Positions 1-64,000 of a stretch of DNA of 64,000 nucleotides are shown here, piece after piece; position 1 is the first letter of the stretch; each line of letters begins with the position of its first letter. The stretch lies in assembly GCF_007753265.1 (NCBI RefSeq), contig NZ_CP036349.1, positions 4,001,363 to 4,065,362 on the forward strand, written 5' to 3'. The position numbers and the translations under genes are program-made. The notes beneath the pieces were generated by a model. The model made no database searches and was not told where the DNA came from. It worked only from the letters and a program-made list of their open reading frames with translations. Source of the DNA: Botrimarina mediterranea (GTDB lineage: Bacteria > Planctomycetota > Planctomycetia > Pirellulales > Lacipirellulaceae).

Positions 1-1
1 C

Positions 2-691
2 ATCTACCTGCCGGACCCCGAGTTCCAAGAGCTCGCGCTGTCGGGCGTCGAGACACTGGTGAGTACGCGACTCGATCCGGGTGTGGACCCGGTCGCCGAA
101 GCGGACCGTCGCGGCTCGATCCTCGCGGTCTTGCGGATGGGCAGCAAGGACCTGAACAACCCGGGCGCCGGCTACCAAGAGAACGTCATCCCCGCCGCTT
201 ACGGGGAAGGTTGTGACAACTGCGGCCCGAACGGCGGCGGCTCGTCGCCGAGCTTCAGTGGGCCGATGGCGGGCTCGGCTGGCGGCGCCAACATGCCGAT
301 GGGCATGCCGACCGCCGGCTTCGCTCCGACGCCGATGCCGCCGCACATGATGGCCGGCGCCCCGCAGTGGGGCATGCCGTACACGGGTACGCCGATCGGC
401 CTCCCCGGCCCGCCGCACCTCCCGTTGGGTTCGCCCGCCGGCCTGCGAAAGCACACGATGAAGAACCGCACCCGGGTCCACCTGCCGCCGCCGACGAACG
501 CCGTCAATATCTCGGTCAAGCAGCGTCCTGGCTTGAACTACCCGAATCCTGTGACGCACGTCCACGTGGACGAAGTGAACCGCGCCCCGTTCAACCCGCT
601 GCACGGCACCGTGAAGCCGGGGACTGGGATCCGCACCGCGCTGCAGGGGGCCCAGGTCTACGGCAACCACGGCGAGCAGTACTGCGAGTGA
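2..691 (+). CDS. 3' part of an unrecognised Pro/Gly/Met-rich protein
   Basis: The frame is open from base 2 with no stop, so the true start lies before the window; the in-frame GTG at 59 is probably internal. The 229 visible residues have an ordinary N-terminal part (first residues IYLPDPEFQELALSG), a low-complexity middle rich in Gly, Pro and Met (runs such as MPMGMPTAGF and PPHMMAG), and a basic tail around KNRTRVHLPPP. I recognise no domain. It precedes two secreted proteins on the same strand with a 56 bp gap, so the three may form one envelope-related transcription unit. The low-complexity centre suggests a cell-surface or structural protein, but that is inference. Confidence 0.6.
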   Translation: MYLPDPEFQELALSGVETLVSTRLDPGVDPVAEADRRGSILAVLRMGSKDLNNPGAGYQENVIPAAYGEGCDNCGPNGGGSSPSFSGPMAGSAGGANMPMGMPTAGFAPTPMPPHMMAGAPQWGMPYTGTPIGLPGPPHLPLGSPAGLRKHTMKNRTRVHLPPPTNAVNISVKQRPGLNYPNPVTHVHVDEVNRAPFNPLHGTVKPGTGIRTALQGAQVYGNHGEQYCE

Positions 692-747
692 TGGCTGCTG
701 CGAGTGCGTAACGCCACGATTCTTCACGAGAGACGCTAAGAGTAATC

Positions 748-1500
748 ATGACAACGGTCCGCCCTCTCAGATGCGTCCCGCGAAAGCGGGGCCTTGCCGC
801 TAGCAGCGTGATGCTGTTGGCGACGCTGGGCGGATTGCTGCCGAGCTTGCCTCAACACTCGGCCGCCGAAACGCCCAAGCACTGGCTACACGCCGGCGCC
901 ATGCCTCCGGGAGCGATTGGGAATCAGCGGCTTCTGAGAGGCGGACCGTTGTATGGTTACACACAGCCGATCGAGTGGCGGATGCCTGCGGGCACGAGCA
1001 TCGCGGCGACGGGCCCCTACGGCGAGACGACCGATCGGTCGGAGCGTCTCAAGGTGGGCATCCTAGCGGGACAGCTCTATCGCTTCCGTGTCGAGGGGGT
1101 CCCGGGCATGGAACAAGCGGTCGTCTACCCGACCATCGAGTTGATCGACCGCACCTACCCGCCCTGCGGACGGGAGAGCGAGTTTCCGATCCCCATCGAA
1201 CTGACGATGGAAGACCTCCGGCTCGCCGCCGAGGGCGCCTTCGTTACGCGGGTAGTCTATGTCGAGGACCCAAAGACGGCGTTGCCGGTCTCGGAGAAGG
1301 AAGCGGGCGGCCAGCAGTGGTTCGAGGCCCGGCCGACCGACGACCCGCTCGTCCTCGCCGATGAGTTGGGCCGCCCCGTAGCGATCGTCCGCCTCGGCGC
1401 CCGCGACACGGGCGTCCTAGCAACGGGCTGCTACGCCGAACCCACGCCGCTCGCCGACGCCGCACCGGAAAGCGAAGTGCGTCCAGCATCAACTCACTAA
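748..1500 (+). CDS. secreted protein of unknown function
   Basis: This 250-residue protein has a basic N-terminus followed by a hydrophobic stretch (SSVMLLATLGGLLPSLP) and a likely signal peptidase site near HSAAETP, so it is probably exported. The mature part contains YPTIELIDRTYPPCG and IPIELTMEDL and resembles a compact beta-rich domain, but I can assign no family. It lies between the partial upstream gene and the DUF11 gene on the same strand. No strong ribosome binding site is visible before the ATG at 748. The function is unknown; a role in the envelope alongside the DUF11 protein is a guess from context. Confidence 0.7.
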   Translation: MTTVRPLRCVPRKRGLAASSVMLLATLGGLLPSLPQHSAAETPKHWLHAGAMPPGAIGNQRLLRGGPLYGYTQPIEWRMPAGTSIAATGPYGETTDRSERLKVGILAGQLYRFRVEGVPGMEQAVVYPTIELIDRTYPPCGRESEFPIPIELTMEDLRLAAEGAFVTRVVYVEDPKTALPVSEKEAGGQQWFEARPTDDPLVLADELGRPVAIVRLGARDTGVLATGCYAEPTPLADAAPESEVRPASTH

Positions 1501-1511
1501 AAGAAAGATGC

Positions 1512-1572
1512 ACCACGACGGACACGACGAGCACGACGGATCGTTCGTCGTGCTCGTCGTGTCCGTCGTGGT
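1512..1572. repeat. perfect 27-bp inverted repeat, 7-nt loop
   Basis: Bases 1512-1538 are the exact reverse complement of 1546-1572, with loop GATCGTT. Each arm is itself a 9-nt degenerate repeat of the type CACGACGGA. It sits between the stop of the upstream gene and the ATG of the DUF11 gene at 1598. No T-run follows on the plus strand, so it is not a standard intrinsic terminator, although the mRNA would fold into a strong hairpin. Confidence 0.95.
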
Positions 1573-1597
1573 TAACTCTTGTTTCGAAGAGAGCGCG

Positions 1598-2701
1598 ATG
1601 AGCACACGATTGGACTCGCCGATGATGCCGAACTGGTTCCGGCGGACGCTGGTTATCGTCGCGGCGCTGCTAATGTGTTCTTGCCGCGCTTATGGGCAGG
1701 ATTGTCTGAGCTGCCCGGTCGGCCGTGACGGTAGCGCCAAGGGCGGTTGCAACGTCGAAGGGGGTTGCCCCGTTTGTCAGCCGGATTGCTTCGCCGGCCC
1801 TGGCGACGAGTACTTGTGCGACGGCGGCGACGGCGCCTACTCGACCGGCGTCATGCGTGACGGCAGCCTCTCCGGCTTTGAGCAAGAGGACACCGTCGCC
1901 ACCTACACCGGCTGCGAAGGCAAGACGATCGTCGCGCCGAGCTCGCGGGTTTGCATCTATGCGCCGCGTTTCGCGTCGGTGCGGCAGGTCGTTTATCCGA
2001 TGGGCGCCAATCAGCGGACGTTTGTCGGCGAGTTCGGCGACATCTTCGGCCCCGCCGAGGCGGACCGCACGCAGGTCGCGACCAGTTCGATGCAGAACGT
2101 CGCCCTCAAGGGCCAAGTGCTGCCGCTCCCGCCGGGTCTCTACAAGGGCCGCCAACAAGCGGGCGCTATGGAGCGGCTGCTCGCCGTCGCCGAGGTCCGC
2201 GCGCTCGTTGGCCCTTACGTCAACCTGCAGATCATGCATCTCGGCGAGGTCGTGATGTCCGAAGGACCGGTGATCGCCAAGCACTCGATCGCCGCCGTCA
2301 CCTGGACGGGCGACCAAGAGGTGCAGGTCGTCATCTCGGGCCAAGCCGCGTCGTCGGTCTTCTCGCCCAAGCAGCCGGGCCTGCTGTATCACGTCGACGA
2401 AGGCTGCCCCCGACTACGACTCGTGAAGTGTGCCTCGACCGACACGGCTCTGCCGGGCGACGAGGTCGAGTTCACACTCCGCTTCGACAACGTCGGCGAC
2501 TCGGCGCTGGAAGACCTCGTGATCGTCGACAACCTGACGACCCGTTTGGAGTACGTCGATGGCTCGGCCAAGTCGTCGCGCGACGCCGACTTTACGACCA
2601 GCCGCAACGACGCGGGGTCGCTCATTCTTCGCTGGAAGCTCGACGGCAAGTTAGAAGCCGGCCAAGGCGGCGTTCTTACGTTCAAGTGCCGCGTGCGCTG
2701 A
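1598..2701 (+). CDS. DUF11-domain secreted protein
   Basis: The product has 367 residues. I chose ATG 1598 because the earlier in-frame ATG at 1508 would translate the hairpin at 1512-1572, while MSTRLDSPM leads directly into a signal peptide (TLVIVAALLMCSCRAYGQ). The mature N-terminus is Cys-rich (DCLSCPVG, GGCPVCQPDC), suggesting disulphides or metal binding. The last ~95 residues match a DUF11 beta-sandwich, with GDEVEFTLRFDNVGDSALEDL and VDNLTTRLEYVDGS as typical blocks. DUF11 repeats are common in surface and adhesion proteins; one copy is present here. The role in envelope structure is inferred from family and context. Confidence 0.85.
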   Translation: MSTRLDSPMMPNWFRRTLVIVAALLMCSCRAYGQDCLSCPVGRDGSAKGGCNVEGGCPVCQPDCFAGPGDEYLCDGGDGAYSTGVMRDGSLSGFEQEDTVATYTGCEGKTIVAPSSRVCIYAPRFASVRQVVYPMGANQRTFVGEFGDIFGPAEADRTQVATSSMQNVALKGQVLPLPPGLYKGRQQAGAMERLLAVAEVRALVGPYVNLQIMHLGEVVMSEGPVIAKHSIAAVTWTGDQEVQVVISGQAASSVFSPKQPGLLYHVDEGCPRLRLVKCASTDTALPGDEVEFTLRFDNVGDSALEDLVIVDNLTTRLEYVDGSAKSSRDADFTTSRNDAGSLILRWKLDGKLEAGQGGVLTFKCRVR

Positions 2702-2785
2702 ATGACGAAGCCCCGAATGACGAACCTGTCGGAGCGGTCAATACCCTCCGACAGGTTCGTCATTCGACATTCGGATTTCGTCATT
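2701..2785. repeat. ATGACGA-type long hairpin, copy 1
   Basis: The core arms 2714-2734 and 2746-2766 are perfectly complementary over 21 bp with an 11-nt loop, and outer arms 2701-2709 and 2777-2785 add nine more pairs. Arms are made of the repeated word GAATGACGAA. The repeat overlaps the stop codon of the DUF11 gene. The loop and right arm (TACCCTCCGACAGGTTCGTC) reappear at 50550-50569, so this is a dispersed family. Confidence 0.93.
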
Positions 2786-2894
2786 TGAGCAGCACAATGT
2801 GCTGGTCGCATGAACCCACCCTCCACAGCCAGTGTCCGTCGGGGGCCTTCGGGGCTAGAATCGAGCCTCCCTCCCCTGCCCCGCCTGCTGTGTG

Positions 2895-3836
2895 ATGGCC
2901 TACCTCCAGTTCCTCTTCGTCTGCCTCTCTTTCGGCTCCAACTTTGTCTTGATGGACCGTGCGGCCCATTACTTCGGGCCGTTTGAGATCGCGTTCTTCC
3001 GCGTCGCCAGCGCCGCATTGCTGCTAGCGGCTCTATGGGTGACGGTTGACCGCAAGCAACGCGTCCGCTGGCGCGACTTGCCGGTGATCGCGGGCATCGG
3101 CGTGTTGGCGAACGCTTATCCGTATGTGATTCAACCGCTGCTGATCTCCAACGGATTCGGGCACAGCTTCTTCGGCATGACCGTGACGCTGAACCCGCTG
3201 CTGACGATCCTGGTGTCGATCCCGCTCTTGGGCGTCAAGCCGACGACGCGGCAGATGGTCGGCGTTCTCGGTGGGCTCGTGTTCGTTGTGCTGCTGATGT
3301 ACGAGGGCAACCTCCGCGGCATCGGCTTCGCGATGCTCGCCATGGCGGTCACCGTGCCGCTCACCTACGCCATCGGCAACACGTGGCTAAGCCGCAGCCT
3401 GAGCGGCACGCCGCCGATCGCCTTGACGTGCGTAATGCTGATGTCGTCCGCCACGGCGCTCGGGCCCTTCGCCGCTTCGCCGGCGCTACAAGCGTCGCTC
3501 GGCGCGCCGGTTCCCGCGGTTCGCGCCGACTTTCAATTGGCGGCCAGCGCGATTCTGGTGCTGGGCACGATCGGCACGGGCGTCTGCATCTGGCTGATCG
3601 TCAAGCTCGTCCAATCGCACGGCCCGCTCTTCGCCGGCATGGTGACGTACGTCGTCCCCGTCGTGGCGCTGGTGTGGGGCCTACTCGACAAGGAGCAGAT
3701 CACCACCCGCCAAGTGGTCGCGATCACCGGCATTCTGTCGATGGTCGCTCTCGTCCAAGCCCCGGCACGCCAACAAGCTGCCACGCTCAACGCCAACGAC
3801 AGCTGGCCGGGGAAAACCCTCCCGGCCGATGCGTAG
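2895..3836 (+). CDS. EamA/DMT-family transporter
   Basis: This protein of about 313 residues is almost entirely hydrophobic, with roughly ten predicted membrane helices in two five-helix halves, as expected for drug/metabolite transporters with two EamA domains. Typical features are FVCLSFGSNFVL in helix 1 and GLLDKEQITTRQ near the end of the second half. A GTG directly precedes the ATG at 2895 and either could start translation. A -10-like TAGAAT lies at 2856-2861. Substrate cannot be told from sequence. It is a single gene, followed by a 28-bp hairpin. Confidence 0.85.
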   Translation: MAYLQFLFVCLSFGSNFVLMDRAAHYFGPFEIAFFRVASAALLLAALWVTVDRKQRVRWRDLPVIAGIGVLANAYPYVIQPLLISNGFGHSFFGMTVTLNPLLTILVSIPLLGVKPTTRQMVGVLGGLVFVVLLMYEGNLRGIGFAMLAMAVTVPLTYAIGNTWLSRSLSGTPPIALTCVMLMSSATALGPFAASPALQASLGAPVPAVRADFQLAASAILVLGTIGTGVCIWLIVKLVQSHGPLFAGMVTYVVPVVALVWGLLDKEQITTRQVVAITGILSMVALVQAPARQQAATLNANDSWPGKTLPADA

Positions 3837-3843
3837 AAAGTTG

Positions 3844-3916
3844 AACCACAAAGGAACGAAGGAACCAAGGATGGCCTCGCATAGAGAGTCCTTGGTTCCT
3901 TCGTTCCTTTGTGGTT
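3844..3916. repeat. perfect 28-bp inverted repeat
   Basis: Arms 3844-3871 and 3889-3916 match perfectly, with a 17-nt loop. The arm contains the word AAGGAAC(C/G) three times at an 8-9 nt period. It is followed at 3923-3957 by four copies of an AATCCGCA-like word, a motif that recurs at 52694-52725. There is no T-run. Confidence 0.95.
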
Positions 3917-3963
3917 AATTGCCCTATCCGCAATCCCAAATCCGCAATCCGCAATCGCTCTTC

Positions 3964-5088
3964 ATGCCCGCGCATCCTTGGCTCGCCGATCGCACCGACC
4001 GCTTCGACTCGTCCGGCATCCGTAAGGTGTTCGACCTCGCGGCGAAGATGAAGGACCCGATCAACCTATCGATCGGCCAGCCCGACTTCCCAGCGCCCGA
4101 CTCGCTGAAAGAAGCGGCCTGCAAGGCGATACGCGAGGACAAGAATGGCTACAGCCAAACGCAAGGCGCCGCGGCGCTGCGCGACCGGTTGCAGCAGCGC
4201 GTCGACGAAGAGTGGGGCCACGCCGATCGGAAGCTGCTCGTCACCAGCGGCACGAGCGGCGCGTTGAACCTGGCGATGTGGGCCCTCGTGAACCCCGGCG
4301 ACGAGGTGATCGTCTTCGACCCGTACTTTGTCATGTACCCGACCCTCTGCGAGATGGTCGGCGGCGTCCCGGTCGTGATCGACACCTACGAGGATGACTT
4401 TCAGATTAACTTGGCAAAGGTCGAAGCCGCCATCACACCAAAGACCAAGCTCATTCTCTTCAACAGCCCGGCGAACCCCACGGGCGTCGTCGCCAGCGAC
4501 GCAGCCGCTCGCGGCTTAGCGGAGTTAGCCGCCAAGCACAACATCGCCCTGCTCTCCGACGAGATCTACCGCGAGTTCTGCTACGACGGCGCCCTCCCCT
4601 CGCCCGCCAAGTGGAACGACCAAGCGATCGTCGTGGATGGCTTTAGCAAGTCGTACGGCGTCACCGGCTGGCGGATCGGCTGGGTCCACGGGCCCGCGCC
4701 GTTGATCGACAAGATGGCGGCGCTGCAGCAGTACACGTTCGTCTGCGCGCCCAATCCGTTACAGCACGCGGCGATCGAGGCGTTCACGACCGACATGACG
4801 CCGCAGGTGGACGCCTACCGCGAACGCCGCGACCACATCGTCACCGGCCTCCGCGACGCGGGCTATGAGGTCGCCCCCACCGGCGGCGCCTTCTATGTCT
4901 TCCCGAAGGTCCCCGAGGGGCGAGGCACCGCCAATGAGTTCGTCACCCGCGCGATCGAGAACGAACTGCTGGTAATCCCCGGCGGCATCTTCAGCCGCCG
5001 TGACACGCACTTCCGCATCAGCTATGCGGCGTCGAAGGCGACCATCGACCGCGGCCTCGAAGTATTGCGGCGGCTGGTGAAGGGCTGA
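3964..5088 (+). CDS. class I/II pyridoxal-phosphate aminotransferase
   Basis: The product has 374 residues, typical for a fold-type I aminotransferase of the AspC group. The signature SKSYGVTGWRIGW holds the Lys that binds pyridoxal phosphate; NSPANPTGVV, SDEIYREF and the final FRISYAAS Arg (substrate carboxylate) are also in place. I chose ATG 3964 because the frame further upstream runs into the AATCCGCA repeats at 3923-3957. It probably transaminates an aspartate- or aromatic-type amino acid; the exact substrate is not determinable. It stands alone between an EamA transporter and a PEP-CTERM gene. Confidence 0.9.
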   Translation: MPAHPWLADRTDRFDSSGIRKVFDLAAKMKDPINLSIGQPDFPAPDSLKEAACKAIREDKNGYSQTQGAAALRDRLQQRVDEEWGHADRKLLVTSGTSGALNLAMWALVNPGDEVIVFDPYFVMYPTLCEMVGGVPVVIDTYEDDFQINLAKVEAAITPKTKLILFNSPANPTGVVASDAAARGLAELAAKHNIALLSDEIYREFCYDGALPSPAKWNDQAIVVDGFSKSYGVTGWRIGWVHGPAPLIDKMAALQQYTFVCAPNPLQHAAIEAFTTDMTPQVDAYRERRDHIVTGLRDAGYEVAPTGGAFYVFPKVPEGRGTANEFVTRAIENELLVIPGGIFSRRDTHFRISYAASKATIDRGLEVLRRLVKG

Positions 5089-5314
5089 TGGGCGCCCTCT
5101 CCACCCAGCAGCTTCCCGCTTGGAAGAAAGTTGGTTCTTGACGGTTGTAGGCTAGCGCACCCCTAATTAAGGTCTGCTGAGCAGGTGGTCTAGCGACGCC
5201 TGAGCCCCGGGCATTTCCCCAGGCGCCATTCCCCAGGCAACGTCGCTGCCCCGACGCGCTATTTCACCGCGGCGACGGTGACGCGTCCGACCGGCTCCTC
5301 CATAAGCACCATAG

Positions 5315-5320
5315 TAGACT
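5315..5320 (+). promoter_or_regulatory. possible -10 element directly before a start codon
   Basis: TAGACT lies seven bases before the ATG at 5328, the same spacing as TAAACT before the holA ATG at 13231. If it is a -10 box, transcription would start at or next to the ATG, giving a leaderless mRNA; no Shine-Dalgarno sequence is present. A rival promoter, TTGACG at 5138-5143 with CCTAAT at 5162-5167, would give a ~155-nt leader that contains a weak hairpin at 5192-5247. Confidence 0.35.
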
Positions 5321-5327
5321 GACACCC

Positions 5328-6104
5328 ATGCGTACTCTTTTGGCTCTACCGGCCCTCGTGGCGATGCTCCTCGCCGGTACCGTTGCGGAAGCATCGATCG
5401 CGACCAGCACCTTCAACAACGCGAACCTGGACCCTAGCACGCAGTTAACGGATATCAACGAGAGTCTTTATACGACAACCGTCTTTGGATTCACTGTCCC
5501 CAATCCTCTGGGCTTCCAAGCTGCCGTTGATTCCCAGGGACTCTCAAGTTTTTCCGTGGTCCCTACGGGGAGCAACTCAATCCCAGCGGGAGATTCGATC
5601 TCGTTCTCATCGACCGGCACCAAGTATTTTCGCGGCACCAACAACCCTGGTTCCATTCCGAATCTGGTGACGCTTCTCACAACTGCCGCTCCTACTGAGC
5701 ACACGATCACCTTCAACTCGTCAAATCCAATCAGCGAGATTGTGCTATCGGTATCGAGTCTCAAAGACTCCCGTACGTTTACTTTCACCGGGGGGTCGGC
5801 AGGCAATCCAGATTATGCAACCGGGGACTTAACCCATGCACTTAATAGCGACACGGTCGGCTCGTCGCTCACTGGCAGCGCTGGCAACAGTGCGACTGGG
5901 GATATCGTTTGGATTTTCGATACTCCTTTGATGAATCCGACGATCGAGTTCGAGTTCAACTCTCCGTGGAACACCCAGGTGCATTTCTCTGGCGTCTCCT
6001 ATGTCACCGTCGCTGCGGTCCCGGAGCCAATGTCCTTCGTCTGGTTCGCCGGCACCTTAGGCATGGTGCAGTTCGGCTTCCGTCGCCGCATCGACGCCGA
6101 CTGA
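5328..6104 (+). CDS. PEP-CTERM sorted secreted protein
   Basis: The product has 258 residues with a clear N-terminal signal peptide (LLALPALVAMLLAGTVAEA) and a Ser/Thr/Asn-rich beta-type body. The C-terminus has all the PEP-CTERM parts: VPEP at about residue 234, a hydrophobic segment (MSFVWFAGTLGMVQFGF) and a terminal Arg cluster (RRR). Such proteins are cleaved by an exosortase and delivered to the outer surface or extracellular matrix; no exosortase gene is in this window. The codon use looks somewhat less GC-biased than that of its neighbours. Ligand or function of the body is unknown. Confidence 0.88.
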   Translation: MRTLLALPALVAMLLAGTVAEASIATSTFNNANLDPSTQLTDINESLYTTTVFGFTVPNPLGFQAAVDSQGLSSFSVVPTGSNSIPAGDSISFSSTGTKYFRGTNNPGSIPNLVTLLTTAAPTEHTITFNSSNPISEIVLSVSSLKDSRTFTFTGGSAGNPDYATGDLTHALNSDTVGSSLTGSAGNSATGDIVWIFDTPLMNPTIEFEFNSPWNTQVHFSGVSYVTVAAVPEPMSFVWFAGTLGMVQFGFRRRIDAD

Positions 6105-6290
6105 TTACCTCTTCGCAATTCGCAAGCCGCGAAGCCCGGGTAAACTCTAAAGTTCGCCCGGGCTTTGTCGTTTCTCTGTTCTCCCAAAGCGTTTCCATCT
6201 TCGCAGGGGGCGCTTCTATCAAAGCGTTGGCCTCGGGTTTGCTCATCGTTTGAGACGGGAACCTACACCCCTCAATCGGAGTACGCCATC

Positions 6291-6590
6291 ATGCCCACCG
6301 CATGGACCGACAGAGAAGAACGACAGTACGAGCACATCCGCGACAGCGCCTTGGACCGGGGCCGAACGACCGAACGGGCCGAAGAAATTGCAGCGCGGAC
6401 GGTCAACAAGCAGCGACGCCTGCACGGCAAAACAGCCAATAAGACCACTCAAGGGACCGGTTCGCCCCACGCCAAGCTCGAAGAGCGAACCCGTCAGGAG
6501 CTCTACAACCGCGCGAAGCAGCTGCACATCGTTGGCCGCAGCCGGTTGTCAAAGGTCGAATTGATCGACGCCATCCGCGCACGCAGTTAA
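6291..6590 (+). CDS. small Rho-N/SAP-like domain protein
   Basis: This 99-residue basic, Lys/Arg-rich protein starts at ATG 6291 (MPTAWTDREERQYEHIRD). The N-terminal half is polar and probably flexible or helical; the C-terminal ~35 residues (TRQELYNRAKQLHIVGRSRL, then SKVELIDAIR) have the helix-loop-helix pattern of the Rho-termination-factor N-terminal or SAP fold, which binds nucleic acid. Proteins of this type are often annotated as plasmid-stabilisation or Rho-N proteins and are commonly linked with stress responses. It sits just before a PRC-barrel gene. DNA or RNA binding is inferred from the fold only. Confidence 0.75.
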   Translation: MPTAWTDREERQYEHIRDSALDRGRTTERAEEIAARTVNKQRRLHGKTANKTTQGTGSPHAKLEERTRQELYNRAKQLHIVGRSRLSKVELIDAIRARS

Positions 6591-6736
6591 TCACGCGTCG
6601 CTTGGCGCCGCATGTGCTGCATCTAGTAAGTGCTTACTTCCATACTGGAGTGAAGAATCGACCAACTTTGCGAACTGGCGTTCCGTCGGCGACGACTCAA
6701 TCGCCTGTTCGCAACAATAGCGAAGGAGCGGATCAA

Positions 6737-7111
6737 ATGGCTGTTGGTATCAATCGACAAACCCTATCGGCAGGAACGCTCGTCGGCGACGACGTGAATA
6801 ACTTCGCCGGTGAGAAGGTCGGAACCGTCAAGGAGATCATGCTCGACGTCGATCGCGGTCGCATCTCTTATGTGGTGGTTTCGAGTGGCGGCTTCCTTGG
6901 CATCGGTGACCGTTTGTTCGCTGTGCCGTGGGGAGCGATGCAGGTTGATGGTGAAAACCACGCCCTCTTGTTCGACGTCACAAAGGACCGCCTGGAAGAC
7001 GCGCCGGGCTTCGACCAAGACAACTGGCCGGACTTCGCCGACCAGACGTGGGGGGCTTCGGTCCACGAGTTCTACGGGACTCGGCCGTACTGGGAGACGG
7101 ACCTCCCCTGA
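6737..7111 (+). CDS. PRC-barrel domain protein
   Basis: The product has 124 residues. ATG 6737 is preceded by a good ribosome binding site (GAAGGAG, 6722-6728). Residues ~15-80 (LVGDDVNNFAGEKVGTVKEI and VVVSSGGFLGIGDRLFAVPW) match a PRC-barrel, a small beta-barrel seen in RimM, photosynthetic reaction centre H subunits and many stand-alone stress proteins. The C-terminal ~40 residues are acidic and aromatic (DNWPDFADQTWG). Stand-alone members in other bacteria are often stress-inducible; here the function is unknown. A strong terminator follows at 7159-7196. Confidence 0.85.
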   Translation: MAVGINRQTLSAGTLVGDDVNNFAGEKVGTVKEIMLDVDRGRISYVVVSSGGFLGIGDRLFAVPWGAMQVDGENHALLFDVTKDRLEDAPGFDQDNWPDFADQTWGASVHEFYGTRPYWETDLP

Positions 7112-7158
7112 TGGGACGAGAATGGAGTGACCAAGGATAAAGGGAGCAAGCGTCCCGG

Positions 7159-7196
7159 CGCCGCGGTGGGCAAAAGCCCGCCGCGGCGTTTTTTTT
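7159..7196 (+). terminator. intrinsic terminator of the PRC-barrel gene
   Basis: A 13-bp stem (7159-7171 with 7176-7188, one G-U pair) closes an AAAA loop and is followed by eight T residues (7189-7196). It ends the 6291-7111 unit. Confidence 0.93.
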
Positions 7197-7291
7197 GCGC
7201 AGCGTTTTAGCCGCCAGCGGGTTTCTGCTTGCACTTGCCGACGGGCGCGATTGAATAGCGGCGACTCGCCCCCTCACCCCCGGCTGCGCCA

Positions 7292-7726
7292 ATGCCCGCC
7301 CTCACGCCCTTCCATGTCGCCGTCCCCGTCCACGACATCACTGCCGCCCGCGCGTTCTATGGCGGGGTGCTTGGCTGCCCCGAGGGCCGTAGTGCGCCAC
7401 AGTGGATCGACTTCGACCTCTTCGGTCATCAGTTCGTCGTCCACCTCGACACGTCACGAGACCCGGCCAAAGCTGACGCCACGACCAACCCGGTCGATGG
7501 CCACGGCGTGCCCGTGCCGCACTACGGCGTGGTGCTCGAGATGCCCGACTGGGAGGCGCTCCGCGACCGGCTGCAATCGCATGGCGTCGCGTGGGTGATC
7601 GAGCCCTACACCCGCTTCAAGGGCGAGCCCGGCGAGCAAGCGACCATGTTCCTACGCGACCCCAGCGGCAACGCGCTGGAGTTCAAGGCGTTCCGCGACA
7701 TCGCGGGGCAGCTGTTCGCGAAGTGA
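7292..7726 (+). CDS. VOC-family (glyoxalase/dioxygenase-like) protein
   Basis: The product has 144 residues with the duplicated beta-alpha-beta-beta-beta pattern of the vicinal oxygen chelate superfamily: [20 protein letters not shown] in the first half and [13 protein letters not shown] at the end of the second. Likely metal ligands are the His in FHVAV, the His in PHYGVV and the Glu in ALEFK. Members range from glyoxalases to extradiol dioxygenases and antibiotic-binding proteins, so no substrate can be named. It is a monocistronic gene, ended by an 18-bp hairpin. Confidence 0.87.
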
Positions 7727-7738
7727 TATAAAGAAACG

Positions 7739-7778
7739 CAGCGGGTCGGGTGGAGAATTATCTCCACCCGACCCGCTG
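7739..7778. repeat. perfect 18-bp hairpin with 4-nt loop
   Basis: Arms 7739-7756 and 7761-7778 are fully complementary with loop ATTA. It lies 13 bp after the VOC stop codon. There is no T-run on the plus strand, so if it ends transcription it does so without the usual U-tract. Confidence 0.93.
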
Positions 7779-7948
7779 GCGTTGGAAGGGCAACTGGACC
7801 CCCAGCGGCGGCAGCGTCTAGCGCCCCCGCCCCGAGTTTGAACGTCGCCCTGTGATTTATTCAGCAGTGGGTGGTCGGCAGTGGGTAGTCATCTGGGCAG
7901 CCGCTTGCGCTGCTGCCCACCGCCCTCTGCCGGCTGCCCACTCGGCCG

Positions 7949-9229
7949 TTAGGCCGACTTCTTCTCTGGGGTGCTGGTGAACAGCTTCTCACGGCCTTCG
8001 ACGATCGCGTCGGTGACCGTGTAGCGCTGGCCACGCGGCTGGTCGGGCAGTTCGAACAAGATGTCGAGCATCACGTTCTCGATGATCGACCGCAGGCCAC
8101 GGGCGCCGGTCTCACGCTCGTGAGCCCGGTGAGCGATCGCCTCGAGCGCGCCCGGCGTGAACTGCAGGTCGGCCTCTTCCATGCTGAACAACCGCTGGTA
8201 CTGACGTGTCAGGGCGTTGTTCGGCTCGGTGAGCACCCGCACCAGCGCCGACTTGTCGAGCGGACGCAGGCTGCTGACGACCGGCAGTCGGCCAACCAGC
8301 TCGGGGATCATGCCGAACTCCACGAGGTCGTCGGAGTTGACCTGCGAAATCGCTTCGGAGAACGACAGGTCCTCGTTTTGCTCGACGTCCTGACTGAAGC
8401 CGATCGAACGCTTGCCCAGACGCTTGCGAACAATGTCTTCGATGCCGGCGAACGTGCCGCCGCAGATGAAGAGGATGTTCGTGGTGTCGATCTGGATGTA
8501 CTGCTGCTCGGGGTGCTTGCGTCCGCCTTGCGGGGGGACGTTCGCCATCGTGCCTTCGAGCATCTTCAGCAAGGCCTGCTGAACGCCCTCGCCCGACACG
8601 TCGCGGGTGATCGAGACGTTCTGGCTGGTCTTGCCGATCTTGTCGATCTCGTCGATGTAGAGGATGCCACGCTGGGCGGACTCGACATCGAAATCGGCGG
8701 CGTGCAGCAGCTTGAGCAGCAGGTTCTCGACGTCCTCGCCGACATAGCCCGCCTCGGTCAACGTCGTGGCGTCGCCGATGGCGAACGGCACGTTGAGGGT
8801 TCGGGCCAAGGTCTTGGCGAGCAGCGTCTTGCCGCAGCCCGTCGGGCCCACCAGGAGGATGTTAGACTTGTCGATCTCGACGTCGGACTCGTCCTCCGCG
8901 GCCACGAGCCGCTTGTAGTGGCTGTGCACGGCGACAGCGAGCACGCGTTTGGCCGCCTCTTGCCCGATGACGTAGTTGTCGAGCTCGGCGACGATCTCCC
9001 GCGGCGAGGGGATTTTCGTGAACAGCTGCTGGCTGTTCCCGCGACGCTTGCGCTCCTGGTCCAGAATACTCTGGCAGAGCTCGATGCATTCGCCGCAGAT
9101 GTAGACATCGCCCGGCCCTTCGACGAGAGGGCCGACGTCACGGTAACTCTTGCGGCAGAAGGAACAGAACGCGTTCTTCTTCGTGGCGCCGGTGCGCCGC
9201 GTGCCGGTGATCTCTTTACCCGAAGGCAT
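7949..9229 (-). CDS. clpX: ATP-dependent Clp protease ATP-binding subunit ClpX
   Basis: The product has 426 residues, normal for ClpX. The N-terminal zinc domain has Cys at 22, 25, 45 and 48 (CSFC, CGEC). The AAA+ core follows, with Walker A GPTGCGKT near residue 127, Walker B ILYIDEID and a sensor-2 Arg in ETGARGLR. The ClpP-docking loop IGF is present in KRSIGF. ClpX hexamers unfold tagged proteins and feed them to ClpP; no clpP gene is in this window. An AAGGAG site precedes the ATG. The opposite strand carries a long open frame that is only a codon-bias shadow. Confidence 0.98.
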
Positions 9230-9529
9230 GGACTATTCTCCTTAACCCGTCATGCGTGGCGACGGAACGCGAGGGGCTCGTTAGCCGGTCGTAATTCCAA
9301 TCGCAACTCGTGTGGTGCCGCTCGATGCTCGCGCCCCCGTTCGGTCGGTCCGCGGTCGCCTTCGGGTGGCGGCGGCGTTCTTCCCGACGCCAAGCCCCGA
9401 ACACGTTTTTCCGCTGCGGCCGCTTCCGAACTGGTTCACTCACCTCACGCCAGGCGGGGCTTCCTTGTCCACGCTCAATAGTTCGAGCAGTGTAAGCGTC
9501 CGTGTGTACGTTACGCCGACAGGAATCGT

Positions 9530-9952
9530 TCATCGGCGTTCTTCCGTGCTATCGCCACCGCTGGGGGGCGCCGCGTCACAACCGTCCTGCGCGGCGCCGC
9601 CCACCGCGCCGTTCGTCTCTCCCTCACCCGTAGGGGCGTGATGACTGGACAAGAGCCGCCGGGCCGTCGCCTTCAGGGCTCGGGCCGGGTCGCTGCTGTC
9701 TTTCGCGTCCCCTTCAATCAGCTCGCGCTGGACTTCGGCGTTCAGCCGCTCCTTGATTCGTTGATACTCTTCCGCGCTCAGCTCTCCACGGGAACGGATC
9801 TCGTGGAACTCTGATAGCAGGTCGCTCGCCGTCGACTCTCGCTCCTGCACCCGCCGTTCGCGCCATTTGTGGACGAACACGATGAACGCCGCGGTCATCC
9901 CCAGGATCACCGCGATCCAGACGATAGCGACGGCCAAGGGAGGTAACGACAC
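9530..9952 (-). CDS. small single-pass membrane protein with SHOCT-like segment
   Basis: The product has 140 residues. An N-terminal membrane helix (AVAIVWIAVILGMTAAFIVF) is followed by a basic charged stretch and then SRGELSAEEYQRIKERLNAE, which resembles the short SHOCT helical motif (LSxEEYxxxKxxLL) found at the ends of many membrane proteins. The last ~45 residues are Gly/Ser/Pro-rich and likely disordered. It is on the same strand as clpX and upstream of it, with a 300 bp gap. The function is unknown; SHOCT segments are thought to aid oligomerisation. Confidence 0.7.
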   Translation of the reverse strand: MSLPPLAVAIVWIAVILGMTAAFIVFVHKWRERRVQERESTASDLLSEFHEIRSRGELSAEEYQRIKERLNAEVQRELIEGDAKDSSDPARALKATARRLLSSHHAPTGEGETNGAVGGAAQDGCDAAPPSGGDSTEERR

Positions 9953-10271
9953 GCGCGGAACGCCTTGCTTTTCTCGGTAACGATTCAGCGCAAGCGCTCC
10001 GACAGCGCCAGCATAACCGCCTGCTAGCCAAATCGCGCGCGTCGCACCGGATTATTCGTCAGGGTCGCGTCCTCGGGTGAATGCCGAAGCCGATGCCGCG
10101 GACGCTGCCCGCCTCCCATCTTACCCAATCCTCGCAACAGCCGCACCCGATCAAGCAGGCTCGGCGGGGCGGTCGATAGGGACCGAGACGGGTGCGGTCT
10201 GGTGCTCTTCGGGTCGAACGGCCCCGCCCGCCGAGTTTTTTTCCCGCTGACACTAACGCCCGACGACACGG
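9953..10271. other. 319-bp divergent intergenic region
   Basis: This lies between the divergent small membrane protein gene (minus) and the large secreted protein gene (plus), so it must hold both promoters, but I see no convincing -35/-10 pair. A GC-rich segment at about 10140-10200 has some self-complementarity (GCACCCGAT against ACGGGTGCG). I recognise no RNA gene. Confidence 0.4.
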
Positions 10272-12047
10272 ATGCAGGGCCGACGGCGACCGCCGACCGT
10301 GACGCGAGCTGTGGGGCTTCCCCTAGTGCTGGGGCTCCTCGCACTGGGCCTCTGCTGCGCGTCCATCATGGCCCAGTCGCCCCCAACGGGTACGCCGACG
10401 AGCGAGCCCGTCTACTGGGCCCGGCACGAGCTGATGATCCCCTACCGATGGGGTGGCGCGGCGAAGTCGGGTTCGGAGGTGATCCTCTATTACTCGTCGG
10501 ACCTGGGACGCTCGTGGCGCGTCGCCGGCACGGCCGCGCCGCACGTCCAGTCGTTCCGCTTCCAGTCGCCCGGCGATGGCGAGCACTGGTTCGCCATCCG
10601 CACCTACGACAGCGCCGGCGTCGCCACCCCCGCCGGGCCGCTCGCGCCCGAGATGCGGGTAGTCGTCGACACGACAGCGCCGACGATCGATCGACTCGAC
10701 GCCCAAGTGACCGGCGGCGTGCTGGCCGTCGAACTCAGCGCGACCGACCCGGGCGGCTTCTCAACCGGCCAGCCCGTCTCTCTGTACGCCCAATCGAGTG
10801 GACAGCCAGGCTGGACCCCGGTGCCGATCACGGCTGCACAGCCGTCGGCAGACGGCCGGTCGCTGCGCGTTGTCGGGCAGTGGCAACCGCCGGCAAACGT
10901 GGCGCGTCTCGAAGTCCGTGCGACGGTTGAGGACCGCGCTGGCAACCGCGCCGAGCGTTCCACTTCCGCCAACGCGGCGCAAGCGGTCGCGGCGCTGAAG
11001 CCATCGGCGCCCTCGTTCAGTCTGGGGTCGGGTTGGCCCTCGCCCACTTCGCGGGCATCGACCTCCTCGGGCGATCCGTTCGCAGAGGCCGAGCGGCGGC
11101 ACGGCGGGGCGCCGGGTTTGTTTGCTTCGTCGTCGAGCGCAGCGGCGCCGCCTTCGGCGGGATCGACTCTCCCGGCGGGGCCACCCAGTCTGCCGGCTTC
11201 GGCTACGCCTTGGCCTGCGGAGTCGCCGAAGTCGCGGCCGCTCGTGGCGGGGATGATGGGGGGTGAGAACGCACAGCCATCATCGCAATTCGACTCGGCG
11301 CCGTTCAGTTCGTCGCCGTTCAATTCGGCGAGCTTCCGTCGCTCGTCGGGGGACCCGTTCACAACGACGGACTCGTTCAGCAGTCGCGACCGCGAGCGGC
11401 CTACTTTCAACCCCGCGACGCCGAGCCGGCTCGTCAATAGCGCAGAGTTCGAGTTCGACTATGAACTCGAACACACGGGCCGCTGGGGCGTCGCGAAGGT
11501 CGAGCTGTGGGGCACCAACGATGGCGGACGCAGTTGGCGCCGCTTCGCGGTGGACGCCGACCGTGAGAGCCCGATCTTCGTCACCACGCCCGGTGAAGGG
11601 ACCTACGGGTTCCGCCTCGTGGTCGAGTCGGTCGGCGGACTCGAAGGCACGACACCACGACCGGGCGACGAGCCCGAGGCAATTGTTGGCGTGGACCTCA
11701 CCAAGCCGCAGGTGCTGCTCGGGGACGTACGGCAGGGCGTCGGCTACTTCGCCGACCAGCTGACGATCGAATGGCGCGCCGAGGACGAGCACCTCGCCGA
11801 GCGCCCGATCGACCTCTTCTACTCCAACCGCGAGACGGGCCCCTGGATCCCGATCGCTACGAACTTGCCGAACAATGGTCGGCATACCTGGCGTCTCCAG
11901 CGGCACTTGCCCCGACAACTGTTCGTCCGAGCCGAGGCCCGCGACGAAGCCGGCAACGTCGCCACGGCGGCGTCGCCGCAAGCGATTGAGATCGACGTGT
12001 CGGTAGCGAGCGGGTCGCTGAAGAGTGTACGGGCCAGCGGGAATTGA
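10272..12047 (+). CDS. large secreted Ser/Pro-rich protein with Ig-like segments
   Basis: The product has 591 residues, starting with a signal peptide (GLPLVLGLLALGLCCASIMAQ). The first ~220 residues and the last ~200 look like paired beta-sandwich (Ig/FN3-like) domains with recurrent phrases: LYYSSDLGRSWRVAG, LWGTNDGGRSWRRF and LFYSNRETGPWIPI are three versions of one strand motif, and VVDTTAP and VDLTKPQ mark domain joints. A central ~180-residue region is rich in Ser, Pro and Ala and probably disordered. I know no enzymatic motif; it is best described as a surface or periplasmic structural protein. The start at ATG 10272 has no clear ribosome binding site. Confidence 0.75.
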   Translation: MQGRRRPPTVTRAVGLPLVLGLLALGLCCASIMAQSPPTGTPTSEPVYWARHELMIPYRWGGAAKSGSEVILYYSSDLGRSWRVAGTAAPHVQSFRFQSPGDGEHWFAIRTYDSAGVATPAGPLAPEMRVVVDTTAPTIDRLDAQVTGGVLAVELSATDPGGFSTGQPVSLYAQSSGQPGWTPVPITAAQPSADGRSLRVVGQWQPPANVARLEVRATVEDRAGNRAERSTSANAAQAVAALKPSAPSFSLGSGWPSPTSRASTSSGDPFAEAERRHGGAPGLFASSSSAAAPPSAGSTLPAGPPSLPASATPWPAESPKSRPLVAGMMGGENAQPSSQFDSAPFSSSPFNSASFRRSSGDPFTTTDSFSSRDRERPTFNPATPSRLVNSAEFEFDYELEHTGRWGVAKVELWGTNDGGRSWRRFAVDADRESPIFVTTPGEGTYGFRLVVESVGGLEGTTPRPGDEPEAIVGVDLTKPQVLLGDVRQGVGYFADQLTIEWRAEDEHLAERPIDLFYSNRETGPWIPIATNLPNNGRHTWRLQRHLPRQLFVRAEARDEAGNVATAASPQAIEIDVSVASGSLKSVRASGN

Positions 12048-12059
12048 CGCGAGTCTATG

Positions 12060-12127
12060 GCGAGCCCCCGATGTTAATCGGAGGTGCGAATCTCGCTGCA
12101 CACCCCCGATTAACATCGGGGGCTCGC
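12060..12127. repeat. 27-bp inverted repeat, 14-nt loop
   Basis: Arms 12060-12086 and 12101-12127 match at 26 of 27 positions (arm start GCGAGCCCCCGATG). It lies 12 bp after the stop of the secreted protein gene and between convergent genes. A run of T is absent on both strands. Confidence 0.93.
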
Positions 12128-12171
12128 GATCGGATTGAGATCGGCAAAGATCGCGCTGCACTGATGCTATT

Positions 12172-13119
12172 TCACCGCGCCTCGTGGTAGAGGTTCGTTA
12201 GCGCTGGCTTGAGCATTGGGAACTGAAAGACGAAGTCTTCATTGGGCAAACGCTGCGAGACGACGTACCGACCGTAGAGCACCAGTTCCGGGTCGGTCCG
12301 CATGATGACCGGCGCGCCGAGGCGGACCATCCACTCGAAGGCTGGCAACGCCAGAGGCATTCTGATGACGCGACGCAACGTGCGCATGAATTCAACTTGT
12401 GAGACGGGGTTGGGCGCCGAAGCGATGTAAACGCCCGACATCATGTCGTCGGTAATCGCGCGGGCGAAGAGGTTGTTGAGGTCGGCTTCGTGAATCCACG
12501 ACATGCCCTGCGTGCCGGCTCCAACGCGGCCGCCGAGGCCAATACGGGCGAGCAAACCGAGAGTGGCCAACGCCCCGCCACCGGCGCCGCGGTTGCGGCC
12601 GATAACAAAGCTCGTGCGCAGGATCACACCGCGCTGATCCGGCAGTTTGCTTGCCGCGAAGGCTGCCTCCCACGCCCGAGCGACCATCGGCGCGAGTCCA
12701 ATGCCTTCTGCCGAATCCTCCGCACAGACTGTGGTAGGTGGGTCGCCGTAGATGTGGGCGGTGCTCATCTGCACCCAAACCGGCGGGGGAGAGTCGATGG
12801 TTCGCATCGCCTCGCCCAGCACTCGGGTTGATTCGACCCGTGACCGCAGAATCTCGTCTTGGTGATCGGGGGTCTTGATGCAGTTGACCGATCGGCCGGC
12901 TAGATTCACCACCGCGTCGGCGCCGTCGATCGCCGTCGTCCAATCGCCGAGGTTCCGGCCGTCCCAGTTGGTAGACGCCCACGTGCCGATCACACGAGGC
13001 TTCGCGCGAGAAAGCACCGTCACCTTCGCGCCGCGCCTGGCGAAGTTCGCGGCCATCGAGGTCCCTAGAAAGCCGCTCCCGCCCGCGATGACGATTCGTT
13101 TCTGTTGCAAGTCTTTCAT
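12172..13119 (-). CDS. TIGR01777-type NAD(P)-dependent epimerase/SDR
   Basis: The product has 315 residues and an extended short-chain dehydrogenase fold. The nucleotide-binding motif GGSGFLGTS is at residues ~13-21 and VVNLAGRSV follows strand 4. The STAHIYG block resembles the catalytic Ser/Tyr region, and the C-terminal LNNLFARAI and [16 protein letters not shown] segments match the YfcH/TIGR01777 group with its DUF1731 tail. The substrate of this group is not known. It is convergent with the upstream secreted protein gene and divergent from holA. Confidence 0.87.
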
Positions 13120-13217
13120 GTGGGACTGCTTTCGATGCTCGTTGGCATTGGCAGATACTGCGGAGACCGCGAAAGCTGGCGCCGATTAACCCGCTAACCG
13201 AGGCAAGGCCGTCGCGG

Positions 13218-13223
13218 TAAACT
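13218..13223 (+). promoter_or_regulatory. possible -10 element of a leaderless holA transcript
   Basis: TAAACT is followed by seven bases and then the holA ATG at 13231. Spacing and sequence parallel TAGACT before the ATG at 5328. No Shine-Dalgarno sequence is present. No -35 match is seen 17 bp upstream, so this is tentative. Confidence 0.35.
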
Positions 13224-13230
13224 CACCCCC

Positions 13231-14325
13231 ATGGCGAAGAGCAACGCATCCCCGACCGGACTGGACTACCTCCTGTCGCCCACGGCGCCGCCGGGGTCGG
13301 TCGTGGCGGTGGTGGGGGACGATGGGTTTCTCAAGCACGAGGTCCTCGCTTCGCTCCGCAGGTCGCTGTGCGGCGGTGGCGAGAGGGACATCGACTGGCA
13401 CGCCTTCGAGGGGCCGGTTGTCGAGTGGCGCGACGTGATCGACGCCGTTGGGCAGCGGTCGCTGTTCGGGGGCGGCGGTAAGCCGGTCGCCGTGATTGAC
13501 GACGCCGACGTGTTCGTGACGCGCTACCGGGAAAAGCTGGAGGACTTCGCGACGGGCAAGGCAGGAGGCCCAAAAGCGGGACTGCTGGTGCTCGACGTGA
13601 AGACTCTCCCCGGCAACACACGGCTGGCGAAGGCGATCGCCGAGGCGGGCCTGTTGGTCGCCTGCAAGACGCCCGAGCGTGGCCCCGAGGTCGGCAAGCA
13701 CCGCCGCGACGCGGCCAAGTGGCTGACGATGCGGGCCGAGATGGTCCATCAGACGAAGCTCACCCCCGACGCGGTTGAGGTGCTGTTCGACCTGTTGCCG
13801 ATGAGCCTGGGCGTCATCGATCAAGAGGTTGCCCGGCTCGCGCTGTTGGCGGGTGACGGCGGGCGGGTCGATGGGGCGCTGGCGCGCGAGCATGTCGGCG
13901 GGTGGCGGACGCGGACCGCTTGGGACCTCGTGGACGCCGCGGCCGATGGCCGGGCGGCGGACGCGTTGGGGCAGCTCGATCGGCTGTTGCAAGCGGGCGA
14001 GCAACCGATCGGCGTGCTGGCGCAGCTCGGTTCGACGCTGCGCAAGTTCGCCGCCGCCGCGGCCAATGTCGAGGCGGCCGAGCGGATGGGCCAGCGGCCT
14101 TCGCTGTCTTCGGCGCTCAAGGCGGCGGGCTTCGCGCCGTTCAAAATGGAAGCCGCCGAGCGGCAGCTGCGGCAGATCGGCCGCGGCCGCGCGTCGCAGC
14201 TAGCAGACTGGGTGCTGGAAGCGGACCTCGCCATGAAGGGGCACAACAGCGCGCCGGCGCGGGCGCGGCTGGAGCTCGAGCGGCTGTTGCTCCGGCTGTC
14301 GCGCGAGGCGGCGGCGGTCCGCTAG
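13231..14325 (+). CDS. holA: DNA polymerase III delta subunit
   Basis: The product has 364 residues, close to the usual ~340 for the clamp-loader delta subunit. The N-terminal region has the divergent AAA+-like fold without a Walker A (VVAVVGDDGFLKHEVLASLR; LVLDVKTLPGNTRLAK), and the C-terminal part has the helical collar pattern (LDRLLQAGEQPIGVLAQLGS, TLRKF, AERQLRQIGRG). Delta opens the beta sliding clamp during loading. The gene is monocistronic and divergent from the SDR gene; the start at ATG 13231 is the first after a -10-like TAAACT and has no ribosome binding site. Confidence 0.9.
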   Translation: MAKSNASPTGLDYLLSPTAPPGSVVAVVGDDGFLKHEVLASLRRSLCGGGERDIDWHAFEGPVVEWRDVIDAVGQRSLFGGGGKPVAVIDDADVFVTRYREKLEDFATGKAGGPKAGLLVLDVKTLPGNTRLAKAIAEAGLLVACKTPERGPEVGKHRRDAAKWLTMRAEMVHQTKLTPDAVEVLFDLLPMSLGVIDQEVARLALLAGDGGRVDGALAREHVGGWRTRTAWDLVDAAADGRAADALGQLDRLLQAGEQPIGVLAQLGSTLRKFAAAAANVEAAERMGQRPSLSSALKAAGFAPFKMEAAERQLRQIGRGRASQLADWVLEADLAMKGHNSAPARARLELERLLLRLSREAAAVR

Positions 14326-14485
14326 CGTTCGGTCGATAGAGAATCTTTTGTGGCGCACTCCCAAGAGTTTTGCGACTGGCGTTGCTTGAAGTCGCCCAAA
14401 CTTCCTACCATCCGCCGCTCGTTGGTCTGCCGCTAGCACTTCGCCGACCGACGCCGAAAGGATTTGTCACGCCAAAGGATTGGCT

Positions 14486-15898
14486 ATGTCACTGCGCTTG
14501 GCGCCAATCGCACTCGTCACGCTCGCCGGTTGCACGACGCTCGGCACGCCGACGACTGCGCTGAAGGAGATGTCGTCGGCGCACGCCGCCGACCATCGAT
14601 TGGCGGACGCGGCGCCGATGGCCGCCGCGCCGGCAGCCACTGCCGTGCCGCCGGGTCCGTACGCCGAGATGACCGAGCAAGAGGCCATGGCGCAGGTCTC
14701 GCCGATGCTCGCCGAGATCGCCGTTGCCGACCCCGAGCTCCACGGAGAAGTGCTGCAACAACTCTCCGGCACGAAGCCGTCGCTGTGGACGCTGGCCGTG
14801 CAGAGCGCACAACACCGGCTAGCCTACAAGCAACAACTCGCCGAGAAGAGCAAGGCGGGGTCCGATACAACGCAGGTGGCCGCCGCGAAACCGGCGCCGC
14901 CCGCCAAGCTGCCGAGCCCCTACACCACGTCCGACGACAGCGACGTCGTGCAAGCGAGCGCGACGGTCGATACTCCGACGAAGACGGCTGACCCGATGGC
15001 GTTCGACTCGACGGCGATGCCCGACGCGATGCCAATGGTTGTCGGCGGCGATGCTTCCCAGCAGCAACCCTCGGTGATCCAGAACCACCACCTGCTCGAC
15101 GAGTCGGAGCGGGTTGCGATGTCCTCCAAGCGTGGGGCTTCGTCCGCGGCGCCGCAGGCCAAGGCCCTGTTCCCCCCCCAACCCGCCAAGCCGACCGACT
15201 GGCGCGGCCACGTCGATGCTGCGATCACGCAGCTCGGCGCCTCGGCGAGTTCGCCACCGAAGTCCGTGGACGAGGCGCGGGAGCGGATGCGGCTCCAGCT
15301 GTTGCATTTGGTGTCGGGCGACACCAAGCAGGCCGTCACCCCGGCGGCAGGTCTGTCGTCGGCCGAGCAGGGGTACTGGTCGAACCAGCTCTACGCGATG
15401 TCGACGATGCTCGACGAGAACGGCCCCGCCGACCTACGGACGCGCGTCGACGCAGCCGCTCGGCACCAGAGCGAGGCGTCGGCCAAGCTGCGGTCGATGG
15501 GCAACCTGCAAGTCCGCAACTTCGTCGCTTGCCGCGAGGTGTACGGCTACGGCGCCTACGAGCCCTCGAGCGACGCCCGCTACGCCGCCGGCGATCAGTT
15601 GGTTCTGTACGCCGAGCTAGACAACTACCGCAGCGACGCCACGGCGGAGGGATATCGGACGACGTTCGACAGCTCGTACCGCCTCGTGAACCAGGCCGGC
15701 GATGAGGCGGCTTCGGGCGACTTCCCGGTGGTGGACGACCTGTGCCTGACGCTCCGCCGCGACTTCCACATCCAGTACGCATTGACGCTCCCCACGACGC
15801 TGACGCCGGGCGATTACCGTCTGGAGCTGTCGGTGACCGACCGGCTGGGGCAGAAGATTGGGCACGATCAGATGATGATCACCATCGGGCCCCGGTAA
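14486..15898 (+). CDS. putative lipoprotein of unknown function
   Basis: The product has 470 residues. ATG 14486 follows AAAGGA at 14475-14479, a good ribosome binding site; a TTG two codons earlier is less likely. The N-terminus LRLAPIALVTLAGC is a lipoprotein signal with Cys at the cleavage point. Residues ~40-270 are Ala/Pro-rich with alternating helical and disordered parts; the C-terminal ~150 residues (NLQVRNFVACREVYGYGAYE to LELSVTDRLGQKIGHDQMM) look like a folded beta-rich domain. I know of no assigned function; it is probably a planctomycete envelope protein. Confidence 0.8.
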   Translation: MSLRLAPIALVTLAGCTTLGTPTTALKEMSSAHAADHRLADAAPMAAAPAATAVPPGPYAEMTEQEAMAQVSPMLAEIAVADPELHGEVLQQLSGTKPSLWTLAVQSAQHRLAYKQQLAEKSKAGSDTTQVAAAKPAPPAKLPSPYTTSDDSDVVQASATVDTPTKTADPMAFDSTAMPDAMPMVVGGDASQQQPSVIQNHHLLDESERVAMSSKRGASSAAPQAKALFPPQPAKPTDWRGHVDAAITQLGASASSPPKSVDEARERMRLQLLHLVSGDTKQAVTPAAGLSSAEQGYWSNQLYAMSTMLDENGPADLRTRVDAAARHQSEASAKLRSMGNLQVRNFVACREVYGYGAYEPSSDARYAAGDQLVLYAELDNYRSDATAEGYRTTFDSSYRLVNQAGDEAASGDFPVVDDLCLTLRRDFHIQYALTLPTTLTPGDYRLELSVTDRLGQKIGHDQMMITIGPR

Positions 15899-15956
15899 CC
15901 TGTGAAGAAGTTAACAGGGCCGCCAAAACCTTCTCGGAATTGGCCACGTAATACGT

Positions 15957-15962
15957 TATAAT
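15957..15962 (+). promoter_or_regulatory. consensus -10 box upstream of Cys-rich gene pair
   Basis: TATAAT at 15957-15962 is a perfect -10 hexamer, rare in this GC-rich sequence. No good -35 lies 16-18 bp upstream; TTCTCG at 15931-15936 would need a 20-bp spacer, a length seen at activator-twisted (MerR-type) promoters, but no such operator can be shown. Transcription from here would give a leader of about 35 nt to the GTG at 16004. Confidence 0.5.
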
Positions 15963-16003
15963 TGCCCTGTTCCGTCCGTCGCTCTCCGAGGCGTTTTGTT
16001 CCC

Positions 16004-16462
16004 GTGTTCGACCAGCTGCTTGCACTCGTGCTGACGCTGACGCTCGCCGTTGGGGCGATCGTTGAGCCGCCGTGTTGCTGCAAGTCGCCGACGGGCGCCT
16101 GCCGTGTCGCGGCTCTGGACGACTCGACGCCGAACGAGTCTCCGGCGACGAGCTTGCCCGGCTGCTGCAGGGTCGCTCAGGAGGCGCCGCCGTGTTGCCA
16201 ACAGCAGGTGGCTGGCGTCGAGTCGGGTCCGTGCAAGTGCGACGGTTGCTTGACCAATCGGCCTGACGACCCCCTTACCGAAACGGCGGCCGCTCCGCGG
16301 GCGCCTGCTCTGGACGATCTCCCCCTGGCCCTCGGCGCCGGTCCGCTGGACCCGCCTCAGGTCGTCTCGCTTGGCGAGTCGCGATGGGCCGGGTTGGAAG
16401 GTCGCACGCTCGACCGCCCGCCGCCCGATCGGCGGGCCCTGCTCTGTGTGTGGGTCATTTGA
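16004..16462 (+). CDS. small exported Cys-rich protein
   Basis: I start this at GTG 16004, giving 152 residues, because the earlier TTG at 15962 overlaps the TATAAT box. A signal peptide (LLALVLTLTLAVGAIVEP) is followed by Cys clusters: PCCCKSPTGAC, GCCRVAQEAPPCC and CKCDGC. After residue ~85 the protein is Pro/Asp-rich and ends in RRALLCVWVI. The Cys groups suggest soft-metal binding or multiple disulphides. It lies 108 bp before a second, more repetitive Cys-rich gene and may be co-transcribed with it. I recognise no named family, so the metal role is inference. Confidence 0.65.
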   Translation: MFDQLLALVLTLTLAVGAIVEPPCCCKSPTGACRVAALDDSTPNESPATSLPGCCRVAQEAPPCCQQQVAGVESGPCKCDGCLTNRPDDPLTETAAAPRAPALDDLPLALGAGPLDPPQVVSLGESRWAGLEGRTLDRPPPDRRALLCVWVI

Positions 16463-16570
16463 ATCGCTGGCTTCCCTCCGCGCCACGCCATGGGAAGCTT
16501 CTGCTGCGATTCAAATCTCTTCGCTTCGTCCGTTTGACGTAGCGACCATCTCATAACACGGAGTTATGCA

Positions 16571-17002
16571 ATGTTACGTTTAGTTGCTTTGTTTGGAATT
16601 GCTGCCGCGATGGCTTTCACCGGCCGCTTGGCGCCGGCGAATGACGTCGCCGCTGAGACGGCGGGTTGCTGCTGTGGGGCGACGTGTGCTTGCGAAGACT
16701 GCAAGTGCGACGCGACGTGCCCGGGCGGCGACGAGTGCTGCTGTGAGAACGGCACGTGCTGCGAGGATGGCGACTGCTGCACCGGCGACGCGGCTTGCAC
16801 GGTAGGTTGCTGCCCGGCCACCGAAGCCGCTGCGAAGACGACCGCCGTCTCCGCCAAGGCCGCGGCCGACTGCTGCTGTGGCGATGGCTGCGAGTGTGAA
16901 GACTGCACTTGCGACACGTCGTGCCCCGGTGGCGACGAGTGCTGCTGCGAGAGCGGCGAGTGCTGTGAAGACGGTTCGTGCGCCACATCGGACACGATCT
17001 GA
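16571..17002 (+). CDS. exported metallothionein-like protein, duplicated Cys domain
   Basis: The product has 143 residues. The N-terminus (RLVALFGIAAAMAFTGRLAP) is a signal peptide or membrane anchor. Two Cys-rich modules follow (about residues 32-82 and 98-138) that are clear internal duplicates: CEDCKCDATCPGGDECCC against CEDCTCDTSCPGGDECCC. An Ala/Thr-rich linker separates them. Each module has well over ten Cys plus acidic residues, with no aromatic residues, as in metallothioneins, but export is unusual for that group. Sequestration of Cu, Zn or Cd outside the cytoplasm is the natural hypothesis. A strong intrinsic terminator follows. Confidence 0.8.
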   Translation: MLRLVALFGIAAAMAFTGRLAPANDVAAETAGCCCGATCACEDCKCDATCPGGDECCCENGTCCEDGDCCTGDAACTVGCCPATEAAAKTTAVSAKAAADCCCGDGCECEDCTCDTSCPGGDECCCESGECCEDGSCATSDTI

Positions 17003-17033
17003 CGCAGCCGCCTTGTTGAACGCTTGAATGACG

Positions 17034-17068
17034 AGCCCCCCGGTCCAAGTGGCCGGGGGGCTTTTTTT
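17034..17068 (+). terminator. intrinsic terminator of the Cys-rich gene pair
   Basis: Stem 17034-17043 pairs with 17053-17062 (AGCCCCCCGG against CCGGGGGGCT), followed by a seven-T run at 17062-17068. It is the usual rho-independent form. Confidence 0.95.
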
Positions 17069-17073
17069 GTTTT

Positions 17074-17354
17074 GGCGAGCCGGGTGCGTGAGCGACCGGA
17101 GGGAAGTGGGCGCCCGGAGCAACTTCGGTCGCTGACTTAATCAAAGGCTTTGGCGATCATGAGGTTATGGCAAACGATAGGTAAGGAACCGGGGGCTAAG
17201 GCCCCGCGGCTAATAAGCGGCTAGCCACCAAGATCAGCCGGCACGCCTTAGGATCCGGTTCTTCGACTGACGACGATGGATGCAAATGCTCGTCAGCGAC
17301 CGGAGTGAGGCGGGTACCCACTTCCGCTCCGGTCGCTCACGCTCCCGGCTCGCC
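17074..17354. repeat. nested three-layer inverted repeat
   Basis: The outer arms 17074-17110 and 17317-17354 match over 37-38 nt with one mismatch and one single-base gap. A second pair lies inside (17122-17136 with 17292-17306, one mismatch). The centre, 17182-17263, is a third imperfect pair of the type AACCGGxxxCTAAGGC, which reappears in reverse orientation at 31201-31275. This fills most of the 413-bp gap between the Cys-rich terminator and the permease gene; I see no gene in it. Confidence 0.9.
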
Positions 17355-17415
17355 GGTCGTTAGCGCAGGCTCAGTGGGGGTGGTTCGCCGTGCGCTGTCG
17401 TGTTCTGCTGACGCG

Positions 17416-20400
17416 ATGAATGGTTTCACTCCTTGGATGCTCGCGCGGCGCGGCCTGTGGGGTTGGCGGCGCGCTCACGCGGCGACGGCGGCGGGTGTGG
17501 CGATCGCCACGGCGGTGCTCGTCGGCGCGCTGGTGGTCGGCGACTCGGTCCGCGGGAGCCTGCGCGGCCTGACACTCGAGCGGCTTGGCGCCATCGACTA
17601 CGCGATCGCGCCCGGCCGGCCGTTCCGGGTTGAACTCGCTGACGAGATCGAAACCGGCAACGATGGAGCGAAGGCGGCGCCGCTCTTGTTGGCGCCCGCT
17701 TCGGTTTCGATTCGTGTCGATGGCAAGACGCGCAACGTCAGCGGCCTGACACTCATCGGTTGCGACGAACGATTCTGGGCGATGGGCGCGGCCCCCGCGC
17801 CGGGGATGGCGAGCGGCGTGCTGCTCGGCGAAGCGATCGCGCAGGAGCTAGGCGTTGCGGCGGGCGACTCCGTGCTGGTGCGAACCAAGGCCGCGACGGC
17901 CCTCCCCTCCGACAGTGCGCTGGGCGAGAAGGCCGACACGGTGGCCTCCTTGCGATTGAAGGTCGATGCGGTGCTGCCGCCCGAAGGCCTGGCGCGGTTC
18001 GGCCTTGCTCCTTCGCAGACCGAGCCGCGGAACGTGTTCGTATCGCTCGACGTCGCGCAGCGGCTGGTCGGCATTGAAGGCGAGTGCACGGCGATCGTTG
18101 TCAACAGTGACGCTGAGCCAAGTGTTCTCCCAAAGCTCGCCGATTATGGCCTGACGTTCGAGGAGGCGCACCCCGGCGTGTGGCAACTCGAATCGAGCGC
18201 ACTGGTGCTGCCCGATCGGCTGGTGCAAACCGCCCGGCAAGCGTGGAGCCGGCATCCGACCGCTGCGGCGACGACGTACCTGGCGAACACCATCCGAGTT
18301 GGCGAGAAGTCGATCCCCTACTCGACCGTCACCGGCATCGAAGCGACGCCGGGGACGCCGCCGCTGTCGCCGGCGAGTGACGACGACGTCGTCCTCAATC
18401 GCTGGGCGGCCGATGACCTCGGCGCGAAGGTTGGCGACGACGTGACGCTCACCTACTACGAGCCCGAAAGCACGCACGGCGAGTTGAAAGAGGCGGCGCC
18501 GGTGACGCTACGGCTCGCCGGGATCGTCGAATTCGTGGACGCGGATGACAAGCCAACGGCGGCCAGCGACCCGAGGTTGACGCCGCGGCTTGAAGGAGTG
18601 ACCGACGCCGAGTCGATCAACAACTGGGACCTGCCGTTCGAGTTGGTCGAGGAGATTCGCGACCAGGACGAGACGTACTGGGACGAATACAGCACCACGC
18701 CAAAGGCGTTCGTTAGCTTCGCGCTCGCCGAAAAGCTGTGGAGTTCGCGCTGGGGGGACGTGAGCCTGCTCCGCGTCGCGGCGGAAGAGGCGACGGGCGA
18801 TGAGCTACGCCAGTCGCTGCTCGACGCGATCGAACCCGCCGACCTCGGCTTCGCGCCGATTGCCGTTCGCGCCCAGGGGCTTGCGGCGTCGTCGGGGAGT
18901 ACGCCGTTCGATGTGCTGTTTCTGCTCTTCAGCATGTTCCTGATCGGCGCCGCCCTGATGCTGATCGTGCTGTTGGCGTGGCTGGCGATCGACGAGCGCC
19001 GGCGTGAGTTGGGCCTGCTCGGCGCTGTGGGATTTGATCGCCAGTCGCTCCGCAAAGGGCTGCTGCGTGAGATGGCGCCGGTCGCGGCGATCGGCGTGAT
19101 CGTCGGCGCTGCGATCGGCGTCGCGTATGCCGGCGGTTTGCTCTTCCTGCTACGCACCGTGTGGGTCGCGGCGGTCGGCGCGCCGTTTTTAGAACTGCAC
19201 GCAGGGCCGTTGACCATCATCGCCGGCGCCATCGGCTCGTGGCTCGTCGCGCTAATTACCATCGCTTGGGCCGTTCGTCGCGCGACAAAGACTCCGCCAC
19301 GCGCCTTGCTCGCCGGCGAATCGGCGCAGCCGACGGCGGAAGCCTTCGGGGCGTCCCGCTGGGCCGCCGGCGCAGCGCTCGGCTGCGCGGCGCTCGCGGG
19401 CGTCGCGATCCTGTCGGGCGCGTCGCTCCGCGGTGAAGCGGCGGCGGGGGTCTTCTTTACCGCGGGCGGGCTGACGCTCGCTGCGCTACTGGCGTTGGTG
19501 TATTGGTTGAGCCGTAGTGGCGCCGCTAAGCCGACTAGCGGCCTTGATCTAGCGCGCCTCGCGGCGATGAACGTGCGGCGGCGGCCGGGGCGGTCGCTGC
19601 TGACGATCGGCCTGGTGGCGGCGGCGAGCTTTCTGTTGCTCGCTACGAGTGCGTTCCGACTGCCGCCCACCGAAGCGGGGACCGGCGGCTTCGATCTCGT
19701 CGCCCAAGCGGACCAACCGTTGCACTACGACTTGGCCACGGCAGCGGGCCGGGCGGACTTGGGCGTCTCGCGCGACGCCGACGCGGCGCTCGCCGACGCG
19801 AGCGTCTATGGCTTCCGCGTCCACGACGGCGAGGACGCCAGTTGCCGCAATCTCTATCAGACGCGTCAGCCGCGGGTGCTCGGCGTGACGCCGTTGTTCA
19901 TCGAGATGACCGCGGCCCAGCCCGAGCATCGTTTTGAATGGGCAGAAGTTCACTCCACCGATTCCAACCATCCTTGGCAGACGCTGAATGCGGGCAAGCT
20001 CTCGGACACGACGACGGACCAACCGGTCCCGGTCGTCATCGACTTCAACACGGCGGTCTACTCGCTGAAACTCTACGGCGGTGTCGGATCGACGTTTACC
20101 ATCCAGGACGAGACCGGTCAGCCCGTCACCGCGGTTGTTGCGGGGTTGCTGAAGAACAGCGTGCTACAAGGGGACCTGCTGATGAGCGAAGCCGATTTCT
20201 TGCGGCTTTATCCGTCGGCGTCGGGTTATCGTTTCTTCCTCATCGCTGGAAGTGAGCCCGACAAGCTCGCCGCATTGCTCGAGGACGCGCTCGCCGACTA
20301 CGGCTTCGACGCGCAGAGCGCCGCGCTACGCCTCGCCGGCTTCTTGGCGGTGCAGAACACTTACCTCTCGACGTTCCAAGCGCTCGGTGGTCTGGGACTG

Positions 20401-20739
20401 GCGCTCGGCGCCATCGGCCTGGCGGTGGCGCAGTTCCGCAACTTGTTGGAGCGTCGCGGCGAGTTGGCCTTGATGCGGGCGGCGGGCTTTACGAAGGATC
20501 GGTTGCGACGACTGGTGCTGCTGGAGAACTTGGCGCTGCTGGCGACGGGACTGGCTGCGGGGGCCATCGCGGCGGCGGCGACGCTCGGACCGCTCGCCGC
20601 GGCGGGCGACGCGCGGCCGCCGTGGCTGTCGGCCGCGGCGCTGATTGCCGCGACGATCGCGATCGGTTTAGTCGCGGCGCGGATCGCCGCCCGCAACGCC
20701 CTCGCCGCGCCGCTCACCAGTGCGCTGCGCGGTGAGTGA
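17416..20739 (+). CDS. FtsX-like ABC transporter permease (MacB/LolC type)
   Basis: The product has 1107 residues starting at ATG 17416; upstream in-frame codons fall inside the repeat at 17317-17354. The N-terminal membrane helix (AAGVAIATAVLVGALVVGDS) leads into a long periplasmic region (MacB_PCD type). A first FtsX bundle lies around residues 500-620 (LFLLFSMFLIGAALMLIVLL), then further helices near 640-760, a second periplasmic part, and a final FtsX bundle (ALGGLGLALGAIGLAV, ENLALLATGLAAGAIAAAAT). The two-bundle layout is that of large permeases for lipoproteins or exported lipids. No ATPase gene is adjacent, so its partner must be elsewhere. Confidence 0.87.
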   Translation: MNGFTPWMLARRGLWGWRRAHAATAAGVAIATAVLVGALVVGDSVRGSLRGLTLERLGAIDYAIAPGRPFRVELADEIETGNDGAKAAPLLLAPASVSIRVDGKTRNVSGLTLIGCDERFWAMGAAPAPGMASGVLLGEAIAQELGVAAGDSVLVRTKAATALPSDSALGEKADTVASLRLKVDAVLPPEGLARFGLAPSQTEPRNVFVSLDVAQRLVGIEGECTAIVVNSDAEPSVLPKLADYGLTFEEAHPGVWQLESSALVLPDRLVQTARQAWSRHPTAAATTYLANTIRVGEKSIPYSTVTGIEATPGTPPLSPASDDDVVLNRWAADDLGAKVGDDVTLTYYEPESTHGELKEAAPVTLRLAGIVEFVDADDKPTAASDPRLTPRLEGVTDAESINNWDLPFELVEEIRDQDETYWDEYSTTPKAFVSFALAEKLWSSRWGDVSLLRVAAEEATGDELRQSLLDAIEPADLGFAPIAVRAQGLAASSGSTPFDVLFLLFSMFLIGAALMLIVLLAWLAIDERRRELGLLGAVGFDRQSLRKGLLREMAPVAAIGVIVGAAIGVAYAGGLLFLLRTVWVAAVGAPFLELHAGPLTIIAGAIGSWLVALITIAWAVRRATKTPPRALLAGESAQPTAEAFGASRWAAGAALGCAALAGVAILSGASLRGEAAAGVFFTAGGLTLAALLALVYWLSRSGAAKPTSGLDLARLAAMNVRRRPGRSLLTIGLVAAASFLLLATSAFRLPPTEAGTGGFDLVAQADQPLHYDLATAAGRADLGVSRDADAALADASVYGFRVHDGEDASCRNLYQTRQPRVLGVTPLFIEMTAAQPEHRFEWAEVHSTDSNHPWQTLNAGKLSDTTTDQPVPVVIDFNTAVYSLKLYGGVGSTFTIQDETGQPVTAVVAGLLKNSVLQGDLLMSEADFLRLYPSASGYRFFLIAGSEPDKLAALLEDALADYGFDAQSAALRLAGFLAVQNTYLSTFQALGGLGLALGAIGLAVAQFRNLLERRGELALMRAAGFTKDRLRRLVLLENLALLATGLAAGAIAAAATLGPLAAAGDARPPWLSAAALIAATIAIGLVAARIAARNALAAPLTSALRGE

Positions 20740-20753
20740 CGTATCCCACATTC

Positions 20754-20841
20754 TGTAGGAGGCGTCTCCAGACGCCGATTACGCGCACCATTACATATAC
20801 GGCCGGCACACCGTAATCGGCGTCTGGAGACCCCTCCCACA
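20754..20841. repeat. GTCTCCAGAC hairpin, copy 1
   Basis: Arms 20754-20783 and 20812-20841 (30 bp) match at 28 positions, with a 28-nt loop. The arm sequence is the same family as 22984-23070 and 56432-56518 (GGGGTCTCCAGACCCCGATT with substitutions here to GGCGTCTCCAGACGCC). It lies 15 bp after the permease stop codon. Confidence 0.95.
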
Positions 20842-20948
20842 GATCGCTTCCGCTTCAGGTAAAGAGTGCTGCGGTGGTCGGTTGTCGCGCGTTCGTTTAG
20901 AGTGGGGCGTCCTCCCCCTCACCGCCCTCCCCTTCTTCGAGACCCGCC

Positions 20949-22049
20949 ATGCGTGGCCTAGTGTTTGTTGTCGCTTCGATCGCTCTGGCGGTGCTCTGCT
21001 GGGGGCTCTATGGGCCCGTGCTGCACCGCGGCCAGGCGGCGATGTCGGACGTGCCCGGCGAGTTCGCCCGGCTGCGGCCGTTCGTCTGTGTCGGCATGGC
21101 GTACTTCGCGATCGGTGTCGTCGTGCCGATCGTGCTGCTGGCGACCAAGGGGGAGAAAGGGAATTGGACGGCGCGCGGCATTGTGATGAGCCTCGTCGCC
21201 GGCGCGCTCGGCGCGGTCGGCGCGCTGGGGATCATCATGGCGTTCACGTTCGGCGGGCGGCCTTCGTTCGTGATGCCGCTGGTGTTCGGCGGGGCGCCGG
21301 TCGTGAACGCGATCCTCACGATTTATTGGGCGAAGAAGTTCCGTGAGGTCGGCCCGATCTTTATCGCGGGCCTCTTGATGGTGGTGATCGGCGCGGTGGT
21401 GGTGCTGGTGTGCAAGCCGGGCCCGCCACCGCATGGCCCCGCTGCGGTCGCCCATGCCGACGCGCCGGCGGATGCGTCGATCACCGAAGAAGTTGAGACC
21501 GAGGTTGAGCAAGCCGCCACCGCGAGCGCTAACTGGCTGCTGCAAATTCTTTCGATCGCCACGGTGATCCTCTGCTGGGGCGCCTACGGGCCCGTGTTGC
21601 ACCAGGGGCAGGCCGCGATGCACCACAGCCGTTTGCGGCCGCTGCTGTGCGTCGGGCTCGCTTACTTCGCGATCGCGGTGATCGTGCCGCAGTTCTTGTT
21701 GGTGGCGAGCTTCCCCGAGGCGAGCAGCTACAACTTCTCGGGCACGTTTTGGAGCCTCGCCGGCGGCGCCGCGGGCGCGATCGGCGCCCTGGGGATCATC
21801 CTGGCGTTCAACTTCGGCGGCAAGCCGATGTACGTGATGCCGCTGGTGTTTGGCGGGGCGCCGGTGGTGACGACGATCGAGGCGCTATGGGCACGCGGTG
21901 GCGCCGAGGGGATGTCACCGATGATGCTGGGCGGGTTCTTCGCCGGATTGATTCTGGTGATCAGCGGAGCGGCGCTGGTGCTGGTGTTCGCGCCGAAGGG
22001 GGGGACGCCGAAGCCGGCGGTGGAGGCGGCGGTAGCGCCGGTGCCGTGA
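20949..22049 (+). CDS. membrane protein with internally duplicated helix bundle
   Basis: The product has 366 residues in two homologous halves. Half one has CWGLYGPVLHRGQAAM, LRPFVCVGMAYFAIGVVVP and FVMPLVFGGAPVV; half two has CWGAYGPVLHQGQAAM, LRPLLCVGLAYFAIAVIVP and YVMPLVFGGAPVV. Each half holds about five membrane helices, and an acidic, Ala/Pro-rich linker of ~45 residues joins them. The arrangement recalls small-multidrug/DMT-type transporters, but I cannot assign a family or substrate. The repeated YGPVLHxGQAAM motif is probably functional. A -10-like TAGAGT is at 20898-20903. The gene is monocistronic. Confidence 0.8.
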   Translation: MRGLVFVVASIALAVLCWGLYGPVLHRGQAAMSDVPGEFARLRPFVCVGMAYFAIGVVVPIVLLATKGEKGNWTARGIVMSLVAGALGAVGALGIIMAFTFGGRPSFVMPLVFGGAPVVNAILTIYWAKKFREVGPIFIAGLLMVVIGAVVVLVCKPGPPPHGPAAVAHADAPADASITEEVETEVEQAATASANWLLQILSIATVILCWGAYGPVLHQGQAAMHHSRLRPLLCVGLAYFAIAVIVPQFLLVASFPEASSYNFSGTFWSLAGGAAGAIGALGIILAFNFGGKPMYVMPLVFGGAPVVTTIEALWARGGAEGMSPMMLGGFFAGLILVISGAALVLVFAPKGGTPKPAVEAAVAPVP

Positions 22050-22104
22050 AGGCGTGCTACACACCGACGACGCATTTCGTGATTGAGCTGGCGTCGCCGG
22101 CTCG

Positions 22105-22199
22105 ACGTTGTTCGGAAGGTGAGCGGTTTGTGGCGCCCTCCCACGACTGGTGTCGTGGGCTCTCGGCGGTTCGTGAAGTTGAGCGGTTTGTAACGCTAG
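22105..22199. repeat. direct repeat flanking a small hairpin
   Basis: TGAGCGGTTTGT occurs at 22120-22131 and 22180-22191 with related flanks (GTTCGGAAGG / GTTCGTGAAG), i.e. a ~60-nt imperfect direct duplication. Between them CCCACGAC at 22140-22147 pairs with GTCGTGGG at 22152-22159. This occupies the gap between the convergent membrane protein gene and queE. Confidence 0.7.
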
Positions 22200-22233
22200 C
22201 CGCGGGTGTCGCTACGAAACGCCCATCACACGC

Positions 22234-22920
22234 TCACGTGCCGCGCGTTGCGCCGAACCACTCGATCTGTTTGCGGGGGCAGTAGGTGTAGCCCTGCTTT
22301 TCGCAGTAGGGCTTGAGCCACGCGGCGCGCTGGTCGAGTTCGGCGGGCGTCACGCCTTGCGGCATGAGCAGGACGCGTTCGGGATCGACTTCGCCGATGT
22401 CGTTGAGGAACTCCTCAACCTCGGGCAGCTCGTCGGGCACATCGACGACGAACTTCAGTTGGTACACGTGCCGGGCCACCAAGCGGCGGACGATGTCGGT
22501 CCGTAGGCGCGAGCGTTCGTGGCGGCGGGCCCAGTGGGCGTGGCGCTCGGGGTCGGGCGTTGAGCCGGAGAGCTTGGGGCTGACTGAAATCAGGTTGCAC
22601 GTCACAGGCAGGAAGAGCGTGCCGGCCGTCTCGATCGTCACATGGCGTCGGATGCGTCGCAATCGCTCGCAGAGCGGTATCAGCTCGGCGAACAGCATCG
22701 GCTCGCCGCCGGTGAGGACGACGTGGCGACAGTCCCACTCCTCGACCTGGGCGACGATCTCGTCAACCGAGAGGTCCCGTCCCTCCGGCGCCCATGAGGC
22801 GTGCGGCGTGTCGCAGAACCAGCACCGCAAGTTGCAGCCGCTAGCGCGCACGAAGACGGAGGGCGTCCCAGTGAGGAGGCCTTCGCCTTGGATCGATTTG
22901 TAGACTTCGGCGATACGCAT
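22234..22920 (-). CDS. queE: 7-carboxy-7-deazaguanine synthase
   Basis: The product has 228 residues. A radical-SAM cluster motif CNLRCWFC lies near residues 29-36 (CxxxCxxC), preceded by the substrate-binding YKSIQGEG motif typical of QueE; LTGGEPM follows. The enzyme converts 6-carboxytetrahydropterin to 7-carboxy-7-deazaguanine in queuosine/deazapurine synthesis. queC lies upstream on the same strand, separated by a nested hairpin, and queF is divergent from queC, so three consecutive pathway steps are clustered. No queD is in the window. The downstream end is convergent with the duplicated membrane protein gene. Confidence 0.95.
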   Translation of the reverse strand: MRIAEVYKSIQGEGLLTGTPSVFVRASGCNLRCWFCDTPHASWAPEGRDLSVDEIVAQVEEWDCRHVVLTGGEPMLFAELIPLCERLRRIRRHVTIETAGTLFLPVTCNLISVSPKLSGSTPDPERHAHWARRHERSRLRTDIVRRLVARHVYQLKFVVDVPDELPEVEEFLNDIGEVDPERVLLMPQGVTPAELDQRAAWLKPYCEKQGYTYCPRKQIEWFGATRGT

Positions 22921-22934
22921 GAGGTGGGTTGTTT

Positions 22935-23131
22935 AACCACGGAGGCACAGAGAGCACGGAGGACGCACTGAGAAAGGTCTTTTTGTGGGAGGGGTCTCCA
23001 GACCCCGATTACGGTATCCATTCCGAAACGGCATGGAGCACGTAATCGGGGTCTGGAGACCCCTCCCACATTTAACCTCTCCAATTTTTTTCCTAAGTGC
23101 CGCCTCGGTGTCCTCGGTGTCTCTGTGGTGA
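22935..23131. repeat. hairpin inside a hairpin between queC and queE
   Basis: The inner hairpin is a perfect 30-bp pair (22984-23013 with 23041-23070) with a 27-nt loop, a member of the GTCTCCAGAC family. It sits in the loop of an outer imperfect pair (22935-22973 with about 23091-23130) made of the word CCACxGAGx repeated every 8-9 nt. A T-run at 22980-22984 lies between inner and outer left arms. The element separates queC from queE. Confidence 0.93.
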
Positions 23132-23135
23132 ACTT

Positions 23136-23846
23136 CTATTGGTAAGCAACTGGATCCGTCAGCCCCGCCTCCGCAAAGCCTTTCTTCCGCAGCAGGCAAG
23201 CGTCGCACTGGCCGCAGCTGACGCCCGCTTCGCTGGGGCTGTAGCAGGTGTGGGTGAGGCGGTAATCGACTCCTAGTTCGAGGCCGCGACGGATGATCTC
23301 GGCTTTGGTTAGTTTAATCAGCGGGGCGTGGAGGCGGATGGGGCGGGCGCCGGGAACGCCGGCGTCGGCGTCGACGCCGGCTTTGGTGGCGAGGTTCGCC
23401 AGGCGTTCGAACGCCTCGACGAACTCGGGCCGGCAATCGGGGTAGCCGCTGTAATCGACCGCGTTGACGCCGACGAAAAGGTCTGCCGCGCCCAGCACCT
23501 CGGCCCAACCCAGGGCCAGCGACAGCATCACGGTGTTGCGGGCCGGGACGTAGGTGATCGGCACGCCGCCGGCCATCTCCTCGTCGCTGCGGCCGTGGGG
23601 GACCTCGATGTCGGCGGTCAGGGCGCTGCCGCCGAAGGATCCCAGGTCGATCCGCACGGTGCGGTGCTCGACGACGCCCGTCGCGGCGGCGACGCGGGCC
23701 GCCGATTGCAGCTCGAATCGGTGTCGCTGACCGTAGTCGATGCTAAGGGCGTAGACGGCGAAACCGGCTGCCTTGGCGATCGCGGCGACGGTGGCGGAGT
23801 CGAGGCCTCCGGAGAGGAGGACGACGGCTTTGGGGGGGTCGGGCAC
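23136..23846 (-). CDS. queC: 7-cyano-7-deazaguanine synthase
   Basis: The product has 236 residues. The N-terminal PP-loop [16 protein letters not shown] binds ATP, and SIDYGQRH is the second QueC block. Zinc ligands are the C-terminal Cys set ([19 protein letters not shown]). QueC converts 7-carboxy-7-deazaguanine to preQ0 using ATP and ammonia. It is upstream of queE on the minus strand, 215 bp apart with the nested hairpin between, and divergent from queF at 24087. The stop is TAG, just beyond the right arm of the hairpin. Confidence 0.96.
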
Positions 23847-23885
23847 GGCGGGCGGGGCGGGGTGGCGGGCGGTAAGGCGGGTTCA

Positions 23886-23973
23886 CTCCGGCGACTTGCG
23901 TCACCGGCTCCCGGCGCAACGGGATGGGAGCGTGTACCAATGGTCCGGGAGCCGGTGACGCAAGTCACCGGAG
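23886..23973. repeat. 29-bp inverted repeat between queC and queF
   Basis: Arms 23886-23914 and 23945-23973 match at 28 of 29 positions, with a 30-nt loop. The arm carries GACTTGCGTCACCGGCTCCC. It lies in the 240-bp divergent promoter region of queC and queF, where a terminator would not be expected. Confidence 0.93.
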
Positions 23974-24086
23974 GAAGCCGTGCTCCCCTACCCCGCACCG
24001 CTCCATCATGCCAAACTCGCCGACTAGTTCACAACGCCCCACTCACCGCTAGTCGCCTCCCCGCTAGCCCTGCCGCCACGCCACCG

Positions 24087-24440
24087 ATGTCGCGCGAATT
24101 GCTCGAGACGTTTGACAACCAGTTCCCCGACCGAGACTACCGGATCGAGATCCGCCAGCCGGAGTTCACGTCGCTGTGCCCGAAGACGGGGCAGCCGGAC
24201 TTCGGTGTGGTGACGATCACCTACACGCCGCGGGCGCTGTGCGTCGAGCTGAAGAGCCTGAAGTTCTATCTCGGCTCGTTCCGCGACAAGGGGATCTTCT
24301 ACGAGCACATCACCAACACGATCCTCGACGACCTGGTGGCGGTGGTGAAGCCGCAGTGGATCAAGGTCGAGATCGCGTTCAACGCCCGCGGCGGCATCAC
24401 CGAGACGGTGACGGCGCAGTACGCGGGCTCGGCGATCTAA
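24087..24440 (+). CDS. queF: NADPH-dependent 7-cyano-7-deazaguanine reductase
   Basis: The product has 117 residues, the short (type I, unimodular) QueF length. [11 protein letters not shown] at 24087 is the natural start; the same frame stays open far upstream but there it only mirrors queC. The catalytic Cys is in [15 protein letters not shown], and the QueF motif for NADPH binding ([20 protein letters not shown]) is complete. It reduces preQ0 to preQ1, the base inserted into tRNA. It completes the local queC-queE-queF set. Confidence 0.95.
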
Positions 24441-24456
24441 CCGCCTCTTGAGCAAG

Positions 24457-24523
24457 TAGGGTGGGTCGCGAACCACCGAGAATTGCGAGTCGACTCTGCT
24501 GCTGGTGGGTCATGCCCACCCTA
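24457..24523. repeat. imperfect GTAGGGTGGG hairpin
   Basis: GTAGGGTGGG at 24457-24466 pairs with CCCACCCTAC at 24514-24523, and inner bases pair partly (ACCACC / GGTGGGT). It lies between the convergent ends of queF and the FHA gene. Confidence 0.75.
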
Positions 24524-24550
24524 CGACTTTGTGGTTCGCTTTGTAGAACT

Positions 24551-27223
24551 CTAGCCAGCTTGCTTGGCGGCGAGGGCGATTTGTTCGTCGAGCGTGCGGA
24601 CTTGGCACTGGCGAACGGTTCGCACGAAGAACCAACCACCAACGACGACCGACGTGAAGCCGCCGATGAATTGGAGATCGAGTGGGCTGGGTGAAACAAC
24701 CGACGCCAGCGTGCCGACGGCGACCGAGATGACGGACACCGCCAGCCGCATCGTCGCCTTCTCGCGCGATTGACGCGACGCGGCGACGTCGATGGCGTGG
24801 CGGGCCGACTGGTTGGCGAGTTGGCGTAGCGCGCCCATGTCGGTCTTCACCTCCGGCGCCGGTCCGCGACGCAGCTCGGAGATGTCACGAAAGAGTTCCT
24901 GCTTGGCGGCGGGGGGCTCGACCGGCTGCGCCTGAGCAGGGACTTGGAGGCTTTCGCTGGCGGTCTTGGTCGTAGTGACCGTTGCGCTGAACGTCGGCTT
25001 CGGCGATGGATCGCGGGCGTCTTCGTTCGTGGAACTGCCGCGGACGCGTTGCATCAACTTCCGCATGTAGTCGTCGATCGACTCATCGTTGTCCGCCGCC
25101 GGCGCCGCGGGCGCTGCTTCGACCGCGACGGGCCGCTCGATCGGCTCGTCTTCGTCGGGCACCAAGTGCGCGAACCGCTCGATGAACGACGCCTGCGGCT
25201 CGGGCGTGGCCGGATCGATGGGGTCCTCGGATCGATTCTCTGACTCGGGTCCCCACAGGCCGGCCGCAGCTTCCGGCGCCGATTCACTTTCTTCGTGGAC
25301 GGGCGCAAGTTCGGGCTCAGAGTACGCCGCCGCGGGCTCCTCGTATTCGTCGGCATGCGCTGTCGGCTCGAAGGCTGCCTCCGGCGATTCATCGACCGCA
25401 ATGGCGGCAGGCTCGTCTTCCCAGCCGGACTCAGTGGCGGGCGTCTCAGTGGCGGGCGTCTCGGCAGCGGGCGATTCGGCGCGGGGGTCGGGCGCGTGAT
25501 CGGCCCATGGCGACACCGTCGGCAAAGGTTCTTCCGTCGCGGCGAGACGCTCGATGCCCCAGAGGGGCTCGTCTTCGGCTACTGAATCTTCGGCTACCGA
25601 ATCTTCGGCTTCGGGGGGCGCCGGCCAAGCGTATGCGTCCCCGTTGGCCGCCTCGGCCCCGTCGGTGGGATAGGCTGTCGCCTCGACGCGTTCTTCATTT
25701 GCATCGACTTCTTCCGTCGCGTCTTCGATGATCTCGTCGGCAAAGACCGGAACGGCGTCGGCGTCGTTGCCCCACGACAAAATCGACCCCTCGGTCTCGG
25801 CCGGGCTCTCACCAGTCGAACCCGATTGCTCGGCAATTGACGTCTCCGGAACGGTCGGCTCGGGCGTTGTCGCTAGGGCGGCGAGGTCCGCTTCGAGTTG
25901 GGCGACTTGCGACTCGAGTCGCTCGGCGCGGCTGGTCGCCTCGGCGAGGGATTCGCGAACCGCGGCAAGGTCGTGGTTGGCGGCGGAACGCTCGTTCGCC
26001 AACCGCGCCAACTCGGCGCTGGACTCGTCGGAAGCGGCGAGGGCTTGTTCGAGCTGCGACGCCAATTCGGTGACGGCGTCCGTTAGCTCGTGCGTATGGC
26101 GTCGCTCCGCGCGGAGCGCCGCGACCAGACGCGAGACGCGGGTGCGGCTCGACGCCGTACGTGCAAGTAGTCGCTCGACAATCGAGCTGTCCGCGGGTTC
26201 GACCTCAGGGGCGACGGCATCGGCGCTGAACGCGGCCGCCGCTGTTAGGTCGAAGGCCGTGGCCGGCTCGACCGCTGTCGCGGTCGGCAGCGCGACACGC
26301 CATGGGTCGTCGTCGTTGTCGGTTGCGGCGCTAACGGCTTCCGGAGCGACTTCAATAAACCCCGGTTGCTGTATCAAGGCGCCAAACACCGTCTTACCGG
26401 CAGGCTCTGGTTCGTTGGCATCAACGGACTCCGCCACGGAAGCGTCATCGCGCCCGACGCCACCGAAGGCTGCAAACGGGTCGTCGTCCGACGCTTGCTC
26501 GGCCTGGGTCACGGGTTCAACGGGATCGTTCGCAATCCGGTTGGTGTCCGTCTTATCCTGCGCCCACGGCTTTAGCAGCCAACTCGGTATCGCCGGGTCG
26601 ACCTCCGCCAAGGGCGCCGCGTCGGCGCGCTCGGCGTTCGTCTCGTTCTCATCCGCACTGCCGTCGGCGTTGTCGGCGAACCACTCTGGCTCGACAACTG
26701 CGTCTAGCTCCGACAAGTCGTCTGGCTCAACCGGGTCTTCCGGATCGGCGGCTAGCGGCTCGAGGGCCGTCGTGTCGCCGTTCATTGGCTCGGCTATCGG
26801 CGCCATCGGCGCCGCCGCCGCTTCAACGATGGAATCGTTCAGCGGCGTTGGCTCTAGCGTCTCGTCGGGGCGACCGTCATCCGGCAGATAGCTGGGGAGC
26901 GCGACGACGCGCAGGTCGATCGACCCGATCCGCAGCAGGTCTCCGGCGGTGAGGGCCGCTTCGGTGAAGTCCTGGCCGTTGAGGTGGGTCTCGACGGCCC
27001 AGCGGCGGACCACCGGACCCTCCTGGCTAGGCGTGATAACGCAGTGCAGCGGCCGCAGGCCCGTCGCGTCGAGCCGCACCGAGCAGCGCGGACCGCCGCC
27101 GATCGTCTGCGGCTGGTCGGTCAGGTCGGCGAGGTTCGTCCCGCCGGCGTCGATCAACGCCAATCGGGCGATGCGGTCGGCCGCGGCGGCTTTCGGGCTG
27201 GCGGGAGGGGCGAGGGTCGTCAT
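24551..27223 (-). CDS. FHA-domain protein with coiled coil and C-terminal membrane helices
   Basis: I start this at MTTLAPPASP (890 residues); the frame extends further upstream but that part is Cys/Arg-rich noise. Residues ~15-110 are an FHA-type phosphothreonine-binding domain (GGGPRCSVRLDATGLRPLHC, then GDLLRIGSIDLRV). A long acidic, Ala/Glu/Pro-rich region follows, with a heptad coiled coil near residues 350-450 (LVAALRAERRHTHELTDAV onward) and further disordered acidic repeats such as TPATETPATE. The C-terminus has two membrane helices (LAVSVISVAVGTLASVV and FIGGFTSVVVGGWFFV). A cytoplasmic phospho-signal sensor anchored in the inner membrane is the likely picture. It is convergent with queF. 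Confidence 0.8.
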   Translation of the reverse strand: MTTLAPPASPKAAAADRIARLALIDAGGTNLADLTDQPQTIGGGPRCSVRLDATGLRPLHCVITPSQEGPVVRRWAVETHLNGQDFTEAALTAGDLLRIGSIDLRVVALPSYLPDDGRPDETLEPTPLNDSIVEAAAAPMAPIAEPMNGDTTALEPLAADPEDPVEPDDLSELDAVVEPEWFADNADGSADENETNAERADAAPLAEVDPAIPSWLLKPWAQDKTDTNRIANDPVEPVTQAEQASDDDPFAAFGGVGRDDASVAESVDANEPEPAGKTVFGALIQQPGFIEVAPEAVSAATDNDDDPWRVALPTATAVEPATAFDLTAAAAFSADAVAPEVEPADSSIVERLLARTASSRTRVSRLVAALRAERRHTHELTDAVTELASQLEQALAASDESSAELARLANERSAANHDLAAVRESLAEATSRAERLESQVAQLEADLAALATTPEPTVPETSIAEQSGSTGESPAETEGSILSWGNDADAVPVFADEIIEDATEEVDANEERVEATAYPTDGAEAANGDAYAWPAPPEAEDSVAEDSVAEDEPLWGIERLAATEEPLPTVSPWADHAPDPRAESPAAETPATETPATESGWEDEPAAIAVDESPEAAFEPTAHADEYEEPAAAYSEPELAPVHEESESAPEAAAGLWGPESENRSEDPIDPATPEPQASFIERFAHLVPDEDEPIERPVAVEAAPAAPAADNDESIDDYMRKLMQRVRGSSTNEDARDPSPKPTFSATVTTTKTASESLQVPAQAQPVEPPAAKQELFRDISELRRGPAPEVKTDMGALRQLANQSARHAIDVAASRQSREKATMRLAVSVISVAVGTLASVVSPSPLDLQFIGGFTSVVVGGWFFVRTVRQCQVRTLDEQIALAAKQAG

Positions 27224-27685
27224 GGTGCAAGAGCGGTAGGCAGTCGGGCCGAGGCGGCAATCTTGGATTGCCTTTTCGGGGGTGGGCCTTGTTGGGGAGG
27301 CCGGCCGTCCGGCTCGTGGCAGGCGCACCGGACACCAGCATGTAGCTCGCCGAACCGGGGTGGTCAAAACAACGACCCCGGTAAGAAAGCCTGTGGATCG
27401 CGGGCATCGGCTGGTTTCGTCGGTCATTTTGCCGATCCGTCCACGAGGGGTCCGCGGATAGCCGCTACCACCCGCAAGAGGGGAATAAACGGAAACCCAG
27501 AATCCGAACCGAACTCAGCAACCCATCTGCCGGTCAACGCGTACTAAGCTTGCAAAGCGGTCCTGTCGGGTGGCTCCACTACCCGGACTGGCGCGCTCTG
27601 CACCTGGAACAGCAAACAAGGCCCTGCCCGCACACCGCCGCACCACGCGGCTTGACCGGGAGGGCGCTACGAGAAGGCGCCAAAC
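27224..27685. other. 462-bp divergent intergenic region
   Basis: It lies between the FHA gene (minus) and the DksA-type gene (plus) and must contain both promoters. GC content falls around 27440-27540 (a purine-rich stretch including GAGGGGAATAAACGGAAACC). I see no tRNA or known structured RNA and no long inverted repeat, unlike many other gaps in this window. Confidence 0.4.
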
Positions 27686-28135
27686 ATGTCCCGCACCCGT
27701 AACGACTCGATCAAGAAGATCCAGCAATTGCTGGCGACCCGACGTGACGCGCTCCGCAAGGCGCTCGCGGGGGACCTCAGCATGCTGATGCAACTGCGTG
27801 AGCAGTCCGGCGGCGACATCGTCGACGCCGCCCTCGACGCCACCCAAGACGAGATCAGTTCGCAGCTGGCCGAAGTTGAAAGCCGTGAGCTGGGGAGCAT
27901 TGAGAAGGCTCTCGACCGGATCCGACAGGGCCACTACGGCGACTGCGAGATCTGCAACAAGAAGATCGCGCTGGCTCGGCTGAACGCCCTCCCCTACGCG
28001 ACCATGTGCATCGAGTGTCAACAAGCGGCCGAGGACGGCACGCTGGACGATCGGATGCCCGAAGATTGGAGTCGCGTCGTCGATACCGGTTATTCCGAGG
28101 TCGATAGCCGCGTCAACGATTTCGAGTTGCAGTAA
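27686..28135 (+). CDS. TraR/DksA-family zinc-finger regulator
   Basis: The product has 149 residues. A long coiled-coil N-terminal half (residues ~1-95, ending in LDRIRQGHYGDC) is followed by a C4 zinc finger, CEIC then CIEC, with the usual RLNALPYATMCIEC. DksA-like proteins enter the RNA polymerase secondary channel and alter initiation, often with ppGpp. The acidic pair at the coil tip that defines true DksA is not clear here, so I do not give a gene name. GAAGG lies shortly before the ATG. Confidence 0.88.
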   Translation: MSRTRNDSIKKIQQLLATRRDALRKALAGDLSMLMQLREQSGGDIVDAALDATQDEISSQLAEVESRELGSIEKALDRIRQGHYGDCEICNKKIALARLNALPYATMCIECQQAAEDGTLDDRMPEDWSRVVDTGYSEVDSRVNDFELQ

Positions 28136-28170
28136 CTGCTCTCCGGCGTCGAAAGCCGACAACAATCCGC

Positions 28171-28176
28171 TAGACT
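28171..28176 (+). promoter_or_regulatory. possible -10 element for the HtrA gene
   Basis: TAGACT lies 89 bp before the ATG at 28265, in the short gap after the DksA-type gene. It is identical to the element at 5315-5320. No -35 match is visible. Confidence 0.3.
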
Positions 28177-28264
28177 ACGGGGTCGGGACGCCAGGGCGTC
28201 GCGGCCCCGTTCCGCATCGTGTCCTGCCGCACGCCTGTCTCCTTGCCCGCTTCCCTTGCCTGCT

Positions 28265-29461
28265 ATGTCGGACGTCGTCCGTAAATCGTCCCCGGCGGCG
28301 ATCGTCTTGAGCGTCGTGATCGCGGCTCTCGGATCGCCCGCCGTGGCTCAAGAGGCCGCGACGGCGGTCGATCAGGCTTCGCCACGGCTCGTGGCGGTGG
28401 ACTCGCTTGAGGCGAAGATCGAACCGCTCACGCTCGAGACACGCGCCAACGAGTTCCGCGCCCTGGCGCGCGACGTGGCGGCGTTGGAGTCGGAGCTGGG
28501 CATCTTCAAACGCGTCGCCAAGCTCGTTGCGCCGAGCGTTGTTCACATCGAAGCCCGGCCGATCAACGAACACCGCGTCCGCGGCGGACAAGAAGCGGGA
28601 TCGGGCGTCATCGTCCACTTCCGTGGCAAGCCTTACGTGCTGACCAACCGCCACGTCATCAAGCACTCGTCACCGAGTCATATCCGTGTGCAGTTGGTCG
28701 ACGGTCGTCCGTTCCGCCCGGAACAGTTGTGGAGCGACAGCGAGACCGACGTCGCGGTGATGTCGGTTGGCAAAGCGGACGCCATTGGCCTCGTGCCCGC
28801 GGTGCTCGGCGACAGCTCGCAACTCGAGATCGGCGAACAGGTGATGGCCTTCGGGAGCCCCTTCGGCCTCAGCCACAGCGTCACGCGCGGCATCGTCAGC
28901 GCCAAAGGTCGTTATAACCTCGACCTGGGCGACGGCGAGGTCGAGCTGCAGAACTTCTTGCAGACCGACGCGGCCATCAACCCGGGCAACTCGGGCGGTC
29001 CGCTGGTGAGCCTCCGCGGCGAGGTCGTCGGCCTCAACACGGCGATCGCTAGTTCCAGCGGCGGAAACGAGGGGATCGGCTTCTCGATCCCGATCAACCT
29101 GGCGACCCGCATTGCGGGCCAGCTGATCGAGAACGGCGAAGCGCAGCGTGGCTACCTCGGCGTCGAGTTCGACGCGATGTTCAACGAACAGCGGGCGCGC
29201 TCGGCGGGCCTGCCGCGGCTGTTCGGCGCGCGCATCACCGCGATCAAGACCGACTCGCCCGCGGCCCAAGCGGCGCTGCGCGAGGACGACATCCTGCTGA
29301 CTTACAACGGCACGACGATCGAGGACTTCGATCATCTCTTCAATCTAGTGAACCTTAGCGAGGTCGGCGAGCGGGTCGAGATCGAGCTGATCCGTAACGG
29401 CACGCGTATCCGCGCGACGGTGCCGATCGGCCGCCGGCCGCCCGAAGATCGGATTCGTTAG
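28265..29461 (+). CDS. HtrA/DegP-type trypsin-like serine protease
   Basis: The product has 398 residues. A signal peptide (AAIVLSVVIAALGSPAVAQ) sends it to the periplasm. The catalytic triad is visible: His in LTNRHVI, Asp in SETDVAVM and Ser in NPGNSGGPLV. One PDZ domain follows (RGYLGVEFDAM, IKTDSPAAQAALREDDILLT). This single-PDZ layout is that of DegS/DegQ-like enzymes, which degrade or sense misfolded envelope proteins. I chose ATG 28265 over a TTG three codons earlier. Confidence 0.93.
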   Translation: MSDVVRKSSPAAIVLSVVIAALGSPAVAQEAATAVDQASPRLVAVDSLEAKIEPLTLETRANEFRALARDVAALESELGIFKRVAKLVAPSVVHIEARPINEHRVRGGQEAGSGVIVHFRGKPYVLTNRHVIKHSSPSHIRVQLVDGRPFRPEQLWSDSETDVAVMSVGKADAIGLVPAVLGDSSQLEIGEQVMAFGSPFGLSHSVTRGIVSAKGRYNLDLGDGEVELQNFLQTDAAINPGNSGGPLVSLRGEVVGLNTAIASSSGGNEGIGFSIPINLATRIAGQLIENGEAQRGYLGVEFDAMFNEQRARSAGLPRLFGARITAIKTDSPAAQAALREDDILLTYNGTTIEDFDHLFNLVNLSEVGERVEIELIRNGTRIRATVPIGRRPPEDRIR

Positions 29462-29615
29462 GCGCCTTCTGTTGGGGCGTAAGGGGCTTCGCAGAAAGTG
29501 CGAAGTAGTGGCTAAAACGAGGTGAGTCTCACCGGCGTTATGGTAAAATGGCGGTTCTGTTACGGCTTCGTTCGTCGTAGCGCCATCCTTCCTGTTCAAA
29601 CGCCTGCGTTGTGTC

Positions 29616-31154
29616 ATGACGTTTCGGTCATCGTTCGGCATTTGCTTCGCGATCCTCACCACCTGCGCGGTCGCCTGCGGTGAGGCGCCGCGCCTTCCCG
29701 ATCTGTCGAAGTACGCCAAGTCGATCGCGGGCTGGGAGGACGAGGTTTCGCGGCTCGAAGCGAAGGACGCGGTGAACCCCGACCCCGAGGACGCGGTGCT
29801 GCTGATCGGCAGCTCGAGCATCCGGCTCTGGAAAACCGCGGCCGAGGACTTGGCGCCCTACCCCGTCATCGAGCGGGGCTACGGCGGCGCGAGCTTCGCG
29901 GACCTCGCCCACTACGCCGAGCGGATCGTCTCGCCGCACCGGTACCGCGCGGCGGTGGTGTTCTGTGCGAACGACGTGACGGGCGGCGCCGGGGACCGTT
30001 CGCCTGAAGAGGTGGCGGAGTGGTTCGGCTACGTCGCCGACGTGCTGCGTCGCCACGAGCCCGACGCCCCGGTCATCTGCTGCGACGTGCGGCCGACGCC
30101 GTCGCGCCATCACGTGTGGGACAAGACCAAGGCGGTCAACGCCGCCCTCAAGGCCGAGTGCGACAAACGGGCTGGGGTTTACTACCTCGACACGGCCGAC
30201 GAGTACCTGCTCGACAACGGCGACGCCCGCAGCGACGTTTACCGCGCGGACCGGCTGCACCTCAACGACGCGGGCTACGAGCTGTGGTCGTCGCAAATCA
30301 AGGCGGAGCTCGACCGTGTGCTCGGCGAGGAGTCCTCGGCAAAGATGCCGGTCTACAGCGATGAAGACGCAATCCCCGAGCCGGCGTCGGAGGACGCGGT
30401 GGAAGCGCTGCACTCGGGGACCAACCAAAGCAAGGTCGAAGCCGACCGCGCCGGCAAACCGCTGCGGGTGCTGCTCGTGGCGGGCCCAAAGGACCACGAC
30501 GCCGGCGAGCACGATTACCCCAGCTGGCTCGACGTCTGGTCGCAGTTGCTGCCGCGATCGCCCGGCGTTGAGGTCGATTCGGCGTGGGAGTTTCCGACCG
30601 CCGAGCAAGCCGATGGCGCTGATGTGATGGTGTTCTACCAGCGGGGTCGTTGGGACGACGAGCGGGCGGCGGTGATCGACCCCTTCCTAGATCGGGGCGG
30701 CGGCTTGGTTTACATCCATTGGGCCGTCGATGGCCGCGGCGGCGAGCAGGCGATGGCCGAGCGGATCGGCCTCTCCGCCAAGGGGGGCGGCGGCATCAAG
30801 TACCGCCACGGCGAGCTCGACCTCGACTTCACGCCCGGCGCCGGCCACCCGGTCGCCCGCAACCTGCACCGCGCGCGGTGGACCGACGAGTCGTACTGGG
30901 CGCTAACGGGCGACCCCTCGCGGCTGACGTTGCTCGGCGCCGGCGTCGAGGACGGCGCTCCGCAGCCGCTCTTCTGGACGATGGAGCACGCCAGCGGCGG
31001 CCGCGTGTTCGTCTCGATCCCGGGCCACTACATGTGGACATTCGACGACCCGGTCTACCGCACGCTGCTGCTACGCGGCGTCGCCTGGGCGGGGCATCGC
31101 AACGTCGATCGGTTCAACGAAGTAGCGATGCTCGGCGCGCGGGTCGCGGAATAG
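29616..31154 (+). CDS. SGNH/GDSL hydrolase fused to a ThuA-like domain
   Basis: The product has 512 residues with a signal peptide or lipoprotein-type leader (FAILTTCAVACGEAP). Residues ~55-235 are an SGNH hydrolase: block I LLIGSSSIRLW (Ser nucleophile), Gly in ERGYGGASF, Asn in VVFCANDVTGG, and Asp/His in RADRLHLNDAGY. A ~45-residue linker leads to a ThuA-like class I glutamine-amidotransferase-fold domain (residues ~280-500; LLVAGPKDHDAGEHDYPSWL, VYIHWAVDG, SIPGHYMWTF). ThuA-like domains are frequent in planctomycete carbohydrate genes. Deacetylation of a glycan followed by sugar handling is a reasonable guess. Confidence 0.87.
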   Translation: MTFRSSFGICFAILTTCAVACGEAPRLPDLSKYAKSIAGWEDEVSRLEAKDAVNPDPEDAVLLIGSSSIRLWKTAAEDLAPYPVIERGYGGASFADLAHYAERIVSPHRYRAAVVFCANDVTGGAGDRSPEEVAEWFGYVADVLRRHEPDAPVICCDVRPTPSRHHVWDKTKAVNAALKAECDKRAGVYYLDTADEYLLDNGDARSDVYRADRLHLNDAGYELWSSQIKAELDRVLGEESSAKMPVYSDEDAIPEPASEDAVEALHSGTNQSKVEADRAGKPLRVLLVAGPKDHDAGEHDYPSWLDVWSQLLPRSPGVEVDSAWEFPTAEQADGADVMVFYQRGRWDDERAAVIDPFLDRGGGLVYIHWAVDGRGGEQAMAERIGLSAKGGGGIKYRHGELDLDFTPGAGHPVARNLHRARWTDESYWALTGDPSRLTLLGAGVEDGAPQPLFWTMEHASGGRVFVSIPGHYMWTFDDPVYRTLLLRGVAWAGHRNVDRFNEVAMLGARVAE

Positions 31155-31200
31155 CGCTCAGTTCGTTGCAACCTGCTCTGGGAAGTCTCACGCACAGCAG

Positions 31201-31290
31201 AAGAACCGGACGCTAAGGCGTGCCGGCTGATCTCTTGCGTAAAGGTTCATCCCTATCAGCCGCGGGGCCTTAGAACGCACGAAACGGAAC
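31201..31290. repeat. AACCGG-CTAAGGC element, copy 2
   Basis: AAGAACCGGACGCTAAGGCG at 31201-31220 and the complementary segment ATCAGCCGCGGGGCCTTAG at 31255-31273 form an imperfect long hairpin. The two different arms are the same pair found at 17182-17263, but in the opposite orientation, so this is a dispersed element. It lies between two convergent genes. Confidence 0.8.
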
Positions 31291-31311
31291 CCACATCACA
31301 AATCCGTAGTC

Positions 31312-32220
31312 TTACTGCGCCGTCCCCGGGTTGGGGACCACGAACAGCATGTAGGTCGTGTCGGTGATCGCTGCTTCGTCGTCGGGAGCGACATGGGTCG
31401 TCGTCCCGGGCGTGTTGAGGTAGTTGCGGGCGAGGGCGTAGTTGAGCGCCACGGCGACGCCTTCGGGCTTGAGGAGCGAGGGCAGCCGTTCCAAGAAGCG
31501 TGTCGCGATCGTGCCGTCGTCGCCGTCGTGGAAGTTGCGGCTGAGGAAGTTCTCGTCGCTCGCGCCGGCTTCGACGAAGGGCATGTTCCAGAGGACGTAG
31601 TCGAAGTCTCGGAACGACTTGGGGAGTTCGATCGCTTGGAAGTCGCCCGCCACCGCTTCGAGCTCGAAGCCGCCCAGCCGCGCCGTGACGCGGGCGTTGA
31701 GCACCGCCAGCGGGTTGATATCGACGGCGTAGACCTTGCTCTGAGTCTTCAGCGCTACGGCCCACGAATCGGCGCCCGACCCTGTGCCGATCACCAGCAC
31801 CTTGTCGCCGCGCTCGATGGGGCCCTCGGCGATCCAGTCGTAGTACAGCTTGTCGAGGTTGTCGGGCTGATAGACGGTAGGGAACAGCGGGACAGAGAGT
31901 TGCCGATCGCTCGCAGGGGCGGGGCCGAGCAAGTCTTCCAGGCTGCGATAGGTGCCGACGTAGCCGGTGCTCCAACCCTCGTCGTCGTAGCGGACCCAGT
32001 GCCACTTGGGATCGTCGGTCCACTCGTGCGGCGGCCAAGTGGCGTGCGACGGCCCGGTCGAGGGCAGATGCTCGGGCGCCGGCAGGCTGGTCGGGGCTTC
32101 GACCCACGCCCGCGGGATCAGCGAGAACGGTGACACCACCGCCACTGCCCCCACGACCCCTAAGGTAACGCCCAGCAAAAGTCGCGGAAGGTCGCGCGGC
32201 GTGAGGAGAGGCTTCTTCAT
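31312..32220 (-). CDS. class I SAM-dependent methyltransferase with N-terminal membrane anchor
   Basis: The product has 302 residues. An N-terminal hydrophobic helix (LLLGVTLGVVGAVAVVSPF) probably anchors it in the membrane. Motif I VLVIGTGSGADSWAVAL and the acidic end of strand 2 (VYAVDINPLAV) define the SAM site, and LWNMPFV takes the place of the NPPY loop, as in HemK/PrmA-like enzymes. The substrate is unknown. It is convergent with the SGNH-ThuA gene. Confidence 0.8.
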   Translation of the reverse strand: MKKPLLTPRDLPRLLLGVTLGVVGAVAVVSPFSLIPRAWVEAPTSLPAPEHLPSTGPSHATWPPHEWTDDPKWHWVRYDDEGWSTGYVGTYRSLEDLLGPAPASDRQLSVPLFPTVYQPDNLDKLYYDWIAEGPIERGDKVLVIGTGSGADSWAVALKTQSKVYAVDINPLAVLNARVTARLGGFELEAVAGDFQAIELPKSFRDFDYVLWNMPFVEAGASDENFLSRNFHDGDDGTIATRFLERLPSLLKPEGVAVALNYALARNYLNTPGTTTHVAPDDEAAITDTTYMLFVVPNPGTAQ

Positions 32221-32374
32221 CGCCCCATATTCGCCGACCGATCACGCCGCCTGCAACCAACTTTGGTAAAAGATTGTCGGCCCCGACGCGCAGCGACACG
32301 GCGGGCGCCCCCGAAAAGTGATGCGCCCGCCGTGTCTGCACGTCAGGTAAAGAGTACCGACCGAATAGTCGCGC

Positions 32375-32875
32375 TCACGCAACGGCCGCTTGGGCGGCTT
32401 CGGCGTTCACCTTCTCGGCGATCTGCGACAGCTTCTTGTCGGCGGCCTCTTCCTGGGCGATGTTCTGTTTCAGCAGCTTGAGGGCCTTCTTGTAGCCCAA
32501 CGCCTCCGCCCAGGTGCAGAGCGTGCCGTAGGTGGCGATCTCGTAGTGCTCGACCTTCTGGGCGGCGGCGATGAGCAGGGCGTCCTTCACCTCGGGCGCG
32601 GCCTCCTCTTCCATCAGCTCCTCGCCTTCCTTGAGGAGGCCCTTCATCGCCTCGCAGGTTTTGGCGCGGGCCGATTTGCCCGTTTCTTCGAAGGCCTGCT
32701 CGACACGCTCGACGTGAGTCTCGGTCTCGGCGAGGTGGCTCTCGAAAGCCTTCTTGAGCTGCGGCGAGGTCGCGTTTTTCACCATCTTCGGCAACGCCTT
32801 GGTGAGTTGGCGTTCGGCGCTGAGCACGTCGCGGAGTTCGTCATGAAAGGCGTCGGCTAGGGTTTCCATCGACAT
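32375..32875 (-). CDS. DUF892 ferritin-like protein (YciE type)
   Basis: I start this at [10 protein letters not shown] (166 residues) because AGGA lies nine bases upstream and the family begins there; the frame stays open to 32992. It is an all-helical four-helix bundle with conserved Glu/His positions ([39 protein letters not shown]) that match the di-iron-like sites of DUF892. Members are stress-induced, and YciE is part of an operon induced by osmotic stress in enterobacteria. It is a single gene here. Confidence 0.92.
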
Positions 32876-33218
32876 GGTGTTGTCCTGATCGTTTGGGAGT
32901 GTGCGGTGAGGAGCGCGGCGTGACGTTGGCCGGCTCTCAGTCGCCGACATGGAAGCAAAGCCTGTACCGAACGCCCTGACTTTGGCGCGCAACGCGCACT
33001 CGTTACCTGTCAGCGGGCTTTCGTCGCTTGCGACAACGAAGAGCCTTCGATGTCGCGGCGTAGCGTGGCGGCAAAGCGGCCAGCCTGAGCGGGCGTGGAT
33101 CGCCCGTGATGGAAGGCAGCCGTAACGCCGCTAGCGACTCGCCAGACAAACGTTTTGACAGCGGGCGCCGTCGAGCGCTACGATTCCCATAGCTGCCCTC
33201 TCACCGAGGAGCGACGCC
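32876..33218. other. 343-bp divergent intergenic region
   Basis: This contains the promoters of the DUF892 gene (minus) and the methyltransferase gene (plus). A ribosome binding site GAGGAG at 33206-33211 precedes the plus-strand gene. No RNA gene or long inverted repeat was seen. Confidence 0.4.
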
Positions 33219-34247
33219 ATGACTCTCCTTTCTGAACCATTGACGCCGGTTCCCTCCGCTGAACGGCCCGGCGTTGCCGACCGCCTCGACTTGCCCGAGC
33301 CCCCGCGACGGGTCCCGCCGGTGAGGCGGGTGCAGACGTGCTACGCGCTGATGCACATCGCCGCGGGCGCCGGCGTCCGTGACTTTGCCGACGGGGAGTA
33401 CACCGAGAGCGACACGACGCTGGAAGAGGGGATCATTCGCCAGAACGACTACCTGCTCGACGAAGTCGGCTGCACGCGGCCGGGCTTTCGGTTGCTGGAG
33501 ATCGGCAGCGGTTACGGCCGGCTGCTGAGGCAGGCGCGCCAGCGCGGCGCCGTTGGCGTTGGCGTCAACATCTCGCCGGAGCAAGTCCGCGACTGCCAAG
33601 AGCAGGGCCTTGAGGTCCACTGTTGCAACTACCGCGACCTGATGGAGGCGCCGGAGTGGCAGGGGCGGTTCGATGGCGTTGTCGCCAATGGATCCCTCGA
33701 ACACTGGGTGCAGCCCGAGGACGTGAAGGCAGGGCAAGCGAACGCGATCTACAACGAGGCGTTCGAGATCGCTCAACGGATGCTCGATCCACAAGACGCC
33801 GACGCACGCTTCGTGACGACGGCGATCCACGTCCCCGAGTCGCTCGACCCCGACGCGCTGCTGACCGACTGGCGCCGCCTGCCGAAGGGTTCGTCCGAAC
33901 GGATGTTCAGCCTTCTGCACCACTGGTTCGGCGGTTACTACCCGACCTACACGCAACTCGCCGAATGCGCGCAGCCGTACTTCGCGCTCGAGAAGCAAAC
34001 CGACGGCACCACGGGCTACGGCGCCGCCAGCCAGTACCGGATGAGCCGCATGCGGCGGGCGCTAGCGACGAAGCCCAAGGTGCTGTGGAAGATCGCACAG
34101 TCGCTACTGCGCCGTCCCCGCCGGACGTCCGAGTTGCTGTACGCCTACTTCATCGCCGAAGCGTGGGACTGGCAATTCCGCGGCGAGACGCCACCGACGC
34201 GGTTGCTGAGGCAGACGTGGCGGCGGAATGCGACGCTCGCAACTTGA
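33219..34247 (+). CDS. cyclopropane-fatty-acid-synthase-like methyltransferase
   Basis: The product has 342 residues. GAGGAG 8 bp upstream supports ATG 33219. The SAM motif LLEIGSGYGRLLRQA and VGVNISPEQVRDCQEQGL are characteristic of CFA synthase-like enzymes, and NGSLEHWVQPED follows. The C-terminal part (FGGYYPTYTQL, SELLYAYFIAEAWDWQF) differs from true CFA synthase, so the acceptor may be another lipid or small molecule. It is convergent with nadR. Confidence 0.85.
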   Translation: MTLLSEPLTPVPSAERPGVADRLDLPEPPRRVPPVRRVQTCYALMHIAAGAGVRDFADGEYTESDTTLEEGIIRQNDYLLDEVGCTRPGFRLLEIGSGYGRLLRQARQRGAVGVGVNISPEQVRDCQEQGLEVHCCNYRDLMEAPEWQGRFDGVVANGSLEHWVQPEDVKAGQANAIYNEAFEIAQRMLDPQDADARFVTTAIHVPESLDPDALLTDWRRLPKGSSERMFSLLHHWFGGYYPTYTQLAECAQPYFALEKQTDGTTGYGAASQYRMSRMRRALATKPKVLWKIAQSLLRRPRRTSELLYAYFIAEAWDWQFRGETPPTRLLRQTWRRNATLAT

Positions 34248-34264
34248 GACGGGTCGTGACGGAG

Positions 34265-35254
34265 TCATTCACTCTCCCAGCTTTTTGACATCAGTTCGGT
34301 AACGGCGTTCTCGGCCTGTTGTAAACGCTCGGCATAGGTTCCATTCAGTTGCCGCCAATTAACTCTCCCCTCCGACAGTTGCTCGACAAACCGAGCGTGC
34401 ATCCAGCTCCGGACCGACTCTCCGTCGCGAAACCCGTCTTGGACAAACGGCACATCGGGTGTTGGAATTAGGTAGAGATCGGCTTTGTCGGCAGCGCCGA
34501 TCGCATCGACGGCTAGGCTTCTGTGGTTTCGATAGCGCTCGAACCAAGTGCCTGTTGCAAACGCGTTGGTGTCGCAGACCAGGACGCGGTTTGCCGACCT
34601 CGCCGCTAGGTTTTCTCGGGCCTGCTGCTCGTTCGCGATGTGGACAAACTCCTCATCAGTCCAGACCGGCAACGGCCCACTCATTGGCAGCCCCGCAACC
34701 TTCCTCTCCCAATGCTCTCGTCCGTACTCTGGCACCCAGGTTGTTTGCCATCGATCCGCCAGCATATTAGCGAGCGTCGTTTTGCCTGTTGATTCGGCGC
34801 CGATTAGTACGACTCTGCGGACAAAGAACGCACGCACGCACGGCTCAAGGAAGTCTAAGTTATCTAGCGGCGCTGAACGAACGGCAGTTCCTGAAATAGG
34901 TACGTCGGAACGGTTGCGATCGACCATGACATGCTGAGCCCCCATGAGCCTAGCGTATTCGTGGCCGTAGTCTTCGCTCGTGAAGACTACGTCAGGCGAA
35001 CGGCCTAGATAACGCACCGTGAACTCGGCCCACTGCTGGCTGTCGTCGTCCAATTCGTCGGGGACGAGGTGAATCTCGCAGTCCGGGTGAATTTCCTCGA
35101 GCCACGCCTTGCGGAGCTCGCCAGGAATCTTCTGAGAAGCATGGTGCGCCACCATCACAATCAACTGATCAACCTGCGCACGCGCTGTGTTGATGAGATG
35201 CTTGTGACCGTGATGTGGTGGGTAAAACTTACCAACGATGAAGCCGAGGGTCAT
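34265..35254 (-). CDS. nadR: NadR-type NMN adenylyltransferase / nicotinamide riboside kinase
   Basis: The product has 329 residues. Residues 1-~160 are a nucleotidyltransferase with GKFYPPHHGHKHLI (HxGH) and the ISGTAVRSAP block; residues ~168-325 are a P-loop kinase with GAESTGKTT. The N-terminal HTH repressor domain of enteric NadR is absent. The protein makes NMN from nicotinamide riboside and then NAD. Its start overlaps the pnuC stop by four bases (35251-35254), so the two are translationally coupled. Base composition is clearly more AT-rich than neighbouring genes, suggesting transfer. Confidence 0.93.
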   Translation of the reverse strand: MTLGFIVGKFYPPHHGHKHLINTARAQVDQLIVMVAHHASQKIPGELRKAWLEEIHPDCEIHLVPDELDDDSQQWAEFTVRYLGRSPDVVFTSEDYGHEYARLMGAQHVMVDRNRSDVPISGTAVRSAPLDNLDFLEPCVRAFFVRRVVLIGAESTGKTTLANMLADRWQTTWVPEYGREHWERKVAGLPMSGPLPVWTDEEFVHIANEQQARENLAARSANRVLVCDTNAFATGTWFERYRNHRSLAVDAIGAADKADLYLIPTPDVPFVQDGFRDGESVRSWMHARFVEQLSEGRVNWRQLNGTYAERLQQAENAVTELMSKSWESE

Positions 35255-35997
35255 GTTAGAATGGCTTGGTATGCGCCACTATCCTCTTGAGCGTTTACCT
35301 GAAGGCGCCAGCTGTTCGTCCACGCTTTTAAGCCAACGACCGCCATCGCTAAGAACACAGCGTAGAGAAGAGCCGTTAGATAGAGCTCTTTGCAAAGATA
35401 GAGCGGCACGTATATGACATCGACGAGGATCCAGCCAAGCCAACTCTCGACCCGCTTGCGATTGAGCAGCCACTGCGACGCGAGACTAAGCGAGGTTGTC
35501 AACGCATCCCAGAAAGAAGCTGAGCCGCCGACGTTCGTGAGCAAACTCCAAAGGGCAATCGTCCCCAGAGAAACAAAAACCGCCGACAGAACGCATTCCA
35601 CGAGCGGCGCACGAGTCACCTTTAAGGGCGACCGGTTTGCACCGCCATGAAGCCACATCATCCATCCGGCGACACCAAGAGCAAAGTACACGATTTGCAG
35701 ACCGGCGTCGGCATACAACCTTGCTTGAAAAAAGACGACAGAGAAAGTCGTCACATTCACTAAGCCGATTGGGAAGTTCCAGACGTTCTCCTTCACCGTT
35801 AGCCAAACACAGGCGGCGCCAGTCACGAATGAGGTGGCTTCAAGCCAACTCGCCGCTCCGCTGGCGCCCCCAAACAAGGCGAGCACACATACCATCAAGG
35901 TCAGAATGCCTGTTAGCAGATTCTCACTTTGCAAGGCGGGCGACCTGTGGGCTAGCATACGCTGGTGTGCGTGCCGGGAATCAACTCGTTGGTTCAT
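35251..35997 (-). CDS. pnuC: PnuC-family nicotinamide riboside transporter
   Basis: The product has 248 residues and about seven membrane helices. WNFPIGLVNVTTFSVVFFQARLYAD (read at 35706-35780) and QWLLNRKRVESWLGWILVD are PnuC family blocks lining the substrate path. It imports nicotinamide riboside by facilitated diffusion, trapped by the downstream kinase of NadR. The gene is 48 bp after the S9 peptidase gene on the same strand but differs from it in base composition. The exact start (ATG 35997 or the Met 13 codons later) is uncertain. Confidence 0.93.
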   Translation of the reverse strand: MNQRVDSRHAHQRMLAHRSPALQSENLLTGILTLMVCVLALFGGASGAASWLEATSFVTGAACVWLTVKENVWNFPIGLVNVTTFSVVFFQARLYADAGLQIVYFALGVAGWMMWLHGGANRSPLKVTRAPLVECVLSAVFVSLGTIALWSLLTNVGGSASFWDALTTSLSLASQWLLNRKRVESWLGWILVDVIYVPLYLCKELYLTALLYAVFLAMAVVGLKAWTNSWRLQVNAQEDSGAYQAILT

Positions 35998-36045
35998 TCC
36001 GTTAGGAAGAACCCGTAGCGGAAGGGGTGGCCTACTGCAGACCCG

Positions 36046-38328
36046 TCACGCGCCGTCGTCTGACTCCTTCTCTTCCGACTTCGGCGTTTGCTTCCGCTCC
36101 GCCGGCAGAACCTCGGCGAGGCCGGGCACGTCGTCGGCGCCGGCGGGGACGTGGAGGCTTGAGCCTTCGAGGTCTTCGGCCGTTAGCGGTTCGTAGCGGC
36201 CGCCGAGGATCTCGGCGAGGAACATCTCGGTGACGGCGTTGAAGCTCGTCGAGTTCTCGGGGCGGGCGAAGCCGTGGCCCTCGTCGGGGTAGAGGGCGTA
36301 GGTGACGGGGATGCCCTTCTCCTGCATCGCCTCGACGATCTGGTCGGCCTCTTGCTGCTTGACGCGCGGGTCGTTGGCGCCCTGTCCGATGAGGAGCGGC
36401 TTCTTGATGGCGTCGACCTTGTTGAGGGGCGAACGGGCTTCGAGCGACTTAATACCTTCTTCGGTGGTCCAGTCGCCGACGCGTTGCTTCATCACCGGCA
36501 TGAACTGGAACCAGTACGGCGGGACGTTGTTCAATAGCGTCACGAGGCTCGACGGGCCGACGACATCGACGCCGCACGCGAACACGTCGGGCGTGAACGT
36601 CAGGCCCACGAGCGTCGCGTAGCCGCCGTACGAGCCGCCCATGATGCCGACCTCGTCCTGCTTGGCGACGCCGCCCTCGACGGCCCACTTCACCGCGTCC
36701 AAGAGGTCGTCGTGCATCTTGCCGGACCACTCGCCGTCGGCGGCGTTGACGAACTCTTTGCCGAAGCCCGTGGAGCCGCGGTAGTTGACGCTGAGCACGG
36801 CGTAGCCCCGGTTGGCAAGCCATTGATGCGTCGAGTTGAAGCCCCAACCGTCGCGGGCCCAAGGGCCGCCGTGAACGTCGAGCACCATCGGCAGCGGCTC
36901 GGCGGGGACGCCATCGCCATCGGGGTCGCTGCCGACCGGGAGCGTCAGGTAGCTGACGAGCTTGAGCCCGTCGCGGGCCTCGATCACCGGCGTGTGCATC
37001 TTTGCCAGCGGGTACTCGGCGATGTCGTCGCGGCTGTTGAAGAGGAACCGCATTTTCGCGTCCCCTTCGGGCTTACGGTCGTAGACATAGAACTTCATCG
37101 GGCCGTCGTCGAGCACGTAGGCGACCGTCCACTTCGAGTCGTCGAGCGTCCGGCCGCTGACGATGAACTCGCCGTCCGAGCCGTCCTGCTTGCCGAAGGC
37201 TTGGAGGAACTCAATGTCGGGGCGAATCGCCTCGTCGAGGATCTTCCACTCGGTCTTGCTATACGTGAACGAGACGGCTTGCAGCGTCTTCTCGGTCGGG
37301 TGCGACATGACGCCGCCTACGTCGGCGCGGGGGTCTTCGGCGACGAGCTTGGTCTCGTTCGTGTCGAGGTTGCGCGAGAAGAGGCCGGCCGTATTGCGGT
37401 CGCGGCTGTCTTCGTAGAAGAGGACGTTGCCAGTCTTGTCGAAGCCCGCCGGTCCGCTATTCATCGCATCAACGCTGGTGAACTCTTCCATCGGCTCCCA
37501 GTCTTCGTAGCCCTTGAGGCCGGGCTCGTCGCTCTTGGGCTTGAGCCACACTTGGCCGGCGTCGGGGGTGAAGGTCACGGCGAGGCGCACGTTGAAGTCG
37601 TCGTCGGTCACGAAGCCGGCGACGCCCGGGTTCTCTTGCACGAGCGACTTCTCGCCCGTCAGGACGTTGACGCGGTAGATGTCGTGGAAGCGGTCGTCGC
37701 GGTCGTTGAAGCCGATGAGCACCTCGTCGAGGAAGCGCTCGCTCGAGCCGGAGAGCTCGCCGCGGACGCCGTCGATCGGCGTGAGGTCGCGGGTCTCTTT
37801 GGTTTCGACGTTGGTGGCGTAAACGTGCCAGTTCTCGTCGCCACCCTTATCCTGCGTGTAGAGGATGTACTTGCTGTTGTAGGCCCAGCCGTGCGAGCGG
37901 ATGCCGCGGAGCTTGTCGTCGGTGACGGGCTTGGCGGCGTCCACGTCGTCGGCGGGCCCGACCCAGACGTTGAGCACGCCATCGACGGGCTTGAGGTAGC
38001 TGAGGTACTTGCCGTCGGGGCTGAGGCGGGCCTGCGCGCGGTCGGGGTTGCCGAACAGCACGTCGCGGGGGATCAGGGGCGTGGAGTTGACGCCCTCGGC
38101 GGCGGCGCCGGCGTTTTTGGTCATGGGCTTGGCGGCGACATTCGTCGTCTTAGCGGGGGCCGTCTTGTCGCGAGAATCTTGCGCGGCGGCGACGGACTCA
38201 ATCGGCCCTTCGGCGCAGCCGCTGGCAAACAGAGCGAGCAGTCCGAGGAAAGCGGCGAGCTCGGTTAGGGTTCGCATCGAAGATGACGCCTTGCGGCGTG
38301 GTGCGCGGGATGGGCGGCGGTGAGACAT
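36046..38328 (-). CDS. S9-family (prolyl oligopeptidase-like) peptidase lipoprotein
   Basis: The product has 760 residues from the ATG at 38328, which has GGGAGGA about 10 bases upstream; a second possible start at 38277 gives MRTLTELAAF. The leader ends in LALFASGC, a lipobox. Residues ~85-480 form a beta-propeller (ARLSPDGKYLSYLKP and similar blades). The alpha/beta hydrolase domain carries the nucleophile in GIMGGSYGGYATLVG, Asp in GANDPRV and His in DEGHGFARP. It probably cleaves peptides in the periplasm. A long open frame on the other strand is a shadow. Confidence 0.93.
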   Translation of the reverse strand: MSHRRPSRAPRRKASSSMRTLTELAAFLGLLALFASGCAEGPIESVAAAQDSRDKTAPAKTTNVAAKPMTKNAGAAAEGVNSTPLIPRDVLFGNPDRAQARLSPDGKYLSYLKPVDGVLNVWVGPADDVDAAKPVTDDKLRGIRSHGWAYNSKYILYTQDKGGDENWHVYATNVETKETRDLTPIDGVRGELSGSSERFLDEVLIGFNDRDDRFHDIYRVNVLTGEKSLVQENPGVAGFVTDDDFNVRLAVTFTPDAGQVWLKPKSDEPGLKGYEDWEPMEEFTSVDAMNSGPAGFDKTGNVLFYEDSRDRNTAGLFSRNLDTNETKLVAEDPRADVGGVMSHPTEKTLQAVSFTYSKTEWKILDEAIRPDIEFLQAFGKQDGSDGEFIVSGRTLDDSKWTVAYVLDDGPMKFYVYDRKPEGDAKMRFLFNSRDDIAEYPLAKMHTPVIEARDGLKLVSYLTLPVGSDPDGDGVPAEPLPMVLDVHGGPWARDGWGFNSTHQWLANRGYAVLSVNYRGSTGFGKEFVNAADGEWSGKMHDDLLDAVKWAVEGGVAKQDEVGIMGGSYGGYATLVGLTFTPDVFACGVDVVGPSSLVTLLNNVPPYWFQFMPVMKQRVGDWTTEEGIKSLEARSPLNKVDAIKKPLLIGQGANDPRVKQQEADQIVEAMQEKGIPVTYALYPDEGHGFARPENSTSFNAVTEMFLAEILGGRYEPLTAEDLEGSSLHVPAGADDVPGLAEVLPAERKQTPKSEEKESDDGA

Positions 38329-38612
38329 GGCGAAAAGTCCTCCCTGAAGCGGCGGCCGCTCGCCGGGCCTTCGTGGCCGGCGACGACATGGTGAGTGCGG
38401 GTCTTCCCTGACCGCCGCGATTTGGAGCTGCGCGGGCGGCTCGGCCCCCCGCATTGGGGCCTAGCTGGCGATCCTACCGCCAACCGGGCCCCGTTGCCTA
38501 CCAGGGAGAAGCGCAGCCCTATCAGGCAACAGCTTGGCTACGCGGGGCAATCTGGCGAGGTTCGCCCGGCTGCGGCGTGTCGGGCGGGGATCGGGCGATT
38601 AAGCTGCCGGTC

Positions 38613-41155
38613 GTGACGCCTGCTAGCACGCCCGCCGCCTCGCCCCGCCGCGCCGCTGAGATGCGGTTAGCGGAGCGTCGCCTTGCGCCACGCAGCCCCG
38701 CCGACCTGCCGCTGATCTGGGTAGGCGTCGCCGTGGCCGTTGGCGGCCTGCTGGCGCCCGCAGCGGTGTGGCTGCGGCCCGAGTGGCTCGTGTTGTTAAC
38801 GGTCGTCTTGGCAGCGACATGGGCGTGTTACGTCGCCGCACGAGCGAAGCGCTGGCCGCCGCCTGGCTGCTGGGAGCCATCGCGCTGCTCGCGGCGGCGT
38901 GGTCGGGCGCGTCGTGGCGGCTGTTTGCTCAAGACGACATTGGGCGCTTCGCGCACTTGGAGGCGGAGCCCGTGTGCCTTGAGGTCGTCGCCACGGCGCC
39001 GCCGACGCACTACCCCGCCGAGACGCCAACGGCCTTCCGCGCGATCCCCTCAACCGATCGCACGGTCGTCGCGGCGCGCGTGGTTAAGCTGCGTAGCGCC
39101 GCCGACTGGCGCGAGGCGAGCGGCCAGTGCGAAGTCACCATCGCTGGAGACGCGGAGAACATCCGGCCGGGCGACCGGTTGCGGGTGTTCGGTCAACTGA
39201 GTCGTCCGCTCCCGGCGATGAACCCCGGCCAGCGCGACAGCGCCGCCGCCGATCGCGCCGAGCGTCGGCTGGCGCGCGTCTGGTCCGAATCACCCGAGTG
39301 CGTGACAACGATCGACAGCGGCGAGGCGTCGGCGTTCGCTCGATCGATCGCTTCGCTGCGGCAAGGTGCGATCGACGCGTTCGACAAACGACTGACGCCA
39401 AGGGCGGCGCCCCTGGCGCGCGCGATGTTGCTCGGCGACCCGTCGGGGCTGAGCGCCGAGGACTTCGACGCGTATCGCTACACGGGAACCGTACACCTCT
39501 TGGTGGTGTCGGGCTTCCACGTCGGGTTGATCGCGTTTACGCCGTTCTTATTCTTGATATGCGGCTTAGTATCGAAGCGAACCGCGAGCTTGTTGGGCAT
39601 CGCACTCGTGGTGGTCTACGTCGCGATCGTCGGTGGTCAGTCGTCGGCGTTGCGGGCGGGCATTGTCGCGATCGCGGCGTGCGTCGCGGCGCTCGCGGGG
39701 CGGCGGCCGATTAGTGTGAACACGCTTGCCGGCGCGGCGGTCGTTGTGTTCGCGTTATCGCCGGGGGCGTGGGTCGCGCCGGGGACGCGATTGAGTTTCT
39801 TGGCGACGGCGACCCTGTTGGAGGTCGCGGGGTACGCCGCTAAGCGGGAAGCCGCGGTGACGCCGCCGTTAGAACGTTTGATTCGCTCGACACGGTCACC
39901 ATTGGACCGACTGACACGCGGCGCCTGTCGTTGGATTGTTTGGGCGCTCGCTGCATCCGTTCTTGTTCAAATCACCACGGGTCCATTGGTGGCGAGCGAG
40001 TACCACCTCGTTTCGTTCGCTGCGGCGCCGTTATCGTTAGTGCTGACGCCCTTCGTTTACCTTCAAATGATTGGCGGCGTTGGCACGCTGTTCTGCGAAA
40101 TATTCGGCTTGAACTGGCTGGTCGCGTTGCCGGCATGGTTGGCGTCGGTCTCTTCGGAAGGGCTCGACAGCGCGGTCAAGGCGACGGCGACCTTCGACGG
40201 GTCGAGCATCTGGACCGCGGGGCCGGCGCCGTGGTGGGTGTTGGCGTGGACTGTGTGGCTCGCTGTGGCGTCTGCGATTGCGGTGTTCTGGCCCACCCAT
40301 GGCTGGGTGACGACACGACTAGGCCTAGCCCTTCTAGCGGCGGCGTTCGTTCCCTCGCTGTGGAACTTCGTCAGCGCGAACGATGAACTTCGGTGTTCGT
40401 TTATCGCGGTGGGGCATGGCTCCTCGACCTTGATCGAAACGCCCGATGGTCGTGTGGTGCTCGTTGACGCCGGGGCGCTGACGGCGCCAGACCACGTGGC
40501 GGACGTCGTTGCGAGGACCCTCTGGGCCCGCGGCGTGCATCGGATCGACACGCTTGTGCTCACGCACCCCGACACCGACCACTACAACGCCGTCCCGGGG
40601 TTGCTGGAGCGGTTCGCGATCGGCCAGGTGCTGACGACGACGCTGATGTTCCCGATGTGGCTCGACCCGGACGACCACAGCGGCCCGACGGAGCTCGCCC
40701 GAATGCTCGACGCGGCGGGCGTGCCCGTGCAGACCGTCGAGATGGGCGACCGCTGGCGGGTCGGCGAGGCGGAGTTCCTGGTGCTCCATCCCGACGAAAT
40801 CGGCGTCGCGGGGTCGGACAACGCCAACAGTCTCGTGCTGGGCGTCGAGTACGCAGGCCGGCGCGTACTCTTGCCCGGTGACCTGGAATCGCCCGGCACT
40901 GAGTGGCTGATGCGTCAGGAACCTTACGACTGCGACCTGCTCTTAGCGCCGCACCACGGGAGCGCACGCAGCGACCCCGCCGGCTTCGCGGCGTGGTGCT
41001 TGCCCGACCAGGTGGTCGTCTCCAGCGGTGAGGCCCGCACTGTGGCCCAGGACTCGTTCACGGCGAGAGGCGCCTCGGTCTGGGAGACCTATGAACGGGG
41101 CTTCGTTTCGGGCGCCGTTAGCGGCAGTGGTGTGCGGGTTTCTGCCTGGCGATGA
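38613..41155 (+). CDS. comEC: ComEC/Rec2-type DNA uptake channel, apparent N-terminal frameshift
   Basis: The N-terminal part, with helices PLIWVGVAVAVGGLLAPAAV and LVLLTVVLAATWACYVAAR, is read from GTG 38613 (or ATG 38661). At about 38855-38880 the reading frame changes: the rest, starting ALAAAWLLGAIALLAAAW, is in another frame (open from 38768) to 41155. That part has the OB-like domain, the competence-domain helices (YTGTVHLLVVSGFHVGLIAF) and a C-terminal metallo-beta-lactamase domain (LVLTHPDTDHYNAVPGLLERF). ComEC carries single-stranded DNA across the inner membrane. A sequencing indel or a true mutation could explain the shift. Confidence 0.83.
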
Positions 41156-41406
41156 CCGCTAGCTTCGCAAACCGTTCGAAACGTTCATGCTAGGCCGCGA
41201 CCGATCGCCGCAATTGGCCTTGTTGGGGTAGGCAGCCGGGCTTGCCACGCCTAGCTTCTACTGAGACGATTTGCCCGAATTTTCGGAGCCGATCTCCGAA
41301 TAAAGTTGGCGATCCGGCACACCAACTGCGTAACAGATGCTTAACCTCGGACCGTCTCGCACGCGAGCGGTGGTCCCTACAAGAAATCCTGCGAAGGCTT
41401 ATTCGC

Positions 41407-42429
41407 ATGTCGCTACCGTCCTCTGATCTCCCCTCGACCGGCGCTTCGGCGACCACGGTCGCCCCCCGCTCCAAGACCCGTCCCGCCCAGCCTGTCGATC
41501 GCGGCCCTGTCGATCGCGACAAGGACGCGATGGATGCGATCAATCCGCCGGCCAATAGTTGGGCGCTGTGGCGCCGCGGCCTCGACTGGCCAACGGTCGT
41601 CTGGATCGGCCTGGCGCACCTGGCGGCCCTAGCGGCGCCGTTCTTCTTCAGCTGGCAGGCGCTGACGGCGTTCCTAGTGCTGTACGTGCTCACCGGCTCG
41701 CTCGGCATCTGCATGGGCTACCATCGGCTGCTGACACACGGCAGCTTTCAGACCTACAAGCCGATCCGCTGGCTGCTCGCTTTCTTGGGCGGGCTGTCGG
41801 GCGAGGGTTCGGCCCTGACGTGGGTCGCCAACCACCGCAAGCACCACAAGTACAGCGATAAAGACGGCGACCCGCACTCGCCGCGGCACGGCAAGTGGTG
41901 GTCGCACATGTTCTGGTTCATGCCCAACCGCGGGTTGAAGTGGAACGAAGAGCTGCTCAAGCGTTACGCCCCGGACATGCTCAAAGACAAGGGGATGCTG
42001 GTGCTGCACAAGCTCTTTCTCCCCTCGCACCTCTTCCTGGGCGTGGTGTTGTACGCGGTCGGCTACTTCGGCACGGGGCTCGGCATGGGCGGCCATTGGT
42101 ACGGCTGCTCGATGCTGATCTGGGGCCTGGCGCTACGGATGGTGTACGTCATGCACGTCACGTGGCTGATCAACTCGGCCACCCACCTCTGGGGCTACCG
42201 CACCTATGAGACGACCGACGACAGCAAGAACCTGTGGTGGGTCGCGCTGTTGGCGTTCGGCGAGGGCTGGCACAACAACCACCACGCCTACCAGCGGATC
42301 GCCTCAGCCGGCCACAAGTGGTACGAGATCGACATGACCTACTGGTTCATCCTGGCGATGGAGAAGACGGGCCTAGCCTGGAACGTGGTCCGGTTGCGGG
42401 ACATCCCGAAGGGGACGCCGCCGGCCTGA
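41407..42429 (+). CDS. acyl-CoA/acyl-lipid fatty acid desaturase
   Basis: The product has 340 residues from ATG 41407. Three His boxes, the ligands of the di-iron centre, are present: HRLLTH, HRKHH and HNNHH. About four membrane helices flank them (VVWIGLAHLAALAAPFFF, FLVLYVLTGSLGICMGY and others). It introduces a cis double bond, probably at delta-9, into fatty acyl chains. The ~60-residue N-terminal extension is Pro/Ser-rich and not part of the catalytic domain. It is a single gene, followed by a 25-bp hairpin; the 251 bp before it contains no gene I can see. Confidence 0.92.
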   Translation: MSLPSSDLPSTGASATTVAPRSKTRPAQPVDRGPVDRDKDAMDAINPPANSWALWRRGLDWPTVVWIGLAHLAALAAPFFFSWQALTAFLVLYVLTGSLGICMGYHRLLTHGSFQTYKPIRWLLAFLGGLSGEGSALTWVANHRKHHKYSDKDGDPHSPRHGKWWSHMFWFMPNRGLKWNEELLKRYAPDMLKDKGMLVLHKLFLPSHLFLGVVLYAVGYFGTGLGMGGHWYGCSMLIWGLALRMVYVMHVTWLINSATHLWGYRTYETTDDSKNLWWVALLAFGEGWHNNHHAYQRIASAGHKWYEIDMTYWFILAMEKTGLAWNVVRLRDIPKGTPPA

Positions 42430-42467
42430 TTGTTGGTGGGGGGTTGAGGGACTCGGGACGAGAGTAG

Positions 42468-42542
42468 GGCGAGCCGGCGACGTTAGTCGTCGGTGGCAGC
42501 GGGTATCTCCTTCCAATCGACGACTAACGTCGCCGGCTCGCC
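42468..42542. repeat. perfect 25-bp inverted repeat, 25-nt loop
   Basis: Arms 42468-42492 and 42518-42542 are fully complementary (arm start GGCGAGCCGGCGACG). It follows the desaturase gene and has no T-run. The arm start GGCGAGCC is shared with the outer arms at 17074-17354. Confidence 0.95.
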
Positions 42543-42856
42543 TATGGCCACTTCTGCGCAAAGCCGCCGCAACCCCTGTTGCCCATACCCCTCTTGCAAT
42601 GGGCAGGCCTTCTGCTACCTTACGCGGCTTGCGAAGCGTTTATTGACATCCGTAAGGTTCGTAGGAGCCGGGGCCAACGGTGGTCCCCGCCCAGGAGCAG
42701 GTGCAGCCCCCCCCGCCGACATCCCGCGAAAAAGGGATCACGGCCGCGAGGGAAGCAGGCTCCAGACCGAGAAACGCGGCTTGGAGGCCCTTCTTGGCTT
42801 AACTGCCTAAGGAGAGCCCCCAGAGCCCCAACGAGACACGCAGGCAGTACCAGGCA
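42543..42856. other. rpsO upstream region
   Basis: A TTGACA hexamer lies at 42643-42648 but no good -10 follows at 16-18 bp. The stretch 42660-42800 is GC-rich with several short complementary segments and may be a structured 5' leader; S15 genes are often autoregulated by such leaders in other bacteria, but I cannot identify a known motif here. No gene is visible. Confidence 0.4.
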
Positions 42857-43126
42857 ATGGCGTTGACGACCGAAAAGACCGGCGAAGTAGTGAACGAGTT
42901 CGGCCGCAAGAGCGACGACACCGGTTCGCCCGAGGTTCAGATCGCCTTGCTCACCAGCCGCATCCAAGAGATGACGCAGCACATGCAAGTCCATAAGAAG
43001 GACTTCTCGAGCCGCCGTGGTCTCTTGCGGATGGTGAGCCGCCGCCGCAGCCTGCTGGACTACGTGAAGGGCAAGAACCCGCAGCTGTACCTCGATCTGT
43101 TGCAGCGGTTGGGCATCCGCAAGTAG
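42857..43126 (+). CDS. rpsO: 30S ribosomal protein S15
   Basis: The product has 89 residues, the normal length. The S15 signature is intact: [32 protein letters not shown] and [13 protein letters not shown]. It binds 16S rRNA in the central domain during small-subunit assembly. pnp follows 313 bp downstream, the rpsO-pnp order conserved in many bacteria. Confidence 0.98.
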
Positions 43127-43439
43127 CGCCGTGCTGCTTGTGCGGGCGCCGATCGGCGGCGCCCTGCCAGACCGAGAGTCTTCTTTCTGACAAGCGGCTC
43201 CTACGCACGCCTCGTGGGCGTTGTCGTGCCGTCCCAGCCGCGCCTTGTCGCGACGTCAATGATGCGTTCACCCCGTCGTGGGGCTTGGGCGCACTCGGCG
43301 TCTTTCGGCTGCTTCTGCTCCTTGGCGCCCACCCGCCCCTGCGACTCCGGACCGCCCCCGCTGAAACGGGGCCTGCGGCTCTTATCGATCGGACTTAAGC
43401 GATCGGAGCCAGCGGCCCGCTACTCAAGGAACTACCAAG
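43127..43439. other. 313-bp rpsO-pnp spacer
   Basis: No gene is visible. GC-rich segments at 43145-43170 (GCGCCGATCGGCGGCGCC) and 43355-43380 (CCCCCGCTGAAACGGGGCC) can form short hairpins. In other bacteria this spacer contains RNase III sites for pnp autoregulation; whether that holds here is not shown by the sequence alone. Confidence 0.5.
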
Positions 43440-45566
43440 TTGCAGAAACACATCGTTGAACGGCAGATCGGCGGCGAGACGATCCGCATCGAGACCGGAA
43501 CCCTAGCCAAGCAGGCCGCCGGCGCCGTCCTGGTGAGCCTGAACGACACCGTCGTGCTGACCGCCGTCGCCACCAGCGCCCCGCGTCCCGGCATCGACTT
43601 CTTCCCGCTCACTTGCGACTACCGCGAGCGGACCGCCGCGGCTGGCAAGTTCCCTGGCGGCTTTATGAAGCGCGAAGGGCGTCCCACCACCAAGGAGACG
43701 CTCACCAGCCGCCTGATCGACCGCCCGATCCGCCCGATGTTCGCGGCCGGATTCAACGACGAGGTCCAGATCCAATCGTTCGTCATGTCGAGCGACCGTC
43801 AGACCGACGGCGACGTGCTGGCGATGATCGGCGCCTCGGCCGCCCTGACGATCTCGACGCTGCCGTTCGAGGGCCCGCTGGGCTCGCTCCGCGTCGGCAA
43901 GGTCGACGGCAAGCTGGTCGCATTCCCGACCGCCGAGCAGCTGGAGTTCAGCGAGCTCGACCTGATTGTGTCGGGCACGAAGGACGCGATCCTGATGATC
44001 GAGGGCTTCGCCCGCGAGATGCCCGAAGACGAGATGACCGAGGCCCTGCTGTACGCCCACAAGCTCATCGGCGAGCTGTGCGAGTTGCAGCTCGAACTAC
44101 GTGAGAAGGTCGGCACGCCGGCCAGCAGCTACGTCTCGCCCGAGCCCGACGGCATCTTCGAGAAGCTCGAAGCCGCTTACGGCGAGAAGCTCAAGGCCGC
44201 CAAGCAGATCGTCGGCAAGCAAGATCGCGCCGAGGCGTGCAGCGCGCTGAAGGCCGAGGCCCTGGCCGAACTGGTCCCCGACCCGAAGGCCGAGGACGCC
44301 CTCGACATCGGCAAGGTCAAGAGCGCGTGGCACGACCTCGAAGCGAAGGTCATCCGCCAGACGATCCTCGAAGGGAAGCGTCCCGACGGCCGCGACTCGA
44401 AGACCCTGCGTCCGATCCACTGCGAAGTGGACCTGCTGCCGCGCGTCCACGGCTCGGCCCTGTTCCAGCGTGGCGAGACCCAGTCCTTGGTGACCATCAC
44501 CCTGGGCACCGGCCGCGACGAGCAACGCGTCGATGGCCTCTTCGACGAGTACAGCAAGCGGTTCATGCTGGACTACAACTTCCCGAGCTTCTCGGTCGGC
44601 GAGTGCCGCCCGATCCGGGGACCCGGTCGCCGCGAGATCGGCCACGGCATGCTCGCCGAGCGGTCGGTCAACCCGGTGCTGCCGGACCACGACTCGTTCC
44701 CCTACACGATCCGCGTGATCTCCGACATCCTCGAGTCGAACGGCTCGAGCTCGATGGCCTCGGTCTGCGCCGCCACCCTGGGTCTGATGGCCGCCGGCGT
44801 GCCGATCACCAACCCGGTGGCGGGCATCTCGGTCGGCTTGGTGAAGGAAGGCGAGGATTGGACTCTGCTCACCGACATCCTCGGCGACGAGGACCACTTC
44901 GGCGACATGGACTTCAAAATCGCCGGCACCCAGAACGGCATCACGGGCATCCAGCTCGACCTGAAGATCATGGGCATCAGCGAGGAGATCATCCGCGCGA
45001 CGCTCGCTCAGAGCCGTGACGCCCGGATCGAGATCCTCCGCAGCATGCTCTCGGCCATTCAGCGGCCGCGTGAGTCGACCGCTTCGTCGGCGCCGCGTCT
45101 GGTGCGGACCTCGATCGACCCGCAGAAGATCGGCCTCCTCATCGGCCCCGGCGGCAAGACGATCCGCGGCATCCAAGAGGACTGCGGCGTGCAGATCGAC
45201 GTGGAAGAGGACGGCACGATTACGATCGCCGGCCCCGACCAAGAGACCGTCACCGCCGGTCTCGGCCGAGTCGAGGCGCTCACCGCGAGCGTCCAGGTCG
45301 GCCGCGTCTACAAGGGGAAGGTGTCGAGCATCAAGGACTTCGGCGCGTTCGTCGAGATCCTCCCCGGCAAGGACGGCCTGTGCCACATCAGCGAGCTCTC
45401 CGACGGCTACGTCGCGAGCGTTGGCGACATCTGCAAGGTGGGCGACGTCATGGAGGTCAAGGTCATCGCCGTCGATGACCAAGACCGCGTGAAGCTCAGC
45501 CGCCGCGCCGCAATGGCCGACGCCGCCGGCCCCGCCGAGGCCGAGCCCGCCGAAGCGGACGCCTGA
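43440..45566 (+). CDS. pnp: polyribonucleotide nucleotidyltransferase (PNPase)
   Basis: The product has 708 residues. Translation starts at a TTG (43440), preceded by AAGGA at 43427-43431; no ATG or GTG fits and the family N-terminus ([14 protein letters not shown]) follows at once. Two RNase PH-type domains (residues ~1-140 and ~305-535) flank an all-helical domain, followed by a KH domain ([20 protein letters not shown]) and an S1 domain ([20 protein letters not shown]). It degrades RNA 3' to 5' with phosphate. The TTG start may limit its expression. An intrinsic terminator follows. Confidence 0.98.
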
Positions 45567-45594
45567 TCGCGTGCGTGTGATTGACAACTAATCG

Positions 45595-45630
45595 AGAGCC
45601 GGGCTTCGCTTGCGGGGCCCGGCTCTTTTC
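45595..45630 (+). terminator. intrinsic terminator of pnp
   Basis: AGAGCCGGGC (45595-45604) pairs with GCCCGGCTCT (45617-45626), followed by TTTTC. It lies just before the left arm of the inverted repeat at 45636. Confidence 0.9.
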
Positions 45631-45635
45631 TTTGG

Positions 45636-46202
45636 AACCGCCAAGACGCCAAGAGCGCCAGGGATCGCCAAGAGCATGTTGAGAGCTTGATCGTGCCACG
45701 ACCTGAGTACCAAGATATTAACGTTGAGTGCTGGTTGCATGATGGCAAGCTTAGCTCTATGACACGGTCGGTTTGTCTCTTTCACAGTGACGCCGAACGG
45801 GGGACGCAGTTGCGTAACGCGGTAGCCGAGCTTTCCGAAACACAAACGCGATGCTTACTGTCGTTCGAGGCTTGTGATCGACCGCAATCGGTCAGTTCGC
45901 TTCAGCTCCGGTGGATGAAACCAACAGACGATTTGGCCGTTATGCACGTCGAATCCACTTCTAAGGGTTCGGTGACCGTGACTGTTACATCGCATGGCGC
46001 AGACGCTTTGTGCCAGGCGTTTGAAAAGTGGCTTCAAGGGCATGAAGACTTCGCAGTCGATCCAGAGTGCTCGGGTATATCTCGCCGCAACTTGAAGGCG
46101 CTCGATCGATCTTCACTTGATATCTGGTTTTGGGGTCCGCGCTACGTCAACCCCTAGAATTGACTCTTGGCGATCCCTGGCGCTCCTGGCGTCTTGGCGG
46201 TT
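45636..46202. repeat. 39-bp inverted repeats enclosing a gene (filled CGCCAAGA element)
   Basis: The arms 45636-45674 and 46164-46202 match at 38 of 39 positions, with 489 bp between them that hold one complete gene (45693-46157). The same arm sequence (AACCGCCAAGACGCC start) forms compact hairpins without a gene at 54915-55081 and 61784-61967. The arms are built from the word CGCCAAGA at an 8-10 nt period. No transposase gene or target-site duplication is evident. Confidence 0.93.
45693..46157 (+). CDS. hypothetical protein carried between inverted repeats
   Basis: The product has 154 residues from GTG 45693 (MPRPEYQDINVECWLHDG); a TTG two codons earlier is also possible. I recognise no family. 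It is a soluble, mixed alpha/beta protein with no signal peptide or membrane helix, with Trp-rich ends (VECWLHDG, LDIWFWGPRYV) and a central LSFEACDRPQSVSSLQLRW. Its base composition is visibly more AT-rich than pnp or the kinase on either side, suggesting acquisition. Its whole coding region lies between the 39-bp arms. Confidence 0.7.
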   Translation: MPRPEYQDINVECWLHDGKLSSMTRSVCLFHSDAERGTQLRNAVAELSETQTRCLLSFEACDRPQSVSSLQLRWMKPTDDLAVMHVESTSKGSVTVTVTSHGADALCQAFEKWLQGHEDFAVDPECSGISRRNLKALDRSSLDIWFWGPRYVNP

Positions 46203-46213
46203 AAATAAGTCCC

Positions 46214-47014
46214 ATGAGCGACCCCACCACCGACGAGACGGTCCAGCGGCTGATGGACCAGTACGCCGAGATCGCTCGGCTCGCCGGGGGGCTTGCGCAC
46301 GAGATCAAGAACCCGCTGTCGACGATCCGGCTCAACATGCAGCTGCTCGCCGAAGACGTGCTCCCCGAAGACGTTGAGGATGAAGCCCTGCTCTCTCCGC
46401 AGCAGAAGCGGGTCGCCAAGCGGATCGCGGCGGTGCAGCGTGAGTGCACGCGGCTGCAAGACCTGCTCGAGGACTTCCTCAACTACGCCAAGGTGCGGCG
46501 CGTCGATCTCACGCCGCGCGACCTCAACATCGAGATCGCCGAGGCGCTCGACTTCTTCGAGCCCGAGTGCGAGCGCGCGGGGGTGGAGATCGTCCCCTAC
46601 CTCGACCCCGACCTGCCGACGGTGCGGCTCGACCGCGAGGCGTTCCGCGGGGCGCTGGTGAATCTGCTCTTGAACGCGGTGCAGGCGATGCCCGACGGCG
46701 GGCAGATCGTCGTGCAGACGCGGGCCCTGGGCGATCGGGCGGCGGTCTACCTGACCGACACGGGCCTGGGCATGGACGACGCGACCGCGAGCAAGATGTT
46801 CGAGGCGTTCTTCAGCACCAAGCCCGGCGGCAGCGGCCTGGGCCTGCCGACAACGATGAAGATCATCGAAGCCCACGGCGGCGCGATCAGCGTGCAGAGC
46901 GAGCTAGGACGCGGGACGCGGTTCGCGATCGAGCTGCCGGCGGTGGCGCGGCTGCCGAAGGCTTCTAGTGGTTCTGGTAAAGAGCCGCCGATGGACGCGG
47001 ATGAGCGCAGATGA
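46214..47014 (+). CDS. soluble two-component sensor histidine kinase (NtrB-like)
   Basis: The product has 266 residues and no membrane helix. The H-box GGLAHEIKNPLSTIRLN carries the phospho-accepting His near residue 29; the ATPase domain has the N-box LVNLLLNAVQAMP, G1 DTGLGMD and G2 GGSGLGLPTTMKI. It lacks a sensory domain beyond ~20 N-terminal residues. Its likely partner is the NtrC-type regulator at 49079, now 2 kb away. The last ~10 residues (MDADERR) are encoded by a repeated word of the type ATGGACGCGGATGA, so the true C-terminus may have been replaced by repeat sequence. Confidence 0.92.
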   Translation: MSDPTTDETVQRLMDQYAEIARLAGGLAHEIKNPLSTIRLNMQLLAEDVLPEDVEDEALLSPQQKRVAKRIAAVQRECTRLQDLLEDFLNYAKVRRVDLTPRDLNIEIAEALDFFEPECERAGVEIVPYLDPDLPTVRLDREAFRGALVNLLLNAVQAMPDGGQIVVQTRALGDRAAVYLTDTGLGMDDATASKMFEAFFSTKPGGSGLGLPTTMKIIEAHGGAISVQSELGRGTRFAIELPAVARLPKASSGSGKEPPMDADERR

Positions 47015-47036
47015 TGTGTAGAAGATGGTGATTGTG

Positions 47037-47775
47037 TCCGAGCCGCGACCGTCAGGGACGGACCAAACCGTTCAGCTACCAAAGACCGCCTTGTATTCGA
47101 GATCATGCGATGACAGACAACGTTAACGATTCGGAAGGCGCCGAGGTGGACGCATGGTACGAACGTAAGTCTGAGCTCATGGCATCAGTACTTGGCAAGC
47201 CTGAAGATTGGGTAATGCACGCCATTATCCCATACGATGTTGGTGGAAGGCTTGATCAGTACTTTTACAGGTCGTTCCAAACCGGCACGGCGATGGCGAC
47301 GAAGGAATTGTCGCTCTTGCCAGATCAGGGGTCATCGAATGACAGACTCACGACCTATGAGATGGTTGGATTCATGCGTCCACCATTCACCGGTGAAGAC
47401 GCTGGCAATCTTGAGACAACCTCGGGTCGAATCTATCGACGACTCGACATCTTTATGAATGCGTTAGCGCGTTACAGCGAGCAGGCGACTCTGAATCCAT
47501 ATGAAACTAGCGCGGTTCCGAAGGTCGATGAGAGCGAATCCGATTACCCCTTGGTAATCTTCGACGAGTTTGCAAAGTTCGATTTGGGTGACAATCAAAC
47601 CTTTGGATTGCTCGCCGTTATCGAGATTTTTCCCAGCGAGTTTGAATACAAGCAAGAAAATGGCGGTGACGCCCTGATTGACTTGTTGAAGCAAGAGGGC
47701 GTCTATCCCTTTACGGACCCGAACCGCTCACCCGTGGTCTAGTGTCTGGTCGCTCCCTGACGGTCGCGGCTCGGA
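47037..47775. repeat. 22-bp inverted repeats enclosing a SUFU gene
   Basis: The arms 47037-47058 and 47754-47775 are perfect over 22 bp (TCCGAGCCGCGACCGTCAGG start), with weaker complementarity for ~14 nt further inside. A single gene (47110-47742) fills the interval. The related word CCGAGCCGCGACCGTTAG recurs at 48681-48698. Confidence 0.92.
47110..47742 (+). CDS. suppressor-of-fused (SUFU) domain protein
   Basis: The product has 210 residues from ATG 47110. The SUFU pattern is visible: HAIIPYDVGGRLDQYFY, TGTAMATKELSLL and YEMVGFMRPP in the middle, and the diagnostic C-terminal stretch LAVIEIFPSEFEYKQENGGD followed by ALIDLLKQEGV and DPNRSPVV. Bacterial SUFU proteins are common as immunity proteins in polymorphic toxin systems, but no toxin gene is adjacent. 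Base composition is much more AT-rich than both neighbours, and it sits between 22-bp inverted repeats, so it looks acquired. It interrupts the order kinase, SDR, regulator. Confidence 0.85.
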   Translation: MTDNVNDSEGAEVDAWYERKSELMASVLGKPEDWVMHAIIPYDVGGRLDQYFYRSFQTGTAMATKELSLLPDQGSSNDRLTTYEMVGFMRPPFTGEDAGNLETTSGRIYRRLDIFMNALARYSEQATLNPYETSAVPKVDESESDYPLVIFDEFAKFDLGDNQTFGLLAVIEIFPSEFEYKQENGGDALIDLLKQEGVYPFTDPNRSPVV

Positions 47776-47869
47776 TACGAACCTCTGCTCACTCTGGAGC
47801 GTAGAAGCGTTCCCACCGTAAACCGCGTCGCTACGCCAACGTCCCACCTTCCTCTCGTGAGTCTCTCTC

Positions 47870-48664
47870 ATGGATCTCAAACTCAAGGGCCGTACGGCCT
47901 TGGTGACTGGTTCGACCCTCGGCATCGGCGCGTCGATCGCCGAGACGCTGCTTCGAGAAGGGGCGACAGTTCTGGTCAATGGCCGTGACGAATCTCGCAC
48001 CACCGCGGCGGCGGAGAAGTTGAAGGCGTTTGGCGACGCGCGGCCGGTTGCGGGCGATGTGTCGACGGGTGAAGGGGCTGAGCAGGTCGCCGCGGCGGCG
48101 CTGGCGCTCGGCGATGTCGATATCCTTGTCAACAATGCGGGGGTCTTCACGCCGCAGCCGTTCTTCGAGATCCCCGACGACGAGTGGGAACGGCTGTTCC
48201 GGGTCAACGTGATGAGCGGCGTGCGGATGAGTCGGCTGCTTGCGCCCGCGATGCGTGACCGCGGCTGGGGGCGTGTGCTGTTCATCGCCAGCGAATCGGC
48301 CCTCAACATCCCCGTGGAGATGGTCCACTACGGCATGACGAAGACGGCCCAACTCGCCGTGGCCCGCGGCCTCGCGAAGACGCTCAGCGGCACGGGCGTC
48401 ACCGTGAACAGCGTCCTGCCGGGCCCGACCTGGACCGATGGCGTCGAGGAGTTCGTCCGCGAGATGGCCGACGCCGAGGGAGTCAGCGAGGAGCAGATGA
48501 AGAGCGACTTCGTTCCCAAGAACCGCCCGACGTCGCTGATCCAGCGCTTCGCAACCGCCGAAGAAGTGGCGTCGCTCGTGGCGTACCTGTGCTCGGACTT
48601 GGCGAGCGCGACCAGCGGCGCGGCGATGCGGGTCGATGGGGGGATTGTCGATACGATCACTTGA
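47870..48664 (+). CDS. SDR-family oxidoreductase (3-oxoacyl-ACP reductase-like)
   Basis: The product has 264 residues. The classical short-chain dehydrogenase motifs are present: TGSTLGIG (cofactor), NNAG, catalytic Ser in FIASESA and HYGMTK (Tyr and Lys), and the C-terminal SGAAMRVDGG. It probably uses NADP(H); the Arg in NGRDESR fits this. The substrate is unknown. It lies between the SUFU cassette and the regulator gene; its stop codon overlaps the left arm of a repeat at 48663. Confidence 0.92.
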   Translation: MDLKLKGRTALVTGSTLGIGASIAETLLREGATVLVNGRDESRTTAAAEKLKAFGDARPVAGDVSTGEGAEQVAAAALALGDVDILVNNAGVFTPQPFFEIPDDEWERLFRVNVMSGVRMSRLLAPAMRDRGWGRVLFIASESALNIPVEMVHYGMTKTAQLAVARGLAKTLSGTGVTVNSVLPGPTWTDGVEEFVREMADAEGVSEEQMKSDFVPKNRPTSLIQRFATAEEVASLVAYLCSDLASATSGAAMRVDGGIVDTIT

Positions 48665-49066
48665 AGTGGGAAGTTGGGGGCCGAGCCGCGACCGTTAGTG
48701 AGCGTTTTTGAAAGGGGAATGCGGAAAGGGGAAAGTGGAAGGTTCGATCGCTTGCCCAAGCGATTCGCTCGACTTCACTCGCTTTGATGCCCCCTTTCCG
48801 CTTTCCCTGTTTTCTTCAAGATTCTTGAATCCTTTAGAGGGTTGCCGAGCACTATTACGACGTCATTGCGTTTCTTCCCCTGGGGGTGTCGCGTGTTGAG
48901 TCGTCTGTGCGCCGCCGTGCTGCTCGCGGGTTGCCTCCCGACACCATCAAGCGTGGCGGCCGTCTGGGCTTCCGCTGTGCTTTCGCCGGCCACGCTAGTA
49001 ACGGCTCGGGACGGTCGGCCGCTCACGGCTCGGCTGAGGACCTTCCGACTTTCCACTTCCCACTTC
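48663..49066. repeat. nested imperfect inverted repeats
   Basis: GAAGTGGGAAGT at 48663-48674 pairs with 49055-49066. Inside are related CCGAGCCG words at 48681 and, inverted, near 48999-49035, and an inner hairpin of the word GCGGAAAGGGG (48715-48735 with 48789-48806). It fills the 414-bp gap before the regulator gene. The in-frame extension of the regulator through this region is not credible. Confidence 0.75.
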
Positions 49067-49078
49067 ATACTTTCCGGT

Positions 49079-50494
49079 ATGCCCACCCCCACCACCCGCG
49101 CCGCCGCTGGACCGCCGATCCGGGTCTTGGTGGTCGATAACGACGAGGGCCACGCCGAGGCGATGGCGGAGTCGCTCGGCAAGATCGGCTACGCCTGCGA
49201 CACGGCCCTGTCGGGGAAGGCCGCCGTCGAGCGGATGGAGAAAGGGGGCTACGAGATCGTCGTTACGGACCTCGTGATGCCCGGCGGCGCCGGTGGCCTG
49301 GAGGTCCTCGCCGAGGCTCGGCAGCGGCTCCCCGAGGCGGAGGTGATCCTCGTCACTGGCCACGGCACGATCGAGTCGGCCGTCGAGGCGATGCGTCGCG
49401 GGGCGTTCAACTACCTGCTGAAGCCGCTCGACCTCGGGCAGCTCCGCGCGGTGGTCGACAACGCCGCCCGCAGCCAGCACCTGCGCCGCGCGAACGCCGA
49501 GCTGCGGAAGCGGCTCGATGAGAAGTTCGGCTTCGAGGGGGTGATCGGCGAGTCCGAGGCGATGCGCAGCGTCATCGAACGGCTCAGCCGGATCGCGCCG
49601 ACCGACGCCACCGTGCTGATCCAAGGGGACACGGGCTGCGGCAAGGAGCTGGTGGCCCAGGCGATCCACCAGAACAGCCCGCGGAAGACACGGCCCTTCG
49701 TCGCCCTCAACTGCGGCGCGCTTTCGGAGAACATCCTCGAGAGCGAGCTGTTCGGCCACATCAAAGGCGCGTTCACCGACGCGTCGCACGACCGGGTCGG
49801 CAAGTTCGAGTACGCCGACGGCGGCACGCTGTTCCTCGACGAGGTCGGCGACATGCCCCCCGCGACACAGATCAAGCTGCTGCGGGTGCTGGAGAGCGGC
49901 GAGATCACCCGCGTTGGGTCCAATGAGGCAAAGAAGGTCGACGTGCGGATCCTGTCGGCCACCAACCGCGACCTCGAAGCGGCGATTGCCGCCGGGACGT
50001 TCCGCGAGGACCTCTACCACCGCCTCAAGGTAGTGACGGTGCGGCTGCCGCGGCTGGCGGAGCGACGCGAGGACATCCCGCTACTGATCGAGCACTTCCT
50101 CAAGCTGCACAGCAAGCGGCACTTCAAGAAGGTGAAGAGCGTCGCTCCGGCCGCGCGGCGGCGGTTGCTCGCTTACGAGTGGCCCGGCAACGTGCGCGAG
50201 CTGAAGAACGCGATCGAGAGCATGGTCGTCGTGGACCTCGACGGCGTGCTGGACCTGGACGACTTGCCGGAACAGTTCACCGGCGGCTACGGCGGCGACG
50301 ACACAGCGGCGGCGCCGATCACGACAGGCGGCTCGCTCGCCGAACTCGTGGGCAAGAGCATGGCCGACATCGAAGGCCTGTTCATCGCCGAGACGCTCAA
50401 GGTCACCGCCGGCAACCGCGAAGAAGCCGCCACGATGCTCGGCATCGGCGAGCGGACGCTGTATCGGAAGATTAAAGAGTACGGACTGAACTAA
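49079..50494 (+). CDS. NtrC-family sigma-54-dependent response regulator
   Basis: The product has 471 residues. The N-terminal receiver (residues ~15-125) has the phospho-acceptor Asp in VVTDLVMPG and the Lys in YLLKPLD. The AAA+ domain has Walker A GDTGCGKE, Walker [12 protein letters not shown] and Arg fingers in FREDLYHRL. The sigma-54 contact loop reads GAFTDA rather than GAFTGA. A Fis-type HTH ends the protein ([20 protein letters not shown]). It activates sigma-54 promoters on phosphorylation, most likely by the soluble kinase at 46214. Confidence 0.93.
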
Positions 50495-50500
50495 ACTGCT

Positions 50501-50594
50501 GAATGACGAAATCCGAATGACGAATGACGAAGCTGCTTGTAGCGGCTAGTACCCTCCGACAGGTTCGTCATTCGTCATTCGGGCTTCGTCATTC
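50501..50594. repeat. ATGACGA-type long hairpin, copy 2
   Basis: Arms 50501-50531 and 50564-50594 match at 29 of 31 positions. The loop carries TACCCTCCGACAGG as in copy 1 at 2742-2755, but here the facing left-arm bases have diverged (CTGCTTGTAGC). It lies between the regulator stop and the mutL start. Confidence 0.93.
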
Positions 50595-50605
50595 TCATCG
50601 CAAGG

Positions 50606-52549
50606 ATGACGATGCCCACGATCCGCCCCTTACCCCAGCTCGTCGTCAACCAGATCGCCGCGGGCGAGGTGGTGGAGCGGCCGGCGAGTGTGGTGAAGGA
50701 GCTGCTGGAGAACGCCGTCGATTCGGGGGCGACGCGGATCGATGTCGCCATCGAAGAAGGTGGCGCGGGGCTGGTGCGGATCGTTGATAATGGTTGCGGC
50801 ATCGGCGCGGACGAGCTACATCTGGCCGTCACCAACCACGCCACCAGCAAGATCGCCTCGGCGGAGGAGCTGTTCCGCGTCGGCACGCTGGGGTTCCGCG
50901 GCGAGGCGCTGGCGTCGATCGCCTCGGTAAGCCGGCTGGTGATCCGTAGTCGGCAGGAAGGGTGCGACGGGGCGGAGCTGGTGATGTCGGGCTCGGCGAC
51001 GGCCGACATTTCGCCCGCCGGGTGCCCCGTGGGGACGACCGTCGAGGTCCGCGACCTGTTCTTCAACACGCCGGTGCGCCGCAAGTTCTTGCGCACCGCC
51101 CAGACCGAGGCGGGGCACGTCAGCGAGGCGTTCGCGCGGGTGGCCCTGGCGCACCCGTCGCGGCACTTCACGCTGAGCCACAACGGCCGCCTGTTGCACG
51201 ACCTCCCCCCCTGCCCCGCTCCGCCGGAGGAAGGCGAAGACCGGGCGTGGCGGGACCGCATCGCCGCGCTCTTCGGTGAAGACTTGTCGGCGGCGCTGAT
51301 CGCCGTTGAGAGCCGTGACGAGCGGACCGAGGGGCTGGTGCGGCTGTCGGGGTTTGTCGCCGACCCGAAGGAGACCCGCACGCACACGCGGATGCAGTAC
51401 CTGCTGGTGAACGGCCGGGCGATCCGCGACCGCTCGCTGCAGCACGCACTCGGCGAGGCGTACCGCGGGCTGATCCTTACGGGCCGCAAGCCGATCTGCT
51501 TCTTGCGTCTCGAAATGCCGCCGGCGCTGGTGGACGTGAACGTGCATCCGCAGAAGCTCGAGGTGCGGTTCGCCGACTCGGGGCCGCTCTATAGCCAACT
51601 GCTCGGGACGCTGCGGTCGCGGTTCTTGTCGTCGGACTTGCGTGTGGGGGCGAGCAACCACATCGGCAACGACGAGGACGACGCCGTCGGCGATGCGACA
51701 AGCGGGCTGGTGGATTGGGCGAAGAACGAACTCGGCGAACGGCAACGGCGTTTCGATGACTCGGCGCCGATGTCGTACGCGCGGCACACATCGGGCGGCA
51801 GCGTCCCCGCCTTTCGGCCGTTCCCCTCGGGGGGCGAGTCGCTGTCGATGCACCGCTTCATGGGCCCGAGAGCCGCGTCGTCCCCGACCGCGGCGGAGGG
51901 GGAGTCGGTCCCGATGCGCGCCGCGGTCGGGGACGACGCGGCTCACGCATACTCGGAAAGCGACGACAATGCTGCTCCGGTCCGTGCGTTGCAGCTCCAT
52001 AACCGCTATCTGATCGTCGAGACCGACGCGGGGATGGAGGTGATCGACCAGCACGCGCTGCACGAGCGGGTGCTGTACGAGCAACTCCGCACGCGCGTGC
52101 TTGCGGGGCCCTTAGAAACGCAGAAGCTGCTGGTGCCCGAGCCGGTGGACCTGTCGCCAGCCGAGGCGGCGGCGGTACTCGACGCGCGCGAGCTGCTGTT
52201 GTCGGTCGGCCTCGATGTGCGCGCCTTTGGCGGCGACACGGTGCTGGTGCACTCGTTCCCGGCCATGCTGCGGCGGCTGACGCCGGGTGAGACGCTGCGG
52301 GACCTAGCCGCCCAGCTCGCTTCGGAGGCCGGCAAGGCGCCCGACGCCCGCGACGTGCTCGACGAGCTGCTGCACACCATGAGCTGCAAAGCGGCGGTCA
52401 AGTACGGCGACCCCTTGAGCGACGAAGAAATCGCCGCCCTGCTCGCCGCCCGCCCCGCGACGGAGAACCACCACCACTGCCCCCACGGCCGGCCCACGTC
52501 GCTGGTTTTCACGCGGGAAGAGCTGGACCGGCGTTTTCAGAGGATTTGA
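50606..52549 (+). CDS. mutL: DNA mismatch repair protein MutL
   Basis: The product has 647 residues. The GHKL ATPase N-terminus is intact (QIAAGEVVERPASVVKELLE, DNGCGIG, GTLGFRGEAL). The C-terminal domain has the endonuclease motif DQHALHERVLYE (DQHAxxExxxxE) and a CPHGRP zinc-binding box, so it should nick DNA, as in bacteria without MutH. The ~130-residue linker is Ser/Pro-rich. Start is ATG 50606 or 50612. No mutS is nearby. The gene begins right after the hairpin at 50501. Confidence 0.96.
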   Translation: MTMPTIRPLPQLVVNQIAAGEVVERPASVVKELLENAVDSGATRIDVAIEEGGAGLVRIVDNGCGIGADELHLAVTNHATSKIASAEELFRVGTLGFRGEALASIASVSRLVIRSRQEGCDGAELVMSGSATADISPAGCPVGTTVEVRDLFFNTPVRRKFLRTAQTEAGHVSEAFARVALAHPSRHFTLSHNGRLLHDLPPCPAPPEEGEDRAWRDRIAALFGEDLSAALIAVESRDERTEGLVRLSGFVADPKETRTHTRMQYLLVNGRAIRDRSLQHALGEAYRGLILTGRKPICFLRLEMPPALVDVNVHPQKLEVRFADSGPLYSQLLGTLRSRFLSSDLRVGASNHIGNDEDDAVGDATSGLVDWAKNELGERQRRFDDSAPMSYARHTSGGSVPAFRPFPSGGESLSMHRFMGPRAASSPTAAEGESVPMRAAVGDDAAHAYSESDDNAAPVRALQLHNRYLIVETDAGMEVIDQHALHERVLYEQLRTRVLAGPLETQKLLVPEPVDLSPAEAAAVLDARELLLSVGLDVRAFGGDTVLVHSFPAMLRRLTPGETLRDLAAQLASEAGKAPDARDVLDELLHTMSCKAAVKYGDPLSDEEIAALLAARPATENHHHCPHGRPTSLVFTREELDRRFQRI

Positions 52550-52652
52550 GGGGGCTGACGCCCTGCGGACGAGGGGCTAAGGGACGGGGGAGTTTTGGTG
52601 GCGGGTGGCGATGGGGCGCTGCGGTAGACAGAATGGGGGGCTGGGTTGCGCT

Positions 52653-54360
52653 GCGCCGTGGGCTGCCGCCCTCGGCTGAGGTCTCCTCCAAAGAATCCGT
52701 AATCCGAAATCTCCAATCCGCAATCGTTCTTCCCTCGTTCCCCGTCCCTAACCCCTCACCCCTCCCCCATGATCTGCGTCTCGATCGGCCGCAGCCGGCA
52801 CAAGCACATGCTGGCGGAGCACAAGCACCTCGCCGAGCAGGGTGCGAAGCTGGTCGAGCTGCGCTTGGACTACATCAGCTCGCGCGTGAACCTCGGCCGT
52901 CTGCTGACCGACCGGCCGACGCCGGTGATCGTCACCTACCGGCGTGAAGAGGACGGCGGCAAGTACGCGGGCTCCGAGGAGCAGCGGATGAAGGCGATCC
53001 GCGAGGCGATCGTCCTCGGCGCGGATTACGTCGATATCGAAGAGGACATCGCCGACAAGATCCCGCGGTACGGCAAGACCAAGCGGATCGTCAGCTACCA
53101 CAACTTCCGCCACACGCCGGACGACCTCGAAGAGCTTCATGCGCGGATGGCGGCGATGGACGCCGACGTGGTGAAGATCGCCACCATGGCCCAGCGCCCG
53201 CGAGACAACGTGCGGATGCTCGAGCTGGTGAAGAACGCGACGGTGCCGACCGTCGGCATGTGCATGGGGGACATCGGCACGCCGTCGCGGATCCTCGGCG
53301 CGCGATTCGGGGCGCCCTTCACGTACGCGACGTTCCACCACGAACGCACCCTCGCGCCGGGGCAGCTGTCGTTCCAGCAGATGAGCGAGGTCTACAATTA
53401 CGAGAAGATCGGCCCCGAGACGGCCGTCTACGGCGTCGTGGCCGACCCGGTAGCGCACAGCCTCAGCCCGCACATCCACAACGCGGCGTTCCGCGCGCAC
53501 GAAGTGAACGCGGTGTACGTGCCGTTCCGGGTGCCGCCGGACTCGTTGGGCGAGTTCATGGAAGACGCGCCGCGGCTGGGGCTGCGGGGGCTGTCGGTGA
53601 CGATCCCGCACAAGGAAGCGATCGCCGCCCACCTGACGAAGGTCGATCCGGCCGCCAAGGGGATCGCCGCGGTCAACACCGTCGTGATCCGTGACGATCA
53701 GGTCGTCGGCTACAACACCGACTACAAGGGGGCGATGGACGCGCTGGAGCACGGCTTGCGCGGCCCGAACGAAGAAGCGATCGCCGGCGCGGCCAGCCCG
53801 CTGACTGGCAAGCGGGTGATGGTGCTCGGCGCCGGGGGCGTGTCGCGGGCCGTTCTTTACGGCTTGCAGAAGCGCGGCGCGCAGGTGACGATTTCGAGCC
53901 GCACCAAGGCGCGGGCCGAGACACTCGCCAAGGAGTTCGGCGCGCGGGCGATCGAGTGGGCCGCCCGACACAACCCCGACGTCGACGTGCTGGTCAACGG
54001 CACGCCGATCGGCATGCACCCCAACGTCGATGAGTCCCCCTACGGCAAGGCCCACCTGCGCCCGTCGATGGTGGTGTTCGACACCGTGTACAACCCCGAA
54101 TCGACGCTGCTGGTGAAAGAAGCCCGCGACCACGGCTGCCGCGTGGTGACGGGCGTCGAGATGTTCATCCGCCAAGCGTCGCTGCAGTACCTGTTGTTCA
54201 CGGGGGATGATCCGCCGTTCGATGTGATGCGCGAGACGCTGAAGCGGATCATCGGACCGGTGAAGTACTAGGCAGGGGCTAGGGGTTGGGGGTTAGGGGC
54301 TGAGGGATTTACGGATTGGATTGGAATGAGGCCTCAGCCGAGGGCGGCAGCCCACGGCGC
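52653..54360. repeat. nested inverted repeats enclosing aroDE
   Basis: Outer arms 52653-52681 and 54332-54360 are perfect over 29 bp (GCGCCGTGGGCTGCCGCCCT start). Inside each is an AATCCG-word stretch (52694-52725; inverted at 54307-54325) and then a CCCCTAACCCCT-type stretch (about 52735-52766; inverted at 54274-54305). So the left flank is mirrored on the right in three layers, with aroDE alone between. Confidence 0.9.
52769..54271 (+). CDS. aroDE: bifunctional 3-dehydroquinate dehydratase / shikimate dehydrogenase
   Basis: The product has 500 residues. Residues 1-~225 are a type I dehydroquinate dehydratase with the Schiff-base Lys in DADVVKIATMAQ (residue ~135) and the catalytic His in SYHNF. 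Residues ~230-500 are shikimate dehydrogenase: VYGVVADPVAHSLSP, SVTIPHKE (catalytic Lys), VNTVV and VLGAGGVSRAVLYGL for NADP. Both steps of the shikimate pathway are in one chain, as in plants and Chlamydiae; in bacteria this fusion is uncommon but known. aroK follows 123 bp downstream. Confidence 0.95.
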   Translation: MICVSIGRSRHKHMLAEHKHLAEQGAKLVELRLDYISSRVNLGRLLTDRPTPVIVTYRREEDGGKYAGSEEQRMKAIREAIVLGADYVDIEEDIADKIPRYGKTKRIVSYHNFRHTPDDLEELHARMAAMDADVVKIATMAQRPRDNVRMLELVKNATVPTVGMCMGDIGTPSRILGARFGAPFTYATFHHERTLAPGQLSFQQMSEVYNYEKIGPETAVYGVVADPVAHSLSPHIHNAAFRAHEVNAVYVPFRVPPDSLGEFMEDAPRLGLRGLSVTIPHKEAIAAHLTKVDPAAKGIAAVNTVVIRDDQVVGYNTDYKGAMDALEHGLRGPNEEAIAGAASPLTGKRVMVLGAGGVSRAVLYGLQKRGAQVTISSRTKARAETLAKEFGARAIEWAARHNPDVDVLVNGTPIGMHPNVDESPYGKAHLRPSMVVFDTVYNPESTLLVKEARDHGCRVVTGVEMFIRQASLQYLLFTGDDPPFDVMRETLKRIIGPVKY

Positions 54361-54393
54361 GCCACGCGCGACGCAACCGACCGCAAACGCTTT

Positions 54394-54915
54394 ATGCACC
54401 GCCTCTTCCTCATCGGCTATCGCGGCAGCGGCAAGAGCACTGTCGCGAGGCTCTTAGCGGAACGGCTTGGCTGGGCGTCCATCGATTCCGACGACGAGGT
54501 CGAACGCGAGGCGGGGAAGTCGATCGCCGCGATGTTTGCCGAGGACGGCGAGCCGGCGTTCCGCGACCTCGAAGAGCGGGTCGTCGCGTCGCTCTGCAAC
54601 CGCGACAAGACGGTGATCGCCCTCGGCGGCGGCGCCGTGCTGCGTGAGGCTTCGCGACGGCGGATGACAGCTGCGGGGCAGGTCGTCTACCTCACCGCGC
54701 CGGCGGCGACGCTCGCGGCCCGGATCGCCGGCGACGCGACCACCGCCAGCCGCCGACCTAGCTTGACCGGTCTTGCGGGCCTCGAAGAAGTCGAGCGCGT
54801 GTTGGCCGTCCGCGAGCCGATCTACCGAGAGTGTGCTACGGTTGCGATCGACGTCGATGGCCGGGCGCCCGAGGCGATCGCCGACGAGATCGTGGGCCAC
54901 TTCCAAGTGAAGTGA
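54394..54915 (+). CDS. aroK: shikimate kinase
   Basis: The product has 173 residues. ATG 54394 begins MHRLFLIGYRGSGKSTVARL with the P-loop at residues 8-15; an earlier in-frame start would translate repeat sequence. SIDSDDEVEREAG binds shikimate/Mg, VIALGGGAVL follows, and RxP (SRRPSLTG) is in the lid. It acts directly after AroDE in the pathway. Its TGA stop overlaps the first base of the CGCCAAGA hairpin at 54915. Confidence 0.95.
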   Translation: MHRLFLIGYRGSGKSTVARLLAERLGWASIDSDDEVEREAGKSIAAMFAEDGEPAFRDLEERVVASLCNRDKTVIALGGGAVLREASRRRMTAAGQVVYLTAPAATLAARIAGDATTASRRPSLTGLAGLEEVERVLAVREPIYRECATVAIDVDGRAPEAIADEIVGHFQVK

Positions 54916-55081
54916 ACCGCCAAGACGCCAAGAGCGCCAAGGGTCGCCAAGAAAAAGTGTCAGAGTGGATTAGCTGGATCGACGGGATGGCTTTGACTTC
55001 AACTCATCCTGTAAATCCTGTCGATCCCGTCTAAAAAATCTATCCCTGGCGATCCTTGGCGCTCTTGGCGTCTTGGCGGTT
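54915..55081. repeat. CGCCAAGA hairpin, empty copy 1
   Basis: Arms 54915-54951 and 55045-55081 match at 35 of 37 positions; the sequence is the same as the arms at 45636 and 46164. The 93-nt loop contains related words CATCCTGTAAATCCTGTCG and GGATCGACGGGATG that can pair imperfectly. It lies between the aroK stop and the start of the prepilin peptidase gene (ATG 55086). Confidence 0.93.
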
Positions 55082-55085
55082 AAAA

Positions 55086-56426
55086 ATGAACCTAGCTCTA
55101 GCCGTCGTCTTTGTTGTTGCGGCGGCAGCGGCTTCGCTCGCTAACGCGGCGACCTACGAATGGGCGTGGAACCGCCGCCGCTTCTCGCCGTGGCAACCGA
55201 CTCCCGAGGGCGTCGCGCCGCGTGGCTGGCTTGATCGGTTGCCGATCGTCGGTTGGCTGCGGCTGCGACGTGACTCCGGTCTGCTCGGTCGCGGCTTCTG
55301 GGTGCGGCCGATGGTGGTCGAGCTGTTGTTCGCCTCGGCGCTGGCGTGGCTCTGTTGGTGGGAGGTCGGCGCGCAGGGTCTCGTCGCGAAGCAAGTTGGT
55401 TCGTTAGCGATTGAGGCGCCGACAGCTTGGTTATGGGCGACATTTGCTTTTCACGCTGTGCTGGCGTGGTTGATGCTGGTTGCGTCGCTTATCGATCTCG
55501 ACGAGAAGACAATCCCCGACGAAATCACTGTGCCGGGCACGCTGATCGGACTGTTGCTCGCGACGTTGCTACCGATCGGGCTCTTGCCAAACGTCGAGGA
55601 CCGCCCTCAGCGGCCTGTTATGGGTGTCGCACTCGAGGAGCCCGGCGGCGGACAGCTCGTCGGCTCCTTCGGATTGAGTTGGCGCGTACCGACTTGGCTC
55701 GAACCCACGCACCTTGCGGCGCCGAACGATTGGCCGCGATCGCTGGAAGGTGGACCGAACAATCACCGTTCGCTGCTATTGGGACTCGGCTGCTTCGTCG
55801 TCTGGTGCTTCGCGTTGACGCCCCGGTTCTGGCGCACGCGTAAGGGCGTCGGCTTCGGTTTTGCGGTGATGCTGCGGCGTGTTGGCCGAGAGCTTCTGCG
55901 GCGGCCGCTGCGCGAGATTCTATTGCTCGGCGTGCTGTGGATCACGGCGACGTGGTTTACCGGCGGCGACGCGTGGCGCGGACTGCTGACGGCGCTGGTG
56001 GGGATGGTCGTCACCGGCGGCATGGTTTGGGCCGTGCGGATCGTCGGCTCGCTCGCGCTTCAACGCGAGGCGATGGGTTTCGGCGACGTGACGCTGATGA
56101 TGATGATCGGCGCGTTCGTCGGCTGGCAGGCGGGGCTGTTGGTGTTCTTCTTGGCGCCGTTCGCCGCCGTGCTGATCGCGGTGGCGCAGCTGATCCTCAA
56201 GCGCGACGACGAGATCCCCTACGGCCCCTACCTCTGCCTGGCGACCGGGGGCGTCGTCTGCCTGTGGGCCGTTGTCTGGCCGCGGAGCGAGGCCCTCTTC
56301 GGCATGGGGACGGTCCTGCCGGTGGTGCTGATTGTGTGCCTAGTGATGCTCGGCGTCCTGCTGGCGATCTGGCGGCAATTCAAGATTAGGGTGCTCGGTA
56401 TGAGCGAAGATTGGGGCGACGAGTAG
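55086..56426 (+). CDS. A24-family prepilin peptidase
   Basis: The product has 446 residues, long for the family because of an inserted ~90-residue segment between the catalytic Asp regions. About eight membrane helices are present. The two catalytic Asp are in LIDLDEKTIPDEI and GFGDVTLMMMIG, the conserved pair of type IV prepilin peptidases. The N-terminal zinc-binding Cys motif of PilD is missing. It may process the Tad-type pilins encoded at 59-61 kb. The gene starts five bases after the hairpin arm. Confidence 0.9.
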   Translation: MNLALAVVFVVAAAAASLANAATYEWAWNRRRFSPWQPTPEGVAPRGWLDRLPIVGWLRLRRDSGLLGRGFWVRPMVVELLFASALAWLCWWEVGAQGLVAKQVGSLAIEAPTAWLWATFAFHAVLAWLMLVASLIDLDEKTIPDEITVPGTLIGLLLATLLPIGLLPNVEDRPQRPVMGVALEEPGGGQLVGSFGLSWRVPTWLEPTHLAAPNDWPRSLEGGPNNHRSLLLGLGCFVVWCFALTPRFWRTRKGVGFGFAVMLRRVGRELLRRPLREILLLGVLWITATWFTGGDAWRGLLTALVGMVVTGGMVWAVRIVGSLALQREAMGFGDVTLMMMIGAFVGWQAGLLVFFLAPFAAVLIAVAQLILKRDDEIPYGPYLCLATGGVVCLWAVVWPRSEALFGMGTVLPVVLIVCLVMLGVLLAIWRQFKIRVLGMSEDWGDE

Positions 56427-56431
56427 TTTCT

Positions 56432-56518
56432 TGTGGGAGGGGTCTCCAGACCCCGATTACGCGCACCGCGCCGTTTCGGAATGCCTACCGTAATCGGGGT
56501 CTGGAGACCCCTCCCACA
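56432..56518. repeat. GTCTCCAGAC hairpin, copy 3
   Basis: Arms 56432-56461 and 56489-56518 are perfect over 30 bp. The 27-nt loop contains GCCGTTTCGGAATG, the reverse complement of CATTCCGAAACGGC in the loop of the copy at 22984, so this copy is inserted in the opposite orientation. Confidence 0.96.
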
Positions 56519-56539
56519 GCTCCACTTCGTTTCGCCAAC

Positions 56540-57007
56540 ATGCCCCTGCTCGAAACCATCACCGACCTCACCGCCGGCGCGGACGCGCTCTGTCGTCGGC
56601 GGTACGGTGTGATCGAGACGCGTGGCGGTGAGCTGGTGAGCGTCACGCTGCGTCCCTGGCCGCACCTGCTTTCGCTGCGGGAGTTGTGGCCGTTGGGCGA
56701 CGATTGGCGCCCCCCAGGACCGGCGGACCGCTGCCGGCTCTACTACAACCAGCCCTGCGGCTGCGAAGATTTTCTGGCGTTGCGTTACGCCGCCTGCACC
56801 GCTGGCGCCAGCTACAAGACGTTCCGAGCGGCGTTGACGGTCCTGGACGAGATCGCCGTCCTCAAAGGCTGCCGGGCCATCGTCTGCGACGCCGCCAACC
56901 GCCGCCTCTCAGACCGTATCTTGCGGCGAATGGGCTGGGAACCGCACGCCCCGATGTGGGGCCGCCGCAATTACATCCGACGCTTCGCGTCAGGGGCTAG
57001 GGGTTAA
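56540..57007 (+). CDS. conserved hypothetical, possibly GNAT-like
   Basis: The product has 155 residues from ATG 56540. Its features are LRPWPHLLSLRELWPLGDDW, CRLYYNQPCGCEDFLAL, and a C-terminal block SDRILRRMGWEPH that resembles the last helix-strand of GNAT acetyltransferases (RxLxRxGW). I cannot assign it with confidence. The last four residues (GARG) and the stop codon are encoded by a GGGGCTAGGGGTTAAGGGG repeat, so the C-terminus runs into repeat sequence. Confidence 0.72.
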   Translation: MPLLETITDLTAGADALCRRRYGVIETRGGELVSVTLRPWPHLLSLRELWPLGDDWRPPGPADRCRLYYNQPCGCEDFLALRYAACTAGASYKTFRAALTVLDEIAVLKGCRAIVCDAANRRLSDRILRRMGWEPHAPMWGRRNYIRRFASGARG

Positions 57008-57077
57008 GGGGCTGAGGGGCTGAGGGGGAGTGGTAGCAGCGTCTTCCCTCAGCCCCTTAGTTCCTCAGCCCCTCCCC
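56993..57077. repeat. GGGGCTGA-word hairpin
   Basis: The left side (56993-57027) has GGGGCTAG/GGGGTTAA/GGGGCTGA words; the right side (57046-57077) is the inverted version (CCCTCAGCCCCTTAG). Perfect pairing covers GGGGCTGAGGG. The same words occur at 54274-54305 and 52566-52575. Confidence 0.8.
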
Positions 57078-57163
57078 AAGCTCTCTTGGCCCCTCGGCGA
57101 GTGGTTGCTAGTCTCCCGCCGCTTGTAAGAGCAACTGCTGCCGCCGGCCCCCTGCCAAGCGTC

Positions 57164-58006
57164 ATGGCTCGATACTCGGTTCCCTGCCTGTGCCTCTGCC
57201 TGTTGTTCGCAACGGGATGCGGTCGGGTTGTGTTCCGGCCCAACGGCACAGCGCCCGGTCAGCCCCAACCGGTGACGCTCACCTACGACCAGCAGCAGCA
57301 GATCGCGCAGCGTGAGCAAGACCTGCAACGCCGCGCCGATCAGCTCGACCGCGACAACCAAGAGCTCGAGTCGCTCTTGGCCCAGTCGCGTCAACAGGTG
57401 CAATTGCTCGGCGACCAAGTGACCGCCACGCAGGACCAGCTTCGCGCCACGGCCGAGCGGCTCGCCTCGACGCAGAGCGACAACACCCAGCTACAAAACC
57501 GCACGCAAGAGCTGCTCGCTTCGACTCAGGCACAGACGAAGACGATCGGCTTCGCGCCGAACAGCTCGCTGCTGCAACCGATCCAGCTCCGCGGCCTGAC
57601 AGGCGTCGATATCCGCCAGGATGGCGACGTGATCCGCGTCGCGCTCCCCGCGGACCAAGTCTTCTACACCAACACGGCCCAACTACAGCCGACCGGCGAG
57701 CGACTTGTGACGAACGTCGCCACGCAGCTAATGGAGGCCTACCCGGGCCACATGATCGGCGTCGAGGGCCACACGGACGGGGCGCCCAGCGCCTCGGCCC
57801 AGTTCCCCACGGCCCAGCACCTGTCGGTCGCCCAAGCGACAGCGGCTTACGACGCCCTGCGGCGCACAGGGGTGCCGGCCGCCCAGCTCTTCACCGTTGG
57901 CCAAGGCGCCAACCACCCGCTGGTCTCCAACGCCACCGAAGCGGGCCGGCAGAAGAACCGCCGGCTTGAGTTGGTGGTGTATCCCGAGACGGTCCGTCGC
58001 CGCTAG
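57164..58006 (+). CDS. OmpA-family lipoprotein with coiled coil
   Basis: The product has 280 residues from ATG 57164. The leader ends LLFATGC, a lipobox. Residues ~40-130 form a Gln-rich coiled coil (LQRRADQLDRDNQELESLL). The C-terminal ~130 residues are an OmpA domain that binds peptidoglycan: HMIGVEGHTDGAPSAS, LSVAQATAAYDAL and GQKNRRLELVV-like NRRLELVV. It tethers the outer membrane to the cell wall, which fits a planctomycete with a thin peptidoglycan layer. Confidence 0.88.
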   Translation: MARYSVPCLCLCLLFATGCGRVVFRPNGTAPGQPQPVTLTYDQQQQIAQREQDLQRRADQLDRDNQELESLLAQSRQQVQLLGDQVTATQDQLRATAERLASTQSDNTQLQNRTQELLASTQAQTKTIGFAPNSSLLQPIQLRGLTGVDIRQDGDVIRVALPADQVFYTNTAQLQPTGERLVTNVATQLMEAYPGHMIGVEGHTDGAPSASAQFPTAQHLSVAQATAAYDALRRTGVPAAQLFTVGQGANHPLVSNATEAGRQKNRRLELVVYPETVRRR

Positions 58007-58054
58007 GTAGCGTCCGCTGGGTGGACCTTGGCGTTCGCTTTCTCCTGCTTTGTC

Positions 58055-58124
58055 ACTCCGCTTCCTGACGGGCGCGGCTCAATTTAGTTGGCTTCTTTGA
58101 GCCGCGCCCGTCAGGAAGCGGAGT
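58055..58124. repeat. perfect 28-bp inverted repeat, 14-nt loop
   Basis: Arms 58055-58082 and 58097-58124 are fully complementary (arm contains TTCCTGACGGGCGCGGCTC). It lies between the OmpA and hisH genes. No T-run follows. Confidence 0.95.
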
Positions 58125-58261
58125 AGATCGTACGACCAACCGCCAACCACGGTACGCCCGGCATCTGGTCACCAGGCGAACCCCGGGCGAGAATAGGGGC
58201 CCTTTGTTGACGCCCCGCAGCGTTACCCTCAAACCCGCCGCCTCAAGCCTCACCGCCTCCC

Positions 58262-58876
58262 TTGCTCGCGATCGTCGATTACGGAATGGCCAATCTCCGC
58301 AGCGTGCAGAAGGCGCTGGAGAAGGTGGGGCACGCGGCGACGATCACGTCCGACCCGGCCGACGTCGCCCGCGCCGAGCGGGTCATCCTGCCGGGCGTCG
58401 GCGCCTCGGCGGACGCGCTCGCCGCGGTGCGGACGCAGGGGCTCGAAGGCCCGCTCAAGGACTTCATCGCTTCGGGCAAGCCGTTCCTGGGCATCTGCCT
58501 GGGGCTGCAGATGCTCTACGACTGGAGCTACGAGGACGGCGAGCACCGCGGCCTCGGCGTGCTGCCCGGCAAGGTGGTGCGCTTCGAAGTGCCCGCCGAG
58601 CTGAAGGTCCCACACATGGGCTGGAACCAGGTGCGGTTCGTCCACCGCCCGCCGATCTTCGAGGGCATCGAAGAGGGCGCGTACTTCTACTTCGTGCACT
58701 CGTACCACGTCGTGAACGACGACCCGTCGGTCATCGCCACCGAGACCGATTACGGCGGTCCGTTCTGTTCGAGCGTTTGGCGCGGCAATCTCTTCGCCAC
58801 GCAGTTCCACCCCGAGAAGAGCCAAACGGCGGGCTTACGGGTGTTGAAGAACTTCGCGGAACTACCGCTGGGTTGA
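58262..58876 (+). CDS. hisH: imidazole glycerol phosphate synthase, glutaminase subunit
   Basis: The product has 204 residues, starting at TTG 58262 ([19 protein letters not shown]); no ATG or GTG fits the family N-terminus. The glutaminase triad is present: Cys in [11 protein letters not shown] and His/Glu in TQFHPEKSQ. With HisF it makes imidazole glycerol phosphate and AICAR in histidine synthesis. hisF is not in the window and no other his gene is adjacent. Confidence 0.95.
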
Positions 58877-59178
58877 GTGCAACCGCGTCGTTACCGGCGC
58901 CAGCGACGGTCGAGCCGAGCCGTCAGCGTCAGCGCCCCGTGTGCGCCAACACGCCCTTACCAGCGACCGGCGCTCGACTCCGACCACTGACGCAGCCGGC
59001 TCGCTTGCGGATTGCGGGTCTCACAACCGACGGCGGCGCCGCTCGTGACGGTTATGCGGGGCTGAACGCTTGGCGTTCATTCATCGCCCCACGTCCCAAG
59101 CCAGGGCATGACGTAGGTTTGCCGTAGGCGCCGAGAGGTATTCCGGCGCCCGGTCCGCGCTTGCAGGAGCCGCTAGGC
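58877..59178. other. 302-bp region with inverted CGAGCCG words
   Basis: No gene is visible. It contains CGACGGTCGAGCCGAGCCGT near 58907, partly self-complementary words of the same type as 47037 and 48681, and a small hairpin TGAACGCTTGGCGTTCA at 59061-59077. A ribosome binding site AGGAG at 59165-59169 serves the next gene. Confidence 0.5.
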
Positions 59179-59619
59179 ATGAACGCCCGCCGAAGAACGT
59201 ACATCGATCCCGAAGTGCAGGGCGCGCTCGCGCGGCGGCTCGTGCTGCACTGGGCGATTTTCATCATCGCGGCGGCGATGTTGATCTTCGGTATGAACTG
59301 GCTCAGCGACCCGTTCACTCCGGCCACGACGCACTTCCAACGGATGACCAGCGACTACGGGCCGGCGCTGCTGGTGCTCGTCTGCCTGGCGCCGATTTTT
59401 GTGTTCGATGCGGTGCGTCTCAGCAACCGCTTCACGGGACCGATGCTGCGGTTCAAGAACGCGGCGAAGTCGCTCGCCTCGGGCGAGAGGCCCGCCAAGA
59501 TACAGCTTCGACGCGGAGACTTTTGGCAAGAGGTCGCGGCCGACTTCAACCGGGTGATCGATCGTTTCGATCCCTCCGCCAAGCCGGACCACCAACCGCC
59601 CTCCACCACCAGCCTGTAG
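59179..59619 (+). CDS. two-helix membrane protein with HAMP-like segment
   Basis: The product has 146 residues from ATG 59179, with AGGAG nine bases upstream. Two membrane helices (AIFIIAAAMLIFGMNWL and ALLVLVCLAPIFVFDAV) are followed by RLSNRFTGPMLRFKNAAKSL and LASGERPAKIQL, a HAMP-like linker. No signalling output domain follows. It is the first gene of the Tad-type operon (gaps of 38, 10 and 3 bp to the next genes), suggesting a helper role in pilus or envelope assembly. Confidence 0.8.
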   Translation: MNARRRTYIDPEVQGALARRLVLHWAIFIIAAAMLIFGMNWLSDPFTPATTHFQRMTSDYGPALLVLVCLAPIFVFDAVRLSNRFTGPMLRFKNAAKSLASGERPAKIQLRRGDFWQEVAADFNRVIDRFDPSAKPDHQPPSTTSL

Positions 59620-59661
59620 TGGCAGCCCGTAATTGCAGCCTGCAGTAGCAGCCTGTCGTGG
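59614..59661. repeat. short tandem repeat between operon genes
   Basis: CAGCCTGTAGTGG-like words of 13-14 nt occur about four times (CAGCCTGTAGTGG, CAGCCCGTAATTG, CAGCCTGCAGTAG, CAGCCTGTCGTGG). The first covers the stop codon of the HAMP-like gene and the last covers the GTG start of the TadE gene. Confidence 0.8.
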
Positions 59662-60098
59662 CGCCAGTAGCCTCCGCGAAGAGACCAGCCGCCGTGTTCC
59701 ATCCCAACCGACCAGCGCGACGTGGCGTCGCGGCGACTGAGTTTGCCGTGTGCCTTCCCGTGCTCATGCTGTTGCTGCTGGGGACCATCGAGTGTTGCTC
59801 GATGATCTTCCTGAAGCAGACGCTCGCCGTCGCCGCCTACGAAGGGGGGCACGCCGCGCTCGCCCCTGGCGCGACGTCGGCCCAGGCCCGCGTGGCTGCC
59901 GAAGCAATCCTCACCGAGCGCCGCATCGCGGGCGGCTCGGTCGAGATTGCCCCCAGGCCGCTGGAGTCGATCGCCGAGGGCGAGTTCTTCGATATCCGCG
60001 TCAGCGCACCAACCAACGCCAACCGCATCCTGCCGCTCAACTTCTTCGGGGGTCGTACGCTGACGGCGACGGCCTCCTTCATGAGAGAGAACCTCTAG
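59658..60098 (+). CDS. TadE-like pilus assembly protein
   Basis: The product has 146 residues with a GTG start at 59658. The TadE pattern is clear: a basic Arg-Arg-Gly before TEFAVCLPVLMLLLLGTIE, with the Glu at position +5 of the prepilin-like cleavage site, then a periplasmic domain (LKQTLAVAAYEGGHAAL). TadE/TadF are minor pseudopilins of tight-adherence pili, cleaved by a prepilin peptidase. It is in a four-gene operon. Confidence 0.88.
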   Translation: MAPVASAKRPAAVFHPNRPARRGVAATEFAVCLPVLMLLLLGTIECCSMIFLKQTLAVAAYEGGHAALAPGATSAQARVAAEAILTERRIAGGSVEIAPRPLESIAEGEFFDIRVSAPTNANRILPLNFFGGRTLTATASFMRENL

Positions 60099-60108
60099 GA
60101 ACGACCAC

Positions 60109-61260
60109 GTGCGTCCCCCCCTCGTCTACCGCCGTCGATCACGCCGCCCTCAACCGCGTCGCCGGGGCGCGATCCTCGTGCTCGTCGCCGTGCTGATGCC
60201 GGTGTTCGTGCTGATGGCCGCGTTCGCCATCGACCTCGCCTGGATGCAACTGGTGCGGACCGAACTGCGGACCGCCACCGACTCGGCCTCGCGCGCCGGG
60301 GCCAAGACGCTGTCGCTGCGTCAGAGCGAAGCGCTGGCCCGCACCGCCGCCGTCCAAGCCGCCGCGCGGAACACGGTCGCGGGCACGCCGCTTACGGTTG
60401 ACCCCGCCGACGTGACGTTTGGTCAATCGACCCAAGCCAACCCGAACGCCCGCTTCGCTTTCAGCGTCGGCGGTTCGCCTGTCAATGCGGTGCGTGTCCA
60501 AGGGCTCCGCACCGCCAGTTCTGCCGACGGCGGCGTCAACCTGTTCTTCGGGTCGATGCTCGGCTCGGAAGAATTCGAGCCGCGGCTGACCGCGACCTCC
60601 ACGGTGCTTGACCGTGACATCGCCATCGTGATCGACCGCTCGGGCTCGATGGGCCTCGACATCAGCATCCCCTACGACGCCAACGGCCAGAACTGCGGCC
60701 CGATGGGATCACGAACCCGCTTCGCCGCGCTCAACTCCGCCATCGGCGTGTTCTTGAACGAGTTGGAGCTGACGATCCCTAACGAGCAGGTCGCCCTGGT
60801 CAGCTATAGCAGCAGCTTCAACACACGATGCGACAGGGGTCGGCTCCGCTACGACACAGCAAACACCGACCGTGCTTTGACATTCAACTACAACCGCATC
60901 ACGTCGTCGATGGACGACTTCATGACCAACGGCATTGGCGGCGGCACGGCGATCGGCGAAGGGCTGCGTGAGGGCATCTCGGCACTCGAAGACGCCCGAC
61001 CCTACGCCATCAAAACCATCATCCTGATGACCGACGGACGCCACAACACGGGCGTGTCGCCCGAGTCTATGGTTCCTTCCGCGCGCGCCGCAGGCATTAC
61101 CATCCACACCGTCACGTTCAGCCCCGCGGCCGACATCAACCGCATGCGGGCGATCGCGAACTCGGCCGGCGGCCGCAGCTTCCACGCCGACACGTCCGGC
61201 GACCTTTCCAGCGCCTTCCGCGACATCGCCCGCACCCTCCCGGTGCTGGTCACGGACTGA
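60109..61260 (+). CDS. TadG-like protein with von Willebrand A domain
   Basis: The product has 383 residues from GTG 60109. The N-terminal helix (GAILVLVAVLMPVFVLMAAF then AIDLAW) is the Flp/TadG-type anchor. Residues ~165-375 are a VWA domain with the MIDAS motif DRSGSM, the Thr in GGGTAIGEGL and the Asp in LMTDGRHN, so metal-dependent binding is likely. It is in the Tad operon between the two TadE-like genes and may act as an adhesin or tip protein. Confidence 0.9.
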   Translation: MRPPLVYRRRSRRPQPRRRGAILVLVAVLMPVFVLMAAFAIDLAWMQLVRTELRTATDSASRAGAKTLSLRQSEALARTAAVQAAARNTVAGTPLTVDPADVTFGQSTQANPNARFAFSVGGSPVNAVRVQGLRTASSADGGVNLFFGSMLGSEEFEPRLTATSTVLDRDIAIVIDRSGSMGLDISIPYDANGQNCGPMGSRTRFAALNSAIGVFLNELELTIPNEQVALVSYSSSFNTRCDRGRLRYDTANTDRALTFNYNRITSSMDDFMTNGIGGGTAIGEGLREGISALEDARPYAIKTIILMTDGRHNTGVSPESMVPSARAAGITIHTVTFSPAADINRMRAIANSAGGRSFHADTSGDLSSAFRDIARTLPVLVTD

Positions 61261-61263
61261 GCC

Positions 61264-61782
61264 ATGTTGACGAAAGACTCAATGACGAATGACGAAACCC
61301 GAATGACGAAGGCCGCTGGCCGTCGCCGCTCCGCGCTGGGTTCCCGCTCCGCACCGGGTTCCCGCTCCGCATTGGGGCGCCGCTGGGGCCGCAAGCGACG
61401 GATGGGCGCGACGACTGTCGAGTTCGCGCTGGTCGCGCCGGCGTTCTTCCTCGTCATCATGTCGATGTTCGAGTTCACACGGCTCAACGTGCTCCGCCAC
61501 ACGGCCGACAACGCCGCTTACGAGGCGGCCCGCGTCGCGATCGTCCCCGGTGCGACGACGGCCCAGGCCCGCACCGAGGCGAATCGTCTCCTGACAATCG
61601 TCGGCGCCCGCGGCGCCTCGGTGAACTTCAACCCCGGCACGATCACGCCCGAAACCGACTCGGTGACGGTCACGGTCACCATCCCGCTCGACAGCAACGG
61701 CTGGGTCGTCCCCCGTTTCACGCGCGGCCGCACGCTGACCTCGTCGGCGACGATGCGCACCGAGCGCGTACGCTCCCGGTAA
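61264..61782 (+). CDS. second TadE-like protein with repeat-derived N-terminus
   Basis: The product has 172 residues from ATG 61264, only 3 bp after the VWA stop. The TadE core (MGATTVEFALVAPAFFLVIM) starts at residue ~47. Before it, residues 6-17 (SMTNDETRMTKA) are a translation of the GAATGACGAATGACGAA repeat of 2701 and 50501, and residues ~20-40 are three 18-bp tandem units (RSALGS, RSAPGS, RSALGR). A later start at ATG 61402 would give a normal TadE. Like its sibling it is probably a minor pseudopilin. Confidence 0.87.
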   Translation: MLTKDSMTNDETRMTKAAGRRRSALGSRSAPGSRSALGRRWGRKRRMGATTVEFALVAPAFFLVIMSMFEFTRLNVLRHTADNAAYEAARVAIVPGATTAQARTEANRLLTIVGARGASVNFNPGTITPETDSVTVTVTIPLDSNGWVVPRFTRGRTLTSSATMRTERVRSR

Positions 61783-61783
61783 G

Positions 61784-61967
61784 GGAACCGCCAAGACACC
61801 AGGAGCGCCAAGGTCGAAGAACTTGGACAGGATCGACAGGATTCTCAGCATGAGGGCTTGCCATGCAATGCCTTCAAACTGCTGTCAATTCGTCGTGTTG
61901 ATCCTGTAAATCCTGTCAAGTAATACTGCATGGCGATTCCTGGCGCTCCTGGCGTCCTGGCGGTTCC
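61784..61967. repeat. CGCCAAGA hairpin, empty copy 2
   Basis: Outer arms 61784-61816 and 61934-61967 match with a few mismatches (GGAACCGCCAAGACACC against the inverse of GGCGTCCTGGCGGTTCC). Inside, ACTTGGACAGGATCGACAGG (61821-61840) pairs with the inverse GATCCTGTAAATCCTGTCAA, giving a second nested stem. It begins two bases after the TadE stop codon. Confidence 0.9.
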
Positions 61968-62039
61968 ACTCTGGACGAGGCGGATCGTCTGGCACAGACT
62001 CAAGGCGGTATTCGCCCAAGGTCATCCACAGCGCCGCCC

Positions 62040-62861
62040 GTGCCGTCCAACATCGTTTCCGCTGATATCTCCGGCCAGTTAGTCATTCTGGGGACCGGGA
62101 CTAGCGTCGGCGTGCCGCTGATCGGTTGTGGCTGCCCCGTTTGCACGAGCACCAACCCGAAGAACAACCGCACCCGGTGCAGCGTCATTCTCGGCCTCCC
62201 CGAGGGGAACCTACTGATCGACACCGCGCCCGATATGCGCCAGCAGCTGCTGCGTGAGGGGATCGGCTTGGTGCACGCGGTGGCTTACACGCACGAGCAC
62301 GCCGACCACCTGTTCGGACTCGATGACCTGCGGCTGATGCAGTTCTACCTCGGCGGGCCGGTGCCGCTGTACTGCGAGGAGTGGACCGAGCAGCGGATCC
62401 GCAAGTCGTACGACTACGCGTTCGAGCGCCGCCCGAACCTGCACAGCGGCGCGGTTCCGGAGTTGCAGTTCGAACGGATTGGCCCCGCCGACGGGGGCTG
62501 GCCCCCCTTCGACGTGCTCGGCGCCCGCCTTATCGCCGTGCGGCAGCAACACGGCCCGAACTTCAGCACGCTGGGGTTCCGCATCGGCAACGTCGCCTAC
62601 TGCACGGACCTCAACGCGATGCCCGACGCCAGCAAGGAGCTGCTGCATGGCCTCGACGTGCTGATCCTCGACGCGCTGCGCGAGACGGGCCACTCGACAC
62701 ACCTCAGCTTGCCGGAAGCGATCTCGCTCGCTGAGGAGCTCGAGCCCAAGCAGGTCTATTTCACGCACATGTCGCACGACCTTGAGCACGAAGCGACCAA
62801 CGCCGCCCTGCCAGCAGGGATGGCCCTGGCGTACGACGGCCTGCGCGTGCCGCTGACTTAG
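62040..62861 (+). CDS. MBL-fold metal-dependent hydrolase (PhnP-like)
   Basis: The product has 273 residues with a GTG start (62040). Near the N-terminus, GTGTSVGVPLIGCGCPVC resembles the structural zinc site of PhnP-type phosphodiesterases. The metal site is THEHADH, with further His in RQQHGPNF and FTHMSHD and Asp in YCTDLN. Members hydrolyse cyclic phosphodiesters or related bonds; no phn genes are near, so the substrate is unknown. Confidence 0.9.
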   Translation: MPSNIVSADISGQLVILGTGTSVGVPLIGCGCPVCTSTNPKNNRTRCSVILGLPEGNLLIDTAPDMRQQLLREGIGLVHAVAYTHEHADHLFGLDDLRLMQFYLGGPVPLYCEEWTEQRIRKSYDYAFERRPNLHSGAVPELQFERIGPADGGWPPFDVLGARLIAVRQQHGPNFSTLGFRIGNVAYCTDLNAMPDASKELLHGLDVLILDALRETGHSTHLSLPEAISLAEELEPKQVYFTHMSHDLEHEATNAALPAGMALAYDGLRVPLT

Positions 62862-62908
62862 GGCCTGGCGCAGAAGGGATCGCACGGACAAAGGCGCCCC
62901 TGTTTGCT

Positions 62909-62937
62909 TGAGAAGAACGCGGGGCTGGTTTAGGCTG
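62909..62937 (+). promoter_or_regulatory. possible promoter of the last gene
   Basis: TTGAGA at 62909-62914, a 17-bp spacer and TAGGCT at 62932-62937 give a fair sigma-70-type pair about 80 bp before the ATG at 63016. The -10 box is weak. Confidence 0.35.
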
Positions 62938-63015
62938 GAAGGGTTCTGCAAACGCTTGCAGTCCCGGTCGGCGCCGAGGTCCCACCCGCGCCTGCGCTTG
63001 TCCTGCATTTCCGCC

Positions 63016-64000
63016 ATGCGTCTCCCCACCACGATCGCTCACGGCGTCTTTGGCGCCGCCGCCTTCGCGGTTGCCTCGCTCGCGCTGGGCCAAGCGCAGC
63101 CCAACCTGCTGCTCAATCCAAGCTTCGAGTCCGGCGCGACCGCTTGGCTCGTGAGCGGGCCGGCGCAAGTGCAAGAGGCCGAATGGGCCGCCGGGGCCGG
63201 AATGCGTGGCGTCTGGGTCCGTGGCTTTAATCCGGGCTTCGCGTCGGTGTCGCAAGCGGTCACGGCGCCAAGCGCCGGTGACTACGTATTGCTCTACAAG
63301 TCGAAGGTCGAGGAGAACTACTTTGCCGCCGCGGACAGCCTTCACGTTGATCTCACCGGGCCAGCGTCTTCGGTCGGACGCGCCTACTCCGCCGCCGACG
63401 CGGGCGGCTATCGGACCAACGCCTTGAAGCTGTCGGGCGTGCAGGCGGGCCAGCAACTGTCCGTAGGGGCGTACGCTTCGCATGTCGGCGGGACGGGGGC
63501 CCTGCGATCGGCGTTTGTCGATAACTTCTACCTCGGCAAGTCGACCAACCTGCGGAGCACGCCGCTGTTCGACGGTGAGCGACGTGACTTCGATAATCAG
63601 GGCGCCCTCGTCAACTACTTCGGCGGCGGCTTCAGCGCCGGCAGCACCGGCGGCGTCACGCGTCAGTCGAGCGTCGTTCGCAGCGGTAGCGCTGCTTACC
63701 GCGTCGACCTCGGCGCGATGACCGCTGGGCAGTCGAAGTTCTTCCAGACCTTCGCCACCGAACTCAAGAGCGCTAGCCAGCGCAACACGCGCGACCTCGG
63801 TTACTTCGACGCGTTCGAGACCTACGTCCGCAACGACACGGGCTCGCCGCTCACGGTGACGCTCGAACTCAAGGACTATCGCGACTCGCTCGCCCACTCG
63901 GCCACCAAGGACTTCGTCGTCCCCGCCGGCGCCGCCTGGTCCCCGATCAGCACGTCGCTCGACCTTACAAGCGGTTGGAACGTCAACGGCTCGCCACAGC
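63016..64000 (+). CDS. 5' part of a large secreted protein (possible glycoside hydrolase)
   Basis: The frame is open from ATG 63016 to the window end (328 residues so far). A signal peptide (GAAAFAVASLALGQAQ) leads to NLLLNPSFESGATAW, the usual start of a carbohydrate-binding or CBM-like beta-sandwich in secreted planctomycete proteins. A second beta-rich domain follows (YRVDLGAMTAGQSKFFQTF, TLELKDYRDSLAHSATKDF). From memory this second domain resembles one found before a GH144-type glucanase domain, but the catalytic part is outside the window. The long open frame on the opposite strand is a shadow. Confidence 0.75.
   Translation, partial: MRLPTTIAHGVFGAAAFAVASLALGQAQPNLLLNPSFESGATAWLVSGPAQVQEAEWAAGAGMRGVWVRGFNPGFASVSQAVTAPSAGDYVLLYKSKVEENYFAAADSLHVDLTGPASSVGRAYSAADAGGYRTNALKLSGVQAGQQLSVGAYASHVGGTGALRSAFVDNFYLGKSTNLRSTPLFDGERRDFDNQGALVNYFGGGFSAGSTGGVTRQSSVVRSGSAAYRVDLGAMTAGQSKFFQTFATELKSASQRNTRDLGYFDAFETYVRNDTGSPLTVTLELKDYRDSLAHSATKDFVVPAGAAWSPISTSLDLTSGWNVNGSPQ

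Follow-up and report, generated by a model that had tools for sequence, protein, structure and literature searches.

We conclude that the segment at 45636-46202 of the window (the whole 64,000-nt stretch of DNA analyzed here) is very probably a passenger cassette in a dispersed family of hairpins that we call class A. In the full account that we favor, at a probability of roughly 0.6, the segment is a passenger copy of a class-A hairpin element, and the nuclease-family protein GxxExxY acts on the arms of such elements. That GxxExxY is the cognate mobilizer of the arms is, taken by itself, about an even bet.

Arms and position of the element

The element lies between the probable terminator of pnp and the ATG of a kinase gene. 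Its left arm starts 9 nt past the terminator, and the kinase ATG is 11 nt downstream of its right arm. The features in the window are:

45595-45626, + strand: probable pnp terminator, an inverted repeat and then a T-rich stretch
45636-45674, + strand: left arm of the class-A hairpin, built of CGCCAAG units repeated at intervals of 8-10 nt; it agrees with the class consensus at 37/38 positions
45687-46157, + strand: passenger ORF of 156 aa with a TTG start, with homologues at four distinct GTDB loci
46164-46202, - strand: right arm, an inverted copy (38/39), 36/38 to the class consensus when scored at 46165
54915-55081, + strand: compact class-A hairpin with a nested ACAGGAT-type loop; arms 54915-54949 and 55047-55081 (35 nt, 97%, 97 nt apart)
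61784-61967, + strand: compact class-A hairpin with a nested ACAGGAT-type loop; arms 61784-61810 and 61941-61967 (27 nt, 93%, 130 nt apart)

The arms of the element are 39 nt long, 97% complementary (38/39) and spaced by 489 nt, and as single-stranded DNA the element is predicted to fold with z = -8 (DNA parameters). The initial annotation had described a 39-bp arm match of 38/39 around a whole AT-richer gene, and had put these arms in one family with the two compact hairpins. Both descriptions hold, the enclosed gene being the 156-aa ORF. Two unrelated hairpins flanking the gene, a layout that had been named as incompatible with a cassette, is not what we find: the two arms do not come from two unrelated hairpins. 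The arm core occurs eight times in the window at up to three mismatches, compared with 1.18 occurrences expected, and none of 100 shuffles equaled that count. A search of the whole window against Rfam at the gathering threshold gave no match.

Hairpins of other kinds also occur in the window. REPIN-like GTGGGAGG/GTAGGAGG hairpins are at 22984-23070, 56432-56518 and 20752-20843, and the copy at 56432 has dozens of relatives in the host genome and in that of the sister species (G001). Hairpins of other alphabets are at 3844-3916 (AACCACAAAGGAACGAAGG) and 50501-50594 (GAATGACGAAATCCGAATGACGAA); the GAATGACGAAATCCGAATGACGAA alphabet also flanks an S23 gene in another genome (G006, locus L227).

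Class-A hairpins in the host genome

The host genome is a single contig of 5.87 Mb. The start of the class-A arm has 91 matches in it at up to three mismatches, against 7 for a reversed control pattern, and 58 arms match at zero to two mismatches. All 20 pairs of neighbors less than 1.5 kb apart among these 58 are convergent, with none in other orientations. The earlier proposal that the arms act as the ends of a cassette is thus borne out, in that they are the ends of dispersed units. These 20 units range from 84 to 1102 bp; AACCGCC opens 18 of them and GGCGGTT closes 19. Thirteen are compact (<230 bp), and within 9 of the 13 a second hairpin, made of ACAGGAT-like units, is nested. The genome-wide search for further arm pairs and their cargo that the initial annotation had proposed also turned up gene-sized inserts in seven of the 20 pairs, all of them different:

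Element 947763-948229 of the host genome: GxxExxY (TIGR04256, 138 bits)
REP-associated tyrosine transposase (NF047646, 115 bits), nested within its own GTAGGAGGCGTCTCCGACGCC arms
Genome positions 4409319-4410301: PEP-CTERM-like protein (L078), labeled from reading the sequence
104-aa membrane-like protein, labeled from reading the sequence
312-aa membrane-like protein, nested in CCGCGGAG-type arms, labeled from reading the sequence
Broken small ORF
Passenger ORF 45687-46157

The class-A arm encodes the hydrophobic C-terminal segment of the PEP-CTERM-like protein, whose frame continues into the flank and ends KKRTC. Neither this protein nor the two membrane-like proteins had a Pfam match above the cut-off. 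The original statement that no transposase is present is correct for 45636-46202 but not for the arm family, which has copies with a GxxExxY nuclease-family gene and with the nested REP-associated tyrosine transposase.

Eighteen of the 58 arms lie outside pairs. For thirteen of these the search extended about 13 kb inward, and none had a mate of its own; the one partner that scored above 20 is an arm belonging to another element, 7.5 kb distant. With the junctions of the units set at AACC/GGTT, there was no target duplication of 2-8 bp at any of the 20 units, and the right flank begins with CC at 15 of them.

The passenger gene

The passenger ORF is separated by 12 nt from the left arm (at its start) and by 6 nt from the right arm (at its stop). 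Its GC content is 53% (57% at third codon positions); pnp has 67% (92%) and the kinase 68% (90%). The loop of 45636-46202 thus holds a gene of foreign composition. No credible family emerged from searches of Pfam, NCBIfam or PADLOC, and one homologue (L198) has a sub-threshold match to PF24409 (E 0.0045). A SUFU identity was considered and rejected: the AlphaFold model has a pLDDT of 63, and the best Foldseek matches, which are to SUFU (first row E 0.03, TM 0.41), are too weak. The gene after the kinase, at 47110-47742 of the window, encodes a SUFU domain (PF05076, E 5e-8). In bacteria, SUFU proteins often serve as immunity proteins.

Homologues of the passenger are rare. They were found in two of 96 other relatives, in none of 391 other genomes of the phylum sample, and at four loci in GTDB contigs, where the proteins at two loci are identical to those of the two relatives. 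The homologue in G023, a member of the window's family, is identical in sequence to one in Aeoliella straminimaris (Lacipirellulaceae, Planctomycetota), and on that ground the window probably comes from the Lacipirellulaceae. Identity between the passenger and its homologues is 26-37%. The Aeoliella gene has inverted TTAACCACGGAGG on both flanks, in another alphabet and over 13 bp only, with a score of 13 (below the threshold of 15); no arms were found at the other three of the four distinct loci. Relatives having the gene without arms had been put forward as an argument against a cassette. Three of four distinct homologues are indeed armless, but because these are distant (29-37% identity) and may not be orthologous, they do not refute the cassette.

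The same site in related genomes

The comparison of the pnp-kinase interval that the initial annotation had recommended revealed both a compact hairpin without the gene and a different gene between the same arms. In the sister species G001, whose kinase is 88% identical, the same arms (36/38 each) have the same junctions and enclose an unrelated 244-aa gene. Ahead of this gene lies an ACAGGAT loop hairpin of which the left half is present, and this order of parts suggests that a compact loop was present first at the G001 site, before the 244-aa cargo. In G005, which belongs to another genus, the left junction is the same and is followed by a compact hairpin of 75 nt, and a right arm in decay precedes the kinase. 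The congener G003 keeps just the right arm (30/38) and has a GTGGGAGGCGTCTCC hairpin at left; G002, also of the same genus, has no arm. The junction TTTGG/AACCGCC is common to the host genome, G001 and G005, and the spacing arm-11 nt-ATG to these three and G003. Homologues of the G001 cargo occur in 5 other genomes of 97 (some matches are partial), and none of these five loci has inverted flanks scoring at least 15.

Because relatives have arms at the same site with different loops, the arms appear to be older than their cargo or to outlast it. Recurrent insertion into one spot is an alternative. Junction sharing and the decay of the G005 arm favor, without proving, an old element in which arms were renewed and loops changed. 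No class-A arm was found in G001, G002 or G003 at the places orthologous to 54915-55081 and 61784-61967, and G001 has other genes at the latter. Since two copies in the window are absent from three congeners, the comparison is most simply read as movement of class A after the split from these species.

The view that the window contains an empty-site/filled-site pair does not stand: the compact hairpins sit at other sites. In contrast, the claim that hairpin loops take up genes is upheld, because 7 of the 20 host pairs have inserts, an unrelated 244-aa gene replaces the passenger in G001, and G005 has the compact state.

GxxExxY genes and their arms

GxxExxY (TIGR04256/PF13366) is a PD-(D/E)XK-type nuclease family. 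There are about 231 matches, summed over 45 genomes, from which we scored a mostly best-scoring subset from the relatives and 43 family genomes. After loci that were short or partial were dropped (5 of 30, 2 of 24 and 1 of 20), 66 loci were scored; L260 and L254 duplicate L109 and L241, leaving 64 distinct loci. In this best-scoring subset, inverted flanks score at least 15 at 62 of the 66 loci (60 of the 64 distinct). That score was reached by 8.5% of permuted flank pairs and, among 1500 random intervals drawn from three genomes, by 8; the 264 shuffled flanks peaked at 13, and kinase loci (n=29) scored at most 14. Three GxxExxY loci read outside the scored set, at 947828 in the host genome, C5:150422 in G001 and 630206 in G003, all have arms. 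D...ExK, a loose pattern, is present in 61 of 62 proteins.

The arms that enclose GxxExxY genes are built by repetition of 8-10-nt units; about ten alphabets occur, and a loose core, C[AG]CNNA[GT], recurs in most of the arms. The class-A element has iterated units of this kind, and a GxxExxY gene with arms of the same alphabet is present in the host genome (947763-948229). Arm classes were assigned by eye from the arms, before the tree was made; six distinct loci (L111, L127, L234, L248, L249 and L266) have no class label, and 4 of the 60 labeled loci gave no tree protein. When the 10 arm alphabets are mapped onto a quick tree of 56 GxxExxY proteins, 11 changes are required; the minimum is 9, the shuffled mean is 38.5, and none of 200 shuffles was as low. 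The class-A GxxExxY proteins of six genomes fall on one side of a tree branch, and that branch is unsupported. An automatic test of protein against arm similarity in pairs from different genomes gave a rho of 0.508, with none of 999 permutations as high. For 51 of 62 loci, compared with 5.1 expected, the nearest protein is among the five with the most similar arms.

The alphabets of the GxxExxY arms are A, F, G, G, H and J in the host genome, A, C, D, F, G, H and J in G001, and A, B, C, C, F, F, I and J in G003. Thus each of these genomes has exactly one GxxExxY gene with class-A arms, of the 6, 7 and 8 copies examined. Seven genomes have at least 20 class-A arm matches, and a class-A GxxExxY was among the copies examined in six of them (the host genome, G001, G003, G005, G007 and G013) and not in G030.

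GxxExxY genes on plasmids and viral contigs can also have inverted flanks. At plasmid GxxExxY loci outside the Planctomycetota, only 4 of 8 score at least 15. In one, on a plasmid of Sphingomonas parapaucimobilis (L338, score at least 15), the gene has CGCGAAGGCGCGA-type arms and is between fabD and fabG; in another, on a Fusobacteria plasmid (L341), the gene is flanked by direct, not inverted, repeats (AGATTTAATCCGTGTACCTAT). Alignment identified two GxxExxY genes on viral contigs, both with inverted flanks scoring at least 15, and a single-sequence scan of viral contigs identified none. A GxxExxY model made from the two viral-contig homologues has a pLDDT of 49 and was set aside as too poor for comparing folds.

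Several observations weigh against GxxExxY as a mobilizer. The genes and their own arms are physically linked and inherited together, so congruence between them does not prove recognition. In 464 kb of the host genome, 12 hairpins were labeled B, C or D by pattern (some B are closer to E), and the host genome has no resident GxxExxY of the B, C, D or ACAGGAT alphabets; the expectation that hairpin classes equal resident GxxExxY classes thus failed in this region. G030 has 30 class-A-like arms, and the arms of its single GxxExxY gene are of the CGCGGAG type.

The distribution of the genes among genomes is less informative. GxxExxY is present in 39 of 43 genomes, many of which have no class-A arm, and with so many carriers the armless state of the four genomes that lack it is weak evidence. 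The correlation of arm counts with GxxExxY counts over the 43 genomes is uninformative. Hairpin density varies widely, with 104 in 464 kb of the host genome, 3 in 400 kb of G002 and 17 in 400 kb of G003. G002 has no match to GxxExxY or to S23, and its scarcity of hairpins fits a role for GxxExxY. G003 has eight GxxExxY genes and yet only those 17 hairpins; 6 of the 14 printed are of the REP type, and none was labeled to a GxxExxY class.

A possible mechanism and its significance

What is conserved in a class-A element is its arms (about 38 nt, made of 8-10-nt units in iteration); the loop is replaceable. Class A belongs to a wider set of hairpins whose arms mostly share C[AG]CNNA[GT] and enclose GxxExxY. 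Each GxxExxY protein may recognize arms of its own alphabet and could act in trans, whether a copy is compact, carries a passenger gene or carries GxxExxY itself. GxxExxY might, for instance, cut the extruded hairpin, and repair might then copy the element elsewhere, with no target duplication. The arms, their number and convergent pairing, the change of cargo at one site and the enclosure of GxxExxY are observed; that GxxExxY binds, cuts or mobilizes the arms, and the way in which the gene got into the loop, we infer. GxxExxY would be the most economical active partner for such elements, which would then function in the manner of REPIN-RAYT with a nuclease-fold partner. More tentatively, this class of hairpins could be widespread mobile DNA, with one GxxExxY nuclease per alphabet, neither transposase nor target duplication, and exchangeable single-gene passengers. 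As part of that reading, and just as tentatively, one chromosomal site would swap genes between sister species under unchanged arms.

If this account is correct, it provides a testable job for GxxExxY (TIGR04256/PF13366), a curated family without a functional description in the open-access literature searched. That literature also yielded no description of a link between GxxExxY and hairpins; the part of PMC8934634 available to us places a gene of this family near a reverse transcriptase. The account would also amount to a route of gene capture that uses no transposase or integrase, and would help to account for where small orphan genes come from. Lastly, the co-variation of protein and arms would be a rich natural source of specificity pairs for testing how a minimal PD-(D/E)XK protein recognizes DNA.

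Alternative explanations

We consider it rather unlikely that GxxExxY is merely the most successful passenger, with the hairpins being passive, unstable sites whose arms are spread by some other factor and whose loops gain and lose genes through illegitimate or homologous recombination between dispersed arms. Passive sites would accommodate the unrelated cargos, the hairpins of other classes nested in loops, and the compact hairpins of alphabets that have no resident GxxExxY, and congruence of tree and arms is expected from physical linkage alone. However, GxxExxY holds its alphabet across genera, whereas other cargos occur with and without arms, and passive capture leaves the enclosure of 60 of the 64 distinct scored loci unexplained. 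We give little credence to an element that works at the RNA level, in which the arms would be an RNase III substrate in the transcript and the insert, excised or insulated, would be tolerated. The dispersal and the change of cargo would be left unexplained, and the arms of S23 genes have other alphabets, even though the hairpin prediction is strong (with DNA parameters), S23/IVP genes in these genomes are also in repeat-armed hairpins, and the element is placed between the probable pnp terminator and the kinase ATG. An RNA-level role could exist alongside mobility.

Very little weight goes to a REPIN-type reading, in which a RAYT (Y1 tyrosine transposase) moves the element. The layout of two inverted repeats with a spacer, together with singlets, is REPIN-like, a RAYT is present in one class-A copy, and GTAGGAGG/GTGGGAGG hairpins occur, but that RAYT sits in GTAGGAGGCGTCTCCGACGCC arms nested in the class-A loop, the class-A arms have no GTAG tag, and the gene that recurs in class-A arms of the host genome, G001 and G003 is GxxExxY and not RAYT. 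Hardly credible, to our minds, is a mobile insertion cassette (MIC) or MITE, that is, the ends of a DDE insertion sequence mobilized in trans by its transposase. Inverted ends, a passenger gene, an interior without a transposase and dispersed copies would all be expected of one. Nevertheless, none of the 20 copies has a target duplication of 2-8 bp, and none of the seven gene-sized inserts matches a Pfam DDE transposase family (50 aa of the broken ORF were scanned). The only transposase among the inserts is the Y1/RAYT within its own REP-like arms. Class-A arms are iterated units.

Comparison with known systems

The intervening sequences of 23S rRNA form a hairpin with or without a small S23/IVP gene in its loop. 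In contrast, class A is not in rRNA, and the S23 arms found here are of other alphabets. Four of the 30 S23 loci (L199-L228) were too short and were left out; of the remaining 26 S23/IVP (PF05635) loci, 23 exceed a score of 13.0, which is the 95th percentile for permuted flanks (the maximum for those 26). Their arms have units of 7-10 nt, among them AGTAGGC and GGTCAGG, that are distinct from the GxxExxY units, and this suggests that S23/IVP hairpins may be a second, parallel class.

The REPIN-RAYT system, as described in the available part of PMC3116915, is like class A in several ways: two inverted repeats and a spacer form a hairpin, there are singlets, and the elements are intergenic and multicopy. 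Class A has the same combination of doublets and singlets (20 convergent pairs, and 18 of 58 arms unpaired). As far as the accessible text of Bertels and Rainey (PMC3116915) goes, RAYTs are distinctive single copies for each repeat type; similarly, the GxxExxY genes within a genome are distinctive single copies, mostly with different alphabets. However, class-A arms are not GTAG-tagged palindromic REPs of about 20-40 nt. They consist of iterated CRCNNAK-like units, are 27-39 nt long in the window, begin with AACCGCCAAG and have no GTAG. The partner here is GxxExxY (PD-(D/E)XK-type) rather than a Y1 transposase, and class-A loops hold whole genes. The single RAYT found among the class-A inserts does not look cognate: its inner arms are of the GTAG type, with class A on the outside only.

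In the sections of PMC3733652 available, a TIRYT (TIR-associated tyrosine transposase), like class A, has a gene enclosed by complementary repeats, which may occur dispersed as well, and GTAG/CGTC repeats are reported from Planctomycetes. The gene enclosed in a TIRYT is a tyrosine transposase, in contrast to class A, and the repeats are of another type. MICs, according to the portion of PMC3913671 available, resemble 45636-46202 in their inverted repeats, passenger gene and transposase-free interior. They usually have a target duplication, and the first MIC was mobilized by an IS transposase; class A differs, with a duplication at none of 20 units. No matching IS was seen among the inserts scanned. 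The cassette resembles a REPIN or a MIC in the way it works, and fits neither definition.
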